Shown: positions 1 through 64,000 of the stretch, in pieces
How the letters are laid out: each line of letters opens with the position of its first letter
Position numbering within the stretch: position 1 is the stretch's first letter
Origin: Corallium rubrum
Lineage: Eukaryota > Cnidaria > Anthozoa > Scleralcyonacea > Coralliidae
Length of the DNA stretch: 64,000 bases
Assembly (NCBI GenBank): GCA_964035015.1
Contig: OZ036003.1
Location: forward strand, 8,448,830 to 8,512,829
Direction of reading: 5' to 3'
Translations under genes and position numbers: made by a program
The notes under the pieces: model-generated
Told to the model about the DNA's origin: nothing
What the model saw: the letters and a program-made list of their open reading frames with translations, nothing else
Databases searched by the model: none

Positions 1-1
1 A

Positions 2-151
2 ATTTATGTATTTGGACGTTGTTTTGATGCGATGGAAGACCCTGATGATAATTCACACTCGAGCCAGAAGGCAGTTGCTGTTGATATGAACTGTTCCGAA
101 GGTTCTGAAGTCGATATTTTGAATATATCGATCCAAAATATCTCGATCGAT
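2..151 (+). CDS. orphan open exon, unidentified
   Basis: One frame is open from the window edge to a strong splice donor (G|GTAAGT at 152). It encodes about 50 residues, including a possible start Met at 32 followed by an acidic Ser/Asp-rich stretch (EDPDDNSHSS). It does not look like a spectrin repeat, so I do not join it to the Trio-type gene that starts at 1221. It lies next to the minus-strand exons at 176-421 and 496-765 and could belong to another gene or mobile element in the same Trio intron. Only the open frame and the donor support it. Confidence 0.3.
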
Positions 152-175
152 GGTAAGTTAATGCAAACCACTCAC

Positions 176-421
176 CGTTTTGAAATAGATTGCTTCTGCA
201 TAAATTTTTTCATGTGATCGCCACAATTGATATGTACGGCTCATTGATCTATTCCAGACATTGACTTTCATTCCTTCACCACTGTCCTCTAACTTTGGCA
301 AGGAAACTTTATGGTCTAGATATAGGCCAAACAATTTCGCAGCTTCTTTATCATTCGAACAAACCAAATCCATACGCTCTTCGTCTCCTTCAACTGTGAA
401 AATTTGGTAATTTTCAAGGCC
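176..421 (-). CDS. second exon of an unidentified minus-strand gene
   Basis: Reading the minus strand, an acceptor (TTTACAG) precedes 421 and a donor (G|GTGAGT) follows 176, enclosing 82 complete codons, phase 0 at both ends. The peptide begins GLENYQIFTVEGDEERMDLV and ends IYAEAIYFKT. It joins in frame to the exon at 496-765 across a 74-nt intron, giving 172 residues that continue past the left edge. I do not recognise a family. Confidence 0.5.
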
Positions 422-495
422 CTGTAAATGTAAATTGTTATTTAAAATAGCTGCTGTAATAGTTCCAGAAAAGTAAACGAAAGTGGTGTACCTAC

Positions 496-765
496 CGACT
501 TGTTTCTCAGTTCAGAAAGGGTCAGGAGATTTTGCAAAGTTTCTGAAGCAGCATATCCACGCAATGCACCAACTCCTTCTTTCACTGTCATATCGTTGAA
601 TTCTAACGTTTTATGCATTGTTCTATAATGCTGGTGAAGCCCATTACGCGAGTAAGTAGCCCGGTTTTGACTACAACAAACAGGACAACAAGATTTTCCG
701 CTCCGCCAAGCTACAAGAAAATCTCTACGTGGGCATGAATTATTCAGATTATAAACGTACGCCAT
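496..765 (-). CDS. first exon of an unidentified minus-strand gene, zinc-finger-like
   Basis: Ninety codons from ATG (765) to a donor (TCG|GTAGGT) at 496. The peptide starts MAYVYNLNNSC and contains a cysteine/histidine cluster, CCPVCCSQ...HQHYRTMH, resembling a C2H2-type or related zinc-binding finger. It splices in phase 0 to 421-176. The Met is the first in the frame, and a GC-richer stretch lies upstream on this strand. Clean donor, acceptor and phase over two exons argue for a real gene or a transposon-encoded protein nested in the large intron. Function unknown. Confidence 0.5.
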
Positions 766-1000
766 GTTGATCTCTCGAATATGTCACAGCAGATTGCACC
801 CCCCGGTTGCGCGCCATGTTTGGCCACAAATCTGGCAGAGGCTTCCTCTCGTTTCTCCGCTCTCCTCTCTCCGCCGTCGCCCGCGTTCCGATTTTCAGCG
901 GTTTTCTTTACTCCCCATTACCCTCTACCGCATCACTCTCCTTGCAAAGGTTGCAATATTAAACCCTATATACTGAAGTGAAGAGCTCAAAAAAGCTCTA
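766..1000. other. GC-richer stretch upstream of the minus-strand gene
   Basis: This interval is richer in C, G and CpG than its surroundings (for example CTCCGCCGTCGCCCGCG near 870). It lies directly upstream of the minus-strand start at 765, so a promoter role is possible. No TATA box or other defined element was recognised. Confidence 0.2.
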
Positions 1001-1220
1001 GAAGCCTCTGCGGAGAGAGGAGAAGCTACACGAAAGGCTAATTTGCATGATCTAGTTCCGATTGATGGCCCTATTACCCGGTAACTTACCCGAGAATACA
1101 CGAGATTAACCCCCCTCTCATTAATTAACCACATGCCGTGCGTCTGATCACTAAGGTATATAGCGCGACACACAAGAGAACAGGTATTTCGTCAAACTTT
1201 ACTCTCTATCTTTCTCGCAG

Positions 1221-1580
1221 GTCAAAATCCACCTGGAAAGCTGCGAAGCCGAACTGGAGAAAGGCGGTCTTGCCGATGATCTGAACGGTGCGAAGCAAAT
1301 GCTGAGTACGTTTCAAGAACAGCTTAAAGCCATTGATACGCTCTCGCTCAGGACGTTCTGTAAAGGCGAGGAACTGATCGACTTGTTGCGACACTCGGAC
1401 GTCGAGTTACGGGTGCGCAACCCAAATACACCGGAGACGATAGACGCTCATCATCATATTCAGAATCTCTTGGAGTTTCTTCATAAACAAAGGAGTTTAT
1501 TTCTTGAGTTTGCGGATAACAGGAGAAGAAAGCTGGAGCAGAGACAAGCATTGAAGCAACTGGAGGCAGACACAAAACAG
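1221..1580 (+). CDS. trio: Trio exon: spectrin repeat
   Basis: Acceptor TTTCTCGCAG before 1221, donor CAG|GTAAAT after 1580; 120 codons, phase 0-0. It opens VKIHLESCEAELEKGG and ends with LEQRQALKQLEADTKQ, an amphipathic, heptad-rich pattern with the NRRRKLEQ signature of Trio spectrin helices. It joins in frame to the exon at 14210 (DTKQ-AIGCIRNGENML), a junction that matches the family's spectrin-repeat boundary. The repeats act as a rod and protein-binding scaffold. Confidence 0.85.
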
Positions 1581-2666
1581 GTAAATAGATCGTTCTTTAT
1601 AGTGATGTGCGTTATTGAGTATTATATCGAAAACGTGTTTCTTTTGGGGGACGTCTTGTAGGCTAAAGCCACCGACATGGTATATATAATCTGTTTTACG
1701 TGCATTAAATTAGGTGATCATGAAAACGACGAAATTCCTTTCCTAGATTAAACATATCTAATGTAAACTGTCTGAATGGCACGCGTTTTTGCCCGAGTTA
1801 TCAGTTTTGCGTTTAATTATTTTATATTTATATACTTCACCATGTCTGGGCCTTAGTAGTTCTCGCGTTTTTTAAAAAAAAGTCAAGGATTGTCAAGGTC
1901 TGCGATCACGGAGATTTATTGAGAACAAAGTATTTAATACAACTATGCATACGTTTTGACCTTTAACATTAAGGCGCTTGTCGCCCTTAGCAACTGTCGA
2001 TAAACTAGTGCAAAGCATTTGAAACGTGGCCGCCCATAAATACCTAATGTCGCCGATATCTTTGACAAGGGAATGTTGTTGGCTTGCCAAACGAGGGCCG
2101 TTGGCTGGGAACGTCATTGCGTACTTTGCTGTCCACAACTGATCTTTCAGTTTACCATGTTGTCGTTTTTTTTATACATTGACCTGTTGCGACACACTGT
2201 CAACGCACACAACCTTCTAGTTTTATCTCAAATACCTTGTCGTGCTTAAGCGCTTTTCATTACGAGGTGGGTCAGCGTATATAAACAAGATAGAACTTAA
2301 CAAATAATTTCTTCACACAACCAGGTGAGAAATGAAACACAATTTAACGCTACTCTGGTTTAAACGATTTTTGAACGTAGCTTAAAAATCCACTGTGTAT
2401 ATGACCCAACGTTTCGACACTTCGGTGTGTCAGGGGTGATCGTTGTGAAGACAGGTGCCATATTTATACTCACAAGACCAAAGCCCCAAACGTAGGTATT
2501 ACTGTGTATTAAGGGTTAAGGCCTGTATTTATATACAGTTGTCATCCTGCAGGCATATCCAATTGCGTGTATACGACACAGTTCCTTTTCTTGTTATTCA
2601 ACGGCCAATGTTACAAAACGTCATTTATCTGCTTGTCGGTGAATTACATGCGTATACAAGAGTTAT
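1581..2666. other. intron sequence, little recognised
   Basis: Start of a 12.6-kb Trio intron. AT-rich, with no supported coding exon. The only repeat-like trace is a short ACGTTTCGACACTTCGG motif near 2410, similar to motifs at 53630, 56260 and 57640. Confidence 0.5.
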
Positions 2667-2851
2667 AGACCTTATTCAAAAATGGTCGCCGAATTAGAAT
2701 TCTTTTATGTGCATATAAATTAGCCCTTATGACCTTGTTTTAAAGTAAAAATTATTTTGAATTTCACACATGAAAACGAGTTCATAAGGGCTAATTTATA
2801 TGTATATAAAAGAATTTTAATTCGGCGGCCATTTTTGAATAAGGTCCTTAA
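2667..2851. mobile_element. MITE-like inverted repeat
   Basis: Arms of about 70 bp starting GACCTTATTCAAAAATGG (about 2668) and ending CCATTTTTGAATAAGGTC (about 2849) are near-perfect reverse complements, with a loop of about 45 bp. This is the structure expected of a miniature inverted-repeat element. No clear target duplication was found. Confidence 0.6.
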
Positions 2852-3712
2852 GAAAACCTGTTTCGCTTTTACGAGATGATTTTCTCTCACATTTGCCATA
2901 CTGACCATCAACTGATGCGTGTGTCATTGTTTACACGGGAAGCAATTTCTGTTTACAGTTCACTGTCTTCACTTTGTATATGTTGCAAAACATCCTTTCT
3001 CTAGTGAGTCAATTGGATTGCTCAGGATGACACTAGAAAGAAATACATCGTAACGTGTAGACTAGCTTTGGTTCGTAAAGATCAGAAACAGTTAACAGGG
3101 TACTGACGTGTGAATTGCGTAGCACCACAACGGCGGCAAAGCCGTTATAGGATTATTGTCTGGATTAATTTGTGAATTAATTCGTAAATCTGAAACGCTT
3201 GTCCAGTTTTTTTCACACCTTATTTAATAAAGTTGGTTGAAATGTGGGTCTAAGCTCAAGAAATAAACACACGATGGATTAGAACATATTCATGAGCTAT
3301 CCGTTTCAAAACAAACAAGGAAGAATTCTTTTGTTTCACCTTTAGCCCTACACTTGACTTACATTTGATAGCTTGTGTCGTATGGTTTGCATCCCACGTG
3401 ACATCACCTCCATTCTTTCGTCTTCGTCTCATTCCTTTTCTTCTTGTCGTGTTATTATGTTTGTCTTGCTCATGTAAGTGAACTTTTTAAAACAGTTCAC
3501 ACCTAAAAAACTGATAAACATATAAGGCGTGAACAACAACCAAGACAACAGTATGAAATTGTTGTGCGAGGTAATCGTTCTTGAGGTGTCGACACGGGCG
3601 TGTGTATAAATCCAAATACGAGGATAATAAGGTTTCCTGTTTTCTTTCTAAGTTTATTGCTGTGCCCAGACGACTTAGCTGCTCAGCTAGCTTTCAGGTA
3701 GCTTGATATTCT
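2852..3712. other. intron sequence, nothing recognised
   Basis: AT-rich intron DNA with no supported gene, RNA or repeat, ending at the GTTC microsatellite. Confidence 0.5.
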
Positions 3713-4244
3713 GTTCGTTCGTTCGTTCGTTCGTTCGTTCGTTCGTTCGTTCGTTCGTTCGTTCGTTCGTTCGTTCGTTCGTTCGTTCGTTCGTTCGTTC
3801 GTTCGTTCGTTCGTTCGTTCGTTCGTTCGTTCGTTCGTTCGTTCGTTCGTTCGTTCGTTCGTTCGTTCGTTCGTTCGTTCGTTCGTTCGTTCGTTCGTTC
3901 GTTCGTTCGTTCGTTCGTTCGTTCGTTCGTTCGTTCGTTCGTTCGTTCGTTCGTTCGTTCGTTCGTTCGTTCGTTCGTTCGTTCGTTCGTTCGTTCGTTC
4001 GTTCGTTCGTTCGTTCGTTCGTTCGTTCGTTCGTTCGTTCGTTCGTTCGTTCGTTCGTTCGTTCGTTCGTTCGTTCGTTCGTTCGTTCGTTCGTTCGTTC
4101 GTTCGTTCGTTCGTTCGTTCGTTCGTTCGTTCGTTCGTTCGTTCGTTCGTTCGTTCGTTCGTTCGTTCGTTCGTTCGTTCGTTCGTTCGTTCGTTCGTTC
4201 GTTCGTTCGTTCGTTCGTTCGTTCGTTCGTTCGTTCGTTCGTTC
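3713..4244. repeat. perfect (GTTC)133 microsatellite
   Basis: 532 bp of GTTC repeated 133 times without an interruption that I can see. It has one CpG every four bases. Both strands read open as SFVR or NERT repeats, an artefact of a 4-bp unit containing no stop. Confidence 0.98.
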
Positions 4245-4834
4245 ATGTCTGATAGAAGAGATATGGTCCCACGTTTCACAGAATTGACTTCCCTTTCCGT
4301 CGGTTTACACTAGCGAGTAGCGACAAAGGCCTAAGCATACACAATGGCGTAAGCAAGCGCAGTTGATTTTCCTGTTATATCTTCAGCTTTATGTAACGGA
4401 TATGTTTCCTAGTTCTACAGGATCGGTTTTCGTTTCGACTTGGGCATAGCATAAGCATGGGAAGGTATGGGATAAGCATAAGCATGGGATAAGCATGTCA
4501 TATGAGAATTTAATTCAACGACATGTACTAACGTAGTCGTACTTGTTAGTGCTGGTAAAGAAATGGGTATTTATCAAGTATAATATTTGGCCTTTCATTG
4601 GATTAAACTGCACGTTCTGGAAATTTTACAGTTAGTTTGGATACGGTTGAGATACAGTTAGGTTTGTGATGTCATCGTCCAATGGTCGGCCATTTTATCG
4701 TATTTCTTACAGTATTAAGGTAAAAGACATACGTCAGCGATGCTTATCATACAAGGAAACACAGTCATTTAAATACCAAAAGGAATTCAGAAAAAAAAAA
4801 GCGTTTGAAACTTGGCCAAAGCAAGATTATTAGA
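4245..4834. other. intron sequence with a short degenerate repeat
   Basis: Nothing coding. ATAAGCATGGG-like words recur at 4447-4497. Confidence 0.4.
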
Positions 4835-5000
4835 TTGGGCGGTTTTCCAATTCTCATATTCCCTGATCCTCACCTTTCTCCGGCATGTCGATCATCTGTT
4901 GACAGTTCTGTTAATAGCAAATAAATGCATTTAGCACCTATAAAATCTTCATCTGGGATGCTTACCTTAAAAAGAAATGCTTGCTTTTGATACTTCAAAA
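4835..5000 (+). repeat. dispersed repeat, sister of 9041-9205
   Basis: The words TTTTCCAATTCTCAT, TCTGTTGACAGTTCTGTTA and AAATCTTCATC, in this order, recur at 9041-9205. In the second copy a palindromic element interrupts the sequence at 9206, so this copy shows the uninterrupted site (CTTACCTTAAAAAGAAATGC). Confidence 0.6.
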
Positions 5001-5279
5001 CCACAAAAAAACTTGGCGTATGCAACCGGCATGGTTTGTAAGTTGAGTAATGTATTATATACAGAAGAAACATGTTTTGTTAGTTCTTGCTGTACGAGCT
5101 ACCGTTATAGATGTTAACACTCAGAAAACTCGGACCTCTACCTGCATTCACCGACTGCCTCCACAGCTCCCCCTGTTTCTCTGGCGCTTCCATGGGGGAG
5201 CGATCGAGGAGTAGTCTGCATTGCAGACTACCTGCAGTCTCGTACACCAAAAGTTCTAAGTCTAAGTTTTGCTTGAACC

Positions 5280-5424
5280 TAACATCTTAGCTGTGATCCG
5301 TGGTCTGAACTGTGTCGTTGGCGGCTGCTTCGGGCGCCTTTGATATGCCTCGTCACGGCCACGTTGATCTGCGTCCTTCGCAATTCAACCGCTGGCTGCA
5401 AGTAAGGATGATTAGCCACCAGTC
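5280..5424 (+). mobile_element. 5S-SINE, 5'-truncated, tail A
   Basis: 3' half of the window's 5S-derived SINE family. It begins within ATCTTAGCTGTGATCC and continues through GGCTGCTTCGGGCGCC and CGTTGATCTGCGTCC to GCAAGTAAGGATGATTAG. It runs straight into the pyrimidine tract at 5427, which probably grew from the simple-repeat tail of the SINE. The 5S-like head is missing. Confidence 0.75.
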
Positions 5425-5426
5425 CT

Positions 5427-5788
5427 TTCCTTTCCTTTGCTTTGCTTTCCTTTGCTTTGCTTTGCTTTGCTTTCCTTTCCTTTCCTTTCCTTTCCTTTCC
5501 TTTCCTTTCTTTTCTTTTCTTTTCCTTTCTTTTCTTTTCCTTTCCTTTCCTTTCCTTACTTTCTTTCCTTCCCTTCCCTTCCCTTCCCTTCCCTTCCCTT
5601 CCCTTCCCTTCCCTTCCCTTCCCTTCCCTTCCCTTCCTTTCCCTTCCTTTCCCTTCCCTTCTCTTTCCTTTCCTTTCCTTCTCTTTCCTTTCCTTTCCTT
5701 TCCTTTCCTTTCCTTTCCTTTCCTTTCCTTTCCTTTCCTTTCCTTTCCTTTCCTTTCCTTTCCTTTCCTTTCCTTTCCTTTCCTTTCC
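5427..5788. repeat. pure polypyrimidine tract, (TTTCC)n and variants
   Basis: About 360 bp of C and T on the plus strand apart from isolated bases (a G in the first ~45 bp, an A near 5558), made of CTTTC, TTTCC and CCCTT words. Adjacent to a SINE tail. Homopurine/homopyrimidine tracts of this length can form triplex (H-DNA). Confidence 0.95.
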
Positions 5789-5792
5789 AAAG

Positions 5793-5830
5793 GGTTCTCC
5801 CTTTGACGAGTAAAATTATCTGTCGTAAAA
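5793..5830 (+). repeat. partial copy of the GAGTAAAATCGTCTGG dispersed repeat
   Basis: CCTTTGACGAGTAAAATTAT matches the central part of the 93-bp mini-element seen complete at 7359 and 60071. The hairpin half is lost. Confidence 0.55.
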
Positions 5831-5960
5831 ACTGTGTTTTCGTGAAAACACTGATGACATACAAATGAAGGAGCTGTTTTTGTTCTGAAAGGCCAAGCCC
5901 CAAGCTTCTTGTTTCTAGCAAAAACCAAAGCCAAGGATTGAAGAATTATAAATCTTGACC

Positions 5961-6670
5961 TAGCCTCCTCCGCAGGCAACTCTGTGTCTTCCCAAACGGC
6001 AGCTTCTCAATGTTTTGGCTGAGCACGAAGGGACAGCAAGGGGCTCAGTCTCCCGCGTGAACTCGGTCAATATGGCTCCCGTGTCAGATACAGCCTGGTT
6101 CCCAGGCCTCTCTTTTTAACGTCGAGCAGCAGACCGAAATTGTGAGAGGCCTGGAATAAAATGTTTTGCTTGGCCCCAAAACTGGCCCCAAATTATACAG
6201 GCACCAAACAGCCGTTTGGCGGAAAACCAAGGTAGATATCACTCACGTCGGTTTGCACAATTCTTTATAACATCATATAGCAAAGTTGGTCTACTGTCGA
6301 AACGTGAAAATAGCATATTTCGATTTGTATAAATATGTTTCAACACAATCACTTCCTACGCCGAACACTACTTTATAAAGCCTCGTATGTAACAACCTTT
6401 TAACGTAATGTAAAATAAAGAAACCTACTCGTTTGCTGTCTGCTCTCAAGAAGAAGTTTGTTTAAGTGCCCTCGTTCATAAAGATTAAAGAATCCGAGCT
6501 CCAGCAGGATTCATGATATAGATAAAGATGAACATTTTCCGCTGGTCCTCTCGCTCGATCCCTATTCTGTGACGTCACCAAAATAAGTTCGAGAGAAAAG
6601 AGGACTAGGAACTAGTCTGTGTCAGATAATCACTTTTTGGATACCACAGAGTTGCCTGCGGAGGAGGCTA
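5961..6670. mobile_element. non-autonomous DNA transposon with 26-bp TIRs
   Basis: Starts TAGCCTCCTCCGCAGGCAAC and ends with the exact reverse complement (GTTGCCTGCGGAGGAGGCTA). The match extends through ACTCTGTG, about 26 bp in all. The 9-bp flanks ATCTTGACC and TGCTTGAAC agree at 6 of 9 positions, a possible decayed target duplication. No transposase ORF. The TAGCCT terminus is shared with the element at 47300-47875. Confidence 0.75.
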
Positions 6671-7190
6671 TGCTTGAACCACTTCGTTGAAAATCCTCAA
6701 CATCCTTTACCGTTCCACGGATTCTTTTATTTAATCTATTGAATACCTTTCTAAAACGTTTGTCTCTTAATAATACAAGTGTTTCGTCTTTTCTTTTCCC
6801 CACACATCAAATATTTAATCAAGCAACGCTGCGTAAACACAATTAGTACGTGTAAATTTTCCTGGCATGTTTTTATTTGGTATAGGTTTTATTTACATGT
6901 GTGGCGAAACATGCGGGCAGGTCTTCATATGTTTAAATTGAAAAGCTGGCAAGTGCCATTTTCCTTAAGAGTTAAGGCGACCATTTTTAATAAGAGAAAA
7001 CTTATTGAGGCGCCAAACTGACTCGTGTGTAGGTCTCGAAGTAAACAGCGATGACTAAGATTAAGAGTTACTGAGTTAAGAAGATTAATAATGAGGTACT
7101 GACGTTTGGAGCCAAAGCCCTGTATCAGTAATCACGGTTTTGATTCGCCTTGTTTGCAGTTTGGTAATACTAATAGTAAAGTTTTCAGTT
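6671..7190. other. intron sequence, nothing recognised
   Basis: No supported gene or repeat. Confidence 0.4.
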
Positions 7191-7197
7191 TGCTAGT

Positions 7198-7490
7198 CAA
7201 GTACTCAAGTTCTCACAAGGTTGAAGGTTCAAGTCCCGTTCCCTGCATGTCTGGGAACTCAGGATTTTTCCTGACTACTTGCAGCTTGACAGTGGTAAAC
7301 TGCAATCTTAAATCTCGATTTACGTTGCATTTTCGTACTGGTCCCAGTTTGGTTTTAACTCTTTCTTGTCCGAATTGGTCTTTAGTATTTTATTCTGGCT
7401 AACGCCAGACGATTTCATTCACCTCTGGGGAAGCCCCCGGACAGGAATGAGTTAAGATATATTCTTACACTCGAGATTTTCCTTCACCAA
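7198..7490 (+). mobile_element. tRNA-derived SINE, interrupted
   Basis: A B-box-like GGTTCAAGTCCC lies at about 7226. The downstream words TTGCATTTTCG, CCCAGTTTGGT, then TATTCTTACACTCGAG and TTTTCCTTCACC parallel the better-preserved tRNA-SINE at 59239-59392. The two 3' parts are separated by a 93-bp element at 7359-7451. Confidence 0.65.
7359..7451 (-). mobile_element. 93-bp TTAA mini-element inserted in a SINE
   Basis: Flanked by TTAA at 7355-7358 and 7452-7455. On the minus strand it starts CTCATTCCTGTCCG and ends CGGACAAGAAAGAG, giving imperfect TIRs. The core ATCGTCTGGCGTTAGCCAGA contains a 6-bp-stem hairpin (TCTGGC GTTA GCCAGA). The sister SINE at about 59351 has an unoccupied TTAA at the same point. 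Length is the same as the copies at 60071-60391. Confidence 0.8.
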
Positions 7491-7492
7491 TT

Positions 7493-7653
7493 AAGAAATG
7501 GTTCATGGTTTGGCGCGCTCCAACGAGTTATGGATGCACGCGGGAAGTTGAGAGAGTACGAAAAAAGCGTAAGAGTTGTCTAGTAAGTGCTCTCCCAACT
7601 TCGCAAGTGCATCCAGAACTCAATGGAGCATGCCGAATCATGAACCATTTCTT
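7493..7653. mobile_element. MITE-like inverted repeat
   Basis: Left arm begins AAGAAATGGTTCATG and right arm ends CATGAACCATTTCTT. The arms pair over about 70 bp with mismatches. It lies immediately after the tRNA-SINE end. No target duplication was identified. Confidence 0.6.
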
Positions 7654-8365
7654 TTATAACAGAGTATCAGTCAACGGAAAACAATATTTAATTCGCTGAT
7701 TAAAAATGAGTTTCTCTCATTACTTTTGAAATTGCCGTGCTCCATCGAGTTACAGAGCTACTCCTCCCCTTCCCCCCAGCCCCTATAAGGGACTGTGGCA
7801 CTACCACAGTAGCCAATCAGAAACGCCGTTATATTTCATCTATGTTATAAAAAGCCTTAGAACATGTTATTTAATCATATGAAAACCAAATATTACTTAT
7901 ATATACATCGACGAAGGAACTTCTCAGCAATCTCGGCAGCTCAGCATGGTTTTGTAGATGTTCTCACCCTGCCTACGCAGCACTCTTTACTCTAAGAAGA
8001 TTAATACACGGCTTCTTGTTTATGATTTTTGCGTCTATGGACGCTACATTCTTGTATTGTCGAGGTACAATTGTTCACCATGAACAGGAACAAATAGCAT
8101 CACCAAGCAAAATTGACAACGGAAACTTACTTATGTATACCCTACGGTTAAAAAGCATCTATTTCAATACACTGTTTACTATATCTGGGTTTCCCATATT
8201 TGGACTAATTAAAAGGCACTAATTTGTAGTTTACGAATCTCTGCATTTCTATATTTGGTGTGGTTTTGCAAATTAATACGATTATATGTGTTGGACTGCA
8301 CCCAGGCTAATAGAATTATTAGGAGTGAGCTTTCCGGGGTAGAAACACGGGAAACAATGTGTAGG
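7654..8365. other. intron sequence, nothing recognised
   Basis: No supported feature. CTGCCTACGCAGCACTC at about 7970 recurs near 53480, 57715 and 58800 as a short dispersed word. Confidence 0.4.
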
Positions 8366-8635
8366 ACTGCGAACGAACGAGCTGGAAAAACAGAGTGGGG
8401 GAGTTAAGTGGTCGAGAGTTTTCGATGATCCGAAAACCATAGTTAATAGAAAATAAACATGGTTTGGAAACCCGGCAGACTAAACTTCAAAGCGGTTAAC
8501 AATCAACTGCGAACGAACGAGCTGGAAAAACAGAGTGGGGGTCGAGAGTTTTCGATGATCCGAAAACCATAGTTAATAGAAAATAAACATGGTTTGGAAA
8601 CCCGGCAGACTAAACTTCAAAGCGGTTAACAATCA
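8366..8635 (+). repeat. tandem duplication, 140 + 130 bp
   Basis: Unit 1 is 8366-8505 and unit 2 is 8506-8635. They appear identical except for a 10-bp GAGTTAAGTG segment present only in unit 1. The 3' part belongs to the dispersed element that continues to about 8857. Confidence 0.9.
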
Positions 8636-8857
8636 AGCTACGATTCACGTTGAAAGGTACATGAAGGTGCACAAATCCTTTATTTTAGGTTTATTTTTAA
8701 ACAGTATGGTTGAGTGATTGAACCCAAACGTTGCTATTGGATGAGTGCTTCATTATAACAGAAAACACAATATGTTCAGTAACCGTGAAAGTGCACGAAT
8801 TTCCATAAACCTGAACAAGAACATAAAACAATGACTTTTGTTGAGCTTCCCAAACCT
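8446..8857 (+). mobile_element. dispersed element, plus-strand copy
   Basis: From AGTTAATAGAAAATAAACAT through AAAGCGGTTAACAATCA, TCCTTTATTTTAGG and ACGTTGCTATTGG to CTTCCCAAACC. This is the reverse complement of 44088-44388, where both ends carry the AGTTAATAGAAAATA terminal repeat. Its first part is duplicated in tandem here. Confidence 0.7.
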
Positions 8858-9205
8858 TGTTTAATTTCTATGCGGAAACGAATCTTTCGTGCATCTTATA
8901 GTTAAGAGTTTACTAGCGGTATTTCACATATGGATCTATCAGACAGAGGTGTTGAAATGTTCATTCGTGATCTGTAATCAATCCATTCATCTATATATAA
9001 CTGAACTGTATGCCCTGTCCAAGAAAGTGGAAAAAAACAAACGGTGGGCGCTTTTCCAATTCTCATCTTCCGTGATTCTCACCTTTCCCCAAATTCTCTC
9101 TTCAGTTTGTGATTTCTACTGACATGTCGATTATCTGTTGACAGTTCTGTTAGCAAGTGCATTTAGCGCCAAAAAATCTTCATCATGCAGGGAAGCTTGC
9201 CTTTA

Positions 9206-9498
9206 TAAGGTCTTCAGACTCATTTCGGTAAAGCGCTCTCAATTCGTCAGAATTTTTGCTACAAAAATAAAATAGTTATCGTTAGAAAGCTATTAATTTG
9301 TAGAATATAGTGTTGTATTTAAAACTTAATTTAAAAATTCACAACTATCCTTGGTTTGTATTTTTCGCAAAATCAAAGACAACATTGTATTCTACATATT
9401 AATAGCTTTCTAACGATGTCTATTTTATTTTTGCATAAATTCTGACGAATTGAGAGCGCTTTACCGAAATGACTCTGCAAACCTTAACGAAGACCTTC
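9206..9498. mobile_element. foldback element, internally deleted
   Basis: Arms of about 140 bp: TAAGGTCTTC at the left, GAAGACCTT at the right, with AAAGCGCTCTCAATTCGTCA inside. A shorter relative of 12666-13328. It interrupts a dispersed repeat that is intact at 4835-5000. Confidence 0.8.
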
Positions 9499-9669
9499 AA
9501 ATGAAATGCTTGCATGCTTTGTGATATCTCTCGCTGGACTAATTCTAATCAACAGCGCTTTTCCTCTTGGTAGCGACCGCTGACGTATTTTTTTTACCAC
9601 ACTGCTTGCGCGACAGCGCTCCAAATCACGGCCCGAAAAGTGTCAGCGGTTGCTACTATATGAATTAGG

Positions 9670-10351
9670 CACTGATCTCTATATAAACTGGATAGGCCCT
9701 TCCCTATGGCCAGCAGTCAAACATTTCGTGGTAGTCGCCGCCATCTTACGTAGTGGAACATATGACGCATTGCGGCCTTAGAACTTGTTCCCAATCCTAA
9801 AGTTGACTGGCATAAGCAATCTTGACGTCAGCACGGTCAGATTATCCGGGGGAGGAATATTAAGTACTCTGTACCGGGGGAGTCGGAAAAGCCGTAAAGC
9901 AAACAACAGATGCCGGTTCGTTTAGTTTTCACTGTTTAACAACAAATACAGTCAAACGATGACAAATACACAACACGAAATATTGTTAAGGCATTAAGAT
10001 TACTATAAAAGACTTGAAATTGAATTCTTCGTAGATTTTATAGTCTGTTTTTCAGTTTATATTATCATGAAGTTTCTCCGTTGTCGGCATTGAAGAAAAA
10101 CAGCGAAATTTAAAGGTTTTATAGCTCAGTAACAGAAACAAATACAAGAAATTAACGTCTTAAACCTTATTAAGTACTTCTTGTGTCCTTACATTCGTTT
10201 AAATTTTCTTAAAATAACTCTTTTTGTCTGTTTTCAATCTACGAAAGCTATGAACTTCAGTGGCAGCCATCTTGGGTAGTGGTCACGTCATCATACAACT
10301 GGCACGCAAAATCCGGCCCATTGGCCCATCCAGTTTTTATAGAGATCAGTG
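9670..10351. mobile_element. hAT-like non-autonomous element
   Basis: TIR of about 28 bp, CACTGATCTCTATA... at the left and ...TATAGAGATCAGTG at the right. Flanked by 8-bp near-duplications GAATTAGG (9662) and GAAATAGG (10352). An 8-bp duplication is typical of hAT. No ORF. Confidence 0.75.
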
Positions 10352-11215
10352 GAAATAGGACGTTTAAGCCGCCATCTTGGTATGGTTACTGATCTTTCAG
10401 TAATTTATAGGAGACCAACTTGTCTCGTTGTAAATTTCAATAACATTGCTTAGAAAAACTTGGCCAAATATAGTTGCTGAAAATTGCCAAAGAATATTGC
10501 CAGGAGCAACTTCAACGAGGTCTAACAACGGAACCTTTTAATTTCCAGCTTCCGCAATTTTAAACTAATTCTCCGGTTTTAAAGCCATCGATATGCATGC
10601 GTGCTTTATATTATGATATAAATAAACCGTTAAATCAACATGGTCACAATAGACAACGACATACATGCCTCAGCTGTGATTTTAATGACTTCGCCTGAAA
10701 AAAGATTTTCGAAATTTTTAAAAGCTTATAATTATACTTAAAATAAAGCAAAGTTGTTTTTACGTTACTGTACAACTTTAAAATTGGGATCTGTTAAGTA
10801 TTTTCTTGATGTATCTCTGAGGGTGAATCTGAAATTTTTGTGTACAACAAACTTTAAGTAATTAATTCTTTGAACGTTTTCATGGCGATAAAGTAATATA
10901 AATAAGTTTTGTGGAAACACCACGTAAAATATTTCTTTGCTAAGCTTTCGACCTGTTGACTCAGGCCTTATCAGATGATGAGGCTCATGATGAAGTCCTG
11001 AGTCAGCAGGAAGCTGGAAATTAAAAGGTTCCGTTGTTAGACCTCGTTGAAGTTGCTCCTGGCAATATTCTTTGGCAATTTTCAGCAACTATATTTGGCC
11101 AAGTTTTTCTAAGCAATGTTATTGAAATTTACAACGAGACTGTGGGTCTCCTATGAATAACTGAAAGATCAGTAAGCATACCAAGATGGCGGCTTAAACG
11201 TCCTATTTGCTCTGA
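10352..11215. mobile_element. long inverted-repeat element
   Basis: Arms of about 200 bp (about 10352-10552 and 11015-11213) are near-perfect reverse complements. They include AAATAGGACGTTTAAGCC at the outer edge and CCAGCTTCC at the inner edge. The loop is about 460 bp. The minus-strand open frame at 10765-11088 lies partly in the arm and has no recognisable product. Confidence 0.8.
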
Positions 11216-12553
11216 TGAACGCCTGAGTCAACAGGCCGAAAGCTTAGCAAAGAAATATTTTACGTGGTGCTTCCACAAAACTTATTTATATAAACTTTAA
11301 GTATTAGATAAAGCATGAGCAACCGATCTGTATGTGATTTACAAGGCGAGACGCTGTAAATCAGATACAGATCGGTTGCGAATGCTTTATCGTGCTTATC
11401 AAATGGACGCATCTAAATAGCCATGTTTTCAAACTATTTTTCAAGTTGGGGTGATTTTAGCTAAGTAAATTGAGGAAAAAGTTTATGTAAATCAGAACGA
11501 ATCTGTATGCGATTTACAGATCTTGATTTCTTTTGAATTTTCTTCATGAGTGAGGGGAAGCTATTAACACCGCAGTTGGGGGCATGTAATTCCGCGTTAC
11601 AATGGTAACGGACCAAAAACTGTGTTTTCTTATGAGCGGTAATGTTATACATCATATTCAGTGGAATTCCACTGTCTGGAACGCTCAAGGGAAACGCGTA
11701 TTTCGAGTTTATTCAGAAGAAACAACTGTTAAAGCGAAATACGTGATAACCCAGTTATCTACTGTATTATAGAAATGGATATGGTATGTGTGTGTGTATT
11801 ACTTCTAGAACATTACAAGTTTGTGGGATAGAATCTTACAGTCAGAATGGAAATACCTTCCCACTTCTTCTTCTGTAGTTCGTTGCGTATTACTGTAAGG
11901 ACTTTAAGATTCAGACAACGGACTACGGCTACGGTAGAAAGTGTAACAGTGATATTAAATGGTGGTGTATTTATACATTTAAATTTCAAGATACATTATC
12001 GCACGGACTCGCCTTGTTCTTAAATTCTTGAAGAGATACACTTGTTCAATCTATGTTAGTCACGAGAGTAACGTTAAGCTTTCCCAAGGCTTCTGTAGTG
12101 ACTCAGGTTCCGCGTTGTCTTTACAACGTAAAAATGCTTTTTCTACGTTGTCAACAGAGTCACGACGGCATGAAAATTACTCTCGGGACCGTCATTTGCA
12201 AAAGTTCTTTGTATTTGACATAAAATTCTATTGTTCAAACACGTTGCCGTAGTCGTAGTCGTTGTGTTTTCTTAAAGTCCCTGATATTTCTGTAGCCGCT
12301 ACCGAAGCCTGAGAAAATTTTGTTGAAAACTGTACATAAATAGTATAATTTAGCTTTAAATGGCATTTAATCATAATACAATAGATGTTTATCCCAAATC
12401 GATACCAACAGACGAATAACATCAAGAATTAGCGACTTTTATCGCTAGATTTTTCTCACGTTTCGGTAGCGGATACAGAAATACAGTAATACACAACCAA
12501 CTACAGAAGCGGGAAGGTATTTCCATTTTGACTGTGAAGGGTTTTCTCCCTTT
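11216..12553. other. intron sequence with short inverted repeats
   Basis: ACCGATCTGTATGTGATTTA (about 11310) and AAATCAGATACAGATCGGTT (about 11356) form a hairpin. Otherwise nothing is recognised. Confidence 0.4.
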
Positions 12554-12592
12554 AACGAATAAAATCGTCTGGCATTAGAGTAAAATAATGTA
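12554..12592 (+). repeat. partial 93-bp mini-element core
   Basis: ACGAATAAAATCGTCTGGCA followed by GAGTAAAATA. The hairpin arm is shortened. Confidence 0.5.
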
Positions 12593-12665
12593 GCGTTATA
12601 GTCTTATAATAACAAAGGGTCGTTTTTGACTGGCTCATGCAGACAGGAGTAACTTAATGGCATGT

Positions 12666-13328
12666 TAAGGTCTTCGTTAAGGTTTGCAAGGTCATTTCTG
12701 TAAAGCGCTCTCAATTCGTCAGAATTTATGCCAGAAAAATAAAATAGATATCATTAGAAAGCTATGAATTTGTAGAATACAATGGTGTCTTTGGTTTAGC
12801 GATAAACACAAACCGTTAATAGTTGTTAATTTTTTTAATTAAAACCAGAGGGCCTCACTCGGCGCGACTTAAGAACAAAGCGTTTCATTTTGTTCCAAAA
12901 AATTTTTCGCGGTTCGATTCCGAGATAAATGTCCAGCAAAACGGTGTCAGCGTTTTTTTATTTATTGCCTGGTTTCGAATTAATGACTTATTTTGTCGGA
13001 ATGTTGGTCGAAAACAGCATTTTTAACTTTGGTCGTCGGTAAAATCGGCAAAATTTTGCTGGAAATTTATCTCGGAATCAAAGTAAAAAAAAGTATTTTG
13101 AACAAAATAAAACGCTTTGTTGTTAAGTCGCCCCGAGTGAAGCCCTCTGGTTTTAATTTAAAAATTCACAATTATTAACGGTTTGTGTTTATCGCAAAAC
13201 CAAAGACACCATTGTATTCTACAAATTCGTAGCTTTCTAATGATATCTATTTTATTTTTGTGGCATAAATTCTGACGAATTGAGAGCGCTTTACAGAAAT
13301 GACCTTGCAAACCTTAACGAAGACCTTA
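12666..13328. mobile_element. foldback/MULE-like element with very long TIRs
   Basis: TIRs of more than 250 bp, starting TAAGGTCTTCGTTAAGG and ending with its reverse complement, around a short unique centre. ATGGCATGT flanks both ends (12657-12665 and 13329-13337) as a 9-bp target duplication. The exact length is ambiguous, 7 to 13 bp, because the flank is self-similar to the terminus. Long TIRs plus 9-bp duplications are typical of Mutator-like elements. Confidence 0.85.
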
Positions 13329-13641
13329 ATGGCATGTTAACTCATCGCTCAGGAAAAGGTTCATTTTCTCACAAGCCATCGAACTTCACACGAATTGAAA
13401 TAATATCTGTGAATCATATTTATGCGAGGTTCGACGTTTGCCTTTATTTTGGTTTGGCTGCTTGCATTTGGATTTGTCGAAAACTAGTTGATTTTCACGA
13501 CTGACATATCCGGACCGATTTTGGGTCAATGAAGGTCGACTCAGGATCAAAGACCGCGATCTTGAAATACATGTAGCTCAACTAAATACATATGAACTAA
13601 GTTTATGTCTGGTAAATACATGTACGCTTCAGCTTTCAGAC

Positions 13642-13884
13642 CATAGAGATCATATAAATACTAGAGGGGGCATCCTATCTTAATTTCAGCCAACCACGGG
13701 TAACCAATTGAACACCGCCATCTTGGATTATTTTGGAGGCAAACATTAGGCGCGTTGGTTGGCAAAGGACTGGGTCTAGTACATTTGCCAACCAATTGAC
13801 TGAAATACCATAGGTAATGGCAGCCCATGTGGTTACCAAATTTTTCCCGCCAATGCCCCCTCTAGTATTTATATGATCTCTATG
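13642..13884. mobile_element. 243-bp hAT-like MITE
   Basis: TIRs of about 32 bp (CATAGAGATCATATAAATAC at the left, reverse complement at the right) with an 8-bp perfect duplication TTTCAGAC at 13634-13641 and 13885-13892. Non-coding. Confidence 0.85.
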
Positions 13885-14000
13885 TTTCAGACCACTTTTG
13901 CTATTCATTCCATGTTGCTGTTTGGGTCCAGCACGTTTTTCAGTTTGGGTTATACGTACGACCTGCAAATATTTATAGTTGACTACAGTATATGGTTTAT

Positions 14001-14188
14001 ATAATTGTCAGTTGTTTGCTGTACAAGCTGTGTTAGTTAGTAATACTCAGACGCTCTGGCTAGTATTCAGAAGGTTGCGGGTTCGAGTCCCGCTTAGAGC
14101 TCAGAGATTTTCCGAGTATTACTAACTAACACAGCTTGTACAGCAAACAACTGACAATTATTACTGAGCTGCAATTTCTGAAACTAAC
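14001..14188. mobile_element. palindromic insertion with a tRNA-like centre
   Basis: 48-bp perfect inverted arms (14001-14048 and 14114-14161) surround a 65-nt centre with a good B box (GGTTCGAGTCCC). A 12-bp direct repeat TATATGGTTTAT flanks the whole insertion (13989-14000 and 14189-14200). The arms contain GCTGTACAAGCTGT, also found in the satellite at 15334-16548. It ends only about 20 bp before the acceptor at 14209. Confidence 0.75.
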
Positions 14189-14209
14189 TATATGGTTTAT
14201 GTTTTCTAG

Positions 14210-14329
14210 GCTATCGGATGCATTCGGAACGGCGAAAATATGTTATTATCTAACATCATTCCTGGATTTTCCTTGGCCGAAGCAAAAGATAGCATCATGG
14301 AGTATGAGCAGTTTAAAACTGCTATGGAG
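14210..14329 (+). CDS. trio: Trio exon: spectrin repeat start
   Basis: Acceptor TGTTTTCTAG, donor GAG|GTAATT; 40 codons, phase 0-0. The peptide AIGCIRNGENMLL ... EYEQFKTAME carries the W/CIRNGE-like motif found at the start of a Trio spectrin repeat, and links the preceding and following spectrin exons in frame. Confidence 0.85.
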
Positions 14330-14339
14330 GTAATTTCTT

Positions 14340-14910
14340 GTAGATGTGTAGTAAAGACTTATTAACCGAGTGCGAGGTCTGTACGGGAAAGTATTTGCCT
14401 GAGGTTTTCGTACAGACCGAGCGACGAAGGAGCGAGGTTTGTGCAATAAAACCGAAGGCAGATACTTTCCAGTACAGACCAAGCAAACGAGGTTAATAAG
14501 GAATTTATTATATGGCTGTTGGTTCATTTCATTTTTAAGCTTCTAGCGTTGTTTTGTCTTCGGAGTATGCTGTTTACCTTTAATACCTGTTAACTTTTTC
14601 GTGTCGCTTCTTGGTCTTCTTGTTTACACCAGTTCGGCTTTTATTTGTCGTGTTTTTAGATAAACAGCTTTAAAGAAAACCAGCAGTAATGTTCCAACGC
14701 ATTTTATTGTTCAGAATATTTGAATAAAGTTACCCAGTACTCTTTTATTTGTATTCAAATGAATTCACACATTTTCTCGCCGAAACTTACAGGGCCGAGA
14801 AAAAAGCGTATTGACCGGTCGGTCAATATCGTAAAATCCCGACCTCTCAGCCAATCAGCGTGCGTCGTTTTGCGTACGGACCGGAAATCAAACCCAGCCA
14901 TATAATAAAT
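14340..14910. repeat. dispersed repeat with GAGGTCTGTACGGGAAA words
   Basis: Alternating GTACAGACC words (14370-14485), ending in TTTATTATATGGCTG at about 14504. Its reverse complement CAGCCATATAATAAA at about 14896 suggests an inverted-repeat boundary. No coding content. Confidence 0.45.
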
Positions 14911-15333
14911 ACTGTTATAAGCCCTAATTAAACGGGAACGCAAGTCATCGCAAGTTGGCAGTCACGCTATCTCAGCGAGCCGTTCTGAATAATTTCTCGA
15001 AAATATTATACACCGTGACAAAGTTAAAACTTGTTTAAAACACTCATGAAACCTTTATTTTGTTAATTTGGGTCTTCGAACGACCGCCACAGAAATTCGT
15101 GACTGCCAACTTGCGTTCTCGTTTGATTACCGCCTCAATTAAGCCGATAATTCAAAAAGTAAGAAATAAAACAAATTCCAGAGGTCTTAATTACATCGTT
15201 GAAATAACTTATCCTTTCTTGTTTCCCGCCTTTACTTATAAGTTTCGTGCTTTTTGTGCGCGCTGTCATGACGGGTATAGAAACACTGGAAATGTACGTT
15301 ATACCGGCTTAATACGTTAGTACTTTCACCTCA

Positions 15334-16548
15334 GAGTTTGTAAAGTTTTGTTAGTTCTTGCTGCACAAGCTGTCGTTAGTTAGTATAGTACTTTCAGTTT
15401 GAAGTTTGTAATGTTTTGTTAGTTCTTTCTGTACAAGCTGTCGTTAGTTAGTATAGTACTTTCAGCTTGGAGTTCAAAGACAGCTTTACAGCAAGAACTA
15501 ACAAAACTTTACAAACTACAAGCTGAAAGAACTATACTAACTAACGACAGCTTGTACAGCAAGAACTAACAAAACTTTACAAACTCCAAGCTGAAAGAAC
15601 TATACTAACTAACGACAGCTTGTACAGCAAGAACTAACAAAACTTTACAAACTCCAAGCTGAAAGTACTATACTAACTAACGACAGCTTGTGCAGCAAGA
15701 ACTAACAAAACTTTACAAACTCCAAGATGAAAGTACTATACTAACTAACGACAGCTTGTGCAGCAAGAACTAACAAAACTTTACAAACTCCAAGCTGAAA
15801 GTACTATACTAAGTAACGACAGCTTGTGCAGCAAGAACTAACCAAACTTTACAAACTCCAAGCTGAAAGTACTATACTAACTAACGACAGCTTGTACAGA
15901 AAGAACTAACAAAACATTACAAACTCCAAACTGAAAGTACTATACTAACTAACGACAGCGTGTACAGCAAGAACTAACAAAACTTTACAAACTTCAAGCT
16001 GAAAGTACTATACTAACTAACGACAGCTTGTACAGCAAGAACTAACCAAACTTTACAAACTCCAAACTGAAAGTACTAACTAACGACAGCTTGTACAGCA
16101 AGAACTAACCAAACTTTGCAAACTCCAAGCTGAAAGTACTATACTAACTAACGACAGCTTGTACAGCAAGAACTAACAAAACTTTACAAACTCCAAGCTG
16201 AAAGTACTATACTAACTAACGACAGCTTGTACAGCAAGAACTAACAAAACTTTACAAACTCCAAGCTGAAAGAACTATACTAACTAACGACAGCTTGTAC
16301 AGCAAGAACTAACAAAACTTTACAAACTCCAAGCTGAAAGAACTATACTAACTAACGACAGCTTGTACAGCAAGAACTAACAAAACTTTACAAACTCCAA
16401 GCTGAAAGTACTATACTAACTAACGACAGCTTGTACAGCAAGAACTAACAAAACTTTACAAAGTCCGAGCTGAAAGTACTATACTAACTAACGACAGCTT
16501 GTACAGCAAGAACTAACAAAACTTTACAAACTCCGAGCTGAAAGTACT
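15334..16548. repeat. 68-bp satellite array with an inverted head
   Basis: The unit (for example CTAACGACAGCTTGTACAGC to the next occurrence, 15541 to 15609) is 68 bp. Two units lie in reverse orientation (15334-15475), then about 16 in forward orientation (15484-16548). Copies differ by few substitutions and one deletion near 16075. It ends about 100 bp before the exon at 16647. Confidence 0.95.
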
Positions 16549-16646
16549 ATGAAAACGCGGCTTTTGACCAATGAGACACTTTGTCTTACTGAAGTATATT
16601 TGTATAGTAAAAACCATAAGACATTCTTTTGTACTTTACCCTGCAG

Positions 16647-16838
16647 AAAACCAGACAAAGAGTGGCGTCAATTCGCGGTCGAGCGGACGATCTGGTGAAA
16701 CAAAATTACCCAGAGCCCGGTCAAGTAATGAGCTGCTCAGATCTCGTGTTCAAACGTTGGCAACAATTGATGAAAAAAGCAAACGAGAAACAACAAGTGG
16801 TCATGGCTTCTTATAACTTCTTCAAAAAATCGGAAGAG
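16647..16838 (+). CDS. trio: Trio exon: spectrin repeat
   Basis: Acceptor ACCCTGCAG, donor GAG|GTATGT; 64 codons, phase 0-0. KTRQRVASIRGRADDLV ... RWQQLMKKANEKQQVVMASY matches the heptads and the W-Q-x-L core of Trio spectrin repeats. Followed in frame by the exon at 32986 across a 16-kb intron. Confidence 0.9.
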
Positions 16839-17043
16839 GTATGTTGTGCTTTCTTTTTGTGATGTCATGACTTGTTGCGCAATATTGCGTAACATGACGT
16901 CAGCGCATGCGTGTTGTTACACGATATGATTCGACAGTGGAGTACAAATAGAGTTCGCTTAAATTTACTCAATTCCCAAACTTTCACCATGCAACATTTT
17001 TGCGTGTCCCTGGGTTGACGTCATTTCCAGTGAATAGTAGGAA

Positions 17044-17322
17044 AGGACTGGGAGCTAATCATCCTTACTTGCAGCCGCGTACTTGCAGCCAGCGGCTGCA
17101 TTGCGAAGGACGCAGATCAATGTGTCCGTGTCGAAGGCATATCAAAGGCGCTCCAGGCAGCCGCCAAAGATGTTGGCGTTGATTTTACGGAGGGAGGAAA
17201 ACCGGAGAACCCGGCGAAAAACCCTTGAAGCACAGGAGAGACCAACTACAACTCTACTCACATGAGTTCCAAGCTCGACAACGGGGTCGTTCCCAAGCGG
17301 TCACCCATCCCAAGTACTAAAC
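17044..17322 (-). mobile_element. 5S-SINE, minus strand, tail A
   Basis: On the minus strand it reads AGTACTTGGGATGGGTGACC (partial 5S head), the GAGGGTTTTTCGCCGGG body and the GCAAGTAAGGATGATTAG tail. The extreme 5' part of the head is missing. A small tail segment (CGCGTACTTGCAGCC) is duplicated. Confidence 0.85.
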
Positions 17323-17652
17323 ACAATAAACCAACTGTAGCAGAAGAAGAATGCATTAAGATCAAACTTTAGTTGGCGATAAGATTAAATCTTACTTTTT
17401 GGCAGCATCGGATTCTCGAATCTTATTTATCTTAATCTGGCTTAACTTCACACGATTTTTCTCGTCACGGAGAAAATCCATTGATGGGGAAAGGGATAAG
17501 CAATTGCCATCAGAAAGTGCCAAAGATTATAAATACATAAGAAAGTCCAAACATGAGATACACACCTTAAGCTGTATATAGGCGCGGTAAAGCAGATTTC
17601 TGACAAGGCTTAAGGTTTGGGGGGACCCAAAAAAGCGCATGCCAAACGAACA

Positions 17653-17963
17653 ACGGGTGGCGTGTGCCGTTAGGGCGCTGCCTCTCACCGCTGTAATTAA
17701 GCCCAGTTGGACGGGGTTAGTACTTGGATGGGTGACCGTCTGGGACTAGCTCCGTTCTCGAACTTGAATTTCATGTGAGTAGAGTTTAGTTGGTCTCTCC
17801 TGTGCTTCGAGGGTTTTTCGTAGGGTTCTGCAGTTTTCCTCCCTCCGTTAAATTAACACTTAGGTCTTAGCTTATGTCGTGCACTTTAACATGAGCCTCT
17901 GGCTCGGATGATAGGGCGACCACATCCTGTGTTTACGACGTTAAATAAATCATTACATTACTC
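17653..17963 (+). mobile_element. 5S-SINE, full head, tail B
   Basis: Head GTTAGTACTTGGATGGGTGA corresponds to the 5S rRNA internal promoter region (C box). The body is shared with other copies. The 3' end differs: CTTATGTCGTGCACTTTAAC, GAGCCTCTGGCTCGGATGAT and ACGTTAAATAAATCATTAC, as at 36791-37095. Confidence 0.9.
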
Positions 17964-18156
17964 AACAAAGAAGCTTAATATGGCGAGCCGGGCTTGATTA
18001 TTGTGCCAGTCGAACGTGCAGGTGATGAAAATATCGGTATCATTGGTGACGAATGTCTCAACCACAATTTTTTCTAAACTCTATTTTTGGCCTAAAAAAC
18101 TAATAAATAAAGTCAATAATTAAACACTTTTGGTATGCTCAAAATGTAGCCTGCGT

Positions 18157-18167
18157 CCCTTGACACA

Positions 18168-18200
<33 letters not shown>

Positions 18201-18207
18201 ACTAAAG
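18157..18207 (+). repeat. partial 93-bp mini-element core
   Basis: AGTAAAATGGTCTGGCGTTA then GACAGAGTAAAATACTAAAG. TTAA flanks are not seen. Confidence 0.55.
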
Positions 18208-20549
18208 TCTGCTTGGTTTGAAAACGAACGATACGCTCGGCAAAGAATTAAGGGGAGTCAAACCATTCTTAATATATGCATTTTTTATTTGAAGTTTTGT
18301 TGAAAACACTTAAAAAGACATGTGCTCACCGCATGCGTCATTTTTTAAACGGAAGCCAAGCAGGTGCGCTGGTGGTACTGGAATATTGACATTCTAAAGT
18401 GAATATGATGTTGTTTTTTTTCCGAACTTTGTTGGCCTTTTTATCCGTTTAAGATAGTTATAATAATCACCCAAGCAAAAATTAGTGAAAATAAAAGAAA
18501 AGAAATTAAAAATTTAAAAAAATAATTAAAAATTAGACTGCAGCGAAAGAGGTACAGGTATATTTAAGAGCTAAATCTCGCTTTTCGTCAGGAATTATTT
18601 TTTGGTGGCAGTACAAGAAATGATGAATTAATGAAAAGGACTTGAACACTCAGGTTTTGTCAGAGGTTCCACTGTCGCAGTACCTCGCAGGCTATTTTTA
18701 TCAGTTTGACAGTTCTGGTCAGAAGTATCCTAAGAGTGCCATCGACTTTGAACTACGGTTCAGTGCTAAAAATTGGCGAGGTAGAGTGGTCTCCCATAAT
18801 GACACCGAAAACAGTTAAAACATCCGCTAAAACAACATTGTATATTTACCAAATCTTTTTAAGAGGGACATATACATTGTATACACAATTAAATTAACTT
18901 ATGGGTGTTGGCAGCACAGTGCTTAGCGTGGTCGGTGCCGTTATCTGATTAAAATTTCATCTTAATGGTCGCATGTGAGAAGAGTGCTTCCAGTTTGCCT
19001 TACCAAACACCACAGCTTTCTTCCTTGTAGCCCAGTTTCCTCTTGTAGTAACACTGGACAAATGAGGGGTGGCCTTTGCTAGACCTCTAGGGAGCTTAGA
19101 TATGACTGATAGGGTTGTCCAGTATAAATAAAGTCGGCTGTTGATACCAATTGATAGGTGCTATGGATGTCCGCTCGCGGTTGAGCGGGATACAGAGCGA
19201 CCAAGTACTATCGGAAGACACAATACCGATTTCTAAACAGCATAGCACAACAGAGACGTATCGTCTCGGCTTCAGGAAGTTGTGGCGTATTTGTGGCATG
19301 CCGTTAATCGCTTTTATGCTGCTTATCTGGAAAATCTTATTTTTTGAATTTCTTTTATATGTTTGTGTCAGCTTAGGACTTGTATCAATAATCAACATGT
19401 GTGTCATGTTTTAACACTGGTTAGTGTTGGTGAAATCTGACATTTGGCCAGGATTAGGAGTTTAATTCTGAGAGTGAGCTGTGTGAAGATCGCACATTTT
19501 TCGTTAGCCACAAGGCAGAGACGTCTCTATAAATGTTTTAGATATGTCTATCTTTCGAGTTATTGACGTTTGACATCTTGACAGGGTGGAACTTTTATCC
19601 TGAGTTGTGACGTTGTGAATATGGGACATTTTTCGTTAGCCAGAACTGTGGCAGAGTTGGAAAAGAAGCTTTTGTTTATTTGAGTTAGTTTAGCACTCTT
19701 TCGTGAACGCATAGTCCCTAGAATTAAAGTGAACGGAATACAGCAACAGATTAGGAGCCCAATTGATACAGGTTTCTAGTGCCATCGATTTAAACTCGTT
19801 AATCGAGAAGACTGGAAAGTCCTATCATTTGCTTGTTGTTACAAAGGTAGCACTTTCTCTTCAGTTATTTTAAGCTTGAGTGGTAGTCCGACCAAGGATT
19901 GAACAGTGTAACCACTAGACTACAACTGCTGGTATATGCGAGTACCACTAAGAGAAGAACTAGAAGGTTTACTAACACCACACCAAACAATTTAGAATCT
20001 GACGAAGTTATTATCAAATTAGGTGCGTCCTTTAATCAAAAGGATATAGTCAACACCAAAACCCTTTGGATCGCATAGTCAAGCAAGCTAGCCTTCTTCA
20101 AATACTGAGTGCATGCATGTATTCCGTTTATTTCGGTATATTGTTTGTCGCCCATGCTGGAGAGCACGGAGCATGCACCTGGGGCTATATACGTGATGTG
20201 CATTCAATGCTCTTGAATCTAGGATATCCGAGTTTACCAAGGAGGACCCTGGATTGACCTTGGATGGGGGGGGTGAGGCAGAGAGGGAATATATTGATTT
20301 GCAGCAAAACATTGGCTAACCAACAAATACACAGCAGGTAGTCGAGAGTAGTTAGCAGCAACTAGTGGCAGACTATAGCAGTCCCAAACTTGCTCAGGGA
20401 AATCTGGAAACAACGTGACCCCTAGGAGTAACGTTACCAAAGCCAAATTCCTGTTAGTTCTCGGAAGGTTGGGAATACTTGAAATCGTCTCCGGCTCTGG
20501 AGGAGGGGTGGAAAACTAGAAAGAAAATTTAAAAAAAACTGTATACCAA
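18208..20549. other. intron sequence, mostly unrecognised
   Basis: No supported gene. A minus-strand tRNA-like relic lies at 19874-19932 (B-box-like GTTCAATCC and TAGTCTAGTGGTTA). The small open frames at 19151-19414 and 20066-20257 have no recognisable features. Confidence 0.4.
19874..19932 (-). repeat. tRNA-like relic
   Basis: The minus strand reads TGTAGTCTAGTGGTTACA (A-box-like) and then TGTTCAATCCTTGG (B-box-like), closer together than in a real tRNA. Possibly a decayed tRNA-SINE head. Confidence 0.3.
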
Positions 20550-21127
20550 TGACGTAAAACATTTAAACCACTCGAGTGATGTTGCATGCCATATTCTCGT
20601 GCTGGTACGCGCTGCCTCTCACCAAAAAGTTAAGCCCGGTTAGACAGGGTTAGTACTTGGATGGGTGACCGTTTGAGAATGGCCCCGTTGTCGGGCTTGG
20701 ACTCAGTATGTGAGTAGAGTTGTAGTTGATCTCTCCTGTGCTTCGAGGGTTTTTCGCCGGGTTCTCCAGTTTTCCTCCCTCCATAAAATCAACACTAACA
20801 TCTTAGCTGTGATCCGTGGTGTGAACTGTGTCGTTGGCGGCTGCTTCGAGCGCCTTCGATATACCTCGACACGGCCACGTTGGTCTGCGTCCTTCACAAT
20901 TCAGCCGTTGGCTGCAAGTAAGGATGATTAGCCACGGCACTCCTTTATCCTTTACCCTTTATCCTTTAGTGATGTTGCATGCCATATTCTCCCAATACAG
21001 CAAACCCCTCTATACGAGGATTGCTTGCGTGAATATTTGCAACGAAACGTGATAGTGAGACTGTTCCACTAACTTTTCGTTGCAACTATAGCAACATCAC
21101 TCGAGTGGTGTAAATGTTTTACGTCAT
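20550..21127. mobile_element. MITE with 35-bp TIRs, host of a SINE
   Basis: TGACGTAAAACATTTAAACC...GATGTTGC at the left and its near-exact reverse complement at the right (about 21092-21127). Without the nested SINE and its target duplication it would be about 185 bp. Confidence 0.75.
20599..20968 (+). mobile_element. complete 5S-SINE (370 bp) with a 23-bp target duplication
   Basis: Reference copy for the family. The 5S-like head includes GGTTAGTACTTGGATGGGTG. The body has GAGGGTTTTTCGCCGGGTTC, tail A ends GCAAGTAAGGATGATTAGCC, and a short TCCTTTA repeat closes the element. The 23-bp flank at 20576-20598 recurs exactly at 20969-20991, marking a LINE-type insertion. It sits inside the MITE at 20550-21127. 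Confidence 0.95.
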
Positions 21128-21500
21128 ATAGTTTATTTTTATTTTTGGAACTGTATAACACGGGTTTCCATTATTTTTTGTCGTTTTGTGCTTAACAGAC
21201 GTACTGTGCATGTCTGAGCGTTGTTCTGAGGAGTAAAATCACACGGCTTTAGCCTTTAGACAGAATCAAATAGTCTGTTCAGTTTGACCGGCTTAGGCAA
21301 GGGTGGATAATTGAATAAGCCTGTTTGGATTTTTTTATGCATGGTTTGGAAACTTGATTTTTGGTTGTTAGCATCAATTTAAGATTCAGATTATCATCAA
21401 GAACAGTCATTGAGCAAGAGTTGTCCTAGCAAAAGACCGGAGCGTTTGAAATCATGAAAGGTATCTTCAATTCCTTACTCCGGTCTCAATCTCGGGTGAT

Positions 21501-21728
21501 ACTATTGGTGAGAGGCATCGCCCTAATAGCACACGTGTGGCGTGTGCTATTAGGGCGCTGCTTGTCACCAATAGTTAAGCCCGGTTAGACGGGGTTAGTA
21601 CTTGGATGGGTGACGGTCTGGGGCTCATGTGAGTAGAGTTTAGTTGGTCTCTTCTGTGCTTCGAGGGTTTTTCGCCGGGTTCTCCGATTTTCCTCCCTCC
21701 GTAAAATCAACACTTATAGGTCTTAGTT
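21501..21728 (+). mobile_element. 5S-SINE with inverted duplication of its 5' end
   Basis: The head starts at 21541 (CGTGTGCTATTAGGGCGCTG). The preceding 35 bp (21501-21535) are the near-exact reverse complement of 21541-21575 with a 5-nt spacer. The body is truncated after AAAATCAACACTTATAGG. Confidence 0.85.
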
Positions 21729-21776
21729 GTAAATGGAGGACCCCACCAGCTCTGCTGAAAAACGTATCCTCCTTAA

Positions 21777-23848
21777 AGTGCCTATGACATGAAAAAATGG
21801 TATACGATTTTTTTGTATTAAGTGAAAGATATACCTGTGAAAGGTAATCTCACGAAATTTGCCATCATTTTGTCGCATATTTTACGAACTACGACTCTTC
21901 GAAGTTCACCTGAAACGACTCGAAGAGTGCGAAATTCCATCGCGCGGTCAGACCGGCTTATGACGTAGGCGTGTGGACACATCTCAAGTTGACTAAACAA
22001 AATAACAGGTATTATTAGCCGTTTTTGAGCAAATTGGGATGGCTATGATTCTGAATAAAACAACTCTATTTTAGCGTTATAGTGAAATTCTATATTACCG
22101 ATGTGTTGATGACCTCTGGATATTCATTTTCCCATTGAATCGCGAGTATAAACACTCCTAGTAAGAGTGAAGTTAGGTCAAGCAAAAACGTTTTGTTTAC
22201 TTTTTGATCAGCGTTCGAATAAACGTCGTCGCCGTAAAAATGTTGAAGTGATCGCAGCAACGTCGTGAACAGAACCATTATAGAGGGTAGAATGTTGGTC
22301 TAAGAATTACATTGTTTTGCGTGCAATCTTTGTGCAATTTTATCGTCGGACTGGTCATGGGATTTGCTAAAAGTTAGTATGTTATACTATATTACTATAA
22401 CAATAATCACTTAGATATCAGTTTATCAGTCATGTTACAGAGAACTAGTTTTCACTACAAATAAGATGTCTTTAGTAATCTTAATGTTGGTCTTGAACGT
22501 ATACACTATTTTACTGTACAGTTGTCCGCATTCGATCCATGCATATATGTTCAACTTAATCTCTAGCGCGAGTTTCTTTACATATTATCAGTCAGTAATA
22601 TTAAGTATTTGGTTATTAAACAAGGGTCTGGCACGCGAATGCATGACCAACACAGTTTTGTCGCCTGCGCAAATTATGTCGTGATTGAACAAACCAGCTG
22701 AAATTGCATGCGTCGCTGAAATGTGGGATATATAAACAGTAACTCAGAGCAAATTAGTCATAATAATAGGACCAAGAACCAGAGCGGAATATTGTAACGC
22801 TAGACGACTCGAACTATAAATGTCGTACTGATCGAAGTTTCGTATATCACAACAATCAGGTGGAATAGTATATTTTAGGGAACGGCCAATGAAATATATA
22901 AGATTATGTTTCGCCGCTATGATTATGGACTATGCCCCAAACCCAGCCTTCGAATGGACGATATTGTGGTATAGATCAGCCGAAAAATGATTCGCATGCA
23001 CCAGAGCAATTTTGGACAGGTTTCACTGAGAAAGCGAGAGCAGAAGAACGGAACGGAAATTATGTATGATGTACAAAAATCATTTGCCTAGGAATCGTCC
23101 CGACCTTTGACTCACGTCACATCTTTGCTTGCGCATTTTAAAGACTTTGTGTTATCCGCAGTACTATTTGCTTTATAATATTACGGGAATCTAGCTAAGA
23201 CCCAACGTAATTTATCTGGACCCGACAGTCGGCACACACGTGAATACTGGCTTGAGATGTGTGAATATATTGTATATTATATATAATAGAAACATATAGA
23301 ATAGAAAATATTGCTGTTTTAGTTCTATTCGTTTTGTTAATACTCGGCAATATTCAGAATAATTTACTATTAACTGTAACACTGCCAAATCTTTGGACAA
23401 TATTTCCCGAAGGAATGTAACATCATCGACGAACCTCATCGACGATCGCCTCTCGACTGCATCATGATCTGATGGTTCATCACTATCAGCATCAACCAAA
23501 AACTGCTGCTTAATCATATCATTTGATTCTTCGTCTTCTATAGTAGCTGGTGAAACAAAATATTCGTTTTCTGACTCGTTTTCCAAAGCCCTATCTTGCT
23601 GTATTTACCTGTATCATCACAGTGAAATTTACGATGAGTCCACACGCCTACGTCATCGCGGCCTAAACTCGGTCCCAGACTTTTCGTACTTTTTATTCGA
23701 AAATATGGCAAAATTGGCAACTTCAACGCGTTGTAACTCGAAAAATATTCATCAGAATTACGCCAAACTTTCTGAGACTATTATTTGGCTGAACATCTTT
23801 CAGTCTGTGTAAAAAATGCCATACTCATTTTTTCATGTCATAGGCACT
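21777..23848. mobile_element. 2.07-kb TTAA-flanked element
   Basis: TTAA at 21773-21776 and 23849-23852. Termini AGTGCCTATGACATGAAAAA and its reverse complement. Subterminal ATGACGTAGGCGTGTGGAC occurs in inverted orientation near both ends (about 21960 and 23638). TTAA duplications occur in piggyBac and Kolobok transposons; AG termini fit neither classic piggyBac end. It carries a possible coding exon on the minus strand. Confidence 0.75.
23212..23586 (-). CDS. acidic open frame inside the TTAA element
   Basis: 124 codons opening MENESENEYFVSPATIEDEE, rich in Asp/Glu, ending in a hydrophobic low-complexity region. Upstream on the same strand another open frame ends at HCDDTG before a donor-like GTAAAT (about 23612). 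Possibly a fragment of the element's own protein. No catalytic motif is visible. Confidence 0.25.
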   Translation of the reverse strand: MENESENEYFVSPATIEDEESNDMIKQQFLVDADSDEPSDHDAVERRSSMRFVDDVTFLREILSKDLAVLQLIVNYSEYCRVLTKRIELKQQYFLFYMFLLYIIYNIFTHLKPVFTCVPTVGSR

Positions 23849-23852
23849 TTAA

Positions 23853-26800
23853 ATAAAGAATAATAAGAATAATAATAATAACTGAACAGTTTCAAGTGTT
23901 CGTGACAAGTACAACGCCACACCCGGGATTTTGGTAAGAGCGAAGGAATGTGAAAACGTTCTAGCTGAAGTGGTCGTTTAGTCCTTTAGAGGATCTGAAA
24001 ATGTTTATGTTTGAAGACTCTGGCATTCCAGTGATACAAGATGCACTCTTTGAGCTACGGTCGTAGGAACTTCCTCTGTTTTTTTTCCCCAAGGAAATCT
24101 TGAAATTCTATGGTCATTTATATACTGATAGCGTCTTAATTCTCCCTAACACAAATATAGGAAACATGAAACGTGGGAACACGGCAGGGGCATTTCTTGT
24201 GGCTGCCAGATGGGGGTTAATTAGCCCCCTTACGCTCCACAATGCCTCTGATTAAGCGAATTTTCCTAATAAAATCAAGTTCTATAAAGGCTCGACTGTA
24301 TGTGTTCATTCTTGGACTCTTTCCATCGGCAATTTCGCCTCGTGTAATTATTACTGTTCCAATCAAATGAAACCACAGGTTGCCCGTTCGTTTGAAACGT
24401 TTCCGATTGTTGTTCTCGTTGATGTTTTTATCGAGTGTTACAACTAATATCCCGGCGTATTGTGTCGCTTGATACCAATATAATGATATTTAAATTGTAA
24501 ACAAACGGAATTGGGCAGTACCGATGTTTCAACGTTCTTTCTATAAGGGCGGGCGAGTCCGAAATAGAGCTTAAAGAAACTTATAGAGTATATTAGAACA
24601 AAGTTATAATAAGGAATTATAAGGACTTCTTTCACCAGGCTCAGTTATCACATTCGTGTCTTTGGTAGTTTGGCTTTGTGACTATTGTTATATCTGTTTC
24701 TTCTCGTTTATCCTTTTGTTTTGTTTTATAGTATCGCCATTAATATCGGGTTTGGATTCTTTAAGTATTAACATGCTGGTTATCAGAATCTTGTTTATAA
24801 AGACTCTGAGATCGTTTTTAATCATTTGTCGATCTAGTCTGTTTCCCTTCACAATCACCGTCATTTGTCAAACTAAATGACGCCTTGACAAGCATTTGAT
24901 AAGTTCTATACTGTACAGTGTTGAGAGCTCAACATATGTATGTCGCCCACAACGCTCAATAGATCTTATCTTTTTCAAAGATTCAATTTTAAATCAACTA
25001 ACTCTTCCTACGCTTAGTTTTCTGTTGGTTGTCTCAATTCCTACTTAATGCCTGACTAGTGGTTACTCTCGTTATCGCTCTCATGCCTTCTCATCGTCAT
25101 TTATATTGCCTTAAAGCGGGATTCTGGCATTGAAGTGCATATTGTCTAGTATACCCAGTGTGTCTATCACAGCATGAAAATAAGGTTTCGGATTTCTCAC
25201 GCAGGATTGCAGGAAAGGTTCACATCGTGTTTCTTCGTTGTGGTTTTGTTTCTCCCTTCTCAAATCGCCCAACCCAAGACTTGATGGTTGTTTGCGTGGC
25301 AAGAGGCTTTGTGTTGGAGCGATTAGCGAGAAATAGAGTGTGTATTTTGGGGGACCGGTTTCTGCTTAATAATACGTCATAGTAGATAATTGACAGTGTT
25401 TTGTTAAGGATATCGGTGTCGTGTGACTGCTCAGCTGTATCGATTATCGTTCCTAAGATCCTAAGAGGGAATTACACGGCGTCGGTGTGAGAAGAATTGA
25501 GACCGAGAGAGCACTTCAACTCACTAGTAATTTCGACCTCTGGGATATGGATAAATGTTCTTTATGGCAGTAGGAAACGACAAGATGACAGAACGTGGAA
25601 TTCTTAAACAGGTTATTTCTATATAACCGATATTCCGGACCCTTCGAGGCTTTTAGACCACCGTGTTTTAGATTATTAAAGGGAATATGGAAGCTGTTCT
25701 CGCTTACCACCTGAACGAACGATTGTGGGACTATGTTTCCGATTTTCTTTTTGACGAGGTAATTTGTGTATTGATTAATGTGTCCGTTCAGTAGTCATAT
25801 GTTATCAAAGGTATACAAATGTATAGTATAGTACATGTACCAAGGATGTTTTAGTACTGGCGTGACTTTATTCAGGTGACCACATTGTGACGCTATGTAT
25901 ATCAATGCATATATTGGCGCTTGAGCCGAGTAGTTTGGGTCTTTTACTGTGCTCATTTATCACTGTTGCCGCTGTAAGGTATCGTTTCAGCGAGTTAAGA
26001 CTTAAGCCGAACGCAAACACAAATCCTCTCTGGATACTTTGTTTACGAATTCCGCCGCCTCCCAAATCGTGGTGCCTTTGAATATTTTCTACCCTCAATC
26101 CTCGCAGTTTGCTATCGCTGATGGCCAAAAGTGATTGTTGACTCTCGCAGTTATGTTTCTTCGTAGTCTGTGTGCGTAACAGTTGTCGCAATGTACCCTA
26201 GTAAGAAATAGAGCTTGGGTTTCTAATTAATATCGACCCTACAATAACTTGTAAACATTCGCGAACATTCTAAGCCAGCACATGCCATCTTCGCTGTGTT
26301 TTCTCTGCACTCCGTCTCTGAGATGCGTCAAAAACTGATTTTATCTTCTGGTTGTGTTTTTATCTGATTTCGGTGTATGTAGAAGTCGTGTTTCTTTCGT
26401 CCCTCGCGAAAACGGGGTGGTGTTATGAAAAAGACCGGTAGCGAAATGTCACTTCTCTTTCACTAACTTTCTTTCCCGCGACGTTCAGTGTGCTGTGACC
26501 TCTATCTCAACTTCCCTTCTCCATGGGAGTCCGACAAAGGGAAAAACAACGAATTTTGAAACATGTTGACGTTCTTTTGAAAAGCTGCCGACCTGAACGC
26601 GTTGGCGTCGTTTTCGTATACGTATTGTTCTGAGAAAGTGGATTATAGTTTCATTCAATTAAATGCGATAGTTATGTGACTTTTAGCACGAGATAAATTC
26701 CTGTAAATACTTAAACTCTTCTAAAAGACGTTGATTTGCCCCTCTGTATTTCGCGGAATTAACTATTTTTACATTAATTTTTCTGGTATATTGATACAAG

Positions 26801-29749
26801 TATTTTGTGCATAGTAACATTCCTTCAAGTTATAATACAAGTAAATGGAAATTAAAGGCACAGTGTTAGGTATTAAATTACCGCTTAATTAATAGTTTTG
26901 CGTGAGACAAAAATTCTATTTGTGTGCAAAGGAAAGGAATAATATTCTTAAAACGTTAAAAGAGTAAGTTATTAATGCGTTTTCTTACGGACTATTTAGT
27001 CTAAGATTTGACATGTGTGATATTCATCATAATTTTAATCATGTAAACTTATCCACGAAGATTTTCAAGTTTGCGTCATGGTGAAACTGGCTTTAAATAT
27101 ACGAAAATACTAGAAAATATACAAAGAGTTAATTAAATAAATATTTAGTTCTGTCACGGAAAATAGCAATTAAATAATTTAGCCTTAGGAGGCTTTTAAG
27201 ATCGGTCTATAACTTAAATCATTCCTTAAGAAAACGAACACACGAAAAACACGCACATTCAGATTGCTTTTGATTCGGTCGTTTTTAGTTCTATATTAAT
27301 CTCACTGGTGTGAATTGGCTTTCGAAGATGCTGTGTGAGTCTACATAATGTTTTCACTCTGAAAAGTGTGGCGTCGAAGTAGCGTTTTAAATGAAGCTTG
27401 TCTTATTAAACTTCATTGGCCGGCTATTTCTCAGTATACCGCTCTACTCTAAGTAACTAAATCGTTGGCCTTGCTACAGAATTCTCAATTCTGTATACGC
27501 TAACCTGTAATCATTATAAAATGATGAAATCATTATAAAATGATTAATTTGTCTGAATTAAATTCTTTGTATAAAACGACAGTCACACGTCGACTTATTG
27601 ACGAAGCTGTTTAATGCGAATTAAATTTGTTTGAATCAAATTCGACAATTCTTCGACGTTTGAGCAGGCCTGAGCAAATAGTTTGACTTTGTCGATATTT
27701 ACTATTTATAGTAACCTATTCATGGTCGCAACTTTAACAATAGTTACTCTTTTGTGTGTATTAAATCTGTCACAACATGTAAAAGTGACCTTTGATTCGC
27801 TGGCGTTATATATTTTTGAATAGTCGTCCATGACCTTGACGAGTTCGCAATAGATGACAGTTTTTACAGACTCGCGGTGCCGAATTTGTCCCAACAAGAC
27901 ATAACATGCCTATTGTTTTGCAATCACGTCTGAAACGAGGAAATATCTTTCGCAATATTCTTAATCCAATTTCTGAAGACGAATATGGGCTTCATAAACG
28001 ATGCGAGATATTTGGCTCTTAGGTTATATTTATAATGTCAGTGATAAGAGCCCAGAGGATAGAGAAGTTAAAATAACTTAACAAATGTGTTATCTTAATA
28101 AATGATTTAAACATGCCGCTCCGCTTCGAGTTTTATGCTAGGCTTTATTTATTACAAGATTATGTTTTCCGCCTTGTGAATCTGTTGCTCATATCCTAAA
28201 GATAGATTATAATGTGATTTCCTCCCCCCCCCCCCCCAAACTTTCCTCCAGTCTTGTTGCTTTCCATGTTTCTTTGAACTTTAGTCGTTGTCTGTGATCT
28301 TATAAGATAATTGCTATACGAAGAAACTAGAGTCCCCATTCTCCTTTGAGCAATACTAACGCCTAAATTATACAGTTATATTAAACACAATGACATAAGA
28401 AACGTTATTGTAATGAACAGTAGTTGCGAACCTTTCGAAACGTATGTCGTTTTGCGATTGACTTGCGAAATGTTAGAATTGTTGAGATTTTTGCTATTGA
28501 TATCAATCATTACGAATTTTATGATAAGCCCTGAGGGTGTTCCTCTGTTATTTCATTTCAACACGAGATCTATGATCAAGTCGTTCTTCGGATGCACGCT
28601 TTGCTAAGGAAAGGATAGAAACAACATGAATGTTCTTAAGATTTTATAGATACGAAAGGCGGTTTTCCGTCTTTTCTCCATCTTTTCGATTTTCTAAGCT
28701 TTTTTTCCAGTTCACCTCTCGTATAAAATACTTCTTCGAAATATAGTCTTTGTGACAAAATTCCACAGTACAGCTGAACACTTTCAATATATTGTGCAAT
28801 GCAGTCTACTTATAATAAACTATAGACAATCTGATACTAAATGCCAACGGCAGAAAACTAATCAGTCTGAATATTTCAGTTACATACTTTCATTTTTCAC
28901 AGACCACTTTCATTTTGCATCTTATCTTAACCGAATGTCCATGCCATATGGCATGCGTTTTTAAATCTTTTTGTTTTAAAAATACTTGAAAATGTTTGCG
29001 TTCACGTCATCGTATGTGAAGAGCTTGTTCACAACTGTTTCCAGAGGTGAAAATGGAGACTTTCTTCTTTCAAAGATGTAATCAAATTTAATAGCATCAA
29101 AACTAAATTTTATTCATCGATTTAGCTTGACAATATTGATTGCTAGTAACAATGATACTGAGATCATATAACAACGTAAGAACTATATTTACGGATTCCT
29201 GGCTTACGTAATTCTTCAATCCGAAAATCGGAAACGCGCACTGCTTGACGTTGTCTGCCCTGGCTTTTATCTTGCCAAGTCGAACTTACAACAGCCGACC
29301 GATGTGTATTGCTTATTGGGAATTTGCCAGTTGGTGAAGTTCTAAACCTGCGACATTAACATTTATCTCATAGCGGAAAAGCGCGCGACTTGACGTCAGC
29401 TCCCATATAGCTTCTAGCCTGAAAAGTCAAATTGTTTAACAAGAGCCGCCGTTGTTTATTGGGAATCTGCCAGTGCCTGCGCATAGAGTGACTTTGATAG
29501 TCCGACTTGTGACTACAATTCTGATCACTCCTGGCTTCCGGCTAAAGGATTGACTGTTGGACACCAGTCCACTCATCCGATTTGTATAAGATCCGAAATT
29601 CAGTGTCTCTACACTCTTTGAAGACTGATTTCCAAGATTTTCCGTATATACGAAGGTGTTGAAAGCGGAAAAGTTGAAACTCGATTAACTTTTATACACT
29701 ATACTTTAATTAAAGTAATGAATACGTTTTACTAAATGCGGTGTCTTTG
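23853..29749. other. about 5.9 kb of intron with nothing recognised
   Basis: AT-rich DNA without supported exons, tRNA genes or long repeats. A C-run is at 28228-28239. The small open frames on both strands lack codon-level or motif support. Confidence 0.5.
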
Positions 29750-29815
29750 TTAACCCTTTCTCGTCAGTAGAATCTCCCGGTGACCAGTAAAATCGTCTGG
29801 CTTTAGTCAGAGAGG
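29750..29815 (+). mobile_element. 93-bp mini-element, 5' part
   Basis: Begins TTAACCCTTTCTCGTCAGTA and includes AGTAAAATCGTCTGGC. The right terminus and second TTAA are missing. Confidence 0.6.
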
Positions 29816-30364
29816 AAAAGACATGACTTGGGAGGCACATGCCTCCCAGAAACAGCTAAAGCTGATATTGTGTACACAGGAGTTAATTATGTTTGAACTT
29901 TTCCGCGCGTAACACGTACGTAGAAAGCAGCCTTGAGGGTCGGTAGGAACACACTAAAGATTGCCAACGCGATGCGATTAGTCTTTTTTCTCCCCGGAAA
30001 AAAATATTGGACGCTATGCCTATGTATATAAGGATAGAGTGATTAATAGTGGCAAATGCAGTGTCTGTTTGCGTCGGTTTATTCATATTTGCGTTTATCG
30101 CAATTTCGAATCTACATTACACCGTATTTTTAACGATGGCCGCCATTTATATTCTTATGAACAATATATTTATATTCTTTATATAAATATATCATTTATA
30201 TTCTTATATTCTTATGAACAATAGTCAACTCAGCTGCATATGCATCGTCGACTATCAGCTCATAGACAAGCCAGGCTCGTTGTATAATTGTTAAATATAC
30301 GGTGTAAAATAGACGGTAGATCATAGCGTAACACCAGCATCAATAGTGGTATCTCGATTCTTAA

Positions 30365-30841
30365 AGTGTATGTGAAACGAAAATTTAGTTTGTCTTATTT
30401 GAAAGAACTCTTAAAATAATGGGGAATATCAATTTACATCTTTTTCATATTTTACTTAGTTCTTGAGATATTTAGACTTATGTGATATGCAAATGAGATA
30501 AGTTATGGTTCATTTTTTTCTAATTAACATATTCGAAAATCGTGAATATTTTTAAGATTATTGATCAAAATCACTTGTAGCTTGTCTTTCATGTTTAGTT
30601 GCATGAACTGTAGCGATATGCAAAGTTTCAAGTGATTTTGTTCAATAATCTTAAAAATATTCGCGATTTTCGAATATGTTAATTGGAAAAAAACGAACCA
30701 TAAGTTATCTCATTTGAATATCACATAAGTCTAAATATCTCAAGAACTAAGTAAAATATGAAAAAGCTGTAAATTGATATTCCCCATTATTTTAAGAGTT
30801 CTTTCAAATAAGACAAACTTAATTTTCGTTTCATATACACT
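30365..30841. mobile_element. 477-bp palindromic TTAA element
   Basis: TTAA at 30361-30364 and 30842-30845. The two halves are reverse complements over about 215 bp each (AGTGTATGTGAAACGAAAAT at the left end), with a central spacer of about 50 bp. Shares CTCAAGAACTAAGT with 35570-36049. Confidence 0.9.
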
Positions 30842-30845
30842 TTAA

Positions 30846-31350
30846 GTCTATGTTGAAAGCGGTCAGGTCAAAGGCGTGATCGATATAGTGAGCGACGAGT
30901 TGCCTTCGAGGGAGGTCAGATGATGGTGATGATGCAATGATTCAATGATATGCAGCAAATAACCTAGTGTGTTGAAAGTAGTATTGAGTCACTGATTGAT
31001 GATGGCATTCGGCACTTCCACACAATTTGTGATACATTGAATTCTCAAGAATTTTATTGCTGCCTCCCCAGGGACCACTGGCGCTAAGTATTAGTGCGGC
31101 CAATGATCATGTCTTTTATACTTGCTTTGGAAGTATTCATCAAGGCCATGAACGTTTCAGTTGTCAGTCTCGAGGAAAACAGTGCTCTTTTATGAGTACC
31201 AGCGCTGTTAACAACACAAACTATTCAAGTGAACGATTGTAATTCATCTACTATGTACTTGAATGCTTTTCACAATGGTCTTATCCCACGTGAAGAATTG
31301 TTGTCGCTGAACAACCTACCAACTATTAACCAGGCAGCACTTCCTTGCGA
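30846..31350. other. intron sequence, nothing recognised
   Basis: No supported feature. Confidence 0.4.
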
Positions 31351-31351
31351 T

Positions 31352-31760
31352 AGTAACTTCTAGATTCCGGTCCGCCGCTCTACCTGTTGAGCTATCGAGC
31401 CGCACAGGGATTGGAGGCAAGTTCTATCCAACTTAAGCACGAGATATTCTCGCGACAACTTAACGCTTATCCGTGAGGACGTGCAGTGTTTCAATTCTAT
31501 TACAGAATCATCCTCAGAAACATGAGAAAATTTTTCATGATGTCTTATACTGCTAAAGTCAACCGAAAAATTTCGGCTGACTCGAGCGGGATTTGAACTC
31601 GCACTTTCTCGTGCACTTAAGTTGGATAGAACTTGCCTCCAATCCCTGTGCGGTGCGAGTTCAAATCCCGCTCGAGTCAGCCGAAATTTTTCGGTTGACT
31701 TTAGCAGTGTAAGACATCATGAAAAATTTTCTCATGTTTCTGAGGATGATTCTGTAATAA
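31352..31760. repeat. inverted pair of tRNA-derived SINE fragments
   Basis: The minus strand at 31362-31405 reads GATAGCTCAACAGGTAGAGC (A-box-like). GAGTTCAAATCCCGCTCGAG (B box) occurs on the minus strand at about 31583-31602 and on the plus strand at about 31656-31675. Arms 31499-31606 and 31649-31757 are nearly perfect reverse complements. Two head-to-head tRNA-SINE copies with internal deletions are the simplest reading. Confidence 0.7.
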
Positions 31761-32291
31761 AAGTAACTTCTAGTTTATCTAATAATAACTCCAGATATGA
31801 TCTTCCAAGTCATAGTTACAAAAAAATAAGAACTAAGTCTGCACTATAGATTTTTGCCGGGTTTCTGTTTTGCTGACGTTACTGTGATATATGATGTCTC
31901 TTGTGTAAACACTGGGCAGAGTAGTTTGAAATAATATTTCGTTTTCTACATCTAAATTTTTATTAAATATTTAATTGTTGCCACATGTTGTGGAAAATGA
32001 GGGTACTAGGTGTCTTTGTGCGGTTTTGTCAGCTTGTAATTAAACTGAGTAAAATTCTATTTATATAGTGGAGATATGTAACTCTAACAAACTCAAACAG
32101 GCGATACAGGCTTTTCTCAGTTCATACTGTGCGAGCTGTCGCACAGAATGCTAGACAGACGTTCTAAGCATTGAACCACTCGAACTCAGATGCCAGACCG
32201 AGGTTGTTACGGTATTTATACCTCGTACAGTCGTTACGTCTCTATATAGCATTCGGAAAGCTGTGACATCTAACGACAGCTTGTATAACAA

Positions 32292-32503
32292 ATGGGGAGC
32301 AGGGTGGTGTGTGTTCTCAGCCTCTCACCAATGTTAAACCCGGTTAGACGGTGTTAGTACTTGGATGTGACCGTATGGGAATAACCGCGTTTTTGAGCTT
32401 GGACCATGTGAGTATAGAGTTTTAAGATAGTTGGTCTCTCCTGTGCTCCGAAGGTTTTTCCTCGGGTTCTCCAGTTTTCCTCCCTCCGTAAAATCAACAC
32501 CAT
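32292..32503 (+). mobile_element. 5S-SINE, 3'-truncated
   Basis: Head GGTGTTAGTACTTGGATGTG is diverged and lacks two bases of the C box. The body runs to CCCTCCGTAAAATCAACACC and stops where the palindrome-word cluster begins. Confidence 0.8.
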
Positions 32504-32514
32504 CTGGGGTAGGA

Positions 32515-32752
32515 GTGGCGCCGGGCTGGCCCGGTTAACCGAGCTAGCCCGATTAACCGGGATGAGTTTACGAAACGATTACATGGACATTTTCATCCCG
32601 TTTAACCGGGCTAGCCCGGTTGCGACAACCGGGGTCCCGGCAAACCGGGCTAGCCCGCTTACCATGTAATCGAAATGTTAAAACAACATGCGTTTTATAT
32701 ATAAAGCGGGCTAGTCCGGTTAACCGAGCCAGCCCTGTCCATGTAATCGCCC
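32515..32752. repeat. cluster of GGGCTAGCCC / CGGTTAACCG palindromes
   Basis: At least seven copies or near-copies of GGGCTAGCCC and CCGGTTAACCGG words within 240 bp, interspersed with TACATGGA and CCATGTAATCG. The outer segments CTGGCCCGGTTAACCGAG and CTCGGTTAACCGGAC(T) are in inverted orientation. Confidence 0.8.
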
Positions 32753-32814
32753 CCTTAGGGTAGTAGCCAATGAAAGAGCATCCTTCTGGCTACCTCCGAC
32801 GGCGGTTGACCAAT

Positions 32815-32844
32815 AGATAGATAGATAGATAGATATAGATAGTA
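32815..32844. repeat. (GATA)n microsatellite
   Basis: ATAGATAGATAGATAGATAG, slightly interrupted. Confidence 0.9.
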
Positions 32845-32985
32845 TTGCAAAAATTAACAAAACGTTTATATAAGCAGAAAGTACTTTACTAACATACAAA
32901 ACATTACTCGTAGAATAGTCATATATACTTAGTGATCCCAAAGACCTTTTATCACTGACTATTGTAATCAATTTTGTATTCCCAG

Positions 32986-33369
32986 GTCAGCAGTCTGTTG
33001 CAAAAAGTCCTGAAAGATTACAAAATTGGTGACGATCCTTGTTCCCAGTACGCCGACCTCGAGTTGCGCGACCGTCTCAGCGTGATTACGTCACTATTGG
33101 AGCACCATGCGAAGGAAAGGGAGGAGATCGCGAAAGGACACGAAGCTGTGTACGGGTTTGCCGACTCCTTCCTTAAGAATGTTTCGCCGTCGTCGGAGAA
33201 TGGTGGAATGCTGGGCGATAACAATAGAGAGAAGATGGAACAACAGGTGAAGGAAATCTCCGAACTCATCCGAGGACAGAAGAAATTTGCGCTCGATCTT
33301 TGGAACGTAAAGAATACAGTTTTGGGACAGTGTAAGGAGTATCTGGACTTCGAGAGCAGTGCAAAAGAG
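32986..33369 (+). CDS. trio: Trio exon: spectrin repeats
   Basis: Acceptor TATTCCCAG, donor GAG|GTAACT; 128 codons, phase 0-0, the largest exon here. VSSLLQKVLKDYKIGDD ... EQQVKEISELIRGQKKFALD ... CKEYLDFESSAKE follows the family's pattern, and FESSAKE-ALEW across the next junction matches Trio closely. Coiled, charged helices throughout. Confidence 0.93.
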
Positions 33370-33474
33370 GTAACTTGAAACTTTTGTTATAGTGGCAGTG
33401 GCCGAAGTTTTTAAGTGCGTTCGTTTTGGGGTTTTTCGGAATAAGGAATGGTCCCAAACGAACGTATCCTTTAA

Positions 33475-33547
33475 CTCCTTCACTACCAGGGGTCCCTTGA
33501 CGAGTAAAATCGTCTGGCGTTAGCCAGAGTAAAATACTAAAGGTGGG
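33475..33547 (+). mobile_element. shortened TTAA mini-element
   Basis: TTAA at 33471-33474 and 33548-33551. Core GACGAGTAAAATCGTCTGGC with the GTTA hairpin and GAGTAAAATACTAAAG. 73 bp instead of 93. Confidence 0.7.
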
Positions 33548-33884
33548 TTAAAAGCTGTAAAAATGTCATTTCTTTTTATTCAATTTTAGGCTCTTATATA
33601 CATAGCTTGGAAAGTTTTTAAATATATACACTAAAACTGTTGCGTCTGGTCTTGAAAGACCATGCATTTCTGCTAGGAGTTACCGACTAATTTTGAGTAT
33701 TTCATTACCTTCTCTATGCAGCTTTCTTTTTTACGTACGCGTTCATGAGCTAGCAACGTTTGTTTTCTTTTACCTCAGTGTTAATGCTATGCCTATCTGC
33801 GTATGAGTACACGTACAAAAATAGCGATGTATCAAAGCAAATATATTCCTTTATTTTTTTTTCGGTCCGTATCCTACCAAATCG

Positions 33885-34252
33885 AGATAGATAGATAGAT
33901 AGTTTCTTGTATAAAACCTAGCAGCCAAAAGGCTGAATTATGTTAAATATTACAAGAGTATAAATAAGTATATTAAATATTACAAATGTTAAATTACTCA
34001 ATCATCAATATCATTACAAATATTTAAAAATATGCTGTAAATTAAAATACACACTAAGAATTATGCTCACATCAACTACATCTTTAATGAATTATGTATA
34101 ATGAAACTGTTCCTGAACCTTTGGGTACAGAAAGTGACATTAAACTTGCGCTCCTTCCTCAAGTTAAAAACGTTACTGTTGCCAGGAGGAAGGAGGGCGT
34201 GTAGTCTATGGCTGTCATTGGTCACAATGTCTTGAAAAAGTTTGTCTGTTAA
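33885..34252 (-). pseudogene. 5'-truncated LINE: ORF2 C-terminus plus 3' UTR
   Basis: On the minus strand, 58 codons (34252-34076) read LTDKLFQDIVTNDSHRLHAL ... LRKERKFNVTFCTQRFRNSF and stop at TAG. This is the style of the C-terminal tail of CR1/L2/jockey-type reverse-transcriptase ORFs. About 190 bp of AT-rich 3' UTR follow, ending in an (ATCT)n tail at 33887-33902. 5' truncation and a short-repeat tail are typical of LINE insertion. Confidence 0.7.
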
Positions 34253-34349
34253 TCCTGCTTTCTGATTGGCTAACGAGCGGTCCGTATGAGCCCGTACCGA
34301 CCGCTCGAGATAACTTTTTTGAATGTGTTTTATAGGCCGTAAAATATTC

Positions 34350-34351
<2 letters not shown>

Positions 34352-34406
<55 letters not shown>
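34352..34406. repeat. (AT)n microsatellite
   Basis: Pure AT dinucleotides left of the 56-bp hairpin. Confidence 0.95.
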
Positions 34407-34408
<2 letters not shown>

Positions 34409-34471
34409 GTGTGGGTTTTGGTCTACGAAACGCAAAGAGTGCTCGATAATATATAGTTAGAGCAAATATAG

Positions 34472-34583
34472 ATTTTCGCTTACCTCAAAAGTCTGCAACA
34501 GGCTGTTTCATCTAAAAAAGAATCTTCTGCCTGAAGATTCTTTTTTAGATGAAACAGCCTGTTGCAGACTTTTGAGGTAAGCG

Positions 34584-34588
<5 letters not shown>
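34472..34588. repeat. perfect 56-bp hairpin with a 5-nt loop
   Basis: 34472-34527 and 34533-34588 are exact reverse complements around TGCCT. AT microsatellites lie on both sides. Confidence 0.97.

Positions 34589-34637
<49 letters not shown>
34589..34637. repeat. (AT)n microsatellite
   Basis: Begins immediately after the hairpin's right arm. Confidence 0.95.
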
Positions 34638-34640
<3 letters not shown>

Positions 34641-35244
34641 TAGTTTTTGTGGGCTTACCTCAAAATGTTGAGTGTCGCAACTGTCAGTTCCAATATATTA
34701 AACCACAAAAACGTAATATATTAAACCGTAAATATATATTAAACCACAAAAACGTAAGCAAGTCATAAAAATAGGCACACCAGAGTATCTAGAAAAGGTA
34801 ATATTCGATCGTTGACTTAAAGACATCTTTGTCTTCCTACGCTGGGGCTACTTTATGCAGTACTGAGTGTGGACATGCTTGTGTCAGAAGTATCTTTTGA
34901 ATGAGGCTTGTTTAAACACGATTGCACGCTATCGGACACTGAGGTAATGTTAAATATATTGGCCCACCACACCCTCCTTGAGGTCTTCTTGAACAAAGCA
35001 AAGATTAGATACTCGCCGCCACGGAAACCTGTGAGATTGCGGCTAAAAAAAGTTTATGAAGATCCCTTTCATGGCGATGAATTTTCAATATTCTTTTATG
35101 TGCATTTTAATTTGCAGTTAAATATTGTTAATTATAGTTGGCCACCTTCTATCAGTCATTGATATAGGGCGCCTGCAGTCCAGTTGTGTATGTCAGTGGT
35201 ATACACATATTCGGTCAACTAATTCCATCTCTCTGTCTATCTAG

Positions 35245-35367
35245 GCGTTAGAGTGGATTCACGATCATGGCGAGTTCTACCTTTCGACGAAATCGGTAGT
35301 CCCCGAAAACGAAGATGAAACGAAGACTCGCTACGACGAACACCAAAAATTCACAGAAGTGTCAGAG
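35245..35367 (+). CDS. trio: Trio exon: spectrin repeat 'EWIHD' exon
   Basis: Acceptor CTATCTAG, donor GAG|GTATAT; 41 codons, phase 0-0. ALEWIHDHGEFYLSTKS is the most diagnostic spectrin segment of Trio/Kalirin and decides the family against Dbl/Dbs. Confidence 0.95.
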
Positions 35368-35569
35368 GTATATGAGGTGCAGTGACTTTCTTTGTTTCTG
35401 TACTTGGGCCTCGCTTGGCGCGCGCTCAACTATTTGCTTAAATGGGAAGCGTTTTTCAAGTTGTATTTTATTGTCCTTTGGTTCGTTTTTTTTGGCAGGG
35501 GAAGTTTGTTACTATCTCGGCAGTTTACCATCTTTTCACTTTCCTCTGAGTTCCTCTAACTTTATTTAA

Positions 35570-36049
35570 AGGGCATTATAATGCAGCGAAAAATATGTTC
35601 GCGAAAAAGTTGAAGTTATAAAGATTGACGTTTGCAGCTCTTCCATATCTCACTTCGTTCTTTAGATATTGAGATTTGCATGAAATGCAAATAATATCAC
35701 TTAGACGTCACACTGTATAATGACTTGTTGGAAAATCATGTCTATTCTTGCAATAATTCAAGTAAATCACTGGAAACTTTTCATGTATAGCGTCCTGCGA
35801 TACACAGAAGCACATGCACATTTAAAGTGATTTCGTTAAATAATCTCAAATTGATATTGGAGATTTTCCAACAAGCCATTATGCAATGTGACGTCTAAGT
35901 GATGTTATTTATATATATATATAAAAAAAATCTCAATATCTCAAGAACTAAGTGAGATATGGAAGAGCTGAAAACGTTAATCTTTGTAACTTCAAAAGTT
36001 CTTTTAAATAAGAGACTCTTTCCCGAACTTATTTTTCGCTGGAAGCCCT
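35570..36049. mobile_element. 480-bp palindromic TTAA element
   Basis: TTAA at 35566-35569 and 36050-36053. AGGGCATTATAATGCAGCGA at the left against AGGGCTTCCAGCGAAAAATA on the reverse of the right end. Arms of about 200 bp with moderate divergence. Related to 30365-30841. Confidence 0.85.
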
Positions 36050-36174
36050 TTAAACGTGATACGCATGTTAGTCATATCTAAAATGTCCCCCCAAAGGTCA
36101 AGTGAGGGTCTTCCCTAATTGGTCCAGTTGTTTCTCATAGGGAATACGTCATTTCCACGATGGCGTAGGATGGC

Positions 36175-36280
36175 TTTAGGTGACTACAACTACCAGAATC
36201 CTTTGCCAGTATCCTCTGATTATTAGCACTAGGATACTGGCAAAGCATTCTGGTAGCTGTAGTCGCCCATCGCTATCATA
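36175..36280. repeat. hairpin, MITE-like
   Basis: GACTACAACTACCAGAATCC...TTTGCCAGTATCCT pairs with AGGATACTGGCAAAGCATTC...AGCTGTAGTC; arms about 40 bp, loop about 16 bp. Confidence 0.7.
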
Positions 36281-36790
36281 CGTCATCATGCAAATCGTCT
36301 ATTGGTATTTTTCAAATGCATTTGCTCTGACGTAAGCCTGAGTCAGCAGATCGAAAGCTTGGCCAATAAATAAGAAATGCGGTGTTACCAATACACAAAA
36401 TTCACAAATCGTAAATGGCAGTTAGTGATATGACGTAATGTTGCGTTAACGTCATTTAAAATACAAAAATAAATTAAATGCTGATTTATGAATATGAAAC
36501 AAGACGTACAAGAAAAATCGGCAACATAACAGACGTAGTCTCAATTTTTCATATGGAATTCTCATATATTTGGGTTTTTGCTGGATGCAACCCCGACTGC
36601 ATGCGATTGGTTTATTTATGGTCACGTGCCATTACACAAATCAGATATTTCCCGCGTGGTCAATAAGGGCGACAACTGCATGTTGCCTGTTCGGGCTGCA
36701 ACTGCTGAGTGAAAGTGCTGCGGTAAAAAATAAGTTAAACCCGACAAGAATCCAGCGAAAACATAGCTATATAACAACGCTTTGGGAAGC

Positions 36791-37095
36791 ACGGGTGGCG
36801 TGTGTTGTTAGGGCGCTGCCGCTCACCGCTGTAGTTAAGCCCAGTTAGACGGGGTTAGTACTTGGATGGGTGACCGTCTGGGAATAACCCCTGTTCTCGA
36901 ACTTAAATTTCACGTGAGTAGAGTTTAGTTGGTCTCTCCTGTGCTTCGAGGGTTTTTCGCAGGGTTCTGCGTTTTTCCTCCCTCCGTAAAATCAACACTT
37001 AGGTCGCTTATGTCGTGCACTTTAATCATGAGCCTCTGGCTCGGATTGGGCAACCACATCCTGTGTTTAACGACGTTAAATAAATCATCACTCAG
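36791..37095 (+). mobile_element. 5S-SINE, full head, tail B
   Basis: Head GTTAGTACTTGGATGGGTGA, shared body, then CTTATGTCGTGCACTTTAAT, GAGCCTCTGGCTCGGATTGG and ACGTTAAATAAATCATCAC. Second tail-B copy after 17653-17963. Confidence 0.9.
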
Positions 37096-37350
37096 TAATA
37101 CGAGCAACAAGTTGTTGCAACATTGTTGCGTTGTAAGCTGAGAAGCGTTGTTTCACGTATTACGACCCACCTCAAACATTGCCGCGTCACGCAACAGAGT
37201 TTTCGTTGTTGCAAGTTGAATCAGCATATAATGCAGCAAGTAGAACTGGGGTCTACTTTTTTCAACAATTTTTTCAACTTGCAAAAAAATCATTGTTACG
37301 TGACATTGTTTAACGTGGGTGGTAGTACGTGCAACAACGCTTTTCAACTT
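37096..37350. repeat. cluster of GCAAC/GTTGC palindromic words
   Basis: GCAACAAGTTGTTGCAAC, TTGCAACGTTGCG and similar words. GTATTACGACCCACCTCAAA near 37157 is mirrored by a related inverted segment near 37310. Similar in style to 52309-52598. Confidence 0.55.
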
Positions 37351-37739
37351 GCAACGTTGCGTTGAAAGTTCAAGAAAAATGTTGAAAAATCACTGATTTA
37401 AATCACGTACACCTTCAGAAAAATCACAAAAAAAGTCATGACAAAAAATCACGAGAAAAATAAAAAAATCATGAAAAAAATCACATGATTTTTTCATCAC
37501 GTACACTTCTTCAGGAGTGATTTGCCCCTCGGCCCGTATTACCTCGCCTTTAATGTCTTCTCTCCTCGAGAAACTAGTTTCTTTTGTTTTCTCTTCAGTG
37601 TCGATGTTTTCATCGACTTTGTCTCGGGAGGCATCGAGAATTTTGAGACTAGACATTAAATGTATTCTGTATAATGTATTCTCCTATAACCTTTGTCTAC
37701 ACCATCCGTCCACACGAACTCCTGGCTTTTTTCTTGCAG

Positions 37740-37934
37740 GAAATCAAAGAGAAAGTCAAATGTTTACTACAGGAAGCTGACGAGCTCTACAAACAATCGT
37801 GTTTCCATAGCGAGGCCATCACGCAATGGGCAACAGCAGTGGACAAACGATTTAAAGATTTTGCGAGTCGTATGACGAAGTATTTGAACCAGCTTGAGGC
37901 TAAACTGGGATTTCCAATTACTAAGTATAGTGAG
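37740..37934 (+). CDS. trio: Trio exon: last spectrin repeat
   Basis: Acceptor TTTCTTGCAG, donor GAG|GTAAGG; 65 codons, phase 0-0. EIKEKVKCLLQEADELYKQS then ITQWATAVDKRFKDFASRM: the W-x2-AVDKR-[FY]-x-DF-x3-M pattern just upstream of GEF1 in Trio/Kalirin. Confidence 0.95.
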
Positions 37935-37963
37935 GTAAGGAACATGTCTTGTGTAGCATAGAG

Positions 37964-38392
37964 CACTCCACTCCACTCCACTCCACTCCACTCCACTCCA
38001 CTCCACTTCACTTCACTTCACTTCACTTCACTCCACTTCACTCCACTTCACTTCACTCCACTCCACTCCACTCCACTCTATTTCACTCCACTCTATTTCA
38101 CTCCACTCCACTCTATTTCACTCCACTCCACTCCACTCCACTCCACTCCACTCCACTCCACTCCCTCCACTCCACTTCCCTCCACTCCACTCTATTTCCA
38201 CTCCACCCTCCCACCCACTCCACTCCACGCCACGCCACTCCACTCCACTCCACTCCACTCCACTCCACTCCACTCCACTCCACTCCACTCCACTCCACTC
38301 CACTCCACTCCACTCCACTCCACTCCACTCCACTCCACTCCACTCCACTCCACTCCACTCTACTCTACTCTACTCTACTCTACTCTACTCTT
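37964..38392. repeat. (CCACT)n minisatellite with variants
   Basis: About 430 bp of CCACT with TTTCA/CTTCA and TCTAC variants, beginning about 30 bp after the splice donor. Confidence 0.97.
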
Positions 38393-38515
38393 GCATAAAT
38401 GAATAAATGGATAGATGGATAAGTGAATAAATGAATGGATGAATATAAATTAATAAATGAGTGATAAATGGATGATTGATTAAATGATTTAATGAATAAA
38501 TATTAAATGAATAAA
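38393..38515. repeat. degenerate AATGAATAAATGGAT repeat
   Basis: AT-rich iterated ATAAATGAATAAATGGAT-like words adjoining the CCACT array. Confidence 0.7.
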
Positions 38516-39035
38516 ACACCATGTCTCTATTAATCATTTTGCATGTTTTTAAAGTAATTCGCCAGGCTATCATTCTGTTCTTCTGTTGACGATGTGCAAT
38601 ACTGTGATTATAGCATTCTCTAAAATAATATATATTAGGGCGATACTTTGCCAACTTTGTGTTTGGTTGTGTTATAAATATCCCCAGTTTCTAGTTCACA
38701 CACCTACAAACCTACGTACACAAAATCCGCACTCTAGGTCCGAGTATATTTATAGTAAATAGTCGAAAGCCAATAACCGAACATGGTGCAGATGGACTCG
38801 GAAAGTCTTTGCAATGAACAAAGAGCTTTATTCTTTGAACGTCTAGGGCTTTCATCCGGTATTGGTCTATTAGAATAATTATCAATGTCTTCGTCTTGAA
38901 AAGCAATGGGAGTTACAGCCAGACAAGTTGAGAAACTTTTACTTCTGTGTATATATTATATACATTCCCTTCTCTATACTTTTCTGTATCGTTCATTCTT
39001 GTATATAATTGAGTATACTATTCTGTTTTGTGTAG
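38516..39035. other. intron sequence, nothing recognised
   Basis: No supported feature before the acceptor at 39035. Confidence 0.4.
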
Positions 39036-39202
39036 AGCGACGAAGAGATGCCGGACGTCTCCGTTCTTTCCCAAAGTCAACAGAATCAACAACAAACTCT
39101 GGCCATACGCGAGAAGACCTTGAACCTGCGAGAGCTGTCGAAGGATAGTGGAATCCATGAGCTGATGGAAGAAGAAAAACGCAAATCTGCCCGAAGAAAA
39201 GA
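39036..39202 (+). CDS. trio: Trio exon: spacer to GEF1
   Basis: Acceptor TTTTGTGTAG, donor GA|GTAAGG; 55 codons plus 2 nt. A Gln/Asn-rich stretch (SQSQQNQQQ) precedes LMEEEKRKSARRKE. The EEKRKSARRKE motif lies directly before the DH domain in Trio and Kalirin. The split Glu codon is completed by the next exon. Confidence 0.93.
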
Positions 39203-40651
39203 GTAAGGAGTATTGTTGTTTGAGATAGTCTCGTGATAGTTAAATGAATGTCATTCGGTGTATTACACATGCAGTTGAACTTAACGTCTCGTTAGCGGCC
39301 GCCCTTACTGTCTGCCAAAGCCGGCGTTTACGATAAGTGTTAACTTTATTGGGATGCCTTTTCGGTTGAAATGGTTAATAGGTATTAACGGATACCTATT
39401 AACACGATCTTATCTACCTCCTGTTGTATGTGATTTAGTGGATTTACTTAGTACAGTATTAGGTTATTTGTTTGCAGATTGTCGCGAATACTATAGTTGT
39501 TACATTCCTAGTTAAATCACATACATCAGGAGGAAAATCGGACCTAGGCTTTGAAAGGGACGACTCAAAATAAACTTGCTGAAATGCTGAAATGCTCTTC
39601 AACCGTTGTTTACGGTAATCATTGTTTTAACGAGTTTTAAAATACCTAGATAAGCTGCGAAAATTTTGACTATGTTAATCAACAATTAGCTATATTGTCT
39701 TTTGTTTTGCAATATTGTGGTCGTCGACGGTTAAATCGGAGGTTATGTCTAACCATTGTAGCTACTCGCTGTCTAATCTTTAAACCCTGTTTAACTAAAT
39801 CACTGTTTCTGTTATTGGCCTTCATATATCCAGTCTTGTCTGGGGTTAGGGTTTGAGTTGAGGTATGGAGGGTTTTGTATAACTGTAACTTGTAAGGAAG
39901 ATATAATGTGATATAGACACTGCATCTAGAAAGATCGTTTTGGGTATTCCAAGGTCGACTAGAGTTTGTTTAGCATTTCATCCTTCATTTTGCTGCTGAT
40001 AATAGTCCTTGCATTGACCAATTAATTAAATGGGGATTTACAAAGTGATTGCTTTTGAGTTACGTGCCGTGGTCGCTCAAAAAGATAGTCTTCCTCTGCC
40101 TCGTTAATAATTAACCTTGATATTAGTCGCATTACGTAACTCGTCGTAACCATGTTAATTTATGTATCTCCTGAAAGACCTAAACTCGTGTGTCTAAATA
40201 GAAAGTCCTGACACGTTACTACTCGGTGAATTACGCGGTATCTGGTTCACTTTATTCAGAACTCGATAAGTTCCTATTGCTATCCATAAGTTCCTGTCCA
40301 ACCTGCTATTTTATTCCAGTGGGTTCTGATTCACTGGTTTCCTACGAACTTCCGGCGACGGAAACTTGTGCAAGAATTTACATGATGTATGATGTGTGTA
40401 AAAGAAGACTATGTCTTCTGACTATTGTGTCCCGTATACTACCGTTTGAATTAACAGATTTTTATATTTTCACTGAACCATGTTTTGGCTTACATTATAT
40501 GGGATGCGAAAGAGACTAAGAGTACTTGATATCAAGTACTTGACCTGATGACGCGCTAAGCCCACTTGGAAAGACCGGCTAGCTTGTAATTCTCCACTCG
40601 TCGGCTTGAACCATGCAGTTATCGTTATGTGTACTCTTATATACGTTCACT
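39203..40651. other. intron sequence, mostly unrecognised
   Basis: TATGTGATTTAGTGGATTTA near 39427 and TTAAATCACATACA near 39512 form a loose inverted pair. No gene supported. Confidence 0.4.
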
Positions 40652-40655
40652 TTAA

Positions 40656-41163
40656 AGTGCTTATATCACTTGTGGGGTTTTAACGTATTTAAATAGAGCA
40701 GAAAAAATCAGTTAATAAGTTATTTTGCCGTTTTTCATTTAGTCAAATAGTTCCTGACATATTGGCTTCTGAACATGCCAATTCTCAAAAATTTCCGTCG
40801 TCCATTTTAACACCTTGGTGGCCTGGGACTCAGGAACGAGTCAATCCAAAACAAGTACATTTCGGCTTATTGATTCACAAAAACATATATTTGACTGAAA
40901 AATCGAAATGTCGAGCTCACATCCGTTTTCCAGCACACACGAGAGTTCCAACTAAAAAGACGGTCGGCTTAGGTTCCTGAGTCCCAGGCCCCCGTGCTTA
41001 AAAATGAACGACGGAAATTTTTGGCGAAAAAACGAAATTGGCGTGTTTAAAGGCTTATATCTCAGAAACTATTAAAGTAAATCAAAAACGGCAAAATAAC
41101 TTATTAACTAACTTTTTTTGCTCCATTCAAATACGTTAAAACCCCACAAGTGATATAAGCACT
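40656..41163. mobile_element. 508-bp palindromic TTAA element
   Basis: TTAA at 40652-40655 and 41164-41167. AGTGCTTATATCACTTGTGG at the left and its reverse complement at the right. Arms of about 175 bp, including GGCCTGGGACTCAGGAAC against GTTCCTGAGTCCCAGGCC. Confidence 0.9.
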
Positions 41164-41379
41164 TTAATACAGTTTTATAAAATGAGGTTCCCTCTATGCA
41201 CGCTCTGATTGGCTGTGCCCCGTGCATTTATAAGAAGAGTATGAAGATCATGAATGACGTAAAATGGCGTAGGTTGGCGTCAGCTGGGCGAAAAGCTAGC
41301 GAACTTTTAAAACTATTCCACTTTTAGTTTGTCTTTTTTTCTTCATATTTTATAAAACAAATAAAACATACCGCTCCTG

Positions 41380-41530
41380 TGCATATGTACTCTTATAAAG
41401 GTACATTTGACGTGATTTGAACATGAAAGAAGTGTAAAGGCACTCTGCTATCGCCTCGTGCCTCTACTCAACTTCTTTCGTGTTCAAATGACATCAAACG
41501 TACCTTTATAAGAGTACCTATGCACGGAGC
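41380..41530. repeat. hairpin of about 65-bp arms
   Basis: GTACTCTTATAAAGGTAC...GACGTGATTTGAACATGAAA pairs with the reverse complement ending GTACCTTTATAAGAGTAC. Confidence 0.75.
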
Positions 41531-41554
41531 TTTATGTTTTATTTGTTAAATAGA

Positions 41555-41957
41555 TTTACATGAGTGCTAGGGTGACCCTGGGGGGAGGGTTAGCCTATCA
41601 GCTTGATAGGGTAACCCTGGCGGCAGGGCTATCTTCTTGTTTACATAAGCCATGTAAACGCGTTTGCTAGGGTAGCTGGGTTATGTTTCAATGAAAAAGA
41701 AAACGCGTACTGAACAAAATAGCTTAACGATTTTGTGGCTGCCCTTCCTGTTCTTATACACCTTCTGGCGGAAGTCTTTTGAAGATATCAAGCAAATGAC
41801 GCCAACAATAACATTTAAACCGAAAATATAGCGAAATGGTCACGGAGAAGGAAGGTGACCCTATTAGAAGAGTTATCCCTACTCCATGTAAACAAGGGCT
41901 ATCTTTTGACTTGTTTCAAAGGGTAACCCTTCTAGGTTACCCTACCTCCATGTAAAC
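41555..41957. mobile_element. AGGGTNACCCT palindrome-word element
   Basis: TTTACATGAGTGCTAGGGTG at the left and CTACCTCCATGTAAA at the right, with AGGGTGACCCT, AGGGTTACCC and CTAGAAGGGT words throughout. Internal ATGTAAACGCGTTTGCTAGG, GATTTTGTGGCTGCCCTTC and CGAAAATATAG(C/T) match 61136-61597. Confidence 0.8.
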
Positions 41958-42067
41958 AGGGTCTAAGAGGCCTGTGAAAGAGCAGTGTGTCTCCGGACCT
42001 CTGTACCTTTTGTTTTACAGACTACTGTAATAATAATCTTATACTTTTTTACTTTTTTCCCTTTCAG

Positions 42068-42134
42068 ATTTATAATGAACGAACTTCTACATACCGAGAG
42101 AACTTACGTTTCTGATTTAAAATGCATCATACAG
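42068..42134 (+). CDS. trio: Trio exon: DH domain CR1
   Basis: Acceptor CCCTTTCAG, donor CAG|GTTCGT; completes Glu, then FIMNELLHTERTYVSDLKCI. This is conserved region 1 of the DH domain; its Glu (TER/TEK) contacts the switch I region of the GTPase (family knowledge). Ends in phase 0. Confidence 0.96.
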
Positions 42135-42257
42135 GTTCGTCGAAATATTTTCTGTTTTATTATCAGTAAATATGTGAACAGTTAGTACGGCAATGCCTTT
42201 GTTACTCCATTTCATCTATATTTCCTTTCAATGTATTTCGGTCAAGCATTCAGTCAC

Positions 42258-42406
<149 letters not shown>

Positions 42407-42458
42407 GTTCATAACAACCGCGAGATATTGAATCTGTCTTCCTTATTTTTTTCCGTAG

Positions 42459-42565
42459 AATTACATGGAAGTAATGAATGGCAATGCAACCGTACCTCCT
42501 GGACTCGTTGGCAAGGAAGACGTGATTTTTGCCAACATGAAAGAAATTTACGAATTTCATAACAG
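42459..42565 (+). CDS. trio: Trio exon: DH domain
   Basis: Acceptor TTTCCGTAG, donor AG|GTTTGT; 35 codons plus 2 nt. NYMEVMNGNATVPPGLVGKE and VIFANMKEIYEFHN match the PPG-[IL]-V ... IF-x-NM-x-EIYEFHN segment of GEF1. Confidence 0.97.
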
Positions 42566-42683
42566 GTTTGTTTCTTTCTCTTTACAAAAACATAACTACG
42601 GCACAAAAGGAACCGGCTTTTTAATCAAAATTAATATTTAGATAAGATTAGATTTGACGTGGTCTTTTGGTTTTTCATTGCAG

Positions 42684-42753
42684 TTATTTTCTGAGTGCTT
42701 TGGAGAAATACGAAACTCATCCTGAAGATGTCGGTGAATGTTTTGCTGAACAA
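42684..42753 (+). CDS. trio: Trio exon: DH domain
   Basis: Acceptor TTGCAG, donor CAA|GTAAGT. With the split codon it encodes SYFLSALEKYETHPEDVGECFAEQ in two halves: FLSALEKYE and PEDVGECF, the CR2 region. Confidence 0.97.
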
Positions 42754-42940
42754 GTAAGTGAAGGCTTTTCCCGTCAAACAACTTGTCTTTATTAACTCGG
42801 GATTCCTGCCGAAGGCGGTGTTATGTAATTTTGGTCTGCGTTATTGTTGTGGCTAGAACTTGCCACAATGAATGTAAACGACGAATGTAAACATTTAATT
42901 TAATTTTAATTTAATTTAATCGATTTTTCCACTGTATAAT

Positions 42941-42977
42941 ACAAAACAAAACAAAACAAAACAAAACAAAACAAAAA
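42941..42977. repeat. (AACAA)n microsatellite
   Basis: ACAAAACAAAACAAAACAAA. Confidence 0.95.
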
Positions 42978-43084
42978 AGTAAAAAAAAAAAGGTTAACTA
43001 TAAATAAAAAGTAAAATAACAACAAAGTAAGTTAAATACAGTGAGGATGGAATAGAAAGGAAGAACATGAACCATACTAAGCTA

Positions 43085-43220
43085 TTCCACCCTAACTCTA
43101 AGATAATCCATAACTCTAGATTTGCCACAGCTGAACTCTAAGATAATCCACTAGCTGAACTCTAAGATAATTCCACTAGCTGAACTCCAAGATAATCCAT
43201 AAATCTAGATTTGCCACAGC
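43085..43220. repeat. short tandem repeat, CTGAACTCTAAGATAATCCA
   Basis: Four to five imperfect copies of a unit of about 30 bp, with TCTAGATTTGCCACAGC at both ends. Confidence 0.8.
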
Positions 43221-43321
43221 GGGATAGACTGTATTTTACTTTGTATATTGCTGTCTTCGAGATATCTAATGAATTTATAGGACCTTTCATAATACTGAGT
43301 ATCTTTTTCTTGTTTTCCAAG

Positions 43322-43411
43322 GCGGAACAGTTCAAGATGTACGTGTTTTACTGTAAGAACAAGCCCTTATCTAACAATCTGCTAATTGAGCATGGAGGAA
43401 CGTTTTTCTCG
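43322..43411 (+). CDS. trio: Trio exon: DH domain
   Basis: Acceptor TTTTCCAAG, donor TCG|GTAAGT; 30 codons, [20 protein letters not shown] then [16 protein letters not shown] is a hallmark of Trio-family DH domains. Confidence 0.97.
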
Positions 43412-43495
43412 GTAAGTTGCTGTGGATCCTTTGTTGTTGTTTTCTTATGCTGGACAGTTTTAAATATATTTATTGCCTGTGTTCTTTTTTGCCAG

Positions 43496-43588
43496 GATCT
43501 TCAAGCGTCTTATAATCATGGTCTGTCGATCGCAGCTTACCTCATAAAACCTGTTCAGCGGATTACCAAGTACCAACTTCTCCTCAAG
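43496..43588 (+). CDS. trio: Trio exon: DH domain CR3
   Basis: Acceptor TTTGCCAG, donor AAG|GTTTGT; 31 codons. Contains [17 protein letters not shown], the most conserved DH helix, forming the GTPase-binding face. Confidence 0.98.
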
Positions 43589-43698
43589 GTTTGTTGATTG
43601 TAATTTTTTTTATTGAAATTATCCTGGGTTGTTTTGCCAATGTGTGGTAAGCTAGTGTAGTTATCTGGTCGAATTCGAATGACTGGAGAGGCAGGCAC

Positions 43699-43982
<284 letters not shown>

Positions 43983-44024
43983 TCACATAGAAACGCAAAT
44001 AAACTTTTGCTATTTTTCCACCAG

Positions 44025-44066
44025 GATTTGTTATCTTGTTGTGAAGGATCAGAGAAAAGTCTCGAG
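44025..44066 (+). CDS. trio: Trio exon: DH domain, short
   Basis: Acceptor TTCCACCAG, donor GAG|GTAAAC; 14 codons DLLSCCEGSEKSLE, matching the ELLTCCEE region after CR3. Phase 0-0. Confidence 0.95.
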
Positions 44067-44087
44067 GTAAACAATCAATGTGTCCAT

Positions 44088-44388
44088 AGTTAATAGAAAA
44101 TATACATGGTTTGGAAGCTCACAAAAGTCATTGTTTTAAGTTTTTGTTCAGGTTTATGGAAATTTTTGCACTTTCACGGTTATTGAACATATTGTGTTTT
44201 CTGTATAATGAAGCAATCGTCCAATAGCAACGTTTGGGTCCAATCACTCAACCGTACTGTTTAAATATTAATAAACCTAAAACAAAGGATTTGGCACCTT
44301 CATGTACCTTTCAACATGAATCGTAGCTTGATTGTTAACCGCTTTGAAGTTTGCCGGGTTTCTAAACCATGTATATTTTCTATTAACT
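44088..44388 (-). mobile_element. dispersed element with AGTTAATAGAAAATA TIRs
   Basis: About 25-bp terminal inverted repeats. The interior is the reverse complement of 8446-8857 with a few deletions. Begins 21 bp downstream of a splice donor. The hAT element at 44391 is inserted at its right end. Confidence 0.8.
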
Positions 44389-44390
44389 GT

Positions 44391-45038
44391 CAGTGGCGTA
44401 GCCAAGGGGGGGCTCTGCCCCCCCCCCCCCCAATCATCTTCAAGACAGCCCCTGTGAAAAGCCCAAATCCGATAAAATATTTGGGGGGGGGGGGGAGGTA
44501 CGAAATGATCGCTGGATCCTCCCAACATTCCTGTGAGTGCTTTAATAGATGACAATATATATAATTGGGATCTTACTAACTGCAAGTAATAATTTACATT
44601 ACAAGCATATTATTTCAATCAGTCGAAAGTCAAGCCCACCATTTTTTTTTTTTGGCCGAGAATTACCGAGGTTGTTCGAAAGTATCAATGACGAGTGCGA
44701 TCTGAAATATTTGTATAACATGAAGTACTGTGAATACTATTATGTTTTATGGTAATGGGGGAAGCTCCTCAACATGTGTTTTTACAAATGTAACTTTTCT
44801 TTATACGGCAAAGATATATTAGCTAAACTTTCTTGTGAAACCATAAAATATCTTTTTATGTGTACTACTTGTTATGTTCTAAATTCTTTTAAATCGAGCC
44901 CACAAAACGCAGGAAATCACATCGCAGAGGCCCCAGAATTCAAAATGTTTCTGGGGGAGCATGCCCCCGGACCCCACTAGGTACCTCGTGCCTTTGGCGC
45001 TCGGCCCCTACAATGTATAGACCCTGGCTACGCCACTG
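44391..45038. mobile_element. non-autonomous hAT element, 648 bp
   Basis: Termini CAGTGGCGTAGCCAAGGGGG and CCCTGGCTACGCCACTG, with an 8-bp perfect duplication TTAACTGT at 44383-44390 and 45039-45046. This terminus is characteristic of hAT elements. No transposase. Confidence 0.93.
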
Positions 45039-45163
45039 TTAACTGTGATCTGTCACACTATTTAGTTACTTGTCCTTTATTCCGTAATCCGTATATCACA
45101 TAACTCAGGATGACATATTGGTAATTCTCAGTGTATAAACACAATCTTACTATCGTCTTTCAG

Positions 45164-45241
45164 GCTGGCCTAGACGTCATGTTAAGCGTTCCTCGACAAG
45201 CCAACGATGAAATGTCCATTAGCTTGATTCGTGGATTTGAT
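45164..45241 (+). CDS. trio: Trio exon: DH-PH junction
   Basis: Acceptor CTTTCAG, donor GAT|GTGAGT; 26 codons, AGLDVMLSVPRQANDEMSIS and LIRGFD. The Asn-Asp pair of RQAND corresponds to the ND pair whose double-Ala change abolishes GEF1 activity in Trio/Kalirin studies (family knowledge); it is intact here. Confidence 0.96.
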
Positions 45242-45419
45242 GTGAGTTGAGATATATTAAGTGTTCGTGTTACCCCTGTAGAATAAAGTTCTGTCCATGA
45301 TTTTAGCTTGGAAGTTATTTCTGAGTACAACAACTTGTCCAGGAATAACATAGCAAAATTCTAATTTGTAATGAATAATAATGATAATCTGTTAATAATA
45401 TTTTTAAATATACTTTTAG

Positions 45420-45455
45420 GAACATTTACACTGTTTAGGGAGAATATTACTTCAG
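45420..45455 (+). CDS. trio: Trio micro-exon (36 nt)
   Basis: Acceptor ATACTTTTAG, donor CAG|GTACTG; 12 codons EHLHCLGRILLQ. Without it the protein would lack the ENIESQGELILQ-equivalent linking DH to PH in the family. Phase 0 on both sides, so it could be skipped without a frameshift. Too short to appear as an open frame of note. Confidence 0.85.
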
Positions 45456-45479
45456 GTACTGAAAGGAAATTATTCATTG

Positions 45480-45985
45480 TACACGCGTAAAAACGCACAA
45501 CTTGTTCACGGTTGTCAACAGACGTGAACAATGTTGTGCTGCTCGCCGTGAACAATGTTGTGCTGCTCGCCATGAACAAGTTGTCAACAAGTTGTTCACT
45601 TATGGTTCGAACAACTTGTTCACGGATAAATCAACAGTCATGAACAAGTTGTTCCAACAGCACATTTTTATAGCCAACAACGTTGTTCGCACATGATACA
45701 ACATGTTGTAACAGCATGACGAAATAACAACGATAAACAGCAATGTTACAACAGTGGTGAACATGGTTGATGTATCAACACGTTCTTCGGTTTTTACAAC
45801 ATGCGTGAACAACGGTTGTTGTTTCATCAAGCAGTAACAACTTGTTGAAACAATGATGAACAATGTTGTTCATTTATCAATGTTGTTCACATATGTCAAC
45901 AAGTTGTTACAGCATTGTTGCAAGTTGTTACAGCATTGTTCAGGCAACAATGCTGTAACAACTTGCGAGATTTTTACGCGTGTAG
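45480..45985. mobile_element. AACAAGTTGTT palindrome-word element
   Basis: TIR-like ends TACACGCGTAAAAACGC and TTTTTACGCGTGTA. Inside, AACAAGTTGTT, AACAATGTTGTT and TGAACAA words alternate over 450 bp. Starts 25 bp after the micro-exon donor. Confidence 0.75.
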
Positions 45986-46356
45986 TTGTTGTTGGTGGTG
46001 ATAGTCATGCTTGTGAAGATAGTGGTGATAGTGATGGTAATAGTGATGATGGTGATGGTGATGGTGATAGTGGTGATGATGATAGTGGTGATGGTGATGG
46101 TGATGGTGATGGTGATGGTGATGGTGATAGTCATGCTTGTGAAGATATGGTGGTGATTGGGATGATGGTGGTAATGGTGGTAATGGTGATGGTAATTGTG
46201 ATAGTCATGCTTGTGAAGATGGTAGTGATTGTGATTATGGTGGTGATGGTAATGATGGTGATGGTAATGGTGGTAGTGGTAATGGTGGTAATGGTGGTAA
46301 TGGTGATGGTGGTGATGGTAATGGTGGTAGTGGTAATGGTGGTGATGGTAACGATA
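45985..46356. repeat. (GGTGAT)n-like minisatellite
   Basis: GGTGATGGTGATAGT, GGTAATGGT words and three copies of AGTCATGCTTGTGAAGAT. Confidence 0.95.
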
Positions 46357-46445
46357 CGTTAATGGTGAACGTGATAGTGAAGTTGACGGTGGTGGTATCG
46401 AACCTGTCGTGCTCTAACTAATCCTGGTGTCTTTTCACTTATTAG

Positions 46446-46592
46446 GATATATTTGTGATCTGGGATGCAAAGCTTTTAAGAAGGAAAGGCAAAGAAAGAC
46501 ACTTGTTTCTATTCCAACAAGCGTTGCTTGTCACTAAAGAAGTGAAAGACGTGGACGGGAAGGTTGTGTACTTGTACAAGTACAAACTAAAG
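46446..46592 (+). CDS. trio: Trio exon: PH domain, first part
   Basis: Acceptor TTATTAG, donor AAG|GTATGC; 49 codons, DIFVIWDAKLLRRKGKERHL then FLFQQALLVTKEVKD and YLYKYKLK. Matches the first PH strands, including the KGRERHLFLF motif. Confidence 0.97.
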
Positions 46593-46715
46593 GTATGCAC
46601 TAGCATGGCAAAGATCGTACTATTAGAGTCTTAATAGCACACAAAAATTACTGACTCGTGTTTGTTGTGTCTCGGTCTTAGCGTCCTGTCTAACTGTCCT
46701 GTCGTATTTCTTTAG

Positions 46716-46817
46716 TGTCCGGGCCTTGGAGTGACCGAGCATATTGCCGAAGACGGCTGTAAGTTTGCAATATGGACAGGACTACCACCAAATAACGAAG
46801 ACAAGAAAATACTTAAG
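46716..46817 (+). CDS. trio: Trio exon: PH domain, middle
   Basis: Acceptor TTCTTTAG, donor AAG|GTAGAT; 34 codons, CPGLGVTEHIAEDGCKFAIW and TGLPPNNEDKKILK. GVTEH...CKFA[LI]W is shared with GEF1 PH domains. Confidence 0.97.
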
Positions 46818-46982
46818 GTAGATGGCGAAAAATATTTCTGTATATACATCTGTTTCTATATGGGTATTGGGTGTGAATTCTTAAAGGTCCATTAACATAC
46901 GTAAAAATCTCACAGCTTGTCAACAGGATGTGTTTACTTGTACTAAGTCTGTTATCTCTACTTCGTTTGCTTTCGTTTCCAG

Positions 46983-47070
46983 GCCAATACCTTGGACGTT
47001 AAACAGAACTGGGTAAAACAACTGAGAAGCCTTCAGCAACAATTTCAATTTGGCATTTTACGGAGCAGAA
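46983..47070 (+). CDS. trio: Trio exon: PH C-terminal helix
   Basis: Acceptor GTTTCCAG, donor A|GTAAGT; 29 codons plus 1 nt. ANTLDVKQNWVKQLRSLQQQ contains the invariant Trp of the PH C-terminal helix (KQNWVK). Confidence 0.96.
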
Positions 47071-47186
47071 GTAAGTTCAAATTTCCCGACAGTTAAATAT
47101 ATAGAATAATTTAAAGTAAATGTAGATTCGTATTGTATTAACTAACGTTTCAGGCAATATGTCATATGGATATACTAGGTAATTTT

Positions 47187-47935
47187 GGTGAAGGAAAATT
47201 TCGAGTGTAGAATATATATATACATTATAAGACCAAACCGGGATCAGTTGCGAAAAATGCAACATCAAGGCCCTCCGGCTAGGAATTGACCCTGCGATGT
47301 AGCCTAGTTTCTAAGCCTTCCTCGGTTGACACGTTTCGGAAGTGATCCGAACGGACCCGCTGGGGGAGGCCTAGCAACATTCGTCAACACTTTCACTTTA
47401 CAGCTCAGTTGTTTATTGAGGAAGAATTGTGATGTTATGACGTCCTAAGTGTTTCCCGACACTTACTATTTCCATCTGCATAAAATAATACAAGCCTACT
47501 CACCTCAGATCGACGAAGGTTCACTGGCCTAGTTTTCTTATCACTAGCTTTCCTTCTGCAACTGCCAAAAGTTGAAAGTTGGACAGTTAAATTTTCATTT
47601 CGAGCTCCAATTGGAATATATTCCATAATTTCCTTCTTTCGATCGCCCAGATCTTTGGTAAAATCTTCGCAGACATCCTTATGCTTTTTATATAATATAC
47701 TGTCGCTACGCTAGATCCCAGGAACACTCGAAGGGCCAGAACGATTCTGGGCCTAGCAACATTCGCAAAAAGGTCCTGCCTTCTCGTTTCCAGCCTCTCC
47801 CCAGTCTTCCAAAGAACCCAAACCGACTACGCGGCCAAGCTCATGACGGAAACGAAAGGCTTAGAAACTAGGCTACCTGCGATGCTAGTACAGTTGCTCT
47901 GACCACTGAGCTACGAACGCCGTTGCCAAGAGCCT
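47187..47935 (-). mobile_element. tRNA-derived SINE split by a DNA transposon
   Basis: On the minus strand: GTAGCTCAGTGGTCAGAGCA (A box, about 47900-47930), a 576-bp insertion, GGGTCAATTCC (B box), then GTTGCATTTTTCGCAACTG, CCGGTTTGGTCTTATAATG and TTTTCCTTCACC. Same family as 59239-59392. Confidence 0.85.
47300..47875. mobile_element. 576-bp MULE-like element in the SINE
   Basis: TIR TAGCCTAGTTTCTAAGCCT at the left, its reverse complement at the right, and a 9-bp perfect duplication CCTGCGATG (47291-47299 and 47876-47884). Internal GGCCTAGCAACATTCG appears twice. No transposase. Confidence 0.92.
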
Positions 47936-48033
47936 GGCCACGAGGTCTGTATATATGTCATATGTCCAGATGAGTCAAGTTACAGATTGTTCAATTTGTA
48001 TTTTCTCTAAATTTTACGTATTCTATTGTTTAG

Positions 48034-48076
48034 CGATGTCGACGTGCTTGAGGAGGGATGAAAAGAATCCAGACAG
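48034..48076 (+). CDS. trio: Trio exon: post-PH spacer
   Basis: Acceptor TTGTTTAG, donor AG|GTATTA; 43 nt encoding TMSTCLRRDEKNPD between split codons. Little conserved, but the phases (1 in, 2 out) join neighbours exactly. Confidence 0.75.
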
Positions 48077-48097
48077 GTATTATTTATGTTTTGCTAC

Positions 48098-48305
48098 CTT
48101 CCATACCATCCATTCAATTCATCCCATTCCTTCCACACCACCCATTCCATTCTTATCCATCCTATCCGTTCCATCCACCCCAACCAATCCATCCCATCTA
48201 CTTTGAATTCATCCCTACCCATTTCACTACATTCCATTCATTCTATCCAGTATTCATCCCATCCATCCTATTATTCCATCGCCATCCATTCTACATCCAT
48301 ATTAT
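48098..48305. repeat. degenerate CCATTC/CATCC repeat
   Basis: Iterated CCATTCCATCC-type words on the plus strand, starting 22 bp after the donor. Confidence 0.9.
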
Positions 48306-48707
48306 ATGTGGTTAAATATAAGATATATTTAAGCGAAGTTAACTGCTGATGTAGTTGGCCTGCGGTTCCCCTTATTAGGGGAGTCCCTTACGTCACTTAC
48401 GTTAAGGGGTTTCCCGCGCATTCGAGATTCATTGAGCGTCTGTTGCAAGTAGCGTCTTTGTTCAGCTTGTGCTCCCCCTTCGCCCTTTCCCCACCCGTGT
48501 TAGATACGGAGTATAGAATCCTATAGATCGTATGTTATTCCACTGACTTGTCAGTGTGACTGGTGCCGGTGGTCTGCCTTGGCAGAGTTGTCATGGCAAA
48601 CGCCTATTGCTTCTCTGATTACCCTAATTGCTATTGCTTAGTTTGCTGGCTATTTGCTCATGGTCCAATTGCTTACAGTTACTTTGCTTGCTAACAAGGC
48701 TAGATTG

Positions 48708-48765
48708 CTGACTAGCCTGGGCTAGATTGCTGACTAGCCTGGGCTAGATTGCTGACTAGCCTGGT
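48708..48765. repeat. 25-bp repeat, three copies
   Basis: GGGCTAGATTGCTGACTAGC three times. Confidence 0.95.
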
Positions 48766-48841
48766 CTCCAAACAACGCATATTCTGCAGTTAAACTTAGT
48801 GTGGTGTTTTGTAAATGTATACACGTCTTTTTTCATTTTAG

Positions 48842-48896
48842 GGAAAGCGGCGTTGTAGATGACGATCGTGTATCGTGGGACTTTGATTACGATAAG
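48842..48896 (+). CDS. trio: Trio exon: acidic spacer before SH3
   Basis: Acceptor CATTTTAG, donor AAG|GTATTG; completes Arg then ESGVVDDDRVSWDFDYDK. Phases fit both neighbours. Confidence 0.8.
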
Positions 48897-49940
48897 GTAT
48901 TGTGCGTTTTTGTATTTTATTTTATTTTCATTCAAATTATAATTTGTTTATACATTGGTCGGAATGCATGCAATAACAACGCCAAGGGACTTTTTTGACG
49001 CGACATTTTTGACGCCAAACATGGTACCGGGTCTGGTTTCTTTTCCTTGATTCCATTATCCAAGTAAATTTTGCAAGTATTCCTCAGACGGGAGACACTG
49101 AATCGGTTTATAAAATATGCTTGTCTTGGGAATAATGTATGTAACCCACAGATAAGGTAAATCCTTTGTTTATAGTATCTCATTTGAAAGGAGTTGCCTC
49201 ACCCTTGTCTGACCACCGTTGGTCTGACGCCCAACTGAGGTTTTGTCACCAAGCCAGTGTTTAATATACTGGCCTTACACGTCTCCGCCTACGAAAAGTC
49301 AATTGACTCCAAATTGCTGTGCTTTATACAAAATCATTTTGCTAAGCAGGAAGGGCTTGCCTTCAATTAAAGTCCGGAAAACATTCTTTCTCCGAGACAT
49401 CTTGGGACGAAATTACAGAATTCCACTACACCCATTATTAACTGCAATTTGAACCGAATCCGAAGCCTTGATTCATAAACGATAAACCAGAAGGTTCGTT
49501 ATAATTTTGTCTTTTGTTTATTCTTGAGAATTATTAAACCTGTGTTTTATTATCACCCTCGAAGGTAATCCATCCACTTTCTTGTAAGCGAAGTTTCGAC
49601 TTTATGATTTGTAGTGTTAGTATTGGGATTTAGATTTGGTTTATACAACATAATTCAGTCGATTGAAGCGTGTTTATTCTGCTATCAAATCCTGCTAATA
49701 ATTTATCACAGCTTTGACAAACTGTTTTTTGTCACTCAGCGCGAGTTGGATGCAATGAACCTCGCCCAATATAATTCGTTGCCAAAGTTTTTTTACCACG
49801 CTATCTTTGGCTCGAATATCTAAAAAACTCCAACAGAAAAATCTAGAAGAAATACTTAATTATCTAGCAAAAACTATTGTAAGAAATCATGCCGAGGTTT
49901 TATAGATTTTTCGACGTAAGCATTTGCTGTATTAAATAAA
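48897..49940. other. intron sequence, nothing recognised
   Basis: No supported gene or repeat. Confidence 0.4.
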
Positions 49941-49944
49941 CTCT

Positions 49945-50319
49945 GTGTATCGAGGAAGGGGGATTCGTTCCGGACGGAGGGATATTTTGAAGAAACTAGA
50001 TTTTAGTTTCAAAATATCAAATATAAGTGAAAGTCGAACAATCAACCCTGCAGAAAGACTGCATTTCCTGGGAAAATACGTTTCAAGCGAAGCGAAGGCA
50101 GTGATAGAAGGATTCATGTTGCTCGATGGCAAGGATGCATATGAGAAAGCGAAGAAACTCTTGGTCATCATCGAGTACTTTCAGGCTGCTTATCTTTTCC
50201 ATCGCCTTTTCACACTGGAGAAGGAGATCTGCGTATTTTCTAAGACCGTGACCATCGTTCGGCGCAACTGGTGGCCATGCGTCAAGCCTTTTACGAAAGG
50301 ACGATGCTACAGCGAATGA
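49945..50319 (+). pseudogene. BEL/Pao-like gag fragment
   Basis: The open frame contains NPAERLHFLGKYVSSEAKAV and IEGFMLLDGKDAYEKAKKLL, the pattern of the DUF1759-type gag region of BEL/Pao LTR retroelements (E/AxRLxxL ... A..AIEGF ... Y..A...L). It degenerates after about residue 75; no protease, RT or LTR was seen nearby. An old fragment. Confidence 0.55.
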
Positions 50320-50422
50320 GTTTCCGAATCGCTTCGACAACAGTTTCTTCGCTTTCTAATATGTATCCTTGCCATCGAGCAACATGAACCATCATTCCAC
50401 GACCTGTTCCCAACTTGACCAT

Positions 50423-50495
50423 GTAGTTCAGTCGGTAGAGAGCGTCGGACTATAGTAAAGCCAAAGGTCGCGGGTTCGAATCCCAGAGTTTTTTC
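50423..50495 (+). repeat. tRNA-like sequence, probably SINE or pseudogene
   Basis: TAGTTCAGTCGGTAGAGAGC (A box) and GGGTTCGAATCCC (B box) at normal spacing, followed by a T-run. The anticodon arm does not pair properly, so it is not called a functional tRNA. Confidence 0.55.
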
Positions 50496-50499
50496 TACT

Positions 50500-52074
50500 C
50501 ACCCGGTACGGTCGTCACTCGGAGGAGCATCTAATGTCATTCACCTGGGTTCGCCGTCCCACAATAATTATTCCAACAATTACGATTTAATGGAAACGCG
50601 AGTTGTAATGCGATCAATCGCCGACTGTTGTAGATGTTGAACCGAGTTCAACTGCTACAACAATTACAGCAGTCGCCGATGCAACAACAGTTAATGGAAA
50701 CATCAATCGGCGACAGTCGGCGACTTTTCGCTAGGGTTTTGCAACTTAAAAGACCAAATTCATTACAAAACCCGGCCAAATCCTTTCAAAAAAATCTCGA
50801 TTTTGTTAAAGAAGTCTACCAAATGATTAAGTGGAAGACTTGAGCGCCACACTCCGAACTCAACGTTCGCAAATGTCCTTGAACGTTCACGAAACATGAG
50901 ACTCAAAGCGGCAAAATTACTGCACTTGTAAATACTGCATGCTATATTGTTATATATCCTGTAAGAGTGATTACAAACAAACTTTTAGTCTTCCAATTTG
51001 TTTTTGAATACCATATTTAACTCATTTAAGCATTTTAAAAACTGAGGAGTCCTGAGTTCGAGCGAATCGTCAATTTGAATTACAACAATTACAACTGAGG
51101 GGTTTGACGTGAAGTTCATTTAGTTCATAATATCTTCACACTAAAGTATCGTGAGAACAGTTAGTTCGGGTTTCAATTGTTATTCCTTAATTAGATAAAC
51201 TAGTTCAGTTAGCTGATTAAGAAATCTTTAGATACCCCGTTCGTATTTTCTTGCACTTGCTTTTCGGTAGGAGTGTTTTTATTATAAAATAAACATTTAC
51301 CTCTCGCATGTATTCATGTTTATATATAGTCTAGACATACATTATTTGGTTTTAGTAGAAATTTGAAGTTTGATGACTCTCATCAAAACTGCCGACCAAA
51401 TATAAAAATGCCACCCGTGTACATGTGAAAAACAGTTGTGTCTTTGATCTGAGTATAAAAGCGTGCGCATTTTTCGCGTTCCTAACACTGCCTCACTGCC
51501 GTTATGTAGAGTATGACAGTGTTGTTTAACAAACAAGAAGGGCGAAGCTATTTTCGTAATTTGTGTACGTGCACGCGTACGTCACTTTAAAGCAATTTTA
51601 ACCATACTCTAACTTCTAGAATAACAATTTACATAGCCGCCTACGTTTTCTAATGTTTATTTTGATATGTTAATTAAAAATTATTAAGTTGAGTTAATCA
51701 CGTAATTTAATCGCTTATCTTTGATGATTTGTTGTGTTTCGATGTTTTGTTATGAGCAAGTGATTATTATATGATATATGAACTTGCGATTGGTGGTTCA
51801 AAAATACCACCTTCCAAAAGGTTGTGCTTAAACTATTGTGTGGTTGCTAGGCGTTCAGACTGGGACAATGCTGCTGATTCATTGGGCTTCGGGATTAGCC
51901 AGATATTAAGAATTAATTGAGTTTTACTCAGTCAAGGTTACCTAGCAAGCAATTGTGCAAATTAAGGTCCGTGCACGACAATAGCGAGCCTAAGCAAATG
52001 GGAGGACGGCGTTCGTGGTGACAAGGGGACTAGGTCTAGAACGTCGTTCCTCCTCTCCATTATAAACATTATCT
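50500..52074. other. intron sequence, weakly repetitive
   Basis: Words with TTGTAATGCGATCAATCGCC and related inverted words at 50570-50730 suggest another palindrome-word element. The rest is unrecognised. Confidence 0.35.
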
Positions 52075-52167
52075 TTTATACTGAGTGGGCAACCCTGACT
52101 AAATAATGAAATGAAAGTAGCATACTGAGTGGGCAACCCTGACTAAATAATGAAATGAAAGTAGCGT
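52075..52167. repeat. 46-bp direct repeat, two copies
   Basis: ACTGAGTGGGCAACCCTGAC ... AATGAAATGAAAGTAGC twice in tandem. Confidence 0.95.
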
Positions 52168-52308
52168 ACTGCGTAGGCAGTGTTGAAACAACAATCGAAG
52201 TTTAGTAAGGTTAGATATACTGCCGAATTTCGTCAGAGAGAAACGTCAACTACTTGGCTAAATAAGTTTGATTTGATTTTGAGAATCTTGAGGTTGACCC
52301 TATGTTAC

Positions 52309-52598
52309 CGTGCTGTTACACGATGCGATTTTTCTTGCAACTTGCAACAAATCACTGAACGTTGTAAGTTGCATAAAAAATCGCACCGTGTAACACCCCG
52401 TAGCAACTTGCGATTTTGTCATTTTTGCCGTGTTGCAAGTTGCAAGAAAAGTTGGATGGGTTCTACTTTTTGCTGCAACTTACAACAAAAATCGCAAGTT
52501 GCTGAACGTGTAACACCCTTCCTGCAACTTGCGATTTTTTTTCCATATGTAAATTTGTTGCAAGTTGCAAGAAAAATCGCATCGTGTAACAGCACTTT
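52309..52598. mobile_element. TTGCAACTTGCAA palindrome-word element
   Basis: Ends GTGCTGTTACACGATGCGAT and its reverse complement, about 40 bp of TIR. Inside, TTGCAAGTTGCAAG, CAACTTGCGAT and CGTGTAACACC words repeat in both orientations. Confidence 0.85.
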
Positions 52599-52619
52599 TA
52601 AGATCTAAGTGTTGGTTTT

Positions 52620-53152
52620 AGCGAGGGAGTAAACTGGAGATACCCGAAGAAAAATCGCTCTTCTGAGCATGAGAGTAACTAATAACTCTGCTCACATGCG
52701 TCTCAGGGCCAAGGTCTTTTGTCAGAATCGTGAGGTTAACCCGATGTAAAGATCCCCTAAGATCTAGGTGTTGATTTTACAAAGGGAGGAAAACAGCTCG
52801 GAAAACAGAGAATCTGCAGAAAAATGTCCGAGGTACGGGATTGACTATAAACTACCCACCACTCGGCTCACATGAGGTCCAAGCCCAAGTTCTTTGCCAG
52901 AGAATGTTGAAGTCAATCTTATGTAAAGATTCCCTAAGATCTAAGATTTGATTTTACAGAGGGAGGAAAACTGGAGAACCCGGAGAAAACCCGCGAAGCG
53001 CCATGCAATTGTATATAAATACTATACTCACGTGAGTCTCAAGCTCGAGAACAGGGGTTAATATTCCCAGGTGGTCACCCAACCCTATCTGATCTGGTTA
53101 ACTTCAAACTTCAGCGGTGAAAGGCCGCCCACTACCAGCACACGCCATCCAT
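52620..53152 (-). mobile_element. diverged 5S-SINE with tandemly repeated body
   Basis: Head on the minus strand near 53065-53150 (GGGTTGGGTGACCACCTGG). The body motif (TTTTCCTCCCTCTGTAAAAT on the minus strand) recurs about three times at 52625-52990, separated by TTTACATAAG/GATTCC-type segments. Confidence 0.7.
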
Positions 53153-53154
53153 GT

Positions 53155-53725
53155 TTTCCTATACTAAATTACATAGACCTACAGCAGAAAGTTTCGATTA
53201 ACGTATAAAAGAAATACATATATACAAAACACTTAAAACTAGATCCTTTCCCTTAAATGAAGAAATGCTTGTTGGTTAGGGTGCGAATGATTGACCAACA
53301 TTACAAGATGCAAGCGGCTGTGGTTTAGTTTATGGCTTATATAGAAGATAACGTGTGATTAAAACAATCTGATATAAAATATAATTGAAAATATTGAACT
53401 CTCAAGTTTTGTGTTGACACAGCACTCCGATGATTAAGTTCTTTACTAACCTTGCTATATTTCGATTTGTATTTCAACACTGCCTACGTAGCACACTAAC
53501 TGTTTGGATTCTTTTTGTCTCTATTTTAATCATGATTTGGCACTTTCAGTTGAAAAACGTAACTGAACTGAACTGACTATAGCGAAGTGAAAAGGTGTTG
53601 AACTGCCTAAGTTTACTTTTTAGGAACGGAATGCTGCCGTTTTGCACGGAGCCCTTCATCAGAGTAAAACCTCTGTATTTTGTCACTAAAAATATCGGTA
53701 GTTTACCATCTTTTCACTTAGCTAT
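53155..53725. other. intron sequence, little recognised
   Basis: AACACTGCCTACGTAGCAC and CGGAGCCCTTCATCAG words are shared with 56165-56285 and 57600-57730. No element borders were found. Confidence 0.4.
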
Positions 53726-53885
53726 GTCCTAGAGTGACCCTTCTAGAAGGGTTACCCTTTGAAGCGAGTCAAAAGATAGCCCTTGTTTACATGGAGTAGG
53801 GTGACCCTTGTAACAGGGCTAACTCTTCTAGTAGGGTCACATTACTTCTGCGTGACCCTTTTACTATATTTTCGGTTTACATGGT
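53726..53885 (-). mobile_element. AGGGTNACCCT element, partial
   Basis: AGAGTGACCCTTCTAGAAGG, TTGTTTACATGGAGTAGGG and ACTATATTTTCGGTTTACAT match parts of 41555-41957 and 61136-61597 in the opposite order. Confidence 0.7.
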
Positions 53886-53904
53886 TGTCTGAGGGTTTGC
53901 CCTT

Positions 53905-53905
53905 G

Positions 53906-53941
<36 letters not shown>

Positions 53942-53950
53942 CAATAAAGG
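53905..53950 (+). repeat. partial 93-bp mini-element core
   Basis: GACGAGTAAAATCGTCTGGC then GACAGAGTAAAACAATAAAG. Confidence 0.6.
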
Positions 53951-54314
53951 AGCCGTTTTTGGTCAGCTCAGGCAGGCAGCAATGGGTTAATGTAATATGT
54001 AAGCTAGAAACCTTCTGGTGTGATTAGTGTTTAATGTATGATCAATGAGTATTAAATGATTAAATGTTGAGATAGGGGGGACTCCGTCGCCACGGCTTTG
54101 GCATTCATGTGTAGGCTTGGGTTACTAATTCAGTCCGACAAACTTCTTTTGTCCCAAGCAGTTGACCCGCTTGACTCGAGGCGTAAGTGGCGTTGGCCGA
54201 TTACAAACTTTACTTCCATTGCGACAAAGGAGCTTCCGCTATGCGATAAGGCCGACTGTATTGTCAGCTTGCTTGATAAATGATAACAGCGTGTGTTTTG
54301 CTGTTCCTTTCAAG

Positions 54315-54582
54315 GCCTGCGAGGAATCCTGCGCCGGTGACGTTGCCTATTACTGTTCGGAGGACTATCAAGCACTCGCCGACGACGAGGTTTCTGTCAA
54401 GAAGGGACAATTTGTCGAGATCATCGACAGCCCCGCGCATAGTCCACGATTAAAGGTACGCTTCGTGTCACGTGATTCTGATCCACAGACCAAAGAAGGC
54501 TGGATACCAACGGATGTCCTGCGACGCCAAGAGGAATCAAGACGAAGAAGAAACTCCGAAGGCTCTTTGTGTAGCAGTGAAG
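54315..54582 (+). CDS. trio: Trio exon: SH3-like domain
   Basis: Acceptor TCCTTTCAAG, donor G|GTGAGT; 89 codons plus 1 nt. DVAYYCSEDYQALADDEVSV and KKGQFVEIID give the SH3 RT-loop and second strand; EGWIPTDVL gives the C-terminal GW-P motif. The binding-site Trp normally found after the n-Src loop is absent (PRLKVRFV). An Arg/Ser-rich tail follows. Position right after GEF1 PH is that of Trio SH3-1. Confidence 0.9.
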
Positions 54583-56164
54583 GTGAGTGTGACTTCGTTT
54601 CAATCGCTTTCATTTTGTCCTCAAACCGTTACCACAGTTGCGTAAACACTAATGTTTTCGCAAAGATACCATCTATATGTTTGTCCATGCCTGTGTTCAA
54701 ATATAATATTTACTTCATGTTTAAGACTATTTCCTAATAATAAAATCTCAGTTTATCTGTCATTGCCAGAAGGTTAATTAAGAAGTACTGGACTACTGTC
54801 CACCCGGCTGACCGTCTTATGTTCTCAGGCAAAATTATATATACCTGTACTTTCTAACCACGAACTGCGCCTTACGGAAATACGAACGTAGGTTTTGTAT
54901 TTCGTGACCTGTGTGATTCGACGGCTCTCTCGTCATATACAGAAAATTACCCAATTCGTGGCCTTTATAGGAATCATACGTCTTGTGTAAGTCCAGCGTC
55001 GTGGTTTTCTTATATAAACGATCGTAACATATGGGTCTTTAATATTTGTTGTTATACGAGTTTTTCATATTTGGTGTATCGTGTTGTGTTACTTGAAACA
55101 TCACCCGAGTCAATGAGACTTCGAGGGTTTTGGACAGAATTTCTTTTGAAACGACGTTTAGCTTTAAAACCGAACTGAAATCTGTTTCGACTTGTTTCGT
55201 TACCAAATTAACCAGCTATCTATATTGTATGATGAAATCAGCGACCCGGGGTGTCTTCACTGTCTTGAAAGCACGCAGCCAAAGATTTGCTTTCAACCTG
55301 TTTGCTGTAAAGACATGCCTGGTGATGTTTCGTTTATTTGGTTTGTATTTCTGGTCAGTGGTTTGTCTGTGTCGTTGCTGTTGGTCTTATATTTCAACAA
55401 TAAAATTCCCCCACGAGTTCTTCCGTGACATTGCGATATTGCTTCCTGCTAACGACAACAAAGCATTGGATACCAAGAAACGATTTAAATATTTCGACCG
55501 AGCGCGTCTGCATGCGTTGGCAAGCAGCCGAGATTTCAGTCCGAGCATATAAACGAACGCGAAAAACTAAGCTTCGAAGCAAACACTGATTCATATTATA
55601 TTTTGTCTATCGGAGTGACCGGAATTCTCTGGATTATCAGAACCAATATTTAGCCAGATTTATACACTAGAATACCTATTAAATGATCTTTGTGAGAATT
55701 AATTCCCGACCACTTTTATGATTTCCGCTTGTTAAACAGTGTCAAATTTCTCAAAAATTACCTAAAAGAAATACCTCGTATTTCAAATTCGTTATCCTAT
55801 TCCATAAAAGCATCATAATAATACGATTTCGTCTATACTTTACGTTTAAATTGTTTTCAATGAGATTCTGGTTCTTCTTATTGCCTGGAAATGCAAGTTA
55901 AAAAACGGACGTGTGTATTCGCAGATTTGTATAGTCTGAACTAACAATCAGATAAGCTATCGTATAAGATATCAATTTAACAATAACAGTCTGGTGGCGT
56001 TTTTACCATTTTGACGGTCTTCTTAATAAATAAGGCGAATGGACAATCTGGAAATTCTTGATATCCGTTAAGATGCGTTAGGTATTTCATTTAAAGGCTG
56101 ATACCTTTGTCGTGTGAATATTTCATGGCATTTCAAACGTTCGGTATTCCTTTTGTGTATAAAA
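54583..56164. other. intron sequence, no supported gene
   Basis: The open frame at 55130-55552 (140 codons) has hydrophobic stretches but no motif, splice or homology support that I can see. Confidence 0.4.
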
Positions 56165-56579
56165 AAAGAAGAGTGCTGTGTAGGCAGTGTTTTAGCGAAC
56201 AAGGCAAAGTTGAAAAGGCGGTTTATTAATATAAACTGCCGAGGTTTCTAGTAACGAGCAACTGACGTTCCGAGCCGAGCCCTTCTGATGTTTTCTCAAT
56301 CCACTGTACGTGGATTGGAACGTGCGTAGCTGTGAACGCAAGAATGGTCTCGTTGTTGTTGGAATGTCCTCTATGCCACTGCCAAGCTTTTTGACATACT
56401 AAACGCACTGAGGTATTCATCGAGAACTCGACTCCTGCTGAGCTCTCCAAGCCACATCTCATCTGCGTTATTTATATCATTTGCTTGCAAGGAGAGACAA
56501 AAGGACAGCGCCGAGTGTGAGGACACTTGACTCTATTGGATTGTTACTATTTATTATTACACTAAACCTGTCACTCGTC

Positions 56580-56950
56580 ACCAGTCAAAACGTCCTCACG
56601 TCAAAACGTCCTCGGGTCATAGAAGTCAAAAAGATAAATACAATATATTAATAGACTTATTTGAAAGTTGAAAAAACGTACACAAGTGAATACCTCAAGC
56701 AGTTAGATGGTTAAATACTGTATTTATGTGTTGCTATAAAAATGGAAACTTGATACAAGTAAAGACTGGCAACAGACACTTTGCCTCTGAGCCTGGTCAG
56801 CTTTATACAGTAGAACAGATTACTGGCGTGAAACATTTGAAGAGTGTATTTGTCATTGTCAAAAATATACTAATAAGTCTTATATAGAGTAGTATATGTT
56901 GTTGACATGTTTGCCGATCGGTTTGGAAGAAGTGAGGACGTTTTCACTGG
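56580..56950. mobile_element. possible MITE with CCAGTCAAAACGTCCTCAC ends
   Basis: Left CCAGTCAAAACGTCCTCAC; right GTGAGGACGTTTTCACTGG (one mismatch after inversion). The left end repeats GTCAAAACGTCCTC. No clear duplication. Confidence 0.5.
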
Positions 56951-57006
56951 ACACCCTCATAATGATATCACTTTTTTAAAAACACAAATGAATAGTCGAG
57001 TTTTAC

Positions 57007-57123
57007 TTAGACTACGTTTACACTAGAGCAAAAATATCCGGATTCACATTGTTTTTCATTCCCATGAGGATGAAAAACAATGTGAATACGGATACTTTTG
57101 CTCTAGTGTAAACGCAGTCTTAG
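57007..57123. mobile_element. short hairpin MITE
   Basis: TTTACACTAGAGCAAAAATA...AATGTG pairs with its reverse complement; arms of about 53 bp, loop of about 8 bp. Confidence 0.75.
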
Positions 57124-57267
57124 TCTTCACAGCTGTCTAGTTGTTGTCGCCACAGCTAGTTCACACTTCTCTTGCAATGTTTACTCAGCGAATTCACGCA
57201 TGCGCAAACGCTTGGCAGCGGTGTTGGACTCGGTAACATTTTCTGAGTATTTAGGCTTCTTAGGATC

Positions 57268-57455
57268 AATCTCGTTCCCAGAGCCTTCGCCGTGCACGCA
57301 AACGAAGGCTCTGGGATAATCCATCACCGAAACAGAAAAACACGTTGCCATTTGAAAGGGCGCCGCCTTTAGCTGCTTGCCAATCAGAACATTTCCCAAT
57401 GGTTATCCCAGAGCCTTCGTTTGCGTGCGGCGAGGGCTCTGGGAACGAAATTGTG
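57268..57455. mobile_element. MITE with CCCAGAGCCTTCG TIRs
   Basis: TCGTTCCCAGAGCCTTCGCC...AACGAAGGCTCTGGGAT at the left, the reverse complement at the right; arms of about 50 bp, each itself partly palindromic. Confidence 0.75.
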
Positions 57456-58022
57456 TTAAGATATACAATTCTTAGTTAATATCAAGGTTTGCCAAAGTTC
57501 CAACGCCCAGCACTTGACTAAACATATTTTACTCTAATGAAAGACTTCGCTCGAAACGTCAGCATTTCGTTATCAAACTATACACCAAATCGAAATATGG
57601 TATAGTAGGTTGATACTGCCGAAACAGAGAACGTAAGTGGTCTAACGTTTCGAGCGAAGGCCCTTCGTCAAAACGTTAGACTACTATACCATATTTCGAT
57701 TGTTGTTTCAACACTGCCTACGCAGCACACTACCTTTATACACCAAATCGTAGTTTCATTTAGGCCCACGTGCAAATTAGTTTCCTATTCAATTTGGTCC
57801 CCTATGCAAATTACATCGTGTCTATTAAAGCATAACGGGAAGATAACATAGGCTGGGACTGTTTTTTCATGTTTTGAGTTCATTATTTTTAGACACTACG
57901 TTTAGGATTATTGTCAAGGATAATCGATAAGCAAATGTTATCCTTATAGAATACCTAAACATTAAAAAGTTTCTAAAATCAGAAATGTTATGTTTACTAC
58001 GGCTGCTTCAGCCTCATGTTAT

Positions 58023-58681
<659 letters not shown>

Positions 58682-58849
58682 CGACTACTTAACTACGTTT
58701 TATCCCGACTCAGATTGTATGCGAGTCGAAACTCCGAGTTCGTCTATTCTAAGCAGTTTACCACCTTCTCACTTTGCTCTACCCAAAAAAAACAACCTGC
58801 CTATGCAGCACTCTACATTTTAACCTATATTTTGTTTGTTTGTATTTAG

Positions 58850-58982
58850 ACTCTAATTCATTGTCGTCCTGCAATGACTTAAGTCCAGCGGCTTCACTTT
58901 GCAACAGTCCTGGTGTTCTAAACGGCTCGTCACCACCCAGCAGAAGGAGGTCAAAGTCCACCGGACAGTTTGGTACTTTACG
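58850..58982 (+). CDS. trio: Trio exon: serine-rich linker
   Basis: Acceptor GTATTTAG, donor CG|GTAAGG. Completes Asp, then SNSLSSCNDLSPAASLCNSP and SPPSRRRSKSTGQFGTL. The DSLS-x-SSND-x-SPPAS pattern follows SH3-1 in Trio. Confidence 0.93.
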
Positions 58983-59099
58983 GTAAGGTTCCGATCATTT
59001 TCGGAGAGCGCACCGATTACCTGCGAGCAACATTCAAAATGGCGGCATAAAACACGCGTGTCATCATTTTCGTGTAACTATTATACAATTAAAAGTAAT

Positions 59100-59165
59100 A
59101 TTGGGCATTTCACTCGATTGCATAGAACACGCTATGCAATCGAGTGAAATGCCCAATATTACTTA
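59100..59165. repeat. short palindrome
   Basis: AGTAATATTGGGCATTTCAC...GCAT and its reverse complement, arms of about 30 bp, tiny loop. Confidence 0.85.
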
Positions 59166-59238
59166 TAATATACCCAATTCTCTCCTGGCATTACCACCTT
59201 ATTATATATACAGAACTCGCGATCAAGCTCTCGGCAAC

Positions 59239-59392
59239 GCCCTCCGTGGCTCAGTGGTCAGAGCATTGCACTAGAATCGCAAGGTCGTGGGTTCAATTCC
59301 TGCCGGAAGGCCTGTGTAGTTGCATTTTTCGCAACTGTTCCCGGTTTGGTCTTAAAATGTATATATTCTACACTCGAATTTTCCTTCACCCA
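59239..59392 (+). mobile_element. tRNA-derived SINE, reference copy
   Basis: GTGGCTCAGTGGTCAGAGCA (A box) and GGGTTCAATTCC (B box) at tRNA spacing, then GTTGCATTTTTCGCAACTG, CCGGTTTGGTCTTAAAATG and TTTTCCTTCACC. Contains an unoccupied TTAA at about 59352 where the copy at 7198-7490 carries a 93-bp insertion. The anticodon stem is imperfect, so not a functional tRNA. Confidence 0.88.
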
Positions 59393-59460
59393 AAATCCTT
59401 AGAATTATGTTTGTCTTGATCGAGACGGCGGAATAAGTTAAATGCGCACTTGACTTGAGC

Positions 59461-59510
59461 CTGCGCTTTCCGATTAGAGAGGCCTGCGGAGTAGGCTAAG
59501 AGCGTGACAC
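59461..59510. repeat. single TAGCCT-type terminus
   Basis: GGCCTGCGGAGTAGGCTA resembles the right terminus of the element at 5961-6670. The partner end is not seen. Confidence 0.4.
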
Positions 59511-59657
59511 AGAAGGGGAAAAAACCCAAAAAAAAACCCGAGCCGAAACCTAGACTCGTCTACCTGCGGTAGCCCGAGTAATTAATCGCTCGGTTAGAGT
59601 GCTTGATGGCTTATGCAGTTGAACAACTATGCATAACAACAATGGTTTCAACATTAA

Positions 59658-60440
59658 AGTGCTTGTATAAACCCAAATATGATATTACTGCATATGGATT
59701 CTATATAACGTGATTAGTTGAATGCCAAAATATTTTCTGACTTGAACTTCTATTTGTTGTTATATTGAGGTTTGTATTTCCAAAATGTTAATGAGGATGA
59801 CGTCAATGTAGGCATTTGTGTGTGTTTTTTTCTTTTCTTATGATAAACCGCTTGAAGATTTTAATGAAAAAATGACAAAATACAGAATATACTATTCAAG
59901 TATTCATTAACATGTGAATTGGGTAACATTTCTGCTGTAACGGAACACTGCGTATGCAAATTATGCCTACATAGACGTCACCATTACCATTTTGGAAATA
60001 CAAACGTCAATATAACAAGAAATAAAAGTTCAAATCAAACAATATTTTGGTACTCAACTATACACATTAACCCTTTATCGCCCAGTAGTCACTCCAATGA
60101 GGAGTAAAATCATCTGGCGGTAGCCAGAGTAAAATACTAAAGACATCGTTAGGCGATAAAGGGTTAACCGAGATAATCTATTAACCCTTTATCGCCCAGT
60201 AGCCACTCCATTGACGAGTAAAATTGTCTGGCGTTAGCCAGAGTAAAATACTAAAGACATCGTTGGGCGATAAAGGGTTAACCGAGATAATCTATTAACC
60301 CTTTATCGCCCAGTAGCCACTCCATTGACGAGTAAAATTGTCTGGCGTTAGCCAGAGTAAAATACTAAAGACATCATTGGGCGATAAAGGGTTAAATAGA
60401 ATCCATATGCAGTAATATCATATATGGGTTTATAAGCACT
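59658..60440. mobile_element. palindromic TTAA element with nested insertions
   Basis: TTAA at 59654-59657 and 60441-60444; ends AGTGCTTGTATAAACCCA and reverse complement. Arms continue through TTGGAAATACAAAC/GTTTGTATTTCCAA. The right arm is interrupted by the array at 60067-60395; without it the element is about 450 bp. Confidence 0.9.
60067..60395 (+). mobile_element. three tandem 93-bp TTAA mini-elements
   Basis: Period 114 bp: TTAA at 60067, 60181 and 60295. Each unit is CCCTTTATCGCCCA...TGGGCGATAAAGGG (14-bp TIR, one mismatch in unit 1) around GAGTAAAATTGTCTGGCG and its hairpin. Copies are separated by TTAACCGAGATAATCTATTAA. TTAA plus CCC termini resemble piggyBac-type ends. Confidence 0.93.
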
Positions 60441-60897
60441 TTAATAATCCAACAACATACGTATTCTGCTGTATATATTCAGGCTTCCCAGTGTCTCCTT
60501 ATTTTATAATACCAGAGAGAACTCTGGCACTTCATATCTCCAAAAGTTCATGCCACATTTATTTCATTTTTTGGAAACTGGTTATTTAGATTACGAGCTT
60601 CAAATTTCTTCTATCGGAAATTTCCACTTTACAGACCCCATTAACATTCTATATTGCTTACGTAAAATACGAAAAAGAAAACGTAAAATACCTTGCTTGC
60701 ACTTTCAATTGCGTGACTCTTTCCCATGGGTAGTCTTCAGAGCGTCAATATTCTCAGCATTCTTCGATCATTCTGAGACATTCCAAAATTAAGTGAAGCC
60801 CACTAGTTATGGCAACGCAATGATTTAAAATACATGCACTGTAAGGCAATGAATGCGTTTTACTGATATGATCTTTCATTTTCATCATCGTCTGTAG

Positions 60898-61003
60898 GAA
60901 GCCGTGGAGACGCGATTCAATGAAAAAGAGCATAAAGCCCTCTCAGCCTTCTCCTGTTCCCAGGAACACAAGAATATCTGGCGGTGGAAGCAAAAAGTTA
61001 CAA
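60898..61003 (+). CDS. trio: Trio exon: basic linker
   Basis: Acceptor TCGTCTGTAG, donor CAA|GTATGT. Reading phase 2 from the previous exon: R-KPWRRDSMKKSIKPSQPSP and VPRNTRISGGGSKKLQ. Parallels the LRKW...RRL...KKL segment of the Trio linker. A different open frame runs through this exon but does not fit the phase. Confidence 0.85.
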
Positions 61004-61135
61004 GTATGTTTCTAGATGAGTTTAAACGTACGTTTGTGTATTCTTGGGAAAGATTGTTGGTGTTGGTGACCGACATTTCGATTTCTTCAGCTGCGATCAT
61101 TAGTCGAACCCCTATGAAGCGCCTGCGGGCACCTT

Positions 61136-61597
61136 TGTTTACATGGAGGTAGGGTGACCCTTCTAGAAGGGTTACCCTAGTAAAAGGGTTTACCCTAGTT
61201 CATTGTCTTTCCGTGTTTCGTTTACACGAGTGCTAGGGTGACCCTGGGGGGAGGGTTACCCTATCAGCTTGCTAGGGTAACCCTGGCGGCAGGACTATCT
61301 TGTTTACATAAGCCATGTAAACGCGTTTGCTAAGGTGACCCCGGCAGCTGGGTTATGTTTCAATGAGAAAAAAAAAACGCGTACCGAACAAAATAGCTTA
61401 ACGATTTTGTGGCTGCCCTTCTTGTTCTTATACACCTTGTGAAGTCTCGAAGATATCAAGCAAATGATACCAACAATAACATGTAAACCGAAAATATAGT
61501 AAAATGGTCACGCAGAGGGAAGGTGACCCTTCTAGAAGAGTTAACCCTTCTAGAAGAGTTAACCCTTCTAGAAGGGTCACCCTACTCCATGTAAACA
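61136..61597. mobile_element. AGGGTNACCCT palindrome-word element, reference copy
   Basis: Ends TGTTTACATGGAGGTAGGGT and ACCCTACTCCATGTAAACA. Dense AGGGTGACCCT, AGGGTTACCCT and CCTTCTAGAAGG words, with a unique central part (GATTTTGTGGCTGCCCTTC). Confidence 0.85.
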
Positions 61598-63335
61598 AGG
61601 GCTATCTTTTAGGGCCAAAGAGGGGTGTCCACTTAAAAAGGGTTGCACAGTGGGGGGTACGTACGCATGTGGTGCACGTACGCATTTGATGCACAGCTTT
61701 TTGTGTCTATATACGTAGTTTGTTTTCACTATAATTCTACTAGAAATACATGAATGCAACAACCCCTCGCCCGCTTTTGCATGAATTTTTGTAAATACCT
61801 CCTGATATTCCCCTTGCGCTCTTTTTTATTGGGGGACTGGAAATAGCCACTCCTGTTGATTAAAATATAGTTTTAATTCTAGTAGAATGTTTGAAATTAA
61901 AAAACTGTAGTTTTAATATATCTATTTTTTGAAGAAAAAGGTAACGAGGAACAAAGAAAAATTTAAGGATGATATTTCGTGAGAAATATTGAGATAAAGA
62001 AATTGCACGTTGCTTCCAGGGTTTGAACTCAACCATATTACCGTGCAAGTCGACTATGTTAACCACCTGACTACCGAGGCAGGCGGAAAAATTTTGTTAA
62101 AATATTAGGGTTATATTGTACATTTCTTTCTTTCCATGTTTACAAAAAACATCGCTACAGCATCTGAAAACAGTTTTCAAACCTGGCAGCCTTCCACGGC
62201 AATATGACATTTCAAAGTGCTGAAATTGTCTTCACCTACATGCTAATAAATATTTCAACAGCATTTGTGCGTTTTACAGAAGAAGAAAAATGCTCCTTTT
62301 CCGATTTTTATGCCAAATTATGGACAAGCTACGTTAGTCACAAGTGGTTTTGACAATAAGAAAACTATTTGAAAAAAGATATTAAGACGGCAGCCACAGA
62401 TAAAATTTTAATGACACACAAAAGAGAAAACAAAATTAACAGTGATAGGATATACATAAGGAAATTGGGAAACTCGAACAGTTTTGCTACTAAATGTTCG
62501 TGATTACTGAGAGCGGCTGCTCTATATTTTTACCGTAAACTAAAACCGTTTCGCCGGCCTTTATTTCTTCGTCGGTTTTCAAGCTTCACTCTTGCTTTCT
62601 CCTCCTTTCGAGTTTCGGTTTGACGGGTTTCCTTCTACTCAAGACGTTGTTTTGCTTTATACGTAGATGTTGATTTGTTTCTGTTCTTTCAAAAGTGATA
62701 TACGTTTCCCCAAAACTCCTTTCTCAAGTCTTTTTGTCAAGAATAAATTATGTTGTTCGTTCAAATCTTTTTGTCAAGAACTATATTGTCCCCAGTACTC
62801 CACAATCTTAACCGCGGATGGTCCGTCCACACATATATAAATATATATAAATATTCAGATCACAGAAATTCGTTCGCATATCACGTTTGTCCACGCGTGT
62901 AAAATGACTCCACGCGTGTCGTGATTAGCACCCTCACCGGGCTCCGGGCCTTCGGCCCTACGCCCGGGCTCGGGGATAAAACAATCAATACAACACTGAC
63001 TGACTTAAACATGTTCTCTCTCGGTTAATCTCAAGTGTTGATTATCACTGTCATTAAAGGAAACGTTAATTTTGATATGAATTTGTCCGCTTACGAGAGA
63101 GGTTAATTTACTCACTGGAACCCAAGATAGGTGTCCATTTCCGCTTAAGAGGGGTGTCCACTTAAAAGGGGTTATAACTATAGTGTTTTATTAAAGAAAT
63201 GGCCGGGACCTCGCCTAAGTGTCCGCTTAAGAGAGGTGTCCGCTTAAGAGAGGTGTCCGCTTAAAAGGGGTGATATGGATCCGACTGTAGAGTGTCTTGA
63301 CTTTTGTATGTCTTTTGTATTTCTCTTTGTTTTAG
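61598..63335. other. intron with short repeats
   Basis: GTGTCCGCTTAAGAG-type words recur about six times at 61620-61640 and 63128-63270. A GC palindrome lies at 62938-62978 (CGGGCTCCGGGCC...CCCGGGCTCGG). A minus-strand tRNA-like relic is at 61989-62083 with GAGTTCAAACCC. No gene. Confidence 0.5.
61989..62083 (-). repeat. tRNA-like relic
   Basis: The minus strand reads TCGGTAGTCAGGTGGTTAAC (A box region) and TTGAGTTCAAACCCTGG (B box). The structure is incomplete. Confidence 0.45.
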
Positions 63336-63416
63336 GCTTTGCTTGGCGCCAGCGAGAATGATATTGATCTACTCATAAAGACCAACTCTACGCCACCTTC
63401 AGTTGGTCTTATTAAG
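63336..63416 (+). CDS. trio: Trio exon: linker
   Basis: Acceptor TTTGTTTTAG, donor AAG|GTAAGG; 27 codons, ALLGASENDIDLLIKTNSTP then PSVGLIK. Not strongly conserved, but phase 0-0 and good splice sites fit. Confidence 0.75.
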
Positions 63417-63418
63417 GT

Positions 63419-63912
63419 AAGGAAAGGTAACACGCGTGTAAGAGAATGTAACACGAATAAGGGGGAAGGTAACACGCGTGTAAGAGAATGTAACATGAAT
63501 AAGAGGGAAGGTAACACGGATAAAAGGTGAAGGTAGCACGGATAAAAGGAGAAGGTAACACGAATAAGAGGGAAGGTAACACGCGTGTAAGAGAATGTAA
63601 CATGAATAAGAGGGGAGGTAACACGGATAAAAGGAGAAGGTAACACGAATAAGAAGGAAGGTAACACGCGTGTAAGAGAATGTAACATGAATAAGAGGGA
63701 AGGTAACACGGATAAAAGGAGAAGGTAACACGGATAAAAGGAGAAGGTAACACGAATAAGAGGGAAGGTAACACGAATAAGAGGAAATGTAACACGAATA
63801 AAAAGGAAGATAACACGAATAAGAGGGAAGGTAACACGAATAAGAGGGATGGTAACACGAACAAGAGGGGGTAACACGAATAATAGGGAATGTAACACGA
63901 ATAAGTGGGGAG
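63419..63912. repeat. minisatellite of donor-like AAGGTAACACG units
   Basis: About 20 imperfect units of 20-22 bp, some forming a higher-order unit of about 85 bp with TGTAAGAGAATGTAACATG. Fills nearly the whole 533-bp intron and begins 2 bp after the true donor. Confidence 0.93.
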
Positions 63913-63949
63913 GTAAAACGAATCAAATATATATTTCTGCTCTTATAAG

Positions 63950-64000
63950 CATTCGGAGTCGTTGGAGGAAGAACTCGCGTTGGCAGAGGAGAATGAAAAC
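63950..64000 (+). CDS. trio: Trio exon: linker, cut by the window edge
   Basis: Acceptor CTCTTATAAG, then HSESLEEELALAEENEN in phase 0 to the edge. Acidic; continues outside. The polypyrimidine tract is modest, so confidence is lower. Confidence 0.65.

Follow-up and report, generated by a model that had tools for sequence, protein, structure and literature searches.

Within the window analysed here, a 64,000-nucleotide stretch of Corallium rubrum contig OZ036003.1, a short sequence with TTAA on either side (7355..7455, plus strand) interrupts the tail of a SINE-like repeat. What is this sequence, and what put it there? A sequence-only reading had described it as a very small element inserted at TTAA into a tRNA-SINE, and had left its transposase family open between piggyBac and Kolobok.

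The insert, its target and its surroundings

The insert is exactly 93 bp long (7359-7451), with TTAA at 7355-7358 and at 7452-7455, as had been claimed. It also has the imperfect terminal inverted repeats that had been noticed: the left one, CTCTTTCTTGTCCG (7359..7372, plus strand), pairs with the right one, CTCATTCCTGTCCG (7438..7451, minus strand), at 12 of 14 positions, and the 18-nt outer arms, TTAA included, show 89% complementarity. The termini read CTCT and, from the other strand, CTCA, and thus do not carry the CC[C/T]T motif of piggyBac elements. Both have CTC instead, a common deviation that looks more like a shared variant than like decay.

The target is a SINE-like tail (approximately 7319..7490, plus strand) that, once the element is removed, aligns with 59319-59390 and with 47185-47268 (minus strand). 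The first of these matches belongs to a sister SINE at 59239..59392 (plus strand), which has a tRNA-like head (59240-59311; 49.1 bits with Rfam, tRNA-Ser according to ARAGORN) and an empty site with the single TTAA that had been reported, at 59352-59355. The second, found by blastn and absent from the sequence-only reading, lies in a SINE tail at 47183..47297 (minus strand) that also lacks the element but reads TTATAA at the site, so that the target TTAA is visible in one of the two sisters. Rfam and ARAGORN, which both find the head at 59240, find none at 7198. Hence only the shared tail is established for the occupied copy, and the tRNA-SINE proposed for 7198-7490 is confirmed for its tail but not for its head.

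After removal of 97 nt (the 93 bp and one TTAA), the local score rose from 25 to 42 with one sister and from 28.5 to 44.5 with the other, and with a block of this length the six best rows shown were those starting at 7355-7360, for both sisters. When the length was allowed to vary, the ten best removals were all of 85-95 nt, the best, which began at 7359 and took out 87 nt, having a summed score of 94.5, versus 86.5 for 97 nt. Shorter removals score higher partly because the right end of the element contains AATG, like the empty site. In the sister alignments, 4 or 8 nt adjacent to the TTAA find no match. That there was an insertion of about such a length at this site is clear, in agreement with the direct evidence of insertion that had been claimed. 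The exact border is not set by the sister alignment alone and rests on the TTAA and the terminal repeats. One window thus yields an occupied and an empty copy of a SINE, and this particular pair is new.

As to the surroundings, eight of the 44 ORFs of at least 110 aa listed in the window were scanned against Pfam. No piggyBac transposase was found among these eight, and five had no match at all. A RhoGEF domain was detected (E 1.1e-11), together with matches below the cut-off to a Kalirin-type SH3 domain (2.2e-5) and to a spectrin repeat (3.5e-5). Compared with solved structures, the ORF stretch 54300-54620 gave one weak match, to an obscurin SH3 chain (E 4.5e-4). The exon-like ORFs that match the spectrin repeat, the RhoGEF domain and the Kalirin-type SH3 lie on the plus strand between 1164 and 54737. 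Judged from these ORFs, one Kalirin/Trio-like animal gene possibly extends over a large part of the window, the repeats lying in its introns.

Several other repeats were observed. A 68-bp minisatellite at 15318-16550 is built of two oppositely oriented blocks: 15318-15474 (2.3 copies) aligns, as reverse complement, with the array next to it, 15479-16550 (15.9 copies). At about 30540-30670 there is an inverted-repeat element with arms of about 37 bp by eye, CGTGAATATTTTTAAGATTATTGATCAAAATCACTTG, which extend past the TTAA pair 30552/30654 and whose ends are unlike CMITE in appearance. Another inverted repeat lies at about 9280-9410, GAAAGCTATTAAT...ATTAATAGCTTTC; its arms measure about 30 bp by eye, and it is a candidate MITE or fold-back element. 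Palindromes of the CCGGGCTAGCCCGG type are repeated, partly in tandem, near TTAA at 32521-32735. The tract at 3713-4244 is (GTTC)n, perfect over 133 copies; other perfect tracts of tetranucleotides begin at 42260, 58028 and 58513.

Copies, conserved core and variable ends

The internal region of the insert matches that of the CMITEs, MITEs of about 100 bp described from Acropora millepora and A. palmata by Wang, Zhang, Meyer and Matz in 2010 (PMC2872659). Against the published 60-bp CMITE internal consensus, the segment 7380..7436 (plus strand) had a local score of 34, the best of 500 shuffles reaching 15. The same comparison was made for nine window copies, preselected by their likeness to the 7355 copy, against a consensus that is itself independent of the window; the two copies weakest in the profile search (5764 and 17416) were left out. 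All nine scored above each of their own 500 shuffles (27-44, the highest shuffle per copy being 14-18).

Six copies of the window went into the profile with which the copies were collected, and these match it by construction. With these six seeds included, the search of the window returned 11 copies at nine loci (E <= 6.6e-6), close to the 'about eight loci' counted previously, as well as a marginal match at 21214-21273 (E 0.023). With the 7355 element as query, blastn found eight other places in the window (E <= 0.006). Four copies are full-length, namely the 7355 copy and the three units of an array; all four are flanked by a TTAA target site duplication and measure 93 bp inside, or 101 bp with both TTAA. 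The others, recognized by the profile, are more or less incomplete. The copy at 33466..33550 (minus strand) has TTAA on both sides and a shortened left arm. At 53871..53957 (minus strand) the core is intact, the left TTAA lies further out and the right TTAA is not intact. The copy at 29745..29828 (minus strand) has the right end GAGAAAGGGTTAA, a decayed left end and TTAA only on the right, that at 18131..18215 (minus strand) has degenerate ends, and 12525..12611 (minus strand) is a degenerate core. Two degenerate fragments were found by the profile, one beside a (TCCTT)n tract at 5764..5847 (minus strand; E 4.8e-6), the other at 17416..17504 (plus strand; E 6.6e-6).

The array (60067..60395, minus strand), identified by tandem-repeat and profile evidence and likewise absent from the sequence-only reading, comprises three 101-bp units (60295-60395, 60181-60281 and 60067-60167) separated by two identical 13-bp linkers, TAGATTATCTCGG. 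Its terminal repeats, CCCTTTATCGCCCA, match at 14/14, 14/14 and 13/14 positions in the three units, and its ends read CCCTTT, so that CC[C/T]T is present in each (CCCT). That the two linkers are identical suggests that the array arose by local duplication rather than by repeated insertion; slippage or unequal exchange, and not repeated transposition, would then account for its growth.

Comparison of the 7355 copy with the three array units showed that the core (positions 26-58) is identical at 30-31 of 33 positions, versus 8-9 of 14 at the left end and 7 of 14 at the right end. The core is thus more conserved than the terminal repeats, as in the published CMITEs. Within each of these elements, the two ends match one another at 12-14 of 14 positions. 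The ends therefore vary between elements and yet agree within each, as seen with two element types in one window.

The internal hairpin that had been noted, TCTGGCTAACGCCAGA (the reverse complement of the letters given then), is present at 7394..7409 (plus strand), where pattern scan and folding indicate a 6-bp stem. A search tolerating up to 3 mismatches gave 10 occurrences in the window, whereas 100 shuffles averaged 0.34; two of the 10 occurrences, at 19629 and 36326, are absent from both the blastn and the profile-search matches. Of eight copies examined, five have a perfect stem and three, like the published CMITE consensus, a stem with one mismatch; a second small hairpin beside it is perfect in two of the eight. 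Neither hairpin being strictly kept, a functional hairpin was rejected as an explanation: the mismatches in copies and consensus do not support a strict need for the core hairpin.

Origin of the element and alternative explanations

We considered the possibility that the inverted repeat at 7355 arose by chance, between two TTAA sites of a diverged SINE. All 535 TTAA sites of the 64-kb window were scanned for pairs spaced 76-126 bp apart whose inner ends match as inverted repeats at 10 or more of 14 positions. Seven pairs passed, four of them CMITE-like (7355 and the three array units) and three corresponding to other inverted repeats (9293, 30552 and 32602); these three, like the high frequency of TTAA, are what chance would have in its favour. 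Yet at this threshold 40 dinucleotide shuffles of the window averaged 0.075 pairs and never exceeded one, and none had a pair at 11/14 or more. As, moreover, the core is present at nine loci and matches a published element, coincidence is scarcely credible. It is also improbable that the element is a MITE of the Kolobok superfamily. Kolobok, too, targets TTAA, as do the Kolobok-type T2-MITEs of Xenopus, which are likewise non-autonomous (PMC6004289), and the absence of the piggyBac end motif from the 7355 copy would agree with this assignment. The same source, however, gives RR as the terminal bases of Kolobok, AG in Xenopus, and AGGRR as the start of T2-MITE ends, whereas the window ends start with CTC or CCC, and it is because of these terminal bases that we rank Kolobok second. 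Furthermore, the window core is the core of CMITE, and the authors who described CMITE connect it with piggyBac-like elements (PMC2872659).

A different reading, partly compatible with the one that we prefer, would regard the core as a self-contained unit, mobile or structured (a hairpin aiding its own copying, for instance), and the TTAA ends as a secondary acquisition, swapped from different transposons. This would fit a core that is far better kept than ends that are unlike between elements and alike within them. It would also fit the folding of single-stranded DNA, in which each of the four full-length copies beat all of its 200 shuffles (z -4.1 to -7.7). The fold strength comes mainly from the matching ends, where long terminal inverted repeats lead one to expect it. 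TTAA flanks all four intact copies, so that transposition via the ends suffices, and the mismatches in the core hairpin described above also argue against this reading, which we consider quite unlikely.

We conclude that the 7355 element is very probably a non-coding MITE of about 100 bp that shares the CMITE core and that was inserted into the TTAA of a SINE tail, with duplication of the TTAA, by a piggyBac-like transposase made elsewhere. Its structure, the TTAA on both sides, the sister with one TTAA and the core common to published CMITEs are direct observations, and the proposal of a very small element inserted at TTAA, here a non-autonomous one, is borne out. Insertion would have occurred by cut and paste, the TTAA of the SINE tail being duplicated in the process, and the transposase, probably of the piggyBac family, would have been supplied in trans from elsewhere in the genome. 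The choice of family, which had been left undecided, leans to piggyBac over Kolobok because of the CMITE core, linked by its authors to piggyBac-like elements, and the CCCTTT ends of the array; the CTC ends of the 7355 copy speak against it. Of the two features of piggyBac considered, TTAA is found throughout the full-length copies, and CC[C/T]T in the array units but not in the 7355 copy. A survey of piggyBac elements that cites the CMITE paper lists four conserved 5' motifs, CACTA, CCCTC, CCCTT and CCCAT (PMC10813416). The array ends fit CCCTT as well as CC[C/T]T, while the CTCT and CTCA termini are not among the four.

A nearly fixed core with ends that match within elements but differ between them is an unsolved oddity of the CMITEs. 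We suggest, tentatively and with more doubt than confidence, that selection preserves the core and not the ends, the core acting in cis, for example as an internal transposase-binding site or as a transposition enhancer. If this were true, a cis-acting core would let several piggyBac-like transposases move one small parasite while both of its ends co-vary. The authors of the 2010 paper already speculated along these lines (PMC2872659); to this the window adds two further end types with that core, of which one departs from the end motif usual in piggyBac.

Relation to published elements

A search of the literature for the letters of the core and of the SINE matched only the CMITE paper (PMC2872659), and papers naming both CMITE and coral comprised, besides this one, a paper on barnacles (PMC8561864). 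In exact-pattern scans, from which the window's own genome or a very near one was possibly excluded, the core had no match in viral contigs or in bacterial and archaeal genomes, and the SINE tail had none in viral contigs.

The 2010 paper reports TTAA duplications and terminal repeats that vary more from family to family than the internal region does. It also describes tandem arrays whose linkers are highly similar and a pair of alleles with and without the element; it links CMITEs to piggyBac-like transposons, one family sharing its terminal repeats with AmiPB1 (PMC2872659). The window elements resemble CMITEs in their size of about 100 bp, their TTAA duplication, their homologous internal region, their core more conserved than their ends, their array with similar linkers (60067-60395) and their occupied/empty pair. 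In detail, sizes are 96-108 bp in Table 1 of that paper, which leaves unstated whether TTAA is counted, versus 93 bp inside and 101 bp with TTAA in the window.

Further differences lie in the ends. Neither CTCTTTCTTGTCCG nor CCCTTTATCGCCCA occurs among the six families of Table 1. When seven window ends (four copy types besides the 7355 copy and the array) were compared with the six CMITE left-end consensuses, the best score per end was 8-11 over 13-14 positions; none of the seven equals a published left-end consensus, which bears on the family and not on the group. The CC[C/T]T motif, which the paper ascribes to all families, is also absent from the 7355 copy, although family III (CCCC) and the right end of family VI in its own Table 1 depart from it (PMC2872659). 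As the motif is missing, we call the element 'CMITE-like'. It is real, but it is of a kind that has been in print since 2010 and is largely ordinary; what is new here are the end sequences and the occupied/empty pair, the terminal-repeat types extending the described CMITE group.

The array ends have counterparts among the piggyBac-like elements AmiPB1-6 of A. millepora, several of which have CCCTTT-type ends in Table 2 of the same paper, the left end of AmiPB2 matching the array end at 12 of 13 positions. In contrast to the window elements of about 100 bp, AmiPB1-6 encode transposases, and the four full-length ones measure 2.2-3.7 kb (PMC2872659).
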